In this document: positions 1 through 64,000 of the stretch, one piece after another | How positions within the stretch are numbered: the stretch's first letter is position 1 | Layout: every line of letters begins with the position of its first letter | Notes under the pieces: generated by a model | The model's database searches: none | What the model was told of the DNA's origin: nothing | The model's input: the letters and a program-made list of their open reading frames with translations, nothing else | Source: Antedon mediterranea | Lineage: Eukaryota; Echinodermata; Crinoidea; Comatulida; Antedonidae | Direction of reading: 5' to 3' | DNA: 64,000 nucleotides | NCBI RefSeq assembly: GCF_964355755.1 | Contig: NC_092680.1 | Location: 3,759,001 to 3,823,000 of the forward strand | Made by a program: the position numbers and the translations under genes

Positions 1-762
1 AATTTTTGGAAAACACAATAAAGTGCTCTTTAATTGGGTGTCATTGAATTGGGTTTGCAGTAGTATTAAAACATTTCCACAAAATGATTACACAGGCTGC
101 CTAATATTGGTGTGCGCTTAATATTGGCGTGCGCTTAATATATGTGTCCGCATAATATTGGTGTCCGCTTAATATAGGTGTCCGCTTAATATAGGTGTCC
201 GCATAATATAGGTGTCCGCTTAATATAGGTGTCTGCATAATATAGGTGTCCTCTGAATAAGAGTTCTACTGTATTATAGATTATATTGCAAATATTGAAA
301 TGGTCTTTAAAAAATTATTCTGTGATTTATCTATTAAGCAGTACACATTTAAATTGTGTATGTCAATATCATGCATTAGTATAGAACTGAAAAATAATAT
401 AATTATTAATAAATATATTTCCCTAATTGACACATAATGAATGAAATGAGGTGGGGGAATCCCCTTCAAGTTACTGTACTCATTTTGTAAATAACATTTA
501 AGGTTGTAACTTGTACAGAGCAGTGGGAAACCCCCTTTACAATCGTATAATTTAAAGTATATGACAATGTATAAATCTTTTTATAAATATTTTCTTCCCT
601 CTATTTTACATTCACAAACAGAAATGTTTTTGACATCTTCAACACTATTCTACAATTTTGTAACAAATAAATGAATATACATATATAAATATGTTTTATA
701 ATAAACATTAACACAAACGTTTTTTACAAAACATTTCTTTAAAATAGCTTTCCAATATATTG
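1..762. other. 3' flank of the PIAS gene, AT-rich, no gene seen
   Basis: This stretch lies downstream of the PIAS stop codon (PIAS runs on the minus strand). It holds a short minisatellite at about 100-258 and otherwise AT-rich sequence with no convincing exon. Part of it is probably PIAS 3' UTR, but I could not find a clear AATAAA on the minus strand close to the stop, so the transcript end is unresolved. Confidence 0.5.
100..258. repeat. 17-bp minisatellite with TTAATATAGGTGTCC core
   Basis: About nine imperfect copies of a 17-bp unit (GCTTAATATAGGTGTCC and variants with TTGG or CATAAT) run in tandem. The array ends in CTGAATAAGAGTTCTACTGTA. The same wording (AATAGG, GTGTCC, TTCTACTGTA) recurs at the two larger minisatellites near 19 kb and 45 kb, which suggests one source family. 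Confidence 0.75.
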
Positions 763-3700
763 TTAAGAAGGATAATTATAATGTGGGTAGCATGGGTAGT
801 TGTTACCATTAGGATACCAATGGTATCTTTGTACCATGGGTGGAGGGGTTACGTTGTAATACTGCTGTTGTGGGTGGTTGGCATTATATTGCGGTTGCAT
901 GTAGTAATTGTTAGGATAGCTTGGACCATCATAGTATTCTGTGCGCTGTCGTTTGGCACATGATTCTGTCATATGTGACCCAATGTTATTGGTTCTTACG
1001 AGTGGTTTTATAGCTGCTGTGTTAGATAACTTAGTACTTTCAGTTTCCTGTGTTTTATCAACAAGTACTATGTTGTTATTTTTACTTTTTTCTGTGTAAC
1101 TCTTTTCTGTGTAACTCTTTTCTGTGTAACTCTTTTCTCTGTTATTCTTTTCTCTGTTATTCTTTTCTGTGTTACTTTTTTCTGTGTTGCTTTTTTCTGT
1201 GTTGCTTTTTTCTGTGCAACTCTTTTCTGTGTAACTCTTTTCTGTGTTATTCTTTTCTGTGTTACAATTTTCTGTATTATTGTTCACAGGATTTGGTTTC
1301 ACTGGTGTATTATTTGTATGTTCTGTTGTCTTTTTTAAATGTGTGCTTTGTTCTGTATCTGTGTTCTCTGTATCACTTTTACAGGGCGATACGGAGCGGG
1401 ATTTTCTTTTACGTGTTTGATCAGCTGGGGATAAAGATGAGGTTAAAATTCTTTCAAAATCTTCAAAGTCCATGTCAGGTGTTAGTGGATCAGATGGTGG
1501 AGGTACTGAATCATCAACAATAGTGTAATCTGAATCAGAGTTCTTATCACTAGCTTGTTCTGGTGAGGTAGGATTGGAAGAGCTTGTTAAGCTTATAACT
1601 ACTGGTGAAACGCACCCTTTGTTAGATGAAAAGTCCAGTTTTGTAGGCTCTACAGGTATAGCGCTGTCTTCGTCATCGTCTGATTCCTCATCTGAGCTTA
1701 TTGTTAGGTCAACATACTCCACCTCTGTCTTACTAAAAGGTTTGAAAGAATTTGCTGAAAAGACAAATTATAAATAAATAAATTATCCATATCACTATAA
1801 GCATTTTTGTTAAGTATCAATATAAGAGGGGAGGTGGGGGAGGGGGAGTAGTAGTAAAATAGGGGAGACCCATTTGGCAAGCATGATTTATTATTACTAA
1901 TCATTTATGGCCCTTGCAAAAACTAAACATATAAAACATTGAACATTAGTGATATGGTAAATAAAGGTCAATTTACACCGACGAGAGGTAACGGTAAGCT
2001 AGGCCCAAAAAATAAAGGAGAACAAAACTAAAATAATGTAAATGTCTGCATTAAGGATCTTTCACACCTGTTCTGGCACGGTTCTGGTCTGGCACCGGCA
2101 AATCAAATCAGATGTTTCGTTTTTGAGACGCTTCACATGGCTTAAGTCAATCAATATGTGCGTAGTTGCATGAAAATGAAACATTGGCGTTATCTTTGAT
2201 TTGGAATCGTGCCGGATATTGACCATAACCGTGCCGAAAAAAGTGTGAAAGTCCCTTAAACCGAAACCCTGCATATCATGTAATGTACTGTATAGCCCAA
2301 CATTTTGCACGCCATTAATTTTCATGGCTTTCGCGATGAGAAAACAATCGAAGAAATAGCAAAAATAGTGAAATTCCCAACAATGTTTTTACTTCATCTG
2401 ACTGTAAGCCTAGATAGAATAGTGTTTAAGTATATACAGTTGTTAATGCACACATGGTATAAATAGAATGTCACTGGTTGAAGGTACACACCTAATTGGT
2501 GACAGTGGCTTAGGCTGCTTTTGTGCTTTCCTGGCAGCTAGTGACTATGTGGAGGTACACACCTGATTGGTGACAGTGGCTTAGGCTGCTTTTGTGCTTT
2601 CCTGGCAGCTAGTGACTATGTGGAGGTACACACCTGATTGGTGACAGTGGCTTAGGCTGCTTTTGTGCTTTCCTGGCAGCTAGTCACTATGTGGAGGTAC
2701 ACACCTAATTGGTGACAGTGGCTTAGGCTGCTTTTGTGCTTTCCTGGCAGCTAGTCACTATGTGGAGGTACACACCTAATTGGTGACAGTGGCTTAGGCT
2801 GCTTTTGTGCTTTCCTGGCAGCTAGTGACTATGTGGAGGTACACACCTGATTGGTGACAGTGGCTTAGGCTGCTTTTGTGCTTTCCTGGCAGCTAGTGAC
2901 TATGTGGAGGTACACACCTAATTGGTGACAGTGGCTTAGGCTGCTTTTGTGCTTTCCTGGCAGCTAGTCACTATGTGGAGGTACACACCTGATTGGTGAC
3001 AGTGGCTTAGGCTGCTTTTGTGCTTTCCTGGCAGCTAGTAACTATGTGGAGGTACACACCTGATTGGTGACCGTGGCTTAGGCTGCTTTTGTGCTTTCCT
3101 GGCAGCTAGTGACTATGTGGAGGTACACACCTAATTGGTGACAGTGGCTTAGGCTGCTTTTGTGCTTTCCTGGCAGCTAGTGACTATGTGGAGGTACACA
3201 CCTAATTGGTGACAGTGGCTTAGGCTGCTTTTGTGCTTTCCTGGCAGCTAGTCACTATGTGGAGGTACACACCTGATTGGTGACAGTGGCTTAGGCTGCT
3301 TTTGTGCTTTCCTGGCAGCTAGTGACTATGTGGAGGTACACACCTAATTGGTGACAGTGGCTTAGGCTGCTTTTGTGCTTTCCTGGCAGCTAGTGACTAT
3401 GTGGAGGTACACACCTGATTGGTGACAGTGGCTTAGGCTGCTTTTGTGCTTTCCTGGCAGCTAGTGACTATGTGGAGGTACACACCTGATTGGTGACAGT
3501 GGCTTAGGCTGCTTTTGTGCTTTCCTGGCAGCTAGTCACTATGCACTATGTGGAGGTACACACCTGATTGGTGACAGTGGCTTAGGCTGCTTTTGTGCTT
3601 TCCTGGCAGCTAGTGACTATGTGGAGGTACACACCTGATTGGTGACAGTGGCTTAGGCTGCTTTTGTGCTTTCCTGGCAGCTAGTCACTATGCACTATGT

Positions 3701-6700
3701 GGAGGTACACACCTGATTGGTGACAGTGGCTTAGGCTGCTTTTGTGCTTTCCTGGCAGCTAGTGACTATGTGGAGGTACACACCTAATTGGTGACAGTGG
3801 CTTAGGCTGCTTTTGTGCTTTCCTGGCAGCTAGTGACTATGATTTTATATTTTCTTTTGCGCTGTGGTTGTTTAATTTGTTGATCTGTATTGTATTTTGT
3901 AAAATGTATCTTTTGCCTAAATAAATAATAATAATAATAATAATAATAACTCACTATTTGTACTATCATTACTGGATGTTGAGCTGGCTTTTACGCTTTC
4001 TTGTGTGCTTTCCACATTAGTGACTTTGGTTGCTGAACCCAATACCACCGTCTCCTCCTTGTTGTTGTTGACTGGTTTCCATCTACCATCTTGTAAGAAA
4101 TGTATCTCATTGGTATCGGGTGATGACTGAATAATCTCTTGGAATAGCCTACAAAAAAAATGAATCAATACATAGTAAAATTCGTCTTGGATTTAGTAGT
4201 TTAAACTTTTACTTATATGATTGTGGTTTAGCTGCTTCTCCCATTTTGTTTTAAGGTAGTACTGGTTCTGAGGACCCATTTCACTTTTGTATTCTTTGCC
4301 TTTTATTCTTTATTCCGACATACACTACTCACCAGTGTTGATGAAATTGTTAAATATTTACTTGATCAAGACTCTACTCTTACTTCAATCAATCAATCAA
4401 AATCTTACTTATTAACTTACAATCAACTTTTATGTACCGTAATATTTTTGTTTTTATTAACTACTCTTTAAAATAAGCAAAATATCATTTTATTAAACTG
4501 TTCAGAAATGTATAGTCGATTCTAAAAGATTTTTTATATAGATTTTCGTTGTTATATATTTCCAAGTTTTGTTGCTAAGCTCATATTTGCTATATGTTGC
4601 AGAAGCTGCTTGAGATGAGACTAAGGCTGTACCTTGTGAAGAGCCTTTGAGCGAAATATTGAATAAAAACTAATTTTTTTTAAATAGCCTACAAAAACAA
4701 ATCCAAACAAATTAATAGGAGGCCTACATTTTAAATGAATAAAAGGTAAACTTACCCATCAAGAACAAGGAGATTAAACGGTGCTTTCTTATCACATACA
4801 GGACAGATCCATGTGGCTTTCCTGAAATTATAAAATAAGTATCAATAAACGTCAATATATACCTGTCAATCAATCAATCTGAATCCTCAGAAGGTGTAGT
4901 GTGCTACATATAGCCCTACTTTTAACCAACACATACTTAATATTCTAACTCTTAAGGCTGAGGGCTACAATGTAAATTGTCTCGGAGCTCAGGGTACATT
5001 ACTCATGAATAATGAGCCTTTAAGCAAAGGACTGAGGTTGAGTTACATTACAGCAATTTTGAATTTGTTTCAAAATTGCACAAACTGAGATGGTTTAAAG
5101 TTGCATGGAGACTCGACTACACACTAAATTTACAGTGTGAATTCATATTATACTTTATGATGATCAGTCAATTCTCTGCACTGCATTTCAGTATAATAGT
5201 ATTATTAAAGTGTCACATACAGTATGTATTATGTGGCACCTGTAAGTTAATGTTTGTCAGGTAAGGATTTTTGCCTAGATACTGGGATCACATGTGAAAG
5301 ACATGTTATTCTGTATCAAGGAATTTGGATATGATACTATACACTATACTGAGAATCAGAATCTATTTTCGAAAATTCAATGTCCTTACTTTTCGTTCAT
5401 CATGAGGTAGAGGGCGGCATCAAAACACTGCAAATGCGTACACGTACTTGCTCGACAGGGAATCTGCATACGCATTTTACCGAGTGGGCATAGTAACGAC
5501 ACTCTTAAACTTGTGGTTGCTATTTCACTATCTGCGTCATGAGATAACTTCTCTTTAACTGTAAAGCAAAACCAAACATAATTATCCTTACAAAATAAAA
5601 AAAAATGTTACTGTTGAGTAAGCGACTACTGAATTGACTACTACCGTATATTCTCTTCTATAGTATAATCCCACCCCTTAAAACATGAAATTGGGCTGAC
5701 TTTGGGGTGTGGGACTATACCCAGGGAAACCATGGTTCATGACAAAAATGACTGTTGAAGCATTTCTTGAAAAACTCATTTGAACTGGCTAGAGAGTGGC
5801 CTACATCCAGACCAAAAGTCAATACTGGGACTATACCCGGGGATATGCCTGTTGGTGAAATAAGACATAAAGTAGGGGGTGGGATTAAACCTGTATATTA
5901 AATTTTTCTATTTTGAGGTTAATGGATTCAAATTAAGCCGATTCTTGCCACGTTTTAAGAATCACCAATTCACCTTTAATAAATTTATACTGTTGAAAAT
6001 AAAAATCAATATTAGAATATTTTACAATTGTATAATCTATGCTACTGTATACCTTGACATACTTTCTTTATAAATAAACCCATTAATAATAATTACTACA
6101 TTTTTTTTCTAGTTAATACAGTACTACTCAAATTATCAAATTTTATACATGCAATTTTCTTGTAGATTCAATTTGTAATTTTTTCCAAAAACAGTTTGTA
6201 ATCACTTGTTTGTTTTGTTGGCCGTCCTCATGATTGGGATCAGGACAAAATTGACCGTTTGCGAAGGAAGACCAACAATTTATGTGCTTGATATGATATA
6301 TTTATTTTTGTATTATTTCAATAAAAATAATAGACAAATCTTTAACTCAAGGTGGAATGTTTTAAAATGAAGTGCAGACAACCAAAGTTTTTTTTTATAG
6401 AATGGTTATATATCCGAAATGATTATTTTAAATGTTTGCATTGTGTCCACCTACACCAATAATTAAGCATACAAATAAATATTTATTATGCAGATAAAGG
6501 TTAACAAACATGATTTATATGAAAGTCATTTTTTTTTCTCATAACAATTTCATTTCATTTTCATTTATTCTTTATTTGTTACAAAATAAATATACAGTCT
6601 AGATATAATAAAACAATATTTTATACCAAAAAAAATACCAGGAAGGCTCGTGACTGGTATGTACTCTCTAAAGAATATGTTTCTAGATTTCATCCACTGC

Positions 6701-9700
6701 TGAGCCATTGTAATTACACATGAACAAACTATTAATTTATGAAACATTTGATCTTATAATTCTTTGAGAAAATTCATAAATCGATAGATTTCCTGATATT
6801 TTCCATTAGGCTAAGCCAACAAACATTGTTGATGCATTATTATGGCATGATATTGATAAACCTTGGAAGTATCAGGGACGTGCAAAGAAATAACACAACT
6901 TTGACATAACTTGTTATAATATTAAAATCATATTGGCAATATTGGTCAATAAGCAGATAGAAATATGTAAACGAAAACAGTAATTCACCTTTTACATTAG
7001 TAAAGTAGTTCATATCTACTCACAAACACATTATAACAAATATACTGCCGCTGCTATGCCACAGTGTTAAAGTGAATAAACCCATTGCAATTAGTAAATG
7101 AGATAAATTCATGGCTAAAGCTCTGTCTACACTATCAAACTAAATGTGATGGGCCCATATATGGACATGATGATGTCATATCACTACCATATTTGGGATT
7201 TATAACAACCATATTTGGGTACATCAGATAGTGTAAACAGAGCTTAATTATACACTGTAGTATCAATAAAAAAAAGTAATATTAACATTTCAAGCAAATT
7301 GAAAATAATAATGAGGTATGTTGACAGACACAATGATGTACAGAGTAGTAACCATGTGAATATAACATTAATGTTTTTAATATCTTGTGAAAAATACTAT
7401 AAAAAATTATGAATTAAATTGTTCGACACACTGTTTATGTGCAGATATTTATTATTTTCAAGAAATTAATTCTATTTACAATGTTTTTATTAATTTGGAT
7501 ATTGGGCCTCATGAAAAATATACATATTTGAAAGTATTTCATAAAGTTTTGGAGGAGTTCACTGTAATTTTAGAGGTGCAAAAAAGTTATGTCGAAATTG
7601 CTGAGGGCTAAAGACTAAAGAAAAGAAAGGAGACTTAGGCTGCTGTTTTCTTGAAGAAAAAAACAATTTTTTTTTTATATTTTCAAAAATATTTCTTTGT
7701 GATTTTGCATCAGGACTGTTTTAGAATAAATAAATGATATTACATGCTTTGTTGTGTGATAATAAACCACTGCACATGATATTTTAGAGTCTGCAGTTGA
7801 AATAGGTCATTGAATATTATGTATTCATGTCTATTCACATGTCATTAAGGTCTAGTATGCATTCACTGAAAAAGGAATATGTCATATTTACAGTATTTTT
7901 AAATAAACCACCCTGAATTTGTAACTACATTTAATATTTTTCATCTAGAAATAGAAATTGAAAACTGCATGATTAGGTTAATTAATCAATTAATATTAAT
8001 AATCCTTATGAAAAAAAAATATGTAACTAAATTTAATATTTTTCCATCTAGCAACAGAAATTGAAAATTCGTTTTAATAATCCTTTTTTAAGATTTTAAA
8101 ATAAAAAAAATGCAAATTAATTTTTACGATAAATTGGATTCATTTATTGTATTGGGTATATTTTGAAAGAATGTTGCAACATCAAGTTCTATACAGAACG
8201 AAAGACAACAATTCTTTATACATATATTATTTTAAAATATATTATTTTAAAACAAATAAATAGTCATTATATCCAACAGATTTATCACGGATTCTTTTTT
8301 CTTTCCTTTTAGAGCATTGTTAATAAACAAATATGTTTATTTATACTACAGTACTGATAGTTGTTTTCAATTATCAGTTGTTGTATTCATTATAAACAAA
8401 ACTGAAACTTCTGGTATAAAATGTAGCTAAAAATAATAATATTTTGTAAACAAATTTCAACTCTGAACATTCAAATTGTTATTACTGGTATCAGGGACAA
8501 GACATTCTGAATTATGAAATATGTACTCTTGACATTGTAATGTCATAACATTAGAAACTTTGTATATATAAATATATTAACAGCATTCAATTCATATTAT
8601 CATAAATTATTTGAGCAGGTCTTCCTAATTAATAACAACTATAGAGCTATTTTTAGATTGCGTAAGGACAACGACCTTCAGAAAATATTCAAATAATTTT
8701 CACGGTTCACTGAACAATAAAGCACTGTAAGTTTCTAATTTGCATATGAATTGATGTTATTGTTGTGCTACTTTACAGTGGATAAAGCAAAATAAGGCAA
8801 GTCTTGAAGTACTGTATAGTCATGAATATGTTGTACGGGATCGGATTATCTGATCAATGGTATAACACAAACATTGACAATGAAATCAATATTAAAAATA
8901 AAATCCCTATTCAAGAGACAAATTCGGGATCCAACAAAGTGCCCCCAATAGAAAAACTCCTATGGGTTGGTTGTAGTGTTAAAACATATGTACAGTATAG
9001 ATTAATAGTAGTCCCTCATTTCATTTTACAAGAAAGTTCCTCCTTAGAAGAGGTATCACTTTAACAGGTTGACCCAAAGGAGAGGTTACTGTGTAACATG
9101 AGTTTGGGATTATTGTTATAAGAATAGTCTATCAGTATCAATCAATGCATTTAATCAAAAATAAATTTCTAACTTGAAGGACTTGAAAATTGTAGCATCC
9201 ATAATAAATACAAAAATAATTATGGATGACCTTGGGTCATAATTGCATGCTTCGATAAGACAGGGGTTGCATATGACTTCCTATTTCAACAGAATAGGAA
9301 GTGTTTTACATTCTGGATTTGACTCAAAATATGCTAAAGTGTTATAAAACTGTAACACAGAGGTCAATTTTTCATCTTTAACCTTTTTTTTTTTTTATAA
9401 CCTGAAATTGTTGAGTAAAAACATATCTTTCAGGCAATACTAAAAAAAAGATAAGTCACTGAACATGAACTTCAAAAAATGTATTTTAATTTAATTGGTG
9501 TAGCAATTGCGTGTGTTAGTTTTGACGGACAAAATGTTGTTGTTTTTCTTGAACAAATAATAAAATTATCATAACTATGTCTTATAATTTATTTAATTAT
9601 GTTTAATATACTACATTTCAAAGTATAAATGCGGAAAAAAAATTTCTCAATAATCACATAAAAGTGTTTTTGTCTTTAAAAAATTAGCATGCAATTGGTG

Positions 9701-12700
9701 AAAATTTATTATGCCGTTTTAATTGTACTTTAATCACTGTAAATCCTTTGGTTATTAACTATTCTTGATAGAATGGCAGAAAGTCATAATGGCAAAATGT
9801 TTTATGAGGAAAAATAATATCAAATGGCATATCTTTGAAAATAATGACATTATTTGAGGTGTACTTGCGTGTGTTAGTTTGACAGACACTACGCTTGCGT
9901 GTGTTAGTTTGACAGACGAAGCTGTGGGTGTGGGTGTGTGTGTTGTCTGGAAAACACTATTGGGCATGTAGTTTGAGAAAAAAAATGATAAGAGTACACT
10001 TTAGGTGTGAAGGTTGGCTATTTATTAAAAATTACCAATATTTTAATAAAATCCAAATACCGTTATGTAATCTCCGACATACAGTAATTTTCACTTGGCA
10101 AATTCAACTACCGGTATACAATACTTGCATGTATAAAAACACAACTAATGTCATCAAAATGGTTTGAAATATTTAAATTGAAAATTAATCTGAAACAATT
10201 ATCTTAATTGCCTAATTATTATACAGTCAACATGAAAACGTGCATGATGCATAAATAGAACATCTTTCTCTATACAATTTTGAATGGACGGCACCTCTTG
10301 AATTAGTTTTCGGGGTTGGTGAGCCCTTATTTATCTCTTCTATTTTTACTTTTATTTTTAAAACCATTCTGAAAATACAGCAAGTACAGAAAAAAATATT
10401 AATTTTGTATTTATTTTATTAATATTTTTATTTATTATATTAGTAAATCTATATGTTTTATTTATTTAATATTTCTTTAAATATTTTTATTTATGTTAGT
10501 AGGCCTACATTTGATTTATTCTTTTATATTTTAATTTGTTTTATTTCTATTTGTTTTAATTTAGTATACTTAATTATTATTGAGTTAATACTAATTAAAT
10601 AGCCTGTTAGTTACTTAACTATATTTTTATTATAGGTATTAATATTTATAGTATCTATTTATTTATAATTATATTGGAATAAATTTTATACTTCAAAATT
10701 ATTTTACCATGCTAATCATCAACACACAAAATGAAACTAAATTGTTTAATTCCATTAAATTTTTTTTTTATGAAGTATAAAAGCTATTAAAATACGCTAT
10801 TTGTAATTGAAATGAAATACACGATCTGCCAAATCCTTATATACACGGCCGCCGTCCGTCAAATATAACGCACGTGTTCGCCAGCGCTCCTCCGGAGACG
10901 GAATACCAGCGATTGCTACTTGTTTGAAGTATAGGCTTAGGCCTAGTTATAAAACCTAGGAATTACATGTATTAAAACTTGAAAAGAACATTCCATGATA
11001 TTAAAATTAACTAAAATCTAACCAATAAATATGTCAAGGCCTAACGCACGGAAGAAATATCTGTCAAATATAACGCACGATTTAGAAAGGTCAGTCAAAA
11101 CACTGAGCAAATTAGCCTAGGCGTGTGCCTATCGCTGTCGCTTGAGACAGTTCGCCCTAATAGCCGTACCGAGGTAATTATTAGGCCTAAAATACCATTA
11201 GAATTAAATATATAAAGCCTAAACTATGTATTTATGTTCTAAATGTATTTATTTATGATTTCTAATAATGTTAAGTACTTACGTGCGTTATATCTTGCGT
11301 GCGTTATATTTTTGACAGAAACTAGTTTTCGTTGTTTAGCGACGCAAGTTTACATTCTGTGAAGAATTTTTGCAGCGGGAAGCCATCGCGGGAGCTATAT
11401 TTGTAGGCTGCCATGTAGTATCGTCTGTTTGCTCATTCTCGGCGGTAATGACAGGAAAACATTGCGTGCGTTAGTTTTTGACAGACAATGGTGACATTTT
11501 TTTTAAATCGGGATTTATATACAATTAAATTACATAACATTTAAAATCTGATGCATTATATAGAGTAAACATATCCTTGAATTGTTTAACATTTTGGTTT
11601 TCGTATTGCCGTTGTTCTAGGCCTAACCCAGCCTAGGCCTAGTCAAACTTGATTGTTGACGGACACAGTAACGCACGTCAGCACAAGCAAAGATATTAAT
11701 TTATTATACAAAAATAAAATATTGTGGTGTCAATATATTGATTTTATTTATTGTTTATACATGTACTTCCAATATCCCAATCAATATTTTTTATTATACT
11801 TCACAATTATCAAATATAAATTGGATTATGAAGTGACACTCAAAATGTTACAAATTCATGGTGTGAGAATAGGCCATTATCACAACAAATTTGAAATTTA
11901 AAAAAAAAATAGTGGGTGGAGTGAAATGAAACTGTGTAAGTTATACCGTTGCATGTTAAACTATCTATTAATTCCCTACACATATTAGTGTATAGTATAT
12001 AATATTTTTTATAAATACAAATTAAAATGGCATTTTATGTAACACCTTAGCATATTTTGACTCATTTAAAAGATAATGAATATATTGGTATCTATCTACT
12101 CAGTTATACGATACCAAAATAAACTGGTTTGTCCATGGCCAAGGAAGTGCTAAGTCTACCCAAGTTTCATAAAGTAAAGCTCTGTCTACACTATCAAAAT
12201 GTATGTGCCCATATGGAGATGATGATGTCAAATCACTACCATATTTAAGCATATTACTAACTATATTTGGGTATATCAAATTTTTGTCAAACTAGTTTGA
12301 TAGTGTCAGACAGAGCTTTAGACATTGGTTTCGCTGGGCTGCATAGGTGGCCTAGCATGGTCGCAGGCCTAGGTAGGCTCATGAATTTGATTCCTATAAC
12401 AAAAACCATACTATTAAAATGCTCAGTTTTAAGGTTTTTGATAACCACAGGGCAATATCAGTAATGAAATCCCTGGAGTGGGATTTATTTTTATTTTATG
12501 TCTTTAGGCATATGAGGCCAAGGATTACTAATAGTAAATTAATCACCGTCCTATCAGATAGGTGGTAATCCCCAGATACAGGGGCTATTTTGTAAACCAG
12601 TTCACCGGAGTAACCCCCCTACTTGTCTAAAATGATGTGTACACTGGACCTACGGTTTATAGTTCGAATCGGCCTCGAACCAACGCCAATTGGATAGCAC

Positions 12701-15700
12701 ACAATGTTAAATGTTAAACAACATTAAAATTAAACATTAAATAGGGTGGGATAACACACAATGTTTAATAACATTAAAATTAAACATTAAATAGGGTGGG
12801 ATAACACACAATGTTTAATAACATTAAAATTAAACATTAAATAGGGTGGGATAACACACAATGTTAAATAACATTAAAATTAAACATTAAATAGGGTGGG
12901 ATAACACACAATGTTTAATAACATTAAAATTAAACATTAAATATGGTGGGATAACACACAATGTTTAATAACATTAAAATTAAACATTAAATAGGGTGGG
13001 ATAACACACTATGTTAAATAACATTAAAATTAAACATTAAATAGGGTGGGATAACACACAATGTTTAATAACATTAAAATTAAACATTAAATAGGGTGGG
13101 ATAACACACAATGTTTAATAACATTAAAATTAAACATTAAATAGGGTGGGATAACACACAATGTTTAATAACATTAAAATTAAACATTAAATAGGGTGGG
13201 ATAACACACAATGTTAAATAACATTAAAATTAAACATTAAATAGGGTGGGATAACACACAATGTTTAATAACATTAAAATTAAACATTAAATAGGGTGGG
13301 ATAACACACAATGTTTAATAACATTAAAATTAAACATTAAATAGGGTGGGATAACACACAATGTTAAATAACATTAAAATTAAACATTAAATAGGGTGGG
13401 ATAACATACTATGTTAAATAACATTAAAATTAAACATTAAATAGGGTGGGATAACACACAATGTTAAATAACATTAAAATTAAACATTAAATAGGGTGGG
13501 ATAACACACAATGTTTAATAACATTAAAATTAAACATTAAATAGGGTGGGATAACACACAATGTTTAATAACATTAAAATTAAACATTAAATAGGGTGGG
13601 ATAACACACAATGTTTAATAACATTAAAATTAAACATTAAATAGGGTGGGATAACACACAATGTTAAATAACCTTAAAATTAAACATTAAATAGGGTGGG
13701 ATAACACACAATGTTAAATAACATTAAAATTAAACATTAAATAGGGTGGGATAACACACAATGTTTAATAACATTAAAATTAAACATTAAATAGGGTGGG
13801 ATAACACACAATGTTTAATAACATTAAAATTAAACATTAAATAGGGTGGGATAACACACAATGTTTAATAACATTAAAATTAAACATTAAATAGGGTGGG
13901 ATAACACACAATGTTTAATAACATTAAAATTAAACATTAAATAGGGTGGGATAACACACAATGTTTAATAACATTAAAATTAAACATTAAATAGGGTGGG
14001 ATAACACACAATGTTTAATAACATTAAAATTAAACATTACTTACTTAATGCCCGTGTATGGTCTGCATTTCTAAAACCATTACTGCGTAATCTTTGTAGT
14101 AATATATCTGAAGTTAGTTGTTTTACAAGGTAGACGGCAACACAGTATTGCTATAGAGAAAAAAACATCAATAATTTGTATTCCTTATACAACACATGTT
14201 AAACTTGACCTTGATATTTTATTTAGTATTCAAGGAATACATGTAAAAGACCTACACTACAGTTAGATTTCCATGACATTTGTATCCAGTTGTACACAGT
14301 ACTGTAGGTTAACATTTCATAGTAAAGAAAAATTTAATTTTTTAAAGAAATGTTATAATTACTTACTCGACCAAACTCTTGCGCCCACGTTATATCTACT
14401 CGGTTAGGTTCATTTAAGTTCGGGCGTATCAGATGCGTAATGTTCACTGGCCGACTTGGTCGTCTTGGTTCCGCACCTGCCTTACTTTGTGGCAGAAATG
14501 CCTAAAAAAATGAATTAAAAATACACACAATTAATAAACTAATTCTCTTCATTTACTAATTGAAATACATAGTAGTTTAGTACTGTATGTATAGTAGCAA
14601 TAGAACCTATGGAACATAAAAGCAAAAACTTCCAAAAATGATTGGACAAATACTGTAAATATATCTTATCTCAATCTTATCTTTAAAAAATATAAATTAC
14701 AAAAAGAACCAAAAACAATTAAACACATTAATATAATAAAGTAATCAAATAGATTACACTAAAACATGAAATACCAAAATACTTAAAAAAATTACCATAA
14801 ATATTTATATATGATAGAGAGTACAGTCCCTACAGTACAGTATTGCTCGTTAAACAAAAATGGTATCATAAATTCATCATTAATTTTTACAAAAGAATCA
14901 ACAGTTCATGCTAGTTAATATGCTTCTTGAAGACAGGATTTACATGAAAAACAAATTAATAACTGATATAATACAGCAGGGAATTCCCCTGAGATTTCCA
15001 GGTCAACGGACTGATGTCTATATGGCTCAGGTCAATTTCCTTTTTTGAAAGGTTAACAGGAAATGACATCATAGAACACCAGACTAATGTAGGAATCATT
15101 AATTGACATCGGGTTATAATTTTAATTGCTTCCATAAGTATTTCTTTGTTTGGTACAACATAGTACAGGTTCCAGGTAGCACTATTTAAAATAAAATGAT
15201 TTCCTAAATAAATTAAATAGTATGGAATTGTTACGACGGTCTTAACAGACATATAACTGGAAATTCCCAAATCATGTCATTATAATCTCAAATCATACAG
15301 TAATTCTAAGGAATACATTGACTGGAAATAACAGGAATAAATAATAATAAATAAATAAAATGTGTGGAACACAAATTTAAAAAGATATAATGATCATTAT
15401 TAGTATACATTTAATTTATGAAGTTATTATCAATAACTGCATAAATTAAATGTGACCAACCTACTGGATAAGTGCAACTACTTAAATAGTAAATGATATA
15501 TTTAAAATGGAGTTCTGCAAAGTATAAGATGATAATAATGATGATGATGATGATGATTACAATTATTTGGAATACACCTACATTTAACAATATTGAAAAT
15601 CTCAGATGTAAGTAATGATTAACAATTTACTCCTTTTTCATATTGCCTCACTATTATTAAGTATTATTATACTATTACTAAATTTTAAAAAAATTACTTT

Positions 15701-18700
15701 TAACACAAACTGAAATCAATACTTTTAAGTGTTTCTTTCAATTCTTGCTTGTTGAAATGTAAAATGAATTTGTGCAGTAGCCTAGCAACATTTCAAAATG
15801 TCTTGAAATATTTCATCTTAAAGATTGTAAAAATAATTCAGTATTAAACCAGGAACCGGATTAAAAAAAAATAAAATTATAAGTATATATAATAAGATAG
15901 GAAAACAATTAGGTAGCACAATAAGATTTGAGCATCATGTGATCCGTGTATTAATTGCAAAATGCCTACAAGGAACAGTAATACCAGAAAGTTAAATTCG
16001 CAGTAGGATGAAGATTGTAGGTAGTGTCAGGTTTCTGTTTTTGACACACCCTGTAGGGTAACCCGACACTGCTGATATAAACTACAGGTAGTAGTATAGC
16101 CTTGAATTCATAACTACAGACCACTACAATCTAAACAATTATTGAATGTTGAATATTACAGAAGTGAATAACATTAAGAAGAGTGCAAAATGGTCTATTT
16201 AAAATTATATTAATCTTCATTTTTCATGTTTTTGGGGGACAATACAATATACAATACTTTAGGTATAAACCAAAATCATAATCTCTAAATTACAGTAATA
16301 TGCAAAGTAATTAATGAAGGAATAATGTTGTCAGTTTTAAGGTTTAATAATTGTGAACATAGTACTACCTACCACTACTAATACTATGGAATCAGCTAAA
16401 TTTGTGTTTTTGAATAAGGGTCTGTTTCTGCTCCAAAAAAAAATAAATAACTGGTTGACAACCATGTAAATAAAATAACCCCAATTTCTTGGCAGAAGAA
16501 AAAGGACCAATTTTCAATAACCGGTTAAATAGCAGCCTGAAAATAACGATTAAAACACCCAATCGATTAGGTGTTAGAACGATAAAATAAAAATTAATTG
16601 ATTGACCACCATTGACCTTTGACCCAACTATTGTTATCATCTTGATAACCATCTGAGTGCATTTTGGGTAATGTTAATGTTTTTCATTGACAACCACAAA
16701 CTAATTTAAACAGGTTTTATAAATTTAGCAGTCCTGATGCAGTTTACATAAAAATTACATTTTTTATCTATTTTGAAATACAAAACGGTTTATTTGCTGA
16801 GGCAGAGCATCTAAAACTATATCTGTTGAGTTGTAAGATTTATTTTACTGCCTCATTGTACTATAAACCTTTGCAGTATTTCCACCTACCCTCAACTTTT
16901 TAAACCTTTGTATAAAGTAGAATCGTACAAAATACTTACCGGTAGTGGACATAACTTATTGTTTACTTTCACACAAACACTCCCTGGAAATTTGTCATCT
17001 TGCTCACAACTTGTTTCTGCTAGACAAAACCTTCAAAATAAAAAATATCAATGAAAAAATAAGTATAAAATATGAATTAAAAATGAAAAAGGAATGTTAG
17101 TTAATGTTAATAACAAATCTGTTAATAATATATTTATTTAAGGCAAGCCAAAATATGAGCATTTTAATTTCCATTACATTGGATAACAAAAGGAATCTCT
17201 ATATGTACATCATTGATTGATTTTTTTTAAACTTAATAATTTATTAATTATTAAAAAAATCAATCCAAAAAAGGATATTCCAACAATTAAAAGGTGGATA
17301 CATGCCCTTTAAACTAAAGCTCTGTCTACACTATTAAACTTTATTTTACAAAAAGATGTGGTGTGCTTATATATGGACCTAATGATGTCATATCATTACC
17401 ATATTTAGGCACATCACACTTTTTTTTGTCAAATTTAGTTTGTTATCTAATTATAATAAGACCCTGGGATTGAGTTTAACCAAAGAACATTGATTTAAAA
17501 ATAATACGCTTCCAACATTAAACTAAATTAATAATCATACATTTTAATTATTAATGATTGATTTCATAAGATGAATTATATGTACTGTTCAGGTCTTTAT
17601 GGTAATTAAGGATTTTTTGTTTAATTAATGATATTTTATCATAACAATATTCAGTAAGTGTTTTTCATGTTTTGTTTGCTATGAAAAAAAAAACAAAACA
17701 ATTTCACAGAATGTCTAATCAAACGGGAAGTGATAAAGTATCAAAAGATTATTATTATAATTTTTCTTGTTGAGAGATCCATAGATAAACCACAATAACC
17801 TTCTGTTCTAACAGCTGTATGTTTCTAATCCATGGCGTGCAGTAAATAAAAACAGGAATATTAAGTCTCTCAACCTGCTTTGACTTTTTCAATTATTGTA
17901 CCACACTGTAAGCAAGCCAGTCGATTCTAATTCACCAATCTACAAAATTTATGCATCAGTTGATTGTCCAGTATTTGACCATGGAGTAAATCTCAATTAA
18001 AGTATTTAATTGTAACGCATTTATTGGTTTCGGGCTTGTTTCTTTTGAATATTGTAATGTCACCAGTTGGAGAGATAAAGGACAGTCTAGTACTGATAAA
18101 CTTAGAATCAATTTGTATTCACTTGTAGTTGTACATGATTGACATTAAACCATAGCCTTGTTAGACTAAAGTATTTCAACCTTACAACAAATGTTAGTAG
18201 CATTGTTGTAGAATATGTCTTTTGTAAACAAAACCTTTCTGTACCTACACTATCTAACTTTATGTGACGTCACTACCACATTTGGGCATATCACTACCAA
18301 ATTTGGGCATATAACTACCATATTTGGGCATCACACTTTCTTTTTGTCCAATTAGTTTGTAGAAAGAGCTTAATACCTTGAAATTGTTTAAATACCCTGT
18401 GAAATATATCCGTGCTGCTACTACTACAGTATTACAATTGTTAATAATTCATTTAAATATGCAGTGTGGAGGAATTGACTTACCTTAATTGAACTTGTAC
18501 TGCATATTCTATTCGTGGATTCGGTGTCCAAGACTCACGAATCATCTGTAATTGCTGCGGTGTTAGGTGAAATAACACGGTTCTTTGGATTTCTCTATAT
18601 TTACCAGATGGCACTGTCATTTAAGAATATTAATCAGCTTATTAATTTACACAGTAAAGCCTCTATTAAGGGGACACTTTCAGGAACCAACAAAGTGTCC

Positions 18701-21462
18701 TTTGAATAGGGGTGTCCCTTGAATAGGTACTGTAGGATTATCCCTTGAATAGGGGTGTCACTTGAATAGGTAGGATTATCCCTTGAATAGGTAGGATTAT
18801 CCCTTGAATAGGTAGGATTATCCCTTGAATAGGGGTGTCACTTGAATAGGTAGAATTATCTCTTGAATAGGTAGGATTATCCCTTGAATAGGTAGGATTA
18901 TCCCTTGAATAGGTAGGATTATCCCTTGAATAGGTAGGATTATCCCTTGAATAGGGGTGTCACTTGAATAGGTAGGATTATCCCTTGAATAGGTAGGATT
19001 ATCCCTTGAATAGGTAGGATTATCCCTTGAATAGGGGTGTCACTTGAATAGGTAGAATTATCTCTTGAATAGGTAGGATTATCCCTTGAATAGGTAGGAT
19101 TATCCCTTGAATAGGTAGGATTATCCCTTGAATAGGTAGGATTATCCCTTGAATAGGGGCGTCACTTGAATAGGTAGGAATGTCCTTTGAATAGGAATGT
19201 CCCTTGAATAGGAATGTCCCTTGAATAGGGGTGTCCCTTGAATATTAATGTCCCTTGAATAGGGGTGTCCCTTGAATAGGAATGTCCCTTGAATAGGGGT
19301 GTCCCTTGAAAAGGAATGTCCCTTGAATAGGGGTGTCCCTTGAAAAGGAATGTCCCTTGAATAGGGGTGTCCCTTGAAAAGGAATGTCCCTTGAATAGGG
19401 GTGTTTCTTGAATAGGGGTGTTTCTTGAATAGGGGTGTCCCTTGAAAAGGAATGTCCCTTGAATAGGTAGGAGTGTCACTTCAATAGGGATGTAACTTCA
19501 ATAGGGATATCCCTTTAATAGGATTGTCACTTGAATAGGATTGTCACTTGAATAGGAGTACCCCTTCAATAGGGATGTCAACAGTAGAAAAACACTTACC
19601 AAATGTTTTATTTGAACAATAAAAAGTAAATGAAAATCAATCATTATTTCTTTAAAAAAACCAATTCCAGTACTTACCCAGACCAGTTGGTTTTACTAGG
19701 TCATCTTGGATATCATAAAACGGTAATGGACAAAATTTAACATCAGGTCTAACAGGCTGAGGTGAGGTCAGTTCAATATGTTGACCTCCCACGTGCTGTG
19801 GTGTATGTTGCTGAGAACTAAACGGATAGAATTGTGGAAACTGCGGTAATGCTGGATTGTTTGGCGGCGATATTCTTTCTGTTACCGTTTGATTTGTATT
19901 CCTACTGGTACTATTTGAATTTCCAACTGCTACTTGCGGTGGGCTAACTAATCGCCTAGGGAATCGTCTCCTATTTAGCTCTTTTATTTTAATTTCAACC
20001 GGTGTATTACAATTGTTTTTTAGCAACGCAAGTGCCCTTGCTTGGAGTTCATGTTTACGACCACTTTTGTTCCTTCCGGCAAATCCTAACAATACTTGTA
20101 ATTCAGAAACACGAAAACTCATAACCATTCGCTGGAAAAAATATACAGAATTACTCAGACATGGATGTAATTGTGCTAAGCTAGGTACAGTAAGATACTG
20201 TGCTCACTTTCTAAGGCTATCTGTATTTTCAAAAGAGCACTGACTTGTTTGTCGATTTTCGCTGAGTGCAATTTTTTTCTTATTTTTAACATCATTGTGT
20301 TTATAGTGTGTAAAAATTTACCATTACTTTATCGTGAATATGTACCTTACAATATTTATTATTAAGGAAAATTATTATTATGAAGGAAAATCATACAAAA
20401 AGTAACAAATTCTTTAAATTGATGATTCTAAAGATGGATTTCTCGCACACTGTTCTTAAACTCTATGTTGAAGTGGAAGAAAAATGTTTATTAATTCTGT
20501 TTCTTTTATCAGCATAGAACTAGGTAGAGAGTTGAAAGTGCCTACAGAAACCTAAAACCTTAAATTTGACGCATGGTCAACCATGCCTATAGAAAATAAT
20601 AAATTACACACGCATAGTTGACCGTGCTGATAGCCTCAATGAAATAAATACAGAACTCATTATGTACTGTACAGTATGGAAAGGTAAACATGGTTAAAAA
20701 AATAATTACATATCATGAATTAAATTTAAATTGTTATGATGCTTATGGCTCTAGCTAGGCCAGATCTGCTATCTATAAGCAAGTGTAGTTAGCTATAGTA
20801 GTAGGGTAGGGAGTACCCTCATGGAGTAAAGATGGTACCCTGTAGGCAAAGTAGTAGAATAAATAGGGCAGGCTAACACAGAGTTAGACAATACTTTACA
20901 TTTACTTTACAACATGAAGACCTTTGTATGCTGTAAAAATAAGAGGTTAAACGTCACAACGTGTCATCTCAGTCGTCAGTCAGCTGAAAAGGGGCCAACA
21001 CCAGATTTTATCTTTTGAAATCAAATTATGTTATGCAACATTTGCAACAAGTTACCAAAAAAATACTTATCCTAAATTTATAGGCAAGGCCTGCCTGGCC
21101 TAGAACAGCAGTACGATTAATACAAAATATAACAACCCAAGTGCGGTGTGGCCTAAGCCCAAAGGCTAAATAAAGGCTTCATCAATCAAGATGATTGCCC
21201 ACTGACGAATACCCTGATGAAGGCTGATCGATCTATCGTACACCGCTAGCCTCCACACAGTCGGCCGGACAAAACAAATTGCGCTCTAAAAGTCATTCGA
21301 TTGATTTAGCCCTTTATTAAACCTTACAAAAAGTGAATACATATTACACGGAAAGTTAAATTCATCCACGGCCTAAAGATATGTCCGATATGTAAAAATA
21401 GCATATGAAAGGACCACAAACTGACAAATATTGCTTACTTTTAATTCCATATAGTCCGACAT
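763..21462 (-). CDS. PIAS: E3 SUMO-protein ligase, PIAS family (10 coding exons)
   Basis: PIAS-family SUMO E3 ligase, expected in the nucleus, passing SUMO from UBC9 to transcription factors and chromatin proteins. Coding exons in transcript order: 21439-21462, 19678-20131, 18484-18613, 16940-17030, 14367-14501, 14045-14150, 5390-5558, 4756-4821, 3955-4148, 763-1754; phases close to give 786 aa. It starts MSDYMELK, matching the ELK that precedes the second exon in vertebrate PIAS. Domains: SAP about residues 10-46 ([18 protein letters not shown]); PINIT about 120-280; SP-RING about 320-400 with [11 protein letters not shown] and [11 protein letters not shown] as zinc ligands; an acidic SUMO-interacting motif [13 protein letters not shown] near 467. 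The tail is long (human PIAS1 is about 651 aa) and carries a pentapeptide repeat plus a Tyr/Asn/Pro-rich end. All introns are GT-AG. Which vertebrate PIAS1-4 it matches cannot be said; an invertebrate would normally have one pre-duplication gene. Confidence 0.95.
1083..1290 (-). repeat. 15-bp coding minisatellite (pentapeptide xTEKS) in PIAS
   Basis: About 13 tandem copies of a 15-bp unit inside the last PIAS exon encode (N/Y/C)(T/R)EK(S/N). The frame stays open through the array. The repeat is hydrophilic and probably disordered. Nothing like it is known to me in vertebrate PIAS tails, so it is probably a lineage-specific, possibly length-polymorphic expansion. Confidence 0.85.
2482..3840. 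repeat. 71-bp tandem satellite, about 19 copies
   Basis: Near-identical units of 71 bp, e.g. from GGAGGTACACACCTGATTGG to CAGCTAGTGACTATGT, run head to tail. Two positions toggle among copies (CCTGATT/CCTAATT and AGTGACT/AGTCACT), which looks like a few parental variants spread by unequal exchange. Two copies carry an extra CACTATG (about 3536-3545 and 3686-3696). 71 is not a multiple of three and no frame stays open. Confidence 0.97.
3921..3948. repeat. (ATA)n trinucleotide microsatellite
   Basis: Run of ATA/TAA repeats lying just inside PIAS intron 9, within a few bases of the exon 9 donor (GTGAGT, 3949-3954). Confidence 0.9.
5655..5897. mobile_element. Foldback element with AATCCCACCCC termini
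   Basis: The left end reads TAGTATAATCCCACCCC and the right end GGGGGTGGGATTAAACC, forming inverted arms about 240 bp apart. GGGACTATACCC repeats occur inside. It has no ORF. This is consistent with a miniature inverted-repeat element, but no target duplication could be fixed. Confidence 0.5.
7116..7246. mobile_element. F1 foldback MITE, copy 1
   Basis: Starts TAAAGCTCTGTCTACACTAT and ends TAGTGTAAACAGAGCTTA, with the typical GCCCATATATGGACATGATG middle. Lies in PIAS intron 6. Confidence 0.9.
9507..11679. repeat. Cluster of oriented GCGTGCGTTA...TTTGACAGAC motifs
   Basis: A motif close to TTGCGTGCGTTAGTTTTTGA plus CAGAC occurs on the plus strand at 9507-9530, 9865-9887, 9895-9917, 11281-11320 (doubled) and 11462-11487. 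It occurs reverse-complemented at 10854-10874, 11061-11079 and 11656-11679. The 10.85-11.5 kb part is richer in GC than its surroundings. There is no ORF of note. It could be subterminal motifs of a decayed DNA transposon, or a cluster of binding sites. Confidence 0.6.
12174..12320. mobile_element. F1 foldback MITE, copy 2
   Basis: Starts TAAAGCTCTGTCTACACTAT; ends with AGTTTGATAGTGTCAGACAGAGCTTTA (one small insertion in the right arm). Lies in PIAS intron 6. Confidence 0.9.
12541..12690. repeat. Interspersed repeat fragment (CACTGGACCTACGGTTTATAG)
   Basis: The stretch GTGTACACTGGACCTACGG followed by TTTATAGT, with GGAGTAACCCCCCTACT before it, recurs almost unchanged near 26.34-26.46 kb. This is therefore a dispersed repeat, probably the tail of a retroelement or SINE. 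No coding sequence was seen. Confidence 0.6.
12694..14038. repeat. 50-bp tandem satellite, about 27 copies
   Basis: Highly homogeneous 50-bp unit built from ATAACACACAATGTTTAATA, ACATTAAAATTAAACATTAA and ATAGGGTGGG. Each unit contains the inverted pair AATGTTTAA/TTAAACATT, so single strands can fold into a run of hairpins. The array ends at the PIAS exon 6 donor: on the minus strand the donor GTAAGT is followed directly by AATGTTTAATTTTAATG, the repeat itself. Confidence 0.97.
15531..15556. repeat. (ATG)n microsatellite
   Basis: GATGATAATAATGATGATGATGATGATT-type trinucleotide run in PIAS intron 4. The rest of that intron (14502-16939) is AT-rich with no exon seen. Confidence 0.8.
16022..16072. 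repeat. Short inverted repeat AGTGTC(A/G)GGTT
   Basis: AGTGTCAGGTT is matched by AACCCGACACT about 30 bases downstream, giving an 11-bp arm with one mismatch. It is a small hairpin of unknown origin. Confidence 0.45.
17313..17445. mobile_element. F1 foldback MITE, copy 3, right end decayed
   Basis: Good left end TAAAGCTCTGTCTACACTAT. The right arm stops after TTTTTTTGTCAAATTTAGTTTG and the terminal TAGACAGAGC is lost. PIAS intron 3. Confidence 0.8.
18230..18372. mobile_element. F1 foldback MITE, copy 4, degenerate
   Basis: Recognisable by CTACACTATCTAACTTTATGTGACG, three repeated (C/A)ACCATATTTGGGCAT blocks, and AATTAGTTTG...AGAGCTTA at the right end. PIAS intron 3. Confidence 0.65.
18657..19590. 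repeat. Minisatellite, CCCTTGAATAGGTAGGATTAT and CCCTTGAATAGGGGTGT units
   Basis: A 21-bp unit (CCCTTGAATAGGTAGGATTA plus T) dominates the left part. A 17-20 bp unit (CCCTTGAATAGGGGTGT, CCCTTGAATAGGAATGT) dominates the right part. The left edge reads CCTCTATTAAGGGGACACTT, the same wording as the 45-kb array. The open frame it makes on the minus strand at 19162-19479 is a by-product of the repeat. It fills most of PIAS intron 2. Confidence 0.95.
20132..21438 (-). other. PIAS intron 1
   Basis: 1.3-kb first intron (donor GTAAGC, acceptor TTTTCCAG). It contains a pair of CATGGTCAACCATG / CATAGTTGACCGTG related segments near 20570 and 20617, and no exon was seen. Confidence 0.75.
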
Positions 21463-21639
21463 CTTGCTGGTTGTTCAAAACTACAATCTCGTACCAAATT
21501 GTGCACATGCGCAATAAGTTTGAACTGCAGCAATGCATTTCGGGATACATAATTGAAAATATTACTTCCGTCGTGTGATCCTCTAGGCAACCAGACGCCT
21601 ACACTGTCTTTAAAGTTGTAGATTTTATGTTTAAAAAAA
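21463..21639. promoter_or_regulatory. Bidirectional promoter between PIAS and KATNAL2
   Basis: Only 177 bases separate the two start codons, so both promoters must lie here or overlap the first exons. Motif-like strings: GCACATGCGCA (21503-21513, NRF1-like), ATTACTTCCG (21561-21570, an ETS core on the minus strand) and GGCAACC (21586-21592, RFX X-box half site, of interest because KATNAL2 is tied to cilia and flagella). No TATA box is evident. Function is inferred from layout and motif resemblance only. Confidence 0.6.
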
Positions 21640-27870
<6,231 letters not shown>

Positions 27871-27913
27871 AGACTGGACATTGATACAGCAGTTACTATA
27901 TCTGAAATCTGTG

Positions 27914-28072
27914 TAAAGCTCTGTCTACACTATCAAACTAGTTTGAAAAAATAAGTGTAGTGTGCCCAAATATGGTAGTGCTATGACCAAATATGATAGT
28001 GGTATGACATCATCATGTCCATATATGGCATTTTTTTGTCACATAAAGTTTGATAGTGTAGACAAAGCTTAA
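27914..28072. mobile_element. F1 foldback MITE, copy 8
   Basis: Full copy in the opposite orientation to copy 6, starting 44 bp after the KATNAL2 stop codon and so probably in its 3' UTR. Confidence 0.95.
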
Positions 28073-28589
28073 GTTGGGTATTGTGACCGTGCGATGAGCA
28101 TGTGTATAGGCATAGGTACAGCAAGGAAATTGGGCTTAGAGGATACAGTTGGTACCACCATGTGTAAATTGGGTATACACTAAATACAGCATTTAAATTG
28201 GGCATAAACACAGCAGGTTGTAGTATTTGTATGTCATTAAGTTTGAGATTCTTTTTGTGATATTCAGAGGAAAAACCAAACTTTAAAAGCCTGCAGACAA
28301 ACGTCTTGTGAAAATGGCAGAATACTACTAGACACTAGGATACAATGAAACTTTGTTTGGGTTTTAAAATTAAAATTAATTTCCTGATAAATGGAATTGC
28401 AATACTATAAAATACCTTGAATTTTAAAGTTTGTAGATAAGTGTGGCATTTTTTAAAACAAAAATGGACAATATTAGCTATATGAACAAACAGTTTGGAT
28501 AAGCCTCTGCAATGTTATTTTATATATTTTTTAAAAAAGGAATACTGTACATATTGCAACTATATTGGTATTTAAAGAAAGGAAGACTC

Positions 28590-28745
28590 CTTCTTTGGGA
28601 CCCCCCTATTATGGGGACACCTCTATTAAGGGGACACTTACTTTCCTGTGGGAAAATATAATGTTATCTGATTAAACACTGCAGCCCCTATTCAGTCAGA
28701 GGGTATTGTTTTGGGTACTGAAGATGTCCCCTTAATAGAGCTTCT
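28590..28745. repeat. Remnant of the CTATTAAGGGGACAC element
   Basis: CCTCTATTAAGGGGACACTT near 28620 is mirrored by GATGTCCCCTTAATAGAGCT near 28730, giving inverted ends around about 110 bp. The wording is that of the minisatellite edges at 18.66 kb and 45.0-45.7 kb. Confidence 0.65.
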
Positions 28746-28855
28746 ATTGCACATTTAAAAAATGATGACAAATTACTAGAACTTTGGAAAGAGCGAGAGG
28801 GGTGATTATAAATGAAGGAGGCACATTGTTTAAATGCTAGATTTAAGTTCTTGCC

Positions 28856-29000
28856 TAAGGCTCTATCTACACTATACAACTATGTGACAAACAAATGTGA
28901 TGTGCCCATATATGGACATGATAGTGTCATATCACTACCATATTTAAGCATATCATTACCATATTTGTCAAACTAGTTTGATAGTGTAGACAGAGCTTTA
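28856..29000. mobile_element. F1 foldback MITE, copy 9
   Basis: Full copy: starts TAAGGCTCTATCTACACTAT, ends GATAGTGTAGACAGAGCTTT. Confidence 0.92.
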
Positions 29001-29394
29001 TATGACGATGAACAAAGAAGATGATTCCTTTATCGTCTGACGTCATATGAATAGGATGATGAAACTGCCTATATTTAACCTATAGCAATTTAACTCATTT
29101 TTTATAATATAAGAGTCTGTTTATGTTTTTATGGAGCATTTGTTTTATGCAATATGTGTTTTTAGTGCAATGATGTGAATGAAAGTGAATTATAGCTTAG
29201 AATTATGTAAAGCTGTCTGTGTTCCTGAAAAGTATCCAAAATAATTATTTTAATTTGTATGAGAATCCACTGTGAGGGCACATTCCAGGGAAATCCCTTT
29301 TAAATACAGTAGACTGGACACTTTAACAAGGGGGAATATATGTTTTACCTTTACAGCAAAACAACAGATGGGGAAATCCCTATGGTTGAGAAAT

Positions 29395-29558
29395 GTTAAG
29401 CTCTGTCTACACTACCAAACTTTATTTGACCAAAAAAAATGTGATGTGCCCATAATGGACATGATGATGTCATATCACTACCATAATTGGGCATATCACT
29501 ACCATATTTGAGAACATTTTTTGTGTCAAATTAGTTTGATGTTGTAGACAGAGCTTTA
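29395..29558. mobile_element. F1 foldback MITE, copy 10
   Basis: Full copy: starts TTAAGCTCTGTCTACACTAC, ends GATGTTGTAGACAGAGCTTT. Confidence 0.93.
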
Positions 29559-30043
29559 GTCTTGATGATTTTTCTCTAAATAGTGGTTCTACTATATGTT
29601 GGTACCCGAATGTGTGTTTATATTATATCATATTTTTATTAGTATATTTTATTATATATTACCTTCGGCAAACAATATATAATTTTGTCTCAGGTACTAA
29701 CAACGATAAAATTGCAAAAGATATCTGAAAACATATATAAAATTAAGCTAACACTAGTTATATTTGATAAAATTAAAGGAGGTCAATACATATTCATGTG
29801 AATATGCACATTTGCCAAAGCACCATAGATATTTAAATAAATGCGGATACAAAATAAAGTTGTGGCAAAGGTCATATTTTATGTAAATATATGTTTTTTA
29901 TTTGGAAAATTACTTATAATTAGTTATGTAATATACATTGAAGATAAAACCATTTATTGGTAGCTATATGAACAAACCAGTTCATGTATTGGTAGACAAC
30001 TACAATCTTCAGTGTAAATTAATGTTTTGGAACATTTGGTGTT

Positions 30044-30172
30044 CTAAAGCTCTGTCTACACTATCAAACTAGTTTGATGTGTCCAAATATGGAAATGATA
30101 TGACATCATCATGTCCATAAATATGTCACATTTTTTTGTCACATAAAGTTTGATAGTGTATACAGGGCTTTA
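30044..30172. mobile_element. F1 foldback MITE, copy 11
   Basis: Starts TAAAGCTCTGTCTACACTAT, ends TGATAGTGTATACAGGGCTT. Shorter middle than most copies. Confidence 0.92.
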
Positions 30173-30527
30173 GTTTGGCTACTTTAACACTGATGTTGGC
30201 AGGTGCGAGTGGCCCATATCTCGCTAATTTGGCATCCAAACATTTTAAAACCAAAATTCGAAATCTGAAGTTGAGGAAAATTCTTTGTTGATGAAGTGTA
30301 CTTTCAACAAATCCTTTCCAAAACAGAGATGGAATAACTGCAGTATTGGAAATCCTTCAGAAATTCTAGCATCAGCTAGTGGACATGTAACTGGTACAGT
30401 GATATTAAGCTGATGTGTCGAACATTCGCAGCAAGGCGTGATCTATGAAAGACAATTATTCAAAATTAAAATTACGATTAAATACAGATACCACATATGA
30501 TATATTTTATAGATAGTATGTGGGTAT

Positions 30528-30682
30528 ACAGCACTGGGAATCAGTTGCAGGCACGACGCAAGTAAGTTGGCCAATCACAAGCGACGGTTCAGACGGTCCA
30601 TCGAATCATAATTGGTCAAAATGATTTACAGTGCGCTTATATCCTTAAATTGCATTGCGTCAAAGTTGGAACTAAGCGTACC
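30528..30682. mobile_element. F2 foldback element, copy b, degenerate
   Basis: CACTGGGAATCAG at the left and GTTGGAACTAAGCGTA at the right are weak F2 ends. The interior has the F2 phrases GACGCAAGTAAG and CCAATCACAAGCGACGG. Confidence 0.55.
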
Positions 30683-30738
30683 ATTTTGCAATAGCGTATA
30701 AAGACTAGAAAACAGTTGCCGACGACTAATATTAGTTT

Positions 30739-33700
30739 TCAGATAATTAGTTTGGCACTGAAGTGAATGCCAATTTCCTTACACGCAAGATTCTGGAAGT
30801 GCTCTCTTTCTTCGAGGTTCTCTTGCATGGCTTCCATCAGCTGTAGGTATCGAAAGAGAGTGTCTCGTGGCCACAAAGTTTCTGTTGGTGTCCGTGATAA
30901 AATCTCTAGGTTATCGTGGACCATCTTCTCCCAATCTGAAAAACAAAAAGTTGAAACTTCCAAAGTGGAGTGTCCTCTTCATCCAGGTTGCTTGTGGCCA
31001 ACTCAGACATTGACAGCGTCGTACGACGATGAACATTAAACATGTTTAGAGTTCTCTCGACGACCTAAAAACTACGCCTGACGCTATCTCAAGACGTCGA
31101 CTCGTCTCGTCGGGATTCAACTCAGACAGCACCGAATAGTAAAGACGCTTCGTCGGGCCTCGTCCTACGACACTGTCTGCTGAGTTGTTGGCCTTACAAA
31201 ACACATTTTAGTATTTCAAAAGGCTATTTAACTTACTATCGGAAATCTTCTGAGTGTCCATCATACGATGACTAATGGTGTCCATCAATTCTGATTGGTT
31301 CATAGATCTAGAGGACGTCGTGTTCTTTCCATCCGCATTACTCTTTGCGGAATCCTTACTATCAATGTTCTCCATACTCGCAACAGATGAATGACTGGCA
31401 CGTCTGTAACGAACACATAAGTCACTCCTGATGAATTGTAAAAGGCGCAACGCAGCGACGTATCGACGCAAAGTGTTGTATTGCGTAATCACAAGTGGGA
31501 ACCGACGACGCAACAGTGCTGCAAACATTGTAGGTTTGATTTCACACGCAGGCCTTCCAATATTTGGAAGGGCATTTTCTTACGTTGCGTAGTTTTCGTC
31601 GCTAGTGGGAACCAAGCATTATAAGGTATTTCAAATTAAAATGATCACGTATAGGCCTATCGTATTATCGTCTTGGTTTATTTGTGAGTTTGTCTGTTAG
31701 CAAAGGTTTCGTCATAACTGGAATTTTACCACTCCATTAAATTTTGGAGGGTATGCAATACATAGTTAGGCATGCCCAACGCTCGTAGCTTAAAAAAAAA
31801 ACCGCACATATTACCTTGCTTTATTTAAGGCAATGTCGTGCTTATTGAGTTCGTCATTGAATTTTTCGGCATTTAATATCAGTTGGCGTGTTGTCTCGTG
31901 CTCCCGAACTTCGTCGAAAAGATCGTTGCGAATGTTCTGAAAGTTATTAACTGTTCAAAATACAATTACAATACCATAATTGGAACTTAGGCCGACATGA
32001 AACTTTCAAGCGTTGCAATGGAATCAGAAATTATCATATATTTATTACTGTAAATCTCTGTCTATATACTATCAAACTAGTTTATGGTGATATGCTCAAA
32101 TGGTATCGCTATGACATTTCTACAAATTTTTGTCACATAAAGTTTGATAGTGTAGACAGAGCTTTAGTCTTGAGTAACTTACCCATAATTCCTACGAAGA
32201 TATTACGGAAGATAAACGACCCAATACAAATCCAAAGGATGATGTAGAAAGTCGTGAAGAATTTATCAGAGACTTTCCAGATGTCAGTGAGAACTCTATG
32301 CCATTGGTCAAGAGTAAAGAGCTGAAAGAGCGTGATCATGGCGCGTCCAAGATTTCTGCAACAAAAAAAATTTAAATTGTGTCCACACACAAGAAAGAAA
32401 GAAAAAAAAACACTTCCATCAAACTTTAAGTGACAAAAAAAAGTGATGTGCCCATATATGGACATGCTGATGTCATATCACTACCATATTTAAGCATATC
32501 ACTACCATATTTTGGCACATCACATAAAATTTGATAGTGTAGACAGAGCTTTAGTTTAGTGAGTAACACGTATACCTACTTAAAACTGTCCTTGTAGACA
32601 AGATCCTTACGATCCGATCGCGAGTAACTGTCAAAAAAGATGACACCTGCGATAGCAAAGATGTAGGCGAATGTGAACAGTAGTAGCATGATGAACGTCA
32701 TTGCCTTTAACAAGAAAAAAATGGAGAAGCGTAGGCTGGTTGCCGTCTTGGAGGTTGCAAACATTAAAGCGGAACTACCCTAACACCCCAGCCTAGCGTC
32801 CCTAAAAATGATTGTAGTTTTAATCATTCATTGTCATTCTCCTCCTTATGGTATATGGTACAGATACCACATTATTTAGACTGGATGGATGGAAGTGTTT
32901 TTGTGAAAGGGTTGTCACTCCCCTCCCAGCCGTACCGTATCTTACTGAACAGATTCGTCCCTGATTAATAACGCAACTAGGACGCAAGGCAAGGACGTAC
33001 ACGCAACGAAAACGAGTTGACCAATGACAAGCGACAGAACCACGCATTGAAATCGTCCATCGTCTTTATTGTCATTCAGCGTTAAATAATGTATTCAAAT
33101 AATAAGTCGAATCAGGAAAGATCCTTTCTAAGGAAACAAACAAACTCCTTCCTGGTCGAATCGATGTTTAGTTGATGTGTTGAAAGAGCAGTATCGTTTT
33201 ATCCGCATTAATGTATTTATCATGGTGAAAAAAGGGCCCTACTGAATAATGTCTAGCCTAATTTTCATTTACTTACATTGAACGCTTTTGTAATTGCCAG
33301 AGCGATGAGTCGTACTTGTCTGAATCGAGAAACCATCTTAAGAGATCGTAGAATACGAAACACTCGCAAGTTGTTGACTATCACACGCACTTCTTTCAGA
33401 TCGCCTGCTGTAAAGGCAATCAACTCAGGAACAAATGACTTAAATGAACACAATTTTTATTTTATTATTCGGCCTATTCAGTTACGCATTTGTTTATGCT
33501 TCGATTGAAAAGGTTTTTTTTGTGAACAAAATTCGTTTACAAAATTATTCCGGAGAACATAATTAATTGAATATATGACTGTAGTTTACATTTTAACATG
33601 TTTCTTCAAATCTTAAGCTCTGTCTACACTCTGTGACAAAAAAATGTGATAAATGCCCATAATATGGACATGATGATGTCATACCACTAACATATTTTGG

Positions 33701-35870
33701 CACATCACACTTTTTTTGTCAAATTAGTTTGGGTAGTGTAGACAGACTTAATATTGTCTGTGACAAATGATGGTCATAGGACAACAGACATTGAAAACGG
33801 CGCATACAGGCCTACCCTAAACTGTTTGATCACACCAATAGACTCTGTATCGGCGGGGTTCAGATTGTCTTTCTTAAGCTTGGTTCCCACTATATGAGGC
33901 AACGCAAGGACATAGACGCAACGCAACCAAGATGACCAATGCCATCGCGTGTGATTGGACAACTCGCTTGCGTTGCGCTAACGTTTTTGCGTTGCGTCCT
34001 AGTGGGATTCAAGCTTTACCCCGACAGTGACTGTAAAATCAAAGATATTCCATCCGTTTCCCCAGAATGTCCAGAAGCTGTCAATCCACTTCAGAATGAT
34101 CTCCAACATAAACAGAATTAAGGAGCAGTAATCAAAGATGTCCAGAGCAAATCGCAAACCATCTAGGTCAGGATTTGTGTTACCAGATACTTCTGCAAGG
34201 ATGAATAATAATTAAAATGGTTGAAATAAAAAACAATACAATACGACGGATTTCGCGAGTGAAATTAATTGTGGGGTATTATTGGAATTTTTGGTCGACA
34301 GGGAAGAGTGAAGTCGACCGGTCTAATCCGTATCTGTTGGTGACGTAAGCGTCGTTTGGGAACGTTGATGTGTTCTCTCTCCCCTTCTTGCCGTTCGCCT
34401 GTCTAAAATGCCGCTAAAATAAACGTCGTTTCAGACGCTGTAAACAGTTACTCATACAGGATTAAGAAGGATAAAAGTGAAGCGAGAAGTAAGTAGGCTC
34501 TATATAATATAATGAATTGCGTAGGATCACAATGATGTCACGAGGCTAGGTCTATACTATCTCACCTGATTGTATTCCTAGCGCGATAGAATTGGTTAGA
34601 ATGAGGAATAACATTGAATTCTGAAATAGGGAGCATGTTTTAAAAAAGTCAAGAAAACATAATAACGTACTCATTGTAAATATGTTATGATATGCTCAAA
34701 TATGGTTGTGATCATCATCGTATCCATATAATTATGGGCACATCACATTGTTTTGTCCTAAAAGTTTTATAATGTAGACATATTATTTATTATCGGTGCT
34801 AACAATGAGGATGATGATGATGACAACGATGATGAACAATAAAGATGATGTTGTTGTGATGGCGATTATGATGGATGGCTGCTGACAAAATAAATGTAAA
34901 CTAATCATAATTACGCCGATGACGATAATAACAATAATTGATATTATTATCATCATATCATAATTATTATGGGGACGATGGTCATGTAGCTAAAATGATC
35001 TTAATGCTTAAGCTCTATCTACACTATCAAACTTTTAAAACAATGTGATGTGCCCATTGTGGACATGATGATTTCAAATGACTACCAAATTTGAGCATAT
35101 CACTCCCATATTTGGGCCCATCACACTAGTTTGATAGTGTAGACACAGAGTTTAATATTGAAAGGATACTCTCAAGAACAAAATGCGCCCACATATCCAA
35201 AGGTGGATTTTTAGAGTTCTTGTTCTTTACTCGATTCTTGCGTCTGTCGCTCATTTGTATTTGTGATTTATCTTTACTTGAATAGACTTGAAACTTAATC
35301 AACTCATTTGCATTATCCAGCATCACTTGGTTTAGAAATTCACTGTCTGAAAAAAAAATAAATAAAAGTAGGCCCAGTCCTAATTCTGTTTTGAACATGC
35401 TCTATGCATGAATTATGCTTGGTTCCCACTAGAGATCCAACACAAGAACGTAACGAAACGTAAGTGATTGTGACCAATCACAAGCGATGGATTATTCCAA
35501 TTGTCGCTTGTCATTGGCCAAATGCTGCCTCTACGTCCTTGCATTGCATCTCACGCTCCACCTATTAGGAACCAAGCTTAATGGGAAGCTTAGGCCGGGC
35601 CATGCGGTTGGGTTCAATTATCAATAATCAATCGATTGCTTATACATGATAATCGCAATATTTGGTTTGTTGATTATGATTCGTTTAGTATTGATGAGTT
35701 TTACCTGCCATGTCTTTTGAATAATGTACTGGGGCATCAACAAGTCCCTGTTCGTCAAAGCTGTCTAAAAGGTGAAAATCCTCAATAAGTTTTGAACGAA
35801 AAAGTTCGGCCTTGGCAGAGAGTTTCTCGTACAACAACTGTGACTTTCTGGCATTTTGTTCTTCCGCCAT
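30739..35870 (-). CDS. CATSPER2: Cation channel sperm-associated protein 2
   Basis: Pore-forming subunit of the sperm flagellar CatSper calcium channel. Exons in transcript order: 35705-35870, 35170-35346, about 34566-34637, 34020-34192, 33277-33438, 32580-32704, 32183-32355, 31815-31950, 31237-31403, 30739-30935; this gives 515 aa (human 530). It begins MAEEQNARKSQLLYEKLSAK. S1 is NSMLFLILTNSIALG; S2/S3 include LFMLEIILKWIDSFWTFW and WNIFDFTVTVG; S4 is LRVFRILRSLKMVSRFRQVR with basic residues every third position; S5 is MLLLFTFAYIFAIAGVIFF; the pore is LFQLFTLDQWHRVLTDIW, with TLDQW as the calcium filter region; S6 is ILWICIGSFIFRNIFVGIM. The C-terminus WEKMVHDNLE...LWPRDTLFRYL matches human CatSper2. 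The 5' edge of exon 3 is uncertain: the exon 2 donor is U12-like, and a plain AG acceptor at 34621 would break the frame. Confidence 0.93.
31443..31621. mobile_element. F2 foldback element, copy c, left end lost
   Basis: Shares GCGTAATCACAAGTGGGAA with copy a. Ends CGTCGCTAGTGGGAACCAAG. It lies in CATSPER2 intron 8. Confidence 0.75.
32051..32166. mobile_element. F1 foldback MITE, copy 12
   Basis: Ends TTTGATAGTGTAGACAGAGC just 17 bp from the donor of CATSPER2 exon 7. Confidence 0.88.
32411..32553. mobile_element. F1 foldback MITE, copy 13, left end decayed
   Basis: CCATCAAACTTTAAGTGACA to GATAGTGTAGACAGAGCTTT. Ends 27 bp from the donor of CATSPER2 exon 6. Confidence 0.88.
32955..33060. mobile_element. 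F2-related fragment, copy d
   Basis: ACGCAACTAGGACGCAAGGC and TGACCAATGACAAGCGACAG are internal F2 phrases; no clear ends remain. CATSPER2 intron 5. Confidence 0.5.
33614..33750. mobile_element. F1 foldback MITE, copy 14
   Basis: Starts TTAAGCTCTGTCTACACTCT, ends GGGTAGTGTAGACAGACTTA. CATSPER2 intron 4. Confidence 0.9.
33877..34015. mobile_element. F2 foldback element, copy e, inserted in a splice donor
   Basis: Ends AGCTTGGTTCCCACTA and TAGTGGGATTCAAGCT, flanked on both sides by TTA (33874-33876 and 34016-34018), a 3-bp target duplication of PIF/Harbinger type. On the minus strand the right duplicate plus the element's first bases form the donor of CATSPER2 exon 4. Confidence 0.92.
34690..34780. 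mobile_element. F1 foldback MITE, copy 15, strongly degenerate
   Basis: GATATGCTCAAATATGG, ATGGGCACATCACATTGTTT and AATGTAGACA are recognisable F1 pieces. Intron 2 of CATSPER2. Confidence 0.55.
35009..35154. mobile_element. F1 foldback MITE, copy 16
   Basis: Starts TTAAGCTCTATCTACACTAT, ends GATAGTGTAGACACAGAGTT. Lies 15 bp from the donor of CATSPER2 exon 2. Confidence 0.9.
35161..35169 (-). other. U12-type 5' splice site, CATSPER2 intron 2
   Basis: Minus strand reads GAGA then GTATCCTTT, the exact consensus of minor-spliceosome (U12) donors. Upstream of exon 3 the minus strand has TTTTCTTGAC (34648-34657), which differs from the U12 branch-site consensus at one position. Confidence 0.7.
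35415..35580. mobile_element. F2 foldback element, copy f
   Basis: Termini TGCTTGGTTCCCACTAGAG and TATTAGGAACCAAGCTTA. The interior has CCAATCACAAGCGATGG paired with TCGCTTGTCATTGGCC, so the arms extend inward. CATSPER2 intron 1. Confidence 0.88.
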
Positions 35871-37042
35871 TGTTAAATGCGTATCAATTAAGAAAACGTA
35901 AGAAAATAATTTCGCGGTTAAACTCGAAGAATGTAAAAAATGTGTCCAAAAATTCTTTCCACGCATACGCTTCGAATAATTTGACTAGCATTTCAAAATG
36001 CGCAAAGTTCTATAGACCTTATCACGCGCGCAGAAAACGCGCAGGTCCGCATCACATTTTTCGCAAGAAAATTGTTATAATAATATAGGCCTTTGTCGAA
36101 TCCTTCACATTTTGTCATATAATATTTGATATAGTGTAGACAGTCGTAAGTTAAACAGATCACTATAACATAGTTTGTGACCATTGGTTGTAGTAGGCCT
36201 AGTTCAATTTTTCACTTCAACCCCAACCCGCATATCTCGAGAGTTGTTTAGTTGCGGATGTAAAATTTTAGGGAATTTCCCTTCAACCTATTACGTCATC
36301 GTAGTGATTGCCATTCGTGCAGAGTTAAAACTGCTCGAAATGTGGTGTAGAATTATCCGGTAAATTATTGTCAGAATAATATCTAAATGTGGTTTTAATA
36401 CATTTCAGGATAATGTAGATTATATTAAATGAATTCTTTTGAACATTTGTATTCAGTTAAGGTTTGTTTTCACTAATTACTGTTTGTTTACCAAGCCTGG
36501 ATTGAAGCGGAAGAGAAAAAAAAAACAACCATCGGCGTGGGGAGAGAGAGAGACAGGTTAGTGCCTTCTGATTGAAACAGGTCGGCCTACTACGAAGCAT
36601 CCGGTTGGCCTAGGCCTAGATCACAAACATATTTCTAGAATAATGTGTAATGAATTGACGTATTATATGTTGGTCTACTGAAATTATTATAGACCGAGAT
36701 TAGATTATATGTTGTGATTCTATTAATATTATATTATACTGTAGTATAAAATTCATACATTTTTATTTAAATATTCATTTTTAAGTAACATTAATTAGAC
36801 AATCTGTTTAAATCAGAAATATTAATACTATACTTTATTAGATGATTTAGGAATTTAATGTTTGAGATTTTCGTACGAATATAACAAACTTTAATTGAAA
36901 GTATTAGATATTGTTATATCCATAAGGTTAAAAAAAAATTATATTTGAAAAATGTATTGTTTTGTTTTTATGTTTGAAAATCCACTTAAAATACTCTACT
37001 TATAATACTGTATTATTAACTTTCTGATATAGAGTTTTTGAC
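35871..37042. promoter_or_regulatory. Divergent 5' region of CATSPER2 and MALT1
   Basis: 1.2 kb separates the two start codons. It contains a short GC-rich patch with ACGCGCGCAGAAAACGCGCA (about 36024-36043), a decayed F1 fragment (36110-36150), and a likely MALT1 5'-UTR exon ending at a GACAG/GTTAGT donor (36556/36557) that would splice to 37033. Promoter function is inferred from position. Confidence 0.5.
36110..36150. mobile_element. F1 fragment, copy 17
   Basis: TTGATATAGTGTAGACAGTC is a partial F1 end in the CATSPER2-MALT1 spacer. Confidence 0.5.
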
Positions 37043-40000
37043 ATGAATCAAACATTATACAACAACTACCCACCAGAGCCGAGGGTAAACCCAAACAGTA
37101 ACATTGGTGACCTTAATGCTGTTATCATTAGAAAACTAATTTCTAGGCTTGACCTGCACACTAACGGAAAAGACTGGAGGGCACTCGCATATGCCTTGCC
37201 TGATGCTCCTTTCTCGTAAGTTATTAGCTAACAATGTTTTTTTGTTCTTTTAATATTCATTTTCACCTTACAAAAAGTATGAATGTCTATACCAATATTT
37301 GAATAAGAAAATTTAAACAGATACCACCTGAGCACAGGCAAGTTTTTATTTGTTATCATTCAATCAAATAACCTACTCAGGTGGGTTATCATTCATTTTC
37401 ATTCATGTTTTTATTTCGGAATACCATTGTGACATAATATATCCATAGCAAAAGAGAGAAAAAAAAATCTTAATCTAAGAGCTCATAATAAGGGCTTATA
37501 AATCAATATATTTACCTAGATAATAGCATAGAATCATCTTATTTTTGTTTCAAAATACCAAATTTGTTTTCTAGGGCACTTGATGTTGAATGTTTTGCTA
37601 ATAAAAAACTTGAGAACAAAAGTCCAGCGAAAGCACTGTTGTCTTCTTTAGCCGGCCATGGCAGAACAGTGAAGCAACTGATTGGTTACCTCAAAGCAAT
37701 TGGGAACGAACCTGCATTGCTTCTACTACAAGTGCCCTCCGGTTTGTAAACTATTATTTATAAAGCGTGGTTCCCACTATCAACGCAATGTAACATACGC
37801 AACGTAAGAAAATGCCCTTTTAATAATTGTGTTTTCCCCCGTCTGCATGAAATAAAATCTACTTAGTTGCGCGTCAACGTTAGTTGCCATAGACTTTGAC
37901 CTGGTTCACCTCACGTACTATGTTGTCCAGTGTTCTTTTGTTTTTTGTTGTTGCATGAAATCAAACTGAATTGATTTCCCAAGGCATTGTCGGTTTCCAC
38001 TTGTGATTACACCAGTATGCAATACGTCATGTTGCGTCGATATGTCGCTGCATCCTATTGGGATCCACGCTTTATTTATGTTTTTCAATTTCAGTATTAA
38101 TATTTTATATATTCAGGGGCGGATTGCATAGGGTGCATAACTTCTTTTTGTTATCTATTTTTGACAGAATATAAATATTGTATGTTAGCGCTCCTCTGTT
38201 TAAAAGATCCTGGATCCGCCCCTCAATGGTATATATACTATTCTTATTAGCCTTGATGAATTCATTCACTATCCTCCTTATTATAGTTGGTAATATTTCA
38301 CATAACTAACATTCTGTGTTTGGTTTTTGTTTTTAGAAGATATACAGATAATCCAACAGCCAACAAACGTCACAGCTGACGAAGGCGAAGATGCTGTGTT
38401 TTCCTGCCACGGAAAAGGTTTCCCTTTCCCTCGTTACCAATGGTTCAAGGCTGCTGATAGCGAGGCTATAACAGTTGAAAATGGGAATGATCGTGTATTA
38501 CGGATCAATCCAGTCTTGCCAAAGGATGCTGGCTCGTATTCCTGCAGGTTACACAATGATCGGGATGATAGTGTTGTCAGCTATATATTTACAGAATGGG
38601 CAGAGTTGAAAGTCGAAAAAGCATCATTTGGTACGATCTATTTTACATACCCTTATTTAATCACATTTGTTTGTCAAATAAAGTTTCATAGGGTAGGCTT
38701 CAGTGGAAAATAGTACCATGCTGTCCCTTGTACTATTCCACTTTTTTGCTGAAAACATGGTAATCTACAATAATCTGCATATAAGTACTACCTACAATAT
38801 TACAATACACCTATCAATTTATGATATGCATGATATAATTGGTTGATTTTGAAATAGAATGAAATACAAATAATACTAGAATTTTATATAGAAAATAGTT
38901 AATAGTTATTTTATTTTAATAGTTATTTTATCTTATTCTAGAAAATCTACCTCTAACATTGGAAGTACTCAAGCATCCATCTTCAGTAAAAGCCTCAGTC
39001 GGAAATTCTATATGTTTTGAATGTGAGGTGGAATGTCAAATTGCTCCCCGGTACCAATGGTACTGTATAAAATCAAACCTCTCACCGATTGTTATACCTG
39101 AGAAAACCGAAAGCAAACTCATAGTATGTATATATACATCAGTTTATTTCTTATTTTGCATGTACAGTACTACCGCAAATGTTGTAATGTTTTGAATGTT
39201 CAGCTATGACCTATGACCTGTTTACATTTTGTGTGACCTATGACCTATGTTAAAACATTTTTTCTTACACTACAGTTCAAACAGGTTACTCTTGAAGATC
39301 GTGGAGGTTATAGATGTAAAATTGAAAGTGGTAGAGAAAAAGTATGGACAAATTTTGCTGAATTGGAAGTTGGTTAGTAACACTATTTTATATAAATTGG
39401 TAAAGTGATAATTCAGAAAAGTAGTAAAACCTACTGTAAACAAATTGAATGAATATCAGATAAGATAACTTTTAACAACTAATAAGAACACACTTAAACT
39501 TATACGTTATCATTTCTACTTTGTTTCCAGTTCCAAGAAATTATTATAACACCGAATCGGGTAAATATTATTATTGTACAATATTATATTTTTGTAATGA
39601 TAATACTAGCAGTAGAAAGTATATTTTATTATACATTATCGGGATATATTTTTAGTTTCTTCCAAAAATCGGGAGGATCAGTTTAACGGGAGAGCAGGGA
39701 GATGACACAAAATAGAGGTCTGTGTATAAACATTACAAACTCTATTTAAATCTGCATGAGAGAAAGTTGACTAGAAGTCTGAATGAATTGTATCAACAAT
39801 TATGATTGTTTCTCTTTTCAGAGTTGCCAGTAATAGTTCGTCCACCAGTATCAGAATATATCAAAGACAATGAGCCTTATGTGTTAGCCTGCGAAGCATA
39901 CGGAAAAGGCCCACTATTTTATCAATGGTATAAAGATGGCGATAAGATTCCAGGTAAGAACTGTTTCATCAATCACACTAAAGCTCTGTCTACACTATCA

Positions 40001-43000
40001 AACTTTATGTGATAAAAAATGTGCCCATATATGGACACGATGACATCATATCACACTACCATATTTGAGTATATCACTACCATATATGGGCACATTACAC
40101 TTTTTTTTGTGAAATTAGTTTGATAGTGTAGACAGAGCTAAAGTAAAATACTGTATTTCCCTTAAATATGAGGTATTTCACTTAAAAACATGTTTTCCTG
40201 TCAATGTTTAATTGTATCAAAGTAAACAAGATTCAATGATTTAACCAGAAAGAAAGGTAATCAGGCTTTACATCTCTAGACCAAACATCTTCTCAAAATT
40301 TCCACAAACTTAATAATGATAATACAAATATTTTTTTAAGCTATCGAATTACTACACCACTCACCACTATGTTGGGTCTTTTTACGACATGATGTGGCAC
40401 TAAAGCTCTGTCTACACTATCAAACTAGTTTGACAAAAAAAGTGCCCAAATATGTGATATGCCTAAATGTAGTAGTGATATGACATCATCATGGCCATAT
40501 ATGGGCACATCACATTTTTTTGTCACATAAAGGATTGACAGCGTAGACAGAGCTTTAGGGGAGAAAAATTCAGTTGAAATGAAAACAGCATTTAAGTGCA
40601 AAGCACCATGAACAATGATTGTTTGAATGATACTATATACAAAAATATCATTATTATAAAAATATTAATAAAAAATTATTATTATAGATGCAACAGGGTC
40701 TGAATATCGAATTGAATCAATGAAACCATCTCATTACGGGATCTACATGTGTGTTGTTTGTAATCAAAATGGAGAAGTACAGTCAATGGAAGCTGTCCTA
40801 CAGTCTCCGACGCCCGATAACTCAATTTTTGGTGAGTCATTAATAATTTACATTCTGACTCTGCGTAATGCAGATACCTGAGGCCGCCCCCTGGTTTAGG
40901 AACTTTAAGTTGGTGGTGTTTTTAGCTCTTTCGACATATTTTAAAATCTGTTTTTTCCTCTTGGTACTGCTCAGGGGCCCCCATAAGCTCCGAGGCCCCT
41001 GAGTTTGCCAGTGAGCGCTCATAGCAGTTACGCCACTGTGAGTGTCTGAAAAATTCAACGGTCTTTAAAACATATTAAATAAATAAAATACTGTATTTTT
41101 GTAATGATTGTTTTACATCTTATTACTGTAGCCCTCAATAAGGTGGCGTTACTGATAGGCAACCAATCATATCGAGCCTTACAGAAACTGAATACTCCGC
41201 AAAACGAGGTAGAAGCCTTGGCGCTTACGTTATATCGTGATTGTGATTTTAAAGTTATCACATTGATTGATCTGACGAAAGAAGAAATTAGAACTGCTGT
41301 ACGATTATTCTGTGATTTGCTAGCAAGGGGAATGTATGGTAAATAAAAAGATATTTTTGATATAGTTCGAAAATAAAAAAGGTTTAATAATAACACCAGA
41401 AACATAAAATTCAAGTTATTTTTTTCTATATTTAATCATTTGATAACATTTTTATCACCCATTTATTTTTCATAGTTTTTTTAAAAATGCTTCTCTATTT
41501 ACAAATGTGTATATCTATGTAATTTGATGTATCTATCACCACTGATAAGAAAGTGCTTATTTTCAACAAGATTGTGTAACACAAATAAAATCTCCACCTG
41601 ACCTTTTTATTTTTTTTCCAGTATACATTATAATTATTTTTCTTTTTTAATTTCAATTCCCAGGTTTGTTCTTCTTCAGTGGACATGGCTTTGAAAATAA
41701 TGGTCACAGTTTTCTTATCCCAGTTGATTCAACATCTGAGCATAAGAGTGACGACTGTGTCGATACGCAGTGGATTTTGGACCAGATGCAGTCTCGTGAT
41801 CCCGCCCTAAATGTTATGTTGTTGGACATCTGTCGAATGAAGTAATAATAACATGACTTGTTCTTTTATTTTATAACAACCCTGAGTGATTCCTGTACTA
41901 TCTGATTAGTTAATTTCATTTGCCATTAAAGTATTACTTCTATTGTTAAACTTATTAAATGATGGTTCTAATGCATGTTCAGTGTTGTATGGTACTGGTA
42001 CTGGTTCAAATAACCGTCTCACAGAGACATCTGGTAGCCATTGACTTGAAGTTGGCATTTGGATGTGTTACTTTTAAATGTAGGCCTACAGTACGAGAGT
42101 GACTACTACCATGGAGAGAATATTGTTATTACTTGTATAATGTCCCATAGATTTTTATGGTAAATTGTACATTGATGTATGTAGTATCAAATAGGCTGGG
42201 GCATTCAACTTAAAGAGTGTTTGATAAACTACAGAAACTACCTTTAATAACACAAGAATATTGAATTTATTAAATTAGTATTCCTTCTATGTATTAAATA
42301 TAATATTTATGCAAAATAAATAATGTCTGTGCTATAATAATTTTATTTGTCTAGGAATGACTATCAGGACCAGAAAGTAGACGATAAGGTCAGTCCACAG
42401 GTCAGAGGTAACACCGTCTTTGGATATGCTGCGTAAGTATTGTAAAATGGTCAGTCAATATTTAACTGGTCAAATTGAATATCTAAATTATTTTTTAAAA
42501 TACATGAAAATAGTAAATTAGGCAATCAATAATAATATAAATAATAATTAAATACAGCAACCACTTATTTGTGGAACACCCCATTTATGGGGACACTGAT
42601 GAGTCCTGAAGGTATTGCCTTAAATTGAGGTTGTAAGCATAGATACTTATACTGAAACTACATGTATATATATTCAGGTATAAAACAAGCAAACAATCAT
42701 TTCATTTATTTATTCGACATCAAAAATGTCCTGGGACCCAGAAGCAACCAAGTCACTATAACGTGATATGTCTGGGGCCCCACCTTCCAGGGCTGTAAAT
42801 TAATTCTATTTAATTGAATTAAATTAAATTTGTTTATTATTAATTGTAGGGGTGCTAATTGCAATGCTTATGAACCAGAGGGAGAAGAGTACAGTGTGTT
42901 TGCAAAACATTTGCTTCAGCATGTTAAGAGTAGACAGAGGATAGAACGTGTTCTTGACGATGTCAAAAGAGGTACCCTACAGATTTAATAGTACAGGCAA

Positions 43001-46000
43001 TCGAAATAGAGTAATGAATTGTGAGATAGGACAGCCTCAGCTTAACATAATGTTTTATCTTTGCATTGTATTTTTTTGTTTAATTTAAGAGGCTGGGTTC
43101 CCCTAAACTTACACCCTGCCACCTTTTTTTAAATTATTTTATTTGAACGAAACCAACAGCAATAAATAACACGACTAACAGGTTTGATAACCATACAGTA
43201 TAACATATTAGAAACATGTAAAACAATAAATCAAAACAGCCACTTGGGTTATATATGAAACTAAAGGTGTTCTGTAAGAAATGTTTAACTATTCCTTATC
43301 TGAACTTGAGAGACAATTTGCATGAAAATTAAGAGATCAGCAAACAGTGAAGAGACATTGTGTTTATTTAACCTTAAGGCTCTGTCTACACTATCAAATT
43401 AGTTGGACAACAAAATAGTGATGTGCCCAAATATGGTAGTGTTATGCCCAAATAGTGATATGACATCATCATATCCATATATGGGCACATTACATTGATT
43501 TGGTAGTGTAGACAGAGCTTAAGTGATGATGTTAAAAGAGACTTCTCACAGCAACTTTAGTTCTTCTTCATCATTGATTTTAGGTGTACAAGAAGATAAA
43601 ACCTCTTCAGGGCAGCAGTATCCAACAGTGGTGTCAGATCTTGCTGTGGGTCGTGGCCTACGTGATCCTATTAACAGCCATGGGCAGACGACTTTGTATA
43701 ATGCGAAGATGCAGATGTGGGAAGATGCACATGGTAAAATAAAAAAATTAATCTATTTAATCTTAAAAAAGTTTTTTTTTTCAGCTGAATTCACATTTAT
43801 ATGATATGATATAGATATAGTGCTACTGTCCACCTACTAACTAGCTTGACAAAACTGTGATGTGACCAAATATGGTAATGACATGCCCAAATATGGTAGT
43901 GGTCCATATGTCCATATATGGGCACATCACATTTTTTGTTATATGGAGTTTGATTGTGTAGACAGAGCTTAAGTCAGAGAAGATTTATTCTGCCACTAGA
44001 ACTATGTTCGAGGAGAGGGATACTGGTTTTGTCCATTTTGGAAATATGATTTGATGACACTTTTTTTACTGAAATAGCCGCTATTATTTTTGTTTATCTC
44101 AATCAGTTTATGAGGAAATATCTCAATCAGTTTATGAGGAAGTCAATACAACAGAGTGTGTGTGGTTTTCTAAAGAAAACATACTAAATAATTGAATAAG
44201 CAGGTTTTCGCTTTTGGGAATCCTGTCTCTTTTCATTGTTTGTTATTTTTTGTTATGTGAGACGAAATAAATGAAATGAAATGAAATGAAATAACACATT
44301 ATCTAGTTACTGCAGTAACTGCAGTAAAATAATGTTGACATGATCCCATAATAACAAGTATTATAAAAACAGAATTTTTTCTTCTTTCAGTAATCGAATT
44401 TCTACCGATTAGATGGTATCTGTTTTCAAATTACTTTGTGAATGTCGACATTGGAATGCAAACATCTAATATAGTGAACATTGTTGTTTTTGTTGAAAAC
44501 GATTTCTGTAACAGGTTTAACATTCAACTGTACAATTTTACTCTGGTAAGTTTATCGAATTTAATTTTTATAAAATATGTGTCATTTCCATTATAATAAT
44601 ACGAATTTGTAATGCGGTAATTCCAGCAATAAGTGATCAAAGGTACGATGTTTGAGAGAGCTCAATTTGAAAGAAAAAGATGAGTTTTCAAAGCAGATTT
44701 AAAGGTGATGAAGAACATGATATAATAGAGGCGGGTTGGTAATTCTATAAGCGAGAGGCAGCAGAAGTAAAGATGCTTAGGCCATACGTTTTAGTGTTAA
44801 AAGTCGAAATAGATAGGAGATTTTTTTAAGACGAGCGAAGGCGACGGGAAGGTACAGTATGAGAAGAGGAAGAAGATAATTAAAACTATTTTGATTATGA
44901 CTACCCTCATCACTGTTCATATGATTATTAATATCACTTTTCTTTAAAACCACTAAATTTATGTATTCTTTTTATTCAAGGAACTGAATGTGACCGTAAC
45001 TAAAGCATATCAGGTAGGGTGCAGATTACCTTTCTACTACAGAACTATTAAGGGAACACCTACCACAGAAGAACACCTATTAAGGAGACACCGAGCACAG
45101 CAGAACCCCTATTAAGGGGACACCTACCATGAACCCCTATTAAGGGGACACCTGCCATGAACCCCTATTAAGGGGACACCTACCATGAACCCCTATTAAG
45201 GGGACACCTACCATGAACCCCTATTAAGGGGACACCTGCCATAGTTGAACCCCTATTAAGGGACACCTACCGTGAACCCCTATTAAGGGACACCTACCAT
45301 GAACCCCTATTAAGGGACACCTACCATGAACCCCTATTAAGGGACACCTACCATGAACCCCTATTAAGAGACACCTACCATGAACCCCTATTAAGGGACA
45401 CCTACCATGAATCCCTATTAAGGGGACACCTACCATAGTTGAACCCCTATTAAGGGACACCTACCTTAGTTGAACCCCTATTAAGGGACACCTACCTTAG
45501 TTGAACCCCTATTAAGGGGACACCTACCTTAGTTGAACCCCTATTAAGGGGACACCTGCCATAGTTGAACCCCTCTTAAGGAGAAACCTTTAGGACCTAA
45601 CAAAGGGTTCTTTTAATAGAGTGTCCCTGCTGAATAGGAGTTAGTGTTAGGACATATATTACCACATTCGTTTCATGGGAAAGTGTCCCCTTAGTAATGT
45701 ACTGTATAATCTATTCAAAATAACTAGCCTATTGAATGTAGCTTATGATTGCAAATGCAGTATAGGCTCCTATGTTTTTTCCATATGTACTATCATATTT
45801 TTATACTTTGTTTCAGCCCATGTATAATGCATATGTGCTAACGACCACAGTTTCTGGACTACAAAAACTAAAGGTAGATAAGAATGAATTCATTTGAAAT
45901 TTAAATTTATTTGTGCTAGAGTTATAACTCACATATTTTAGTTTAAACAAATGATATAGTTTATCCATCCTGTAATTGGGGAGTTACCTGTTTTGTAAGG

Positions 46001-47070
46001 AATAAATAAATAGAAATGCCATACAATAAACAACATTTTCATTTCCAAGTGTACGGCTATGACTGCTCACTGGCTAAACACAGTGTCCAGAGCTTGAGGG
46101 GCCCCAGAGCATCAATCAATAATTTTTATTTCTCAAATAAAAACACAAAAAAAAACAGTTAACATTTTCTAAAAATAATAGATAATAAATGAGAAAAAGG
46201 GGTACCCCACAGGAAGCTTAAGCTTTAAAATGTGGGGTCCTGGCAACATAATTAAAAGTAAGGTAAGGTAAGGTAAGAAATATATATAATGAGCATGAGC
46301 CGTCCAATGCAACTATCCGGCTTTGGATGGCCCCTTAGTAGTACTAAACCAGGGGCCTTTGACCTGTGCGTTATGCCACTGTGTACAATAATTAGGCTTC
46401 AGTGAGTACTTTTAAATGTATTGGTTGAAGGGTCTGCATGGCAAAATCAAATGTTGATATAAAATTTGTTGACATACACCACGTATATTAGTTCTGAAAA
46501 GAACTGTTGAGTTTCTCGGCGTTTCAATAAAATGCTTTGATCGTACTCAGGAGTGAGAATGTGAATTTTTTTTAAATGTGTTGGTAACTTGCTTTTTGTA
46601 ATACTGTACTCTAATCATTAAAAAGTAACACTGATATTACCTAATAGTATATATATATATATATCATACAGTAAGAAAAAGTCACATAGATAATTTCACA
46701 TGTATTTCTCTCTATATTTTGTTTATAGAACAACTTGCATCCAGATCTGTATGTTGAATACAGTGATGAGAGTGGAGCAGTCCTTACATGGAAGCGTGAT
46801 ATAGATTTTGGGATGCCATTGGTTGCCAAGATATGGCAAAGAACACCATATAAACAACCAACTGAAAGTGCTTATCCAGATTTCAACGATGTACCTGAAC
46901 ATCAAAGAAGAGGCATACAGCCTGTACCATTTGTTAACACAACATCTCCTAAAGAAATGCCTAAAAAATGGATACCCGTACCGCCATCCCAAGTTCCACC
47001 AGAACTGGGTAAATGGAGGCTGTCACAGGAACCAAAAGATACCTCAAGTTTACCTGTACCAAAAGAATGA
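37043..47070 (+). CDS. MALT1: Paracaspase MALT1 (17 coding exons)
   Basis: Cysteine protease and scaffold of the CARD-BCL10-MALT1 complex upstream of NF-kB, cutting after Arg. Exons: 37043-37215, 37575-37741, 38337-38630, 38942-39123, 39276-39372, 39531-39560, 39822-39953, 40688-40831, 41132-41338, 41664-41841, 42355-42432, 42850-42971, 43584-43733, 44391-44545, 44981-45013, 45817-45873, 46729-47070; 846 aa (human 824). Death domain about 22-110; three Ig-like domains (about 114-210, 211-304, 314-405) with YQW and Cys pairs; paracaspase about 407-610 starting NKVALLIGNQSY. The catalytic dyad is His483 in SGHGFENNG and Cys532 in LDICRMKNDY, 49 residues apart as in human (415/464). Then comes a beta-rich C-terminal Ig-like domain (about 652-760) with MPLVAKIW, and a Pro-rich tail. 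A TRAF6 motif is not clear. Exon 6 is 30 nt. The exon 2 donor GTTTGT is weak but required by frame. Confidence 0.96.
37761..38074. mobile_element. F2 foldback element, copy g
   Basis: Termini TAAAGCGTGGTTCCCACTAT and TATTGGGATCCACGCTTTA, about 314 bp, the longest copy. Starts 20 bp after the weak donor of MALT1 exon 2. Confidence 0.9.
39531..39560 (+). CDS. MALT1: 30-nt MALT1 microexon (exon 6)
   Basis: Acceptor TTTCCAG and donor GTAAAT flank 30 nt encoding PRNYYNTESG-like residues between the second and third Ig domains. It keeps the frame whether used or skipped, so it may be alternatively spliced. Confidence 0.6.
39979..40141. mobile_element. F1 foldback MITE, copy 18
   Basis: Full copy, TAAAGCTCTGTCTACACTAT to GATAGTGTAGACAGAGCTA. 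Starts 26 bp after the MALT1 exon 7 donor. Confidence 0.95.
40401..40557. mobile_element. F1 foldback MITE, copy 19
   Basis: Full copy, opposite orientation to copy 18, in the same MALT1 intron about 260 bp away. The two could pair in the transcript. Confidence 0.95.
42690..42840. repeat. Retroelement-tail-like repeat
   Basis: CATTTATTTATTCGACATC followed by GTCCTGGGACC and GGGGCCCCACCTTCC. Similar layouts occur at 46120-46280 and 56190-56350. MALT1 intron 11. Confidence 0.45.
43374..43522. mobile_element. F1 foldback MITE, copy 20
   Basis: TTAAGGCTCTGTCTACACTA to TAGTGTAGACAGAGCTTAA. MALT1 intron 12. Confidence 0.92.
43816..43972. mobile_element. F1 foldback MITE, copy 21, left end decayed
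   Basis: Left arm CTACTGTCCACCTACTAACT is decayed; right end TTGTGTAGACAGAGCTTAAG is intact. MALT1 intron 13. Confidence 0.82.
45032..45640. repeat. Minisatellite, CCCCTATTAAGGGGACACCT units
   Basis: About 22 copies of a 25-33 bp unit: CCCCTATTAAGGGGACACCT followed by ACCATGAA, or GCCATAGTTGAA in some copies. It sits in MALT1 intron 15. The right flank has GTGTCCCTGCTGAATAGGAG and GTGTCCCCTTAGTAATGTAC, mirror forms of the unit. The minus-strand ORF at 45224-45460 is a by-product. Confidence 0.95.
46120..46280. repeat. Repeat with AAGCTTAAGCTT hairpin and GGTAA run
   Basis: GGGGTACCCCACAGG, then AAGCTTAAGCTT, then TGTGGGGTCCTGG make a hairpin. It ends in AAGGTAAGGTAAGGTAAG. It is nested in a second repeat (CACTGGCTAAACACAG... 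to GTTATGCCACTGTG) related to 40860-41045. MALT1 intron 16. Confidence 0.5.
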
Positions 47071-47116
47071 AAGTTTAATGTTATTCAGGGAACTAAGAAC
47101 ATTTAATTAATATGTA

Positions 47117-47122
47117 AATAAA
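47117..47122 (+). terminator. Candidate MALT1 poly(A) signal AATAAA
   Basis: AATAAA 47 bases after the MALT1 stop codon, followed by a T-rich stretch (CTTTATTTTATTC) about 20 bases on. Position fits a short 3' UTR. Confidence 0.6.
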
Positions 47123-48011
47123 TCATGTGAACTTTGACATCTTTATTTTATTCTCTAGTACACAGGTTTTCATGGTTTGACAGTAGGGCAGTACCACAAT
47201 AATATTAATAATAATATGTATATATAATCAGGTGTTTAACAAGTTCATATCAGTCTAGTGGTTAAGGTACACTTCTTTTTAAATTTTTATTTTAATTCAC
47301 ACTCAACAGCAGTCAACCACTTACAGAATGGAATATATTAAAGCCAAGAACAAGTGAGGGTTTTTTAATCATTTTTGTTGCAAATTACCAGTTATTAATT
47401 TACGTTTATGATAATTAAGGATAAGTCTAGATTGAATCATATTATAACACTAGTTACTAATCCTGCTGGAGGATTATTTTGTTTGTGCCTTGATAAAGAT
47501 GTATTTACTACTAAAATAAAAAACAAATGTTATATTATTCAAAAAGATGCACCACAAATATTATCACTTACAATTCTGCAATATTTAATAATTGTTCCAC
47601 TCTTATTCGGAGACAATTTGCTCTCAGCTCTTATTACAGTATCTCATTCATCTAGCTGACCTATGACCTAATATGTAATGTATGAATATTCTTGCAAAGA
47701 ATATAGTTTTTTTTTCCATATGCTGTTGATAGTGATTGACCTAGTTATACCGAGATCAGCATTTTTCCAAGGACTATTATTATGTAACATCCAGTTATAG
47801 AATTCTTGTTCCAATAAATCTACCATTCATAAAACATTTAAATATTCATTTGCATGAATATTCATGACAGTTAATTTTAATGTTACTAAACAGTGTATGC
47901 AAATTGAAATATAACAAATCTGGAAATGGTAAAATAAATTATGTGTAATTGGGAAATTTGTTAGTAAGTAATGTAATAGTGAATGTTCACTGCAAATCTA
48001 ATTTTCATCTT

Positions 48012-48174
48012 TAGGCTCTGTCTACACTATCAAACTTTATATGACAAAAAAATGTGATGTGCCCATATATGGACATGATAATGTCATATCACTACCATAT
48101 TTGGGCATATCACTACTGTGATGGGCACATCACACTTTTTTGTCAACTAGTTTGATAGCGTAGACAGAGCTTTA
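48012..48174. mobile_element. F1 foldback MITE, copy 22
   Basis: Full copy, TTAGGCTCTGTCTACACTAT to GATAGCGTAGACAGAGCTTT. Confidence 0.95.
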
Positions 48175-48394
48175 GAATCACAGTGCCAAAAATTTTCTAT
48201 ATTTTATATCATTTTTACAGAGCATATTTCACCAAAGAATTATATTAAAATTTTATTTTGATTAAATTTGTGTTTATTGCACAATTGGAAAACAATTATT
48301 CTACTGTTATATGTTATATGGGGTGTCTGTAAATGTTGTAATCTACTGTAAAGATTGAATAAAAGTCAAGAACATGGTTAGATTTGCCAAGTAT

Positions 48395-48513
48395 TAAGCT
48401 CTGTCTACACTATCAAACTTTATGCGACAACAAAATGTGATGTGTGTCATATCACTACCATATTTAGGCACATCACACTTTTTTTGTCAAACTAGTTTGA
48501 TAGTATAGACAGA
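48395..48513. mobile_element. F1 foldback MITE, copy 23
   Basis: TTAAGCTCTGTCTACACTAT to TTTGATAGTATAGACAGAAT; shortened middle and a damaged right tip. Confidence 0.9.
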
Positions 48514-49770
48514 ATAGAAAGACATGGACTTGCCCCATTTGTTAGAAACAGCTCTGCTTATTGTTTTCCAAAACTATTATTTATACATGCGTGTGCAACC
48601 TCCTAACTTATGAAACTCATGATGCAATCAAATGATATTTAAAGACCTTTTTATTTTTCTGATTTTTTATTTTATAACATCCCCCCTAAAGAATTCAATA
48701 CAAAGTAAATGTTACTATTTAAAATTCACAAATATTCTTTAAGATACAAATTTAAATCTTGATAAATGGATGAAAAAATGTATTAAAATGTATTTTCTAA
48801 AAAATTGGAAAATGTATTTTACAAAATAACTGCATGTTTCATGCATTTTCATTCTTAAAAACAACAACATTTATCATTTCTCGTATAAAAAATTGTTCGA
48901 TGTTTTAATACTTTATCCTCATTTTACCTCTTCATGGATCACCTTAGTTTTGGAATGGGCTGCAATTAACATTGCACTGTACCATCCCCTCAAATTGCAT
49001 ACTATACATAAAATATTTGAGAACCAACCCGAGTATATTATTAAACAAAACTATGAAATGGTTTCGTAAAATTCATATAAATTAAATTATAAAAGTTATT
49101 TAACGAACAAAAAGGGGTTGGTCATAACATTACACCACACTACTACCGGCATCTAAAGCTCACGAAAGGGCGCAATGAAAGGACATCATGGCGTGATGGG
49201 TCATCTGCACTGTCACTTCTGATTGTTCAACTCAAGTGCCTATGTTGTTGTGATGTTTCCAAGTGAAAAGAAAGCTGTGTACTGTAGGCCACTGAATATG
49301 GTTGTACTACTATATAGTGAGAATAAACTATTCCATAAGGTTGCATTTTATTGCACCTAACATTTCAGTTTTAAAACCATAATGTATTGCGTTTACCTTA
49401 CAAACTGAAGATTTTTGCATCCACTCCTACAATAAAATAGTAGTAGGGCTTTTTTTTCTACCCCTGCATTTTATGCATCTTAGTAGGTAATTTGCTTTAA
49501 AATAATTTTAAAAATGTAGACAATAACCACATTTAAACCATTTGTTTCACTGATCTATCTTTACAACCATAAACTTTATAAAATAAATAAAACTTTTTTT
49601 TGTGCAGTCACACCCATTGCTGGGTGTTTTTTATACACACTGCATTATATGCATCTGTGTAGTTGATATATTTTCAAAAGTTAAAGAAAATAATCATATC
49701 AAAGTTTGCTTTGTTACTAACGGCTGATACGAATAAATAAAATTATTCAAATACTGAGATGCTTTTTCTT

Positions 49771-52700
49771 TCATAATTCATCTTTTGTTGTTTTTAGTTG
49801 CTCATCTTCATTTTGGTAGTCTTGAAAGATTTCTGGTAGGAATGCTATCATCTTTGCAACGTCTACTTGTAACACCTCCTCCTCTGTAATCCTCCCATTC
49901 AGATTGGAGTCTATATAAGTAAATACCTAAACACAAAAAAAAAAATTAATATTTTGGCACACATGGCCTTTCATACAAAAAAATACAATACCTTTCTTAA
50001 ATATTATTTTAAACTAAAATTAAGAATGGGTAAACATTTGCAATTGCTAATTAAAAAAAATAGTAATTCACTTAATATTGGTAAAAAAATATATATATTG
50101 GCACACATGGAATTTCATACACAAAATAAAAAATCACCCAGTGTTCAGACAAAAATCTGACTGTTGGAATAACACCATAAAAAAAGACAATAACTAGACA
50201 CTTAAACTAAAAAATGTAACAAGAAGTATAATGTATTAATGTCAATAGAGAATAACTTGCGACTTGCAGCCTACGGGGCTGAATTGCGCACAGATGTGGG
50301 CGACACATACCAAAACTTTCTTTCTCTTCATGTCGAATGCTGAACATAATCTAATTTTCTATATTTTGCATTGTAAATGATCTCAAAATGTAGGGCCCTT
50401 GGATGACTTACCAATTCACTATCTTGCTCATCAATATCTAAGGCTAGAGCCAGCTCATTATAATCTGTTACACTAAGATATTGCACATTGAGGTCATCCA
50501 TTAAAGACATGATATGCTGCCTAGAAAGAAGATAAAGTATAATAACATTACTTTAGGTTTTACCAATACAAATTCAATTCTGTGACAATGAACACCTTCA
50601 TTTCTAAAAGATAACCAAGAAAAAACCCCAGAAAAACAATGACCAAGAAAGATGACAGCGATATCTTCAGGTTTTACAAATTTCAGCAAGCTAAGGGGTT
50701 CATATTACTGTAGTTCATCACATACATATAAAATATATCAATTTAAAAAACCTTTTACCTTATTTCTTCTTTTGAATCCACAAATTTGAACAAGCTAAGG
50801 GGTGCATGATGCACCCTAGCTTGCTGCTTAACATCACAATCTGTGTGATTGAATCGCCACACATGGTTAAACCAAACATTAACCGCCAAGTTCCGTCCTG
50901 AAGACGACTTGACCTGATGAAACCACCTGAAATTAAAAGAACAAACTTTAAGCTCTATCTAGTTTGACAAAAAGAGTGTGATGTGCACAAATGGTAGTGA
51001 TATATCCAAATATGGTAGTGATATATCCAAATATTATAGTGATATGACATCATCATGTCCATAAATGGACACATATTTTCACATAAGTATGATAGTGTAG
51101 ACAGAGCTTTACATTATTTAAATTATTATGTCTAATTGAATACATCAATTACTATTACCATCTAGTACTTTTAAATATCCAGTGTAGAGTGAACCGGCTT
51201 CAACTTGAAGAATTTGGTATGAACCGGTCTATTCTTGTGGCATGTATTTGGGATATTGAGTTGTAAGATATTGACTTAACCACCAGTATTAACAGTTACA
51301 TTTGAATTTAAAATATGTACAGTCAACTCTCCCAATAACAGACACATTTGGGCTGGACTCGACTAATATGTCTGGTTTTCGAAATGTGTTTTTAATAGTG
51401 AAAATGAATGGAACATTTTTGGAACTCATAAAAAGTCTGGTTTTGGGAGAGTTTCCAGTTTTCTGGCCATTTGGGAGGTGACTGTATTTGAATACACAAT
51501 ATTTTGAATTGCTTACTTATAAGGAATGTAAAAGCAATCTCCAGCTTCCATTGTCACATTGAACCAGGGAACTGTTCCCAAGCCTGGATATTTGTACAAG
51601 TCAGCCTTTTCAACATCTACCTCTGAATAACTTCCCTCTGGGGCATCTATATCTATATACTCACTGTTTTTCTAAAGAACACATAAAAGCACATGTTACT
51701 TAACATTTATTAGATAGAAATTAAAAGTACTACTGCACATCCACTAGAAACACTCCTGGACACAATAATATATAATATATATTTCAACATTAGCCAACTC
51801 CAATATTGAGGAGATACTTCTATTAAAGAGACACATTGTAGGGTCACAATGTGGCCCATTAATACTAAAACCAATTTCAATGGGCTGCACCACCTGGGTA
51901 AATTTTTCTACAGGAGAAAAAGATATCTTTATTCTATTTTATATACAAGTTAAGCTATGTCTACACTATCAAACTAGTTTGACAAAAAAAGTGTGATGTG
52001 CCCAAATATAATGGTAGTGATATGACATAATCATGTCCATATATGGGTATATCACATGTTAGACGGAGATTTAAGGTGAATTATATTTCACACTAAACTC
52101 ATTAGTTTATACTAAAAAAAATTAAATAATATAAACATTATATATAAAATTATTACTGTATGAAACAAGTATTATTACTAAATAGAAAATACAACCGATA
52201 CTGAAATAATATATTATAAAATAAATCAATAAAGTTGGAAAAATAAATAAAAATATTAACAAGGCTCAGAGAGAAGATTTTTCCAGTTTACACATCAGAC
52301 ATTGATCAACACAAGTAGCGACACTCAGTGATATCAAGTCAGAGTATTTCTTCATCATCATTGCCTGAGCGACCTATGTTGGGAATTGAACCACAGACCA
52401 TGAGACTACAAAGCTGGCACTCTATCAATGCACCATACAAAACCTACAATGATACAGTGCTAGTAGTGGTCAGTCAAATAATAGTGATGTCATCAAGTCA
52501 AATTTTATCTCCTTTATATATAGTATCATAATGTAATTAAATTTTGTATCAGTACCAATTTAATTAATATTAATAATATAATATATACTGTATATATACA
52601 TAATTGATATTTCTATTTACGCATATCTAATTAGTTTATTTTCAACACCCATTGTGTGTGAGATGAAAGATAATTTTGCATATATGACAGATATTTTTGC

Positions 52701-55700
52701 ACATTATGATGATTAACACTTTTGTACACTTACATTGGTCATTGTATCAACTTGATAAATGTTTTTTTGTAAAAATAAACTAGCCTGACTTTTAGACATT
52801 ATCTAGATATAACCTGACCTTTGCCATTATCTAGATATAATCTGACTTTTGAAAATATCTAGATATAACCTGACCTTTGACATTATCTATGGATTACCTT
52901 ACCTTATCTACCATAAAAAACTCCTTTTTGCCATCCATGATACAGTTGATATTATCAACCTCATCGTAATGTAGAACAGATTTAGTTCCTCCACTACTGA
53001 ACCAAAGTATGGCGTCTTGGAGGTTATCAACAAAGCCACCACAAAGAATGCATTTCAACAGATGAAAGTCATCTATTTAAAAATATAAAAAAATTACAGT
53101 ATGAACATTTTGACAAATTTAAGTGTAAAGCCCTGGCTACACTATAAACTGGTTTGATAAAAAGTTTGTAATGTGCCAAATATGGTAGTGATATGCCTAA
53201 ATATGGTAGTGATATGACATCATGTCCATATATGGGCACATCACATTTTTTGTCACATAAACTTTGATAGTGTAGACAGGGTTTTAGAAATGACATTAGT
53301 AATAGGCATATTAGCTCTGCTAACATTGGGAGGTCAGTAAAAGAAAAAGGGGGAAAGGAAGGGGGGGGGGGGGGAGGACTTTTTTTCTTTCCAGTCCTCC
53401 TTTCCACAAATCCAGGATCCTACACAAATTATGATTTGGCCTATTGTTGGTTTATCCAGGTAAGCTAGGCACGAAATAGACTTCCTTGCAACTTCGCAAG
53501 TGTAAAAACACATCATACTGGCCTTACCCCTCATTGCTGGTTTAATACTCTCCACAAGATATATATCTTTGTTGTTGTATTGGTCAATGTACTCTTTTAA
53601 TGTCATCTCCCATAAGCCTAATGATCGATTCTCTTTCTTGCCTTCTTCAACTTCTACAGTTAAATGACCATATTTCTCTCTAGCAATAGACAAAATTTGA
53701 TTTTCAATTATATTAATAATAATAAATATCAGTATAGCAGTGATAATTTTGCTAGTTTAAGTGAGTTTTGGATGTTGGATAAGTAGTGTTTAATTTCTCT
53801 ACTATTTACTAAAGTCAAAAAATGTCTTGTTCAAAGTGTCAACATTTTTTTTCAAATGTGGATGGTCATCCACAATTGATTTTACATCCATTTTTAATTA
53901 AACTGACACCGACTCATTAAAACAAGATGAATAGATGAATAAATGATTAACTACGTACATTTTCAACTTTCAACTGCAGTAAACGTATTATTATACTGTA
54001 TTAATACAATACATTTCAGGATTGAATGTTACGATTTTATACGAAATACGGATACAATTTTTTTTTTTTTACAGAGGGACCTCGAAAATCAAGGGTGGTA
54101 ATGTTTAAAGTATATTAATTTTTTTGTAAAAAAAACCCATTATTGAACCTTTATTTAATTCTGTATTCATTGCTTGATATTATCAAGGCTATCAATCAAT
54201 TTATATACTAAGAATTATAAAGAATATTTATTAAATTGTCATATTTAGACCCATATTTGTTTTTGTGTAAGCTGATTTGTTTTTGAAGACTCATTCAATT
54301 TTTACAACAGCATTATTAGAATGTACAGAATGTTTAATTTATCTGCACTTAGTATCTGGATATTGAAGCTTTACAGTTTTGTAAAATATATACAATGTAA
54401 AAAACAGATGGGCTTCTCATCAAATACTGTAATGACTGTTGATCAGTCATTAAATTGAACATGCTTTTGTATATAATATGAATTGTACACAAATGAGATC
54501 TCTACAGTAGTTTTATATTACAGTTTCCATTCTCATAGAAAATGAATATTTGCAAAACCTATTTTGCCTTCATTTAATATTGAGGACAAAAGAAACCGTG
54601 TTGTCATAGCGATACCTCATGATTGTGATAAATTATGGACAAAAAAAGGATTTATTTTTAGAACACAGATGTCTCTATCATTGTCTATTATTATTAGTAT
54701 ACTGTACACTGTACAGTAGTTGTTGATAGCCGAGTGGTTAGGACACTTGACTGTCATACAGATAGACCCGGGTTCAATTCCCGAAACTCCCAGTCCACTC
54801 AGCTGTAAATGAGTACCTGGTTGAAAATACTAGGGAGAAAAAAGGCGGCGTGGAAAGGAACTGGCCACCCTACCACATAATGCCGAGGCTTAGTACAATG
54901 AGCTCCTAACAGCTCATTCCTCTACGTTTAGAGAACACGGGACTCACCTTTACCTTTTTACTGTACACTGTATACAGACCTATAATAATTATGTTGCCTT
55001 GTTACTGCAACAGGGAGGTACTGTACTGTATACTATTCCTAAACTTATATTATGCACTTGTCAATTATATGAGGTGCGTCATGGGTGTGTCATTTACAAA
55101 TAATTACTGACTCCGATGGTACGTCAAATCAATAACTAATGGTGTGTCAATGTCCGTCACTTTACCACCCAAAATATCATAAAAAACATAGTCATAGTGC
55201 GCCAAAATGGGTGCGTCATGGACACCGAATAGGTAAGGCATATTATTGACGCATGGGTGCGGTATTCATAAGGTATGACGCACATCGGACAAAGGACGCA
55301 CGTCTCCCGGGGGTTGTATAGTGGGTCACAATTGACAAGTGCATTACTATAATATATACAGTAAACTAATGAAAATAATTATTTATTATCATTAAATATA
55401 CTTTTTTTATGTACCTTCTTGATTACATGTTGATTTCAACACAACAGATTTTGTCACAACTAGTTAATGGATCATGTCAAATTATTCCATTGCAGTCATT
55501 GCAGTAACTGTACATTCTTTTAAAACTTATAGGATTTTTTTTACTGTAAACAGCAGTACCCCTATATCACCTTAATATTAATCTATCAATATCATTACAT
55601 TGTGACAGAATACTGTCAAAAACCATATGTAAGCATATGGTGCTGAAATTTGATGACAATGATCACTTGAAAAGTTGAAAGGATACTAAAAACATTTTCT

Positions 55701-56820
55701 TTCCGTTTCCTTGATTATGAGCATTTGAAAATATCTAATGCAGTATAAACTGTCAATGTCATGTATTTAATTTACAAATATAAATTTCTTCTTCCAAAAA
55801 TTATTTTACTATATTCTTCATTTAGATTTTTAAAAGAATGACATTATTTGATTGGAAAACATTTAATTTAAAAGTTAGTAACTTTTATAATCGAATGGTG
55901 ACCGTTTTTTAATTTATTTTTTTCTACCCAGCTGAAGCTGATCATTAGTAGGCAACCTGCCCCAACAAAATCAAATCAAAGTAAATAGAATTTTGATTAA
56001 CATTATTCCATTAACAATAATTAATTTGTTCGTTGAGCTCGGAATACCTCATTAACTAAATAATCAACGGAAAAAACAATACTGTTTTGTTAATAAAATA
56101 AATGGCAATTCAATCCTACTAAATTTAAAAAAAATTACTTAAGAATAAATTACCGTAGGCCTAGTATAAAATTATTATTATTAATATTATTTCAATTCAA
56201 TTCAATTCACATTTATTTACTCATCGTTTATAAATACAGTTTCATAGCATAAATGATGGCAAGGATCCTGCATAGAGAAGTTTAAACTTCTGTTTTCGCA
56301 GGACCCTTTTACATAAAAAACATAAAACAATAAACACAACATAATAGATACAAAATAAAATAAAAAACATTTCCTATATACATTTTAGAGTTGTTCATCA
56401 TCAAAAAGCGATACTGTTTTTCTAACATGATTATTTATACATTTTGTCTTAAAATAAATAATTCACAAATTCATCATTTCATGTAACTCACTTTAAAAAA
56501 TCGTCATTCCACAGTCGAAATGCTGGCATAGAGCTAGCAGCCCCACGCATTAGCAGAGGCTTTCCCTTGTTCACATAATCTTCATAAAATTGTTTAGGGT
56601 GAGGTATGGCTTCCACGGTATCTATCCCAGGCTCTGCAGGTCGATGCGAGCCGAGCGGCTGCAGGTGGCCAGTCGGTGGTTTTGCAGCAGCGTCACCTCC
56701 CCCGATTGCACCATCTGATGCTGCAGAACTATTCTGTACTTTTTGAACTAGGCCTACAAATAATATGCACAATAGTTGCATTAAAGAAAGTAAACATTTG
56801 TTGTAATCTGGATATAACAT
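49771..56820 (-). CDS. JmjC-domain 2-oxoglutarate oxygenase with EF-hand and KDEL, ER-luminal
   Basis: Putative Fe(II)/2-oxoglutarate hydroxylase of the secretory pathway; substrate unknown. Exons in transcript order: 56492-56820, 53528-53679, 52903-53072, 51517-51671, 50759-50926, 50412-50520, 49771-49926; 412 aa. An in-frame ATG at 56850 would add 10 residues. N-terminus MLYPDYNKCLLSLMQLLCIL is signal-peptide-like, then a low-complexity linker. JmjC/cupin-8 domain about 80-290: HPKQFYEDYVNKGKPLLMRG, iron ligands His and Asp in SVLHYDEVDN, third ligand His in KWFHQV, and DGKKEFFMV for 2-oxoglutarate. A canonical EF-hand loop DSNLNGRITEEE follows near residue 367, and the protein ends KTTKDEL, an ER-retrieval signal. 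It resembles JMJD7/TYW5-like small JmjC proteins, but I recognise no human protein with this exact order. Splice phases all close. Confidence 0.88.
50948..51111. mobile_element. F1 foldback MITE, copy 24
   Basis: Starts TTAAGCTCTATCTAGTTTGA (a short left-arm deletion) and ends GATAGTGTAGACAGAGCTTT. JmjC gene intron 4. Confidence 0.9.
51318..51486. mobile_element. TIR element with TACAGTCA(A)CTCTCCC ends
   Basis: Left TACAGTCAACTCTCCCAA, right TTTGGGAGGTGACTGTA; 169 bp with further inner matches (GTCTGGTTTTCG / GTCTGGTTTTGGGAGAG). There is no ORF. MITE-like. Confidence 0.65.
51951..52074. mobile_element. F1 foldback MITE, copy 25
   Basis: TTAAGCTATGTCTACACTAT to CACATGTTAGACGGAGATTT; right arm shortened. 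JmjC gene intron 3. Confidence 0.85.
52365..52450 (-). repeat. tRNA-derived SINE-like fragment
   Basis: On the minus strand TGGTGCATTGATAGAGTGCC followed by TGTGGTTCAATTCCC looks like degenerate A and B boxes of a tRNA promoter. It is not a functional tRNA; no closed cloverleaf could be drawn. Confidence 0.45.
53126..53286. mobile_element. F1 foldback MITE, copy 26
   Basis: TAAAGCCCTGGCTACACTAT to GATAGTGTAGACAGGGTTTT. JmjC gene intron 2. Confidence 0.93.
54717..54955 (+). repeat. tRNA-derived SINE
   Basis: Head TGATAGCCGAGTGGTTAGGA (A box) and CCCGGGTTCAATTCCCG (B box) resemble a tRNA. The body has AAAGGCGGCGTGGAAAGGAA and CACATAATGCCGAGGCTTAG, and the end is T-rich. This is the typical plan of a tRNA-headed SINE with a conserved body. 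It lies in JmjC gene intron 1. Confidence 0.7.
55053..55343. mobile_element. TIR element with ATGCACTTGTCAATT ends
   Basis: The 15-bp ends ATGCACTTGTCAATT and AATTGACAAGTGCAT are perfect inverted repeats, 291 bp apart. The interior is rich in GTGCGTCATGG / GACGCAC words and more GC-rich than its surroundings. There is no ORF. Non-autonomous DNA transposon. Confidence 0.8.
56190..56350. repeat. Retroelement-tail-like repeat with AGAAGTTTAAACTTCT palindrome
   Basis: TTCAATTCAATTCACATTTA, then AAGGATCCTGCATAGAGAAG, TTTAAACTTCTGT, GCAGGACCC, then an A-rich end. The 16-bp palindrome AGAAGTTTAAACTTCT lies between CCTGC and GCAGG arms. Confidence 0.5.
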
Positions 56821-56850
56821 ATCGGTAAAATCACCACGATAACGCCACAA

Positions 56851-57982
56851 GCCTTGTCGCGTTGCTTTGTTGTTTCCGTCTCACATGTACGCTGCCATGT
56901 TGTTTTATTAATATTATTCAAAGGAATGACGGGAACGATATGATGCATCATGGGATTTTTACAATGCATGACGGTCCACGATACTGGAGGTCGTGAGTGA
57001 GGGAAAAGTTGTTTTTGTGTTTAGCATGATACATTTTCACATTTAAATCATTAATATGTGTGTTTTATGAACTGATTATTGTACATGACCATCCTGAACT
57101 ATTTCTTGTAGTTTTGTTATGTTTGAGGTTTGTATTAAAATTTCATTGAAGAATTGAAAACAAAGTATTCAATGGGTTTTGTAATTCATTATTGATTATA
57201 CCACCTTCAGAATCTGTGTGTGTAGTGTGAATGGAAGGATATTTTGTGCTTTATAAAATACTGTACAGTGACTAAATATTATTAGCTCATTTCAGGCAAG
57301 CTTACAATCTTTATCTATTTGCACCGCCAAAAGACACGATATGCATATTTTACTGCAGGAGTTTTTACGATTGACTTTACTTAGTACTATGCTAAATAAA
57401 TAGTCTGCACGTGGAACCCGATTTAAAAATAATAACGTTAAAGCATGACAAAGGATATTTTGTTGCATGAAATTTAAATGGTTAATTTAAGTTTTTGTTC
57501 TACTTCCTCTGTATTTAGCCTAATGATTCAACTGAGTAGTTGATACATACTGTAGGCGTGGCTTCTTCATACATGGACGTGGCTTCATTCAACTTTACTG
57601 CTTAGTTTCATTTTATAATTATGAATTTTGATTAGTTTAGTACTGTAAGAACGTTAACTTATAACGCTCCCAGTTTTTTTGATCTTCTGAATTCAGAACT
57701 TTAATAAAAAAAAATAATAAATAAAATACAGTATGCCTACAAATAAAAATAAGAGGGCCAAATAACAATTTTTGTCATGATTGATCATGATATGATTTGG
57801 GCCTAGAAGCCTTTGTGGCGCTACACACTGGATTGGTTGTTGGTGGCTCACAATTTTTAATTCATGTATGTCAAATTGAAATGTGATAGTTCTTTTTGAT
57901 ATTTTGGAACATTGCTCTTTTTGCTTTAGATTGACTGATTTACTGTGAAGTGATATATAGTTCCAGATTTCTCTGTTCAACA
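56851..57982. promoter_or_regulatory. Divergent 5' region of the JmjC gene and ZNF592-like gene
   Basis: 1.1 kb between the two upstream start codons. No CpG-rich core is obvious. A TTTTGCTTTAG acceptor near 57934 may begin the ZNF first coding exon, which would imply an upstream UTR exon. The minus-strand ORF at 57693-58073 overlaps that exon and has no domain. Promoter role is inferred from layout. Confidence 0.45.
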
Positions 57983-60948
57983 ATGGAAGCAGACAGCTCA
58001 AATAAGGTATTTCTGCTGATACAATGAACTTCTCCATCCCATACTGAATTTCCTTAAAATGGAAACGTTCCAATTATTGACAAAATATATTTCTACTTTT
58101 TAAAATGCATACCTTTAAGCCAACCAAAGTTTAAATGAGATTACACGGATACAAGGATACAAGGAAACTTTATTCATTCCAACTTGGGAAATTGTCTTAT
58201 ATTACAATGCCATAAACAAAATTGAAATTACTTTAAATATAAAAAAAAAGGTGTTTCAAAGAAAAGTTGGCAGAGTCTTCTTAAAAAAGATTTTTGTTCA
58301 CTTTTCAGGTTTCTTCCAGTAGTACAACCTTGCCACCTGATGGCCTGCTTAACAGTTATGATAATCAAGCTAACAGAAGAGAAGAAGGCCAAGCTGGGAA
58401 TGGCATCAGCGACCATTCCAAAATGAACAGTTGTATGTTAGAGAGAGAATCAAACATGACTGCCATTCAGACATCAGTAGAGGGCAGAAACTCAAATGAA
58501 ACCTTGCCTAAAAGTAATCAAATTACTCATAAAACCATAGAAGGATCAGGTACTGTACCAATTTCTGTCTCAGCTGTGCAAGCACTGAACAAACCCCCAA
58601 CAGGACAATTATCAATAGCATCATCAGCTCCTATGTTTATCAAGCCTTTGATAAAAGTACCGGAAATTGGCAAAGTGTCATCTGCATCGCATACGTTGGC
58701 ATTGATTTCAGAAAATGTTGTGAAGACGATAAGCAGTGTTGGTAGTGTTCAAGCAGCAGCTAACTCAACGAGGCCAACGTCAACTATTGCACCGCGTAAC
58801 TCAAAGAGCCGTAAATTGAGTTACAAGTTCATCAGTTCAGCTGCGCAGAAGACTTCAAACAGTAATCGCGATGCAGGAGAGATAAATTTAACAGACCTGA
58901 TAAAAACAACTTCATTTGAGTTAAATTCTCAGTGGTATTCTGTCAACAGTGGAGGGTTGTCGAACCTATTTAAATCTGGGCCAAAGCATGTTGTGAAAGA
59001 AGTACCTGAGCGCTTTGTTGATAGACTGACGGGTAGTCCATTCAAGTGTCTAGGCTGTGGTGACTCATACACCTTAAAATCTAGTCTTCAAATGCATGTT
59101 AATAGATGCAGCAGTCTTATCAAGTACAAATGCCCTTACTGTAACATCACAAAAACCTTCTATAACAAGTGTAGTCTGTTTATTCATGCACGTGACCATG
59201 CAAGAGTTACGAAGAAACCGTTTGAGTTGCGTGCTAATCTTGCAAATCTGTCAGTGATACCTGTTCAAGAAATGAACTTTTTCAATCGAGGAGAACACAA
59301 TGTTGAAGATGGCCAAACCAAAAAAATGATAATGGAAACCCAAGAGAAAGTCATTCAACCTAAAGATTCAGTCGGGGAACTTAGCAAGACGAAAGACAAG
59401 GTCAGTGATAGAAGCCAAGAATATGTCAAAGATGGGATGAAAATGTGTCTAATATGTATGGAACGATTTACGGCTCTTAACACCAAAGCTAATCACTTTA
59501 AAAGAGAAACGAAAAGAGTAGTATGTCAGCTGTGTGATCAGATTTTGTTCAACCCATGCATGGCAGAGTTGCACAAAAACTTCCACCTTCATAGGCAACC
59601 TCTGCAGTGTCCTGACTGTGGACTGGTTTCTGATACTGAAAGAGAAGCATATAGGCATATCCAACAGTCTTGTTTTCACATGGCACGCAAGATCTTAGTA
59701 CGCTGTTCTGTTTGCAACATCTACGTGTCAAGCTTTAAGGTTTACCAGAATCATCTCATCGACAGACATGCAGAGAGCTTCTTTAAGTGCGTGGAATGCC
59801 AATTGGCGTACAGATCGGTAGAAAGCTTAAAATGCCATACTGTTGTTGAACACAAAAATAGCAAGAATTCAAGCATGTGTAACATCATTTTGAAATGCCC
59901 ACTGTGTGAGACGGTCTTTGGAAACAAGAAGCAATTGACGGCACACATTCAAAGCACACATACTTACTCGGATTTGAGTGAAGTAAAAGTCGTTCATGAG
60001 TGTTCTCATTGTGGAAAACTCTTTCAACAACTATCATCACTTGATACTCATATGTTACTTACACATAAAAACTGCGCTGGCCATTTCCATTGTGAATTCT
60101 GCAACCGAGCTGTTCAGTTCTGTGATCTTGCAATTCACAAGAAGCATTGTAGCCTGAAGTTACATAGCAAAGTGAAAAGCTCTGAAGATGTTGGTGCGTT
60201 GATGTCAAAGGATGGTGAGGGCAGCGGAAAGTCACAAGTAGATAATCACGATAACGCAAACACCAATGACATTGCCGATGTTTTTGTATGTTTACATTGT
60301 TCGAAAGATGGTAAAAATATGGTTTTTAAATCTAAACAAGATCTTGATACTCATTACTTGATGTTAAAACACAAGGAGGCTGTTCTGAAAAATGCTATTG
60401 ATATGACCAGGGCAGGCCATGACCTAACTGATAGTAAAAGAAAGTCAGACAGTCAAGATGATGTAGTTCCGTTGAAGAAACTAAAGATCATCCTGCCACG
60501 AAAAGACTTCAGGTGTGGTCTCTGCGATTTTAAATGCTCTGCCCGAGACGAATTTAAAAACCATCTTGCAGAAAAACATGAAGCTACTAGTGAACACCAG
60601 TGCCAAGAATGCGGCTTGTCATTCCGCGCAGCATTCTCGCTAAAGATGCATCTACGAGCCGTACACAAAATCTACGATTTGGGTCAATATTTAAACGAAA
60701 AAAGTCCTGACGTTCAGGAAATTGCGCCCAATGAAGAGAACGCTGAAAAGAAGATAAAACTAAAGCCGTCACCAGCCGCTCACATTGTGAATAAATATGA
60801 TATAAATTCAATGGAATGTCAGGTTTGTTACAAAGTGTTTGATACGGAGATAAACCTGAAAACACACATGCGTAATCACGGCATGGCTTTCATCAAGTCA
60901 AAACGTAAAATGTCTTTGGATGGGAAAGATGGTAATAAGTCATTTTAG
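57983..60948 (+). CDS. C2H2 zinc-finger protein, ZNF532/592/687 family
   Basis: Nuclear multi-zinc-finger protein; in vertebrates ZNF687/592 work with ZMYND8 on chromatin. Two coding exons: 57983-58006 (MEADSSNK; CAACAATGG start context) and 58309-60948, joined in phase 0; 887 aa. The diagnostic segment RFVDRLTGSPFKCLGCGDSY...YNKCSLFIHARDH (about 240-305) matches the family signature of a finger followed by FFNKCSLL-AREH. Further C2H2 units follow, among them CQLCDQILFNPCMAELHKNF, CPDCGLVSDTEREAYRHI, CPLCETVFGNKKQLTAHI, CSHCGKLFQQLSSLDTHM, CGLCDFKCSARDEFKNHL, CQECGLSFRAAFSLKMHL and a last CQVCYKVFDTEINLKTHM. It is shorter than human members (about 1240-1300 aa), mainly at the Ser/Thr-rich N-terminus. 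The upstream in-frame codons at 58294-58308 are intronic. Confidence 0.93.
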
Positions 60949-62708
60949 ATCAGCAGCGGTAAAATTATTTTAAATTGAGGGAGCTTATTCTGCGTTCATT
61001 AGACAACTTGTAATACACAAGAATACGTGAACAGTCCATTAATGTGGAAAACTGGGGTAAAATGACCCACTAAAAAACCCTGTTACCATGATTCCTTATA
61101 GCTACTTGGCCTAAAGCATGTAAAAAGCACCTTATTTTTTAATTTAAAAACATTATTATAGTGCAAATCACGTGGTTCCCAGGTTCCGCTTGAACGCAGC
61201 TTTATACTCTCATCGGTATAGTATAAAATAATATTTTCTTTAGATAAAAACAATACTTAATACGATGTACCCAAAAAAATTAAACACGGTTTTTATTAAC
61301 ACTTATTTCGATTAATTGTTTAACAATTTGTGGCTAAATACTCTTTTTATTTAGTGTTATTTTATTTTTCATTATGAATTTTGTAAATACATTTTTATGG
61401 ATTTTAAACTCTGTATCTTTAAAAAAGATAACAGTTAATTAATAAATATTTAATTTTTGAACTAATGAGACATAGGCTTAGCGCCTTTAAACCAACTAGA
61501 TAATTACAATTTGTGTTTTTCATTATTTTATAATCATATATCGGACCCAATTGCATGTGTTTCCTGTAAAATACTTCCTGAATATACAGTATTACTTGCT
61601 TTGTTTATTTGCACAAGATTAAGTTTACAACATTTTTTGGCAAAGGTCAACCTACGCCCTATTGCACAAAGCTTATTAAAATTGCCATATGTCACATTTT
61701 TCTAAGTTCTTAATTTATTGATATGGCTTAATTTTTTCTGTAGTGCATATTGTAAAATGTACTGTAGACATTTGCCCTCAATAACATTTTTTTTACTGTG
61801 TTTGTGAAAAATTGGTAGAAAGATTGAGAATACAATCTAATTGGACTGTCACATAATTATCATCAATTATAATTTACTGTAATGTTCAGTATTTTTTAAT
61901 AGTTATTTTGTGCAAAAAATGTTTATATTCATTTAATTTATAATTATTTATTTTTACTTTAGCTTTTTTACATTTTCAAATTCAAATACTATGTGTTAGT
62001 TGCTGTTTTTTTAAAGCTGTATATATACAGTAGTATGTTTCTGAATAACATTTTTCAATTAATCAAATGTAAGGTTTTTTTTTTATAAATACCAAGGTAA
62101 TTTTTAAGTAATAAATCATGCCATGTTCTTGTTTTATTGTGTAAGTAGTTTACAATTAGTCGTTTTACTGTTTTAAAGTGTTGGCGTTGGGTTGCAATGT
62201 TGGTGTTGTTCTGTGTTAAGACACAATGTAGTTCAAAATAAATAAAATTCAATGAAAGTTCTGTATACGGATACTGTAAATCGAAGAGTAAATGTACCAT
62301 GCATCCTAAAACTATGTGACTGATGGTTATAGTCTAGTGACTCAATATCATGCTATTTTACTAGTCCACTATATACTAGCTTACTTTAGCTACTGTATGT
62401 ACTGTCCTGATTATATTTTGTAAAGGACCAAATGGACTAAAAAATACTATCGTCAACTGTTTGTTCAATGGTGCACTGATTATATAGAAAATTGATCTAC
62501 ATTGCAACATTGTGTGTCATACAGATATTCAAATAAAAAGATGATTAAATAAGTTGGAGTTGTTGCCATAGCACAATCCAATGTGAACAGATGACAAATT
62601 AATAACTCTTTTTAATGTTGAAATCACTATAGTTGATAGTTTAGCTTTCTAGATAGTGATGTGGAAAACAGCCAATAATTCTTAATGTGTTATCTTGTAT
62701 GATGTTGA

Positions 62709-62714
62709 AATAAA
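62709..62714 (+). terminator. Candidate ZNF gene poly(A) signal AATAAA
   Basis: AATAAA followed by AACATC and the GT-rich TTGATTGTGTTGTCCTTTG 20-40 bases downstream, a good poly(A) context. Earlier AATAAA strings (about 62239, 62531) are alternatives. It implies a 1.8-kb 3' UTR. Confidence 0.4.
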
Positions 62715-62754
62715 ACATTGTATAAAACATCAAACTTGATTGTGTTGTCCTTTG

Positions 62755-62903
62755 TAAAGCTCAATCTACATTATCAAACTTTATGTGACAAAAAATGTGG
62801 GCATGATGTCATACCACTACCATATTTGGGTATATCACTACCATTATTTGGGCACATCACACTTTTTTTGTCAAACTAGTTTGATAGTGTAGACAGAGCT
62901 TAA
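62755..62903. mobile_element. F1 foldback MITE, copy 27
   Basis: TAAAGCTCAATCTACATTAT to GATAGTGTAGACAGAGCTTA. Confidence 0.93.
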
Positions 62904-63249
62904 GCAATTTATGATTTAATTAAGCATATTTTGCATGATTGGCTTGAACACTACATGCTTATCCACTCAACCAAAAAAAAAAAGGAAAAAAGTCGTAGAA
63001 TATTTTAATGACTTCAATTAACATCAATTAATAACAATTATTTATGCACTAGATTATGAAATGAAAATAATAACTTTATTATAAAGAACAAAACAAGTAA
63101 CACCAATTTGTTCTTTGAGTTATTTATTGATGCCAACTAATTGGGCTCACTTTATGTTACGACAAAAAATAGTAATGATAACAATACTGATATAATAAAT
63201 ACTATTCTGATGTAGTTTGTACTTTATACTAAGTACATTGAGAATTCTC

Positions 63250-63335
63250 AAGCAATTCTCGTGTGGGGCTCGAACCCACGACCTTCAGACCACTAGCCTG
63301 GTGTTCATACCTCTAGTCCACCGAGCTTGATGGCT
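63250..63335 (-). repeat. tRNA-derived SINE-like head
   Basis: On the minus strand GCTCGGTGGACTAGAGG, then CGTGGGTTCGAGCCCCACAC, with a perfect GTGGG/CCCAC T-stem and a consensus B box. The acceptor stem and anticodon arm do not close well, so a SINE or tRNA pseudogene is more likely than a working tRNA. Confidence 0.55.
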
Positions 63336-63972
63336 AGGGGTTAGATTTGAGCCCTAGAACTTGTTTGTAACTACAGTAGTTACAAATAATTTTGGTGCAG
63401 TTACGAGTTACCAACACTCTGATGCCAAGCTACTCCACAGTAGTTACAAACAACAATCCTGTTATCAATATCTTGCCAACATTAAAGGACGGAATAAAAC
63501 AGTCTCAAAACCTGGGAATTGGTGCCTTACCACATCAAATGATTCTGCATTGTATCCAAGATTTTTATTTTCAACATTATCATAAATTTCTGAACCGATA
63601 CAGCATTACAATATTCTAAATGGTGATAGAGTTAGGAATTTTAATTGATTTCTATGTAAAATATCTGCGCAAATAAAATGTGCATTAAAAACATATTGGT
63701 CTTACAAAAGATATATAAATATCAAAAAACTATAAAATAACTATCTAGTACATATATTGCAAGGAAAAATTATGAAGTATAATACATTTTTTCGCCCAAA
63801 ATGTGATCAAATTTAGGATTGCATTTTTCGTAAATGTAGCATTTACTTGTTTAGTTGAAATTGCATGCATGATTCAATTTTTCGTTTAAATTTTGAATTT
63901 TGGCCAAGTAGTTTTCTTAGCAAGATTATATATTTATTTAGCACAAAATCAGCGACCATCCAAACAACCAGT

Positions 63973-64000
63973 TTAAAGCTAATGTGCCCATATATGGACA
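63973..64000. mobile_element. F1 element, copy 28, partial at window edge
   Basis: TTTAAAGCTAATGTGCCCAT then ATATGGACA resembles an F1 left end with most of the arm deleted. It is cut by the end of the window. Confidence 0.6.

Follow-up and report, generated by a model that had tools for sequence, protein, structure and literature searches.

The window examined here, a 64,000-nucleotide stretch of the Antedon mediterranea genome, carries on its minus strand a gene whose top match across the entire six-helix channel domain was CatSper2. The preliminary description had named this gene CATSPER2, and the identity was confirmed when exons 2 to 8 were joined and compared with mouse CatSper2 (7eeb_B; E value of 1.3e-68, residues 80-357). 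Exon limits were taken from a reading of the sequence, and the numbering used here holds if the ATG at 35870 opens exon 1. Exon 4 ends in GTC GGG at 34020 in phase 0, reading ACTGTCGGG, and its join to exon 5, TVTVG/SFVPEL (slashes mark exon boundaries), was in frame and ungapped against VTLLSLLPEL of mouse CatSper2, in agreement with the earlier statement that the frame of the joined exons is intact. No inactivating lesions were seen in the rest of the gene by exon reading and homology, and no second copy of exon 4 was found in the assembly (18 contigs, 354 Mb). Intron 2 of the same gene (35169..34621, minus strand) opens with GTATCCTTTC, a U12-type donor; the CAG preceding AATTCAATG is out of frame, and a gap-free join to mouse VLDSSVF needs the intron to end in ...TTTTCTTGACTTTTTTAAAACAT/GC, which would make it a possible GT-AT minor-class intron.

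The G that directly follows the GGG of exon 4 (34019, minus strand) is derived from the gene, and it is followed by a TAA, an element of a family here called F2 and a second TAA (Table 1). Every base that the preliminary description quoted at the exon 4/F2 boundary was present exactly. Its view of TAA as the target duplication was upheld by the TAA/TAA flanks of the window copy and by the TWA flanks of family copies. Downstream of the second TAA, the sequence runs on as GAAAGACAATC from 33873 (minus strand). When the element and one TAA were deleted in silico, the remaining bases read GGG/GTAAGAAAG, i.e., GGG/GTAAGA, so that the GTAAGA donor previously derived by excision was reproduced from the window sequence. 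The rest of intron 4, approximately 440 nt besides the F2 element, supplies its acceptor and also contains a second MITE, of a family here called F1. F1 MITEs also lie approximately 15 to 20 nt 3' of the exon 2 and exon 7 donors (~35150 and ~32205, minus strand), and several CatSper2 introns thus begin nearly within a MITE.

Table 1. Features at the CatSper2 exon 4 donor, and conserved exons elsewhere in the genome that lie at a GTAAAG made by a MITE
Feature	Position	Strand	Evidence or remarks
CatSper2 exon 4 (S2-S3 region)	34020..34192	-	mouse CatSper2 homology; acceptor ccttgcag/AAGTAT
Present donor GTAAAG	34014..34019	-	G from gene, TAA from target duplication, AG from element
First TAA target-site duplication	34016..34018	-	sequence
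F2 MITE, 139 bp, AGCTTGAATCCC...GGGAACCAAGCT	33877..34015	-	imperfect internal inverted repeats
Second TAA target-site duplication	33874..33876	-	followed by GAAAG of former intron start
Second MITE, family F1, AGCTCTGTCTACACT...AGTGTAGACAGACTTAA	33613..33755 (approximate)		same intron
CatSper2 exon 5 (S4 region)	33277..33438	-	phase 0 join with exon 4; acceptor tttaag/TCATTT
Glycine-transporter-like SLC6 exon (F2), ...WEDITTPQ/GTAAAGCTTGG			CAG/GTAAAGCTTGG; PF00209, E 1e-13
5-Lipoxygenase-like exon (F2), ...GAIVNAHY			ACG/GTAAAGCTTGG; 5-LOX, E 2e-9
HIBCH-like exon (F1)			PF16113, E 5e-24
Argonaute exon (F1)			E 8e-22
DNA polymerase kappa exon (F1)			E 3e-17
Axonemal dynein heavy chain 6 (DNAH6-like) exon (F1)			E 4e-12
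DNAJC21/zuotin-like exon (F1)			E 1e-9
AKAP-like axonemal protein exon (F1)			E 2e-6

A genome search with the window element recovered a large dispersed family, with 83 scored matches out of 1,860 candidates. Exact F2 ends occurred 2,613 times as TAA+AGCTTGGTTCCCACTA and 1,438 times as TTA+AGCTTGGTTCCCACTA, and a reversed control pattern occurred 0 times. The copies were mostly 130 to 190 bp long, with inverted ends AGCTTGG.../...CCAMGCT and no coding capacity. The F1 family, for which 7,610 exact TAA ends were counted, likewise starts with AG after TWA. The exon 4 element is not a chance resemblance, as it is one member of a numerous repeat family whose ends it shares. The target bias of F2 extended past the duplication: G followed TAA in 574 of 1,438 ends (40%), compared to a G content of 17% in the window, and G preceded TAA in 672 of 2,613 ends (26%). 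Tandem MITE arrays were also encountered at C1:40739391-40740214 and C1:1256984-1257671, with a period of 67 bases for F2 ends and 134 bases for F1 ends.

Small size, terminal inverted repeats, high copy number and the lack of coding capacity are together the marks of a MITE, and all were found in F2. The preliminary description had called the element a foldback transposon, but it is better described as a MITE whose inverted repeats are long and imperfect and whose apparent target duplication is TWA (3 bp); on anatomy, a PIF/Harbinger-like (Tourist-like) MITE fits better. Classical FB elements possess long arms with internal repeats and duplicate 9 bp of their target. They resemble F2 in having inverted-repeat arms able to fold back (in the window copy, arms of 48 nt that are 75% complementary) but differ from this 139-bp element, whose duplication in the window is the 3-bp TAA and not 9 bp, and an FB element was rejected. 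PIF/Harbinger-type MITEs are moved by a DDE transposase and ORF1 supplied by an autonomous relative that shares their ends. Like F2, members of this group such as mPing and PIF are short and non-coding, carry terminal inverted repeats and have an extended target preference, which in mPing reaches past the 3-bp duplication (PMC2836001); they duplicate 3 bp of TAA/TTA, as the window copy of F2 appears to have done. The AGCT ends of F2 were unmatched here to any described family, and F2 is a putative member of the group. In a further departure from the PIF/Harbinger norm, the TAA/TTA flanks of F2 were discordant in approximately half of the copies checked: of 97 copies flanked by TWA at each end, in a sample picked for TAA on one side, 47 were discordant and the other 50 concordant (TAA..TTA, 43; TTA..TTA, 26; TAA..TAA, 24; TTA..TAA, 4; partly TAA selected). 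A strict 3-bp duplication rule is therefore less tidy than the window copy suggests, and the discordant flanks may reflect a TA duplication in some copies or a mixed mechanism. A 2-bp TA duplication, with an element reading AAGC...GCTT, suits the TAA/TTA-flanked copies; it fails for the window copy and for those in the 5-lipoxygenase-like (LOX) and Argonaute (AGO) genes.

The strength of the present donor was scored with a generic donor matrix across a stretch of 240 bases that spans the end of the exon (34100..33861). GTAAAG was the only positive-scoring GT among these bases, at 1.7 bits, with a runner-up at -1.4, and the inferred original GTAAGA scored 5.0 bits; the rebuilt donor is approximately 3 bits weaker because the G at +5 is lost. 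Pairing to U1 dropped by 2.7 kcal/mol, from -9.2 kcal/mol for the inferred original to -6.5 kcal/mol for GTAAAG, a value inside the range of CatSper2's other donors (exon 8, -6.6; exon 5, -7.0; exon 1, -8.5 kcal/mol), and those of exon 1 (GTAAAA) and exon 8 (GTAATA) are both without a +5 G. A bulged U1 register is known in principle for GTAAAG (PMC9311317); at this site it was less stable than the normal register (-5.4 versus -6.5 kcal/mol) and was rejected. The U1 genes of this genome have the standard 5' end ATACTTACCTG, and at least 42 of them lie in one single-strand array at C5:15664856-15752909, spaced mostly by ~1.86 kb. The description of the donor as rebuilt was supported, but with the +5 G gone it is weaker than the inferred original. 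The best reading is that the exon 4 donor would be usable yet weaker, and not as good as before. Loss of the +5 G could lead to intron retention or exon skipping, and read-through past exon 4 would add six codons, V-K-L-E-S-H, before a stop.

The same arrangement was surveyed at exact MITE ends preceded by GG, which could read G/GTAAAG; there were 87 such ends for F2, including that of the window, and 70 for F1. The flanks of all 86 other F2 and 70 F1 GG-TAA copies were read, and open frames ending at the junction were searched against databases. Open frames of at least 56 codons lay upstream of 14 of the 70 F1 ends and 9 of 98 controls; such frames are weak proof of an exon, and therefore only exons backed by database homology were counted, leaving out Paladin-like, SMYD4-like and other candidates that were plausible by eye. 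In at least eight genes besides CatSper2, a conserved coding exon was found at a GTAAAG made by a MITE, and both families were involved (Table 1). For the SLC6 gene, the next exon lies 1,068 nt on and is in frame, and the pair aligned ungapped to a glycine transporter (E value of 6e-32); for the 5-LOX-like gene, the next exon lies 732 nt on, also in frame and ungapped (E value of 1e-13). Ungapped in-frame junctions were thus obtained for three genes, including CatSper2, and the arrangement overall for nine; the exons of the six F1 genes, placed by exon homology, stop at or a few residues from the MITE-made GTAAAG. The empty donors predicted from clean-ended copies were GTAAGA for CatSper2 and LOX, GTAAGT for Argonaute and GTWAGT for SLC6. 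The +5 G in all four of these agrees with the prediction of the hypothesis but offers weak support, since G commonly follows the duplicated TWA in any case (20 of 33 F1 and 33 of 61 F2 copies). Judged from these loci, the remaking of a donor by a MITE is not unique to CATSPER2, and no published case of MITEs rebuilding donors in this way was found in the literature searched, which is not proof of absence. Among the 87 exact copies of GGTAAAGCTTGRWTCCCACTA, those on the minus contig strand (61) outnumbered those on the plus strand (26), an imbalance that was unexpected.

Taken together, these observations suggest, with a probability of approximately 85%, that an F2 MITE entered the TAA of a GTAAGA donor at CatSper2 exon 4 and that the weaker GTAAAG rebuilt there is the donor in use. 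Before the insertion, the empty site would have read GGGGTAAGAAAG. A non-autonomous DNA transposon targeting TAA/TTA would have entered the TAA within this donor, leaving G-TAA on the exon side, where the AG of the element would adjoin it and turn GTAAGA into GTAAAG. The former intron start (TAAGAAAG...) would have been displaced into the interior of the intron, and the element, now the first 139 nt of the intron past the duplicated TAA, would be removed with the rest of the intron from the rebuilt, weaker donor at 34020/34019, the site presumably used in RNA. The earlier proposal that the insertion struck the donor itself, TAA plus AG giving GTAAAG, is borne out by the window sequence and by the same layout at independent loci. 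That the element is simply intronic and its TAA duplication accidental is very improbable: TAA is short and common in a genome that is 67% A+T, but independent copies are flanked by TWA at both ends, and the placement of an element end at a donor recurs in unrelated genes.

A real insertion might instead have left GTAAAG too weak. Exon 4 would then be skipped for the most part, or its intron kept in the transcript, and the allele would be hypomorphic or in the course of being lost. The loss of the +5 G, the fall from 5.0 to 1.7 bits and a GGG exon end that is weak at -2 speak for this outcome, which we nevertheless regard as unlikely, given a gene otherwise without inactivating lesions, the similar lack of a +5 G at exons 1 and 8, and the several conserved genes carrying GTAAAG, which would be hard to explain if it did not work. 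Far less probable still is a gain of the kind brought about by introners, in which the intron boundary arrived with the element or was shifted by it and the ancestral exon was longer or the intron absent. Introners are known to obtain a splice site from their target duplication (Gozashti et al. 2022; PMC9860276), and the F2 case is like them in that element bases complete a splice site taken from the duplication. However, introners create a new intron, whereas F2 appears to have split and remade the donor of an old one: the intron sequence beyond the element, with its acceptor and second MITE, the conserved, gap-free exon 4/5 junction and the return of an ordinary GTAAGA at the same boundary upon removal of the element all stand against intron gain.

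A preference of F1 or F2 for donors was unsupported. GG-TAA accounted for 70 of 7,610 F1 ends (0.9%) and approximately 86 of 2,613 F2 ends (3.3%), compared to a window background of 121 GGTAA among 4,243 TAA (2.9%); if anything, F1 avoids the GG-TAA context. With thousands of copies, some insertions will fall on GTAAG. What seems notable is that insertions into donors of conserved genes persist; they may be tolerated by selection. They would persist because the target is the TAA of the donor, the duplication keeps GTAA and the AG terminus supplies AG at +5/+6 and not a less favourable pair.

A tentative extension, which we consider possible but rather doubtful, is that F1 and F2 are donor sparing, since with TAA as target and AG as start they convert GTAAG to GTAAAG without destroying it; that, with diverged copies included, probably dozens to hundreds of introns rely on transposon-made 5' splice sites; and that the AG end may persist by lowering the cost of insertion in genes. 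Apart from this extension, the affected loci amount to a natural 5' splice site experiment, in which GTAAGN has probably been changed to GTAAAG with approximately 100 to 180 nt of new intron start, independently, in many conserved genes, and they bear on how much splicing outlasts the loss of the +5 G across many exons together. At issue is whether the end sequence of a transposon and its choice of target can let a gene withstand an insertion at an essential splice site. The idea taken from introners, that a target duplication supplies a splice site, would be widened from the making of introns to the repair of introns that have been struck.
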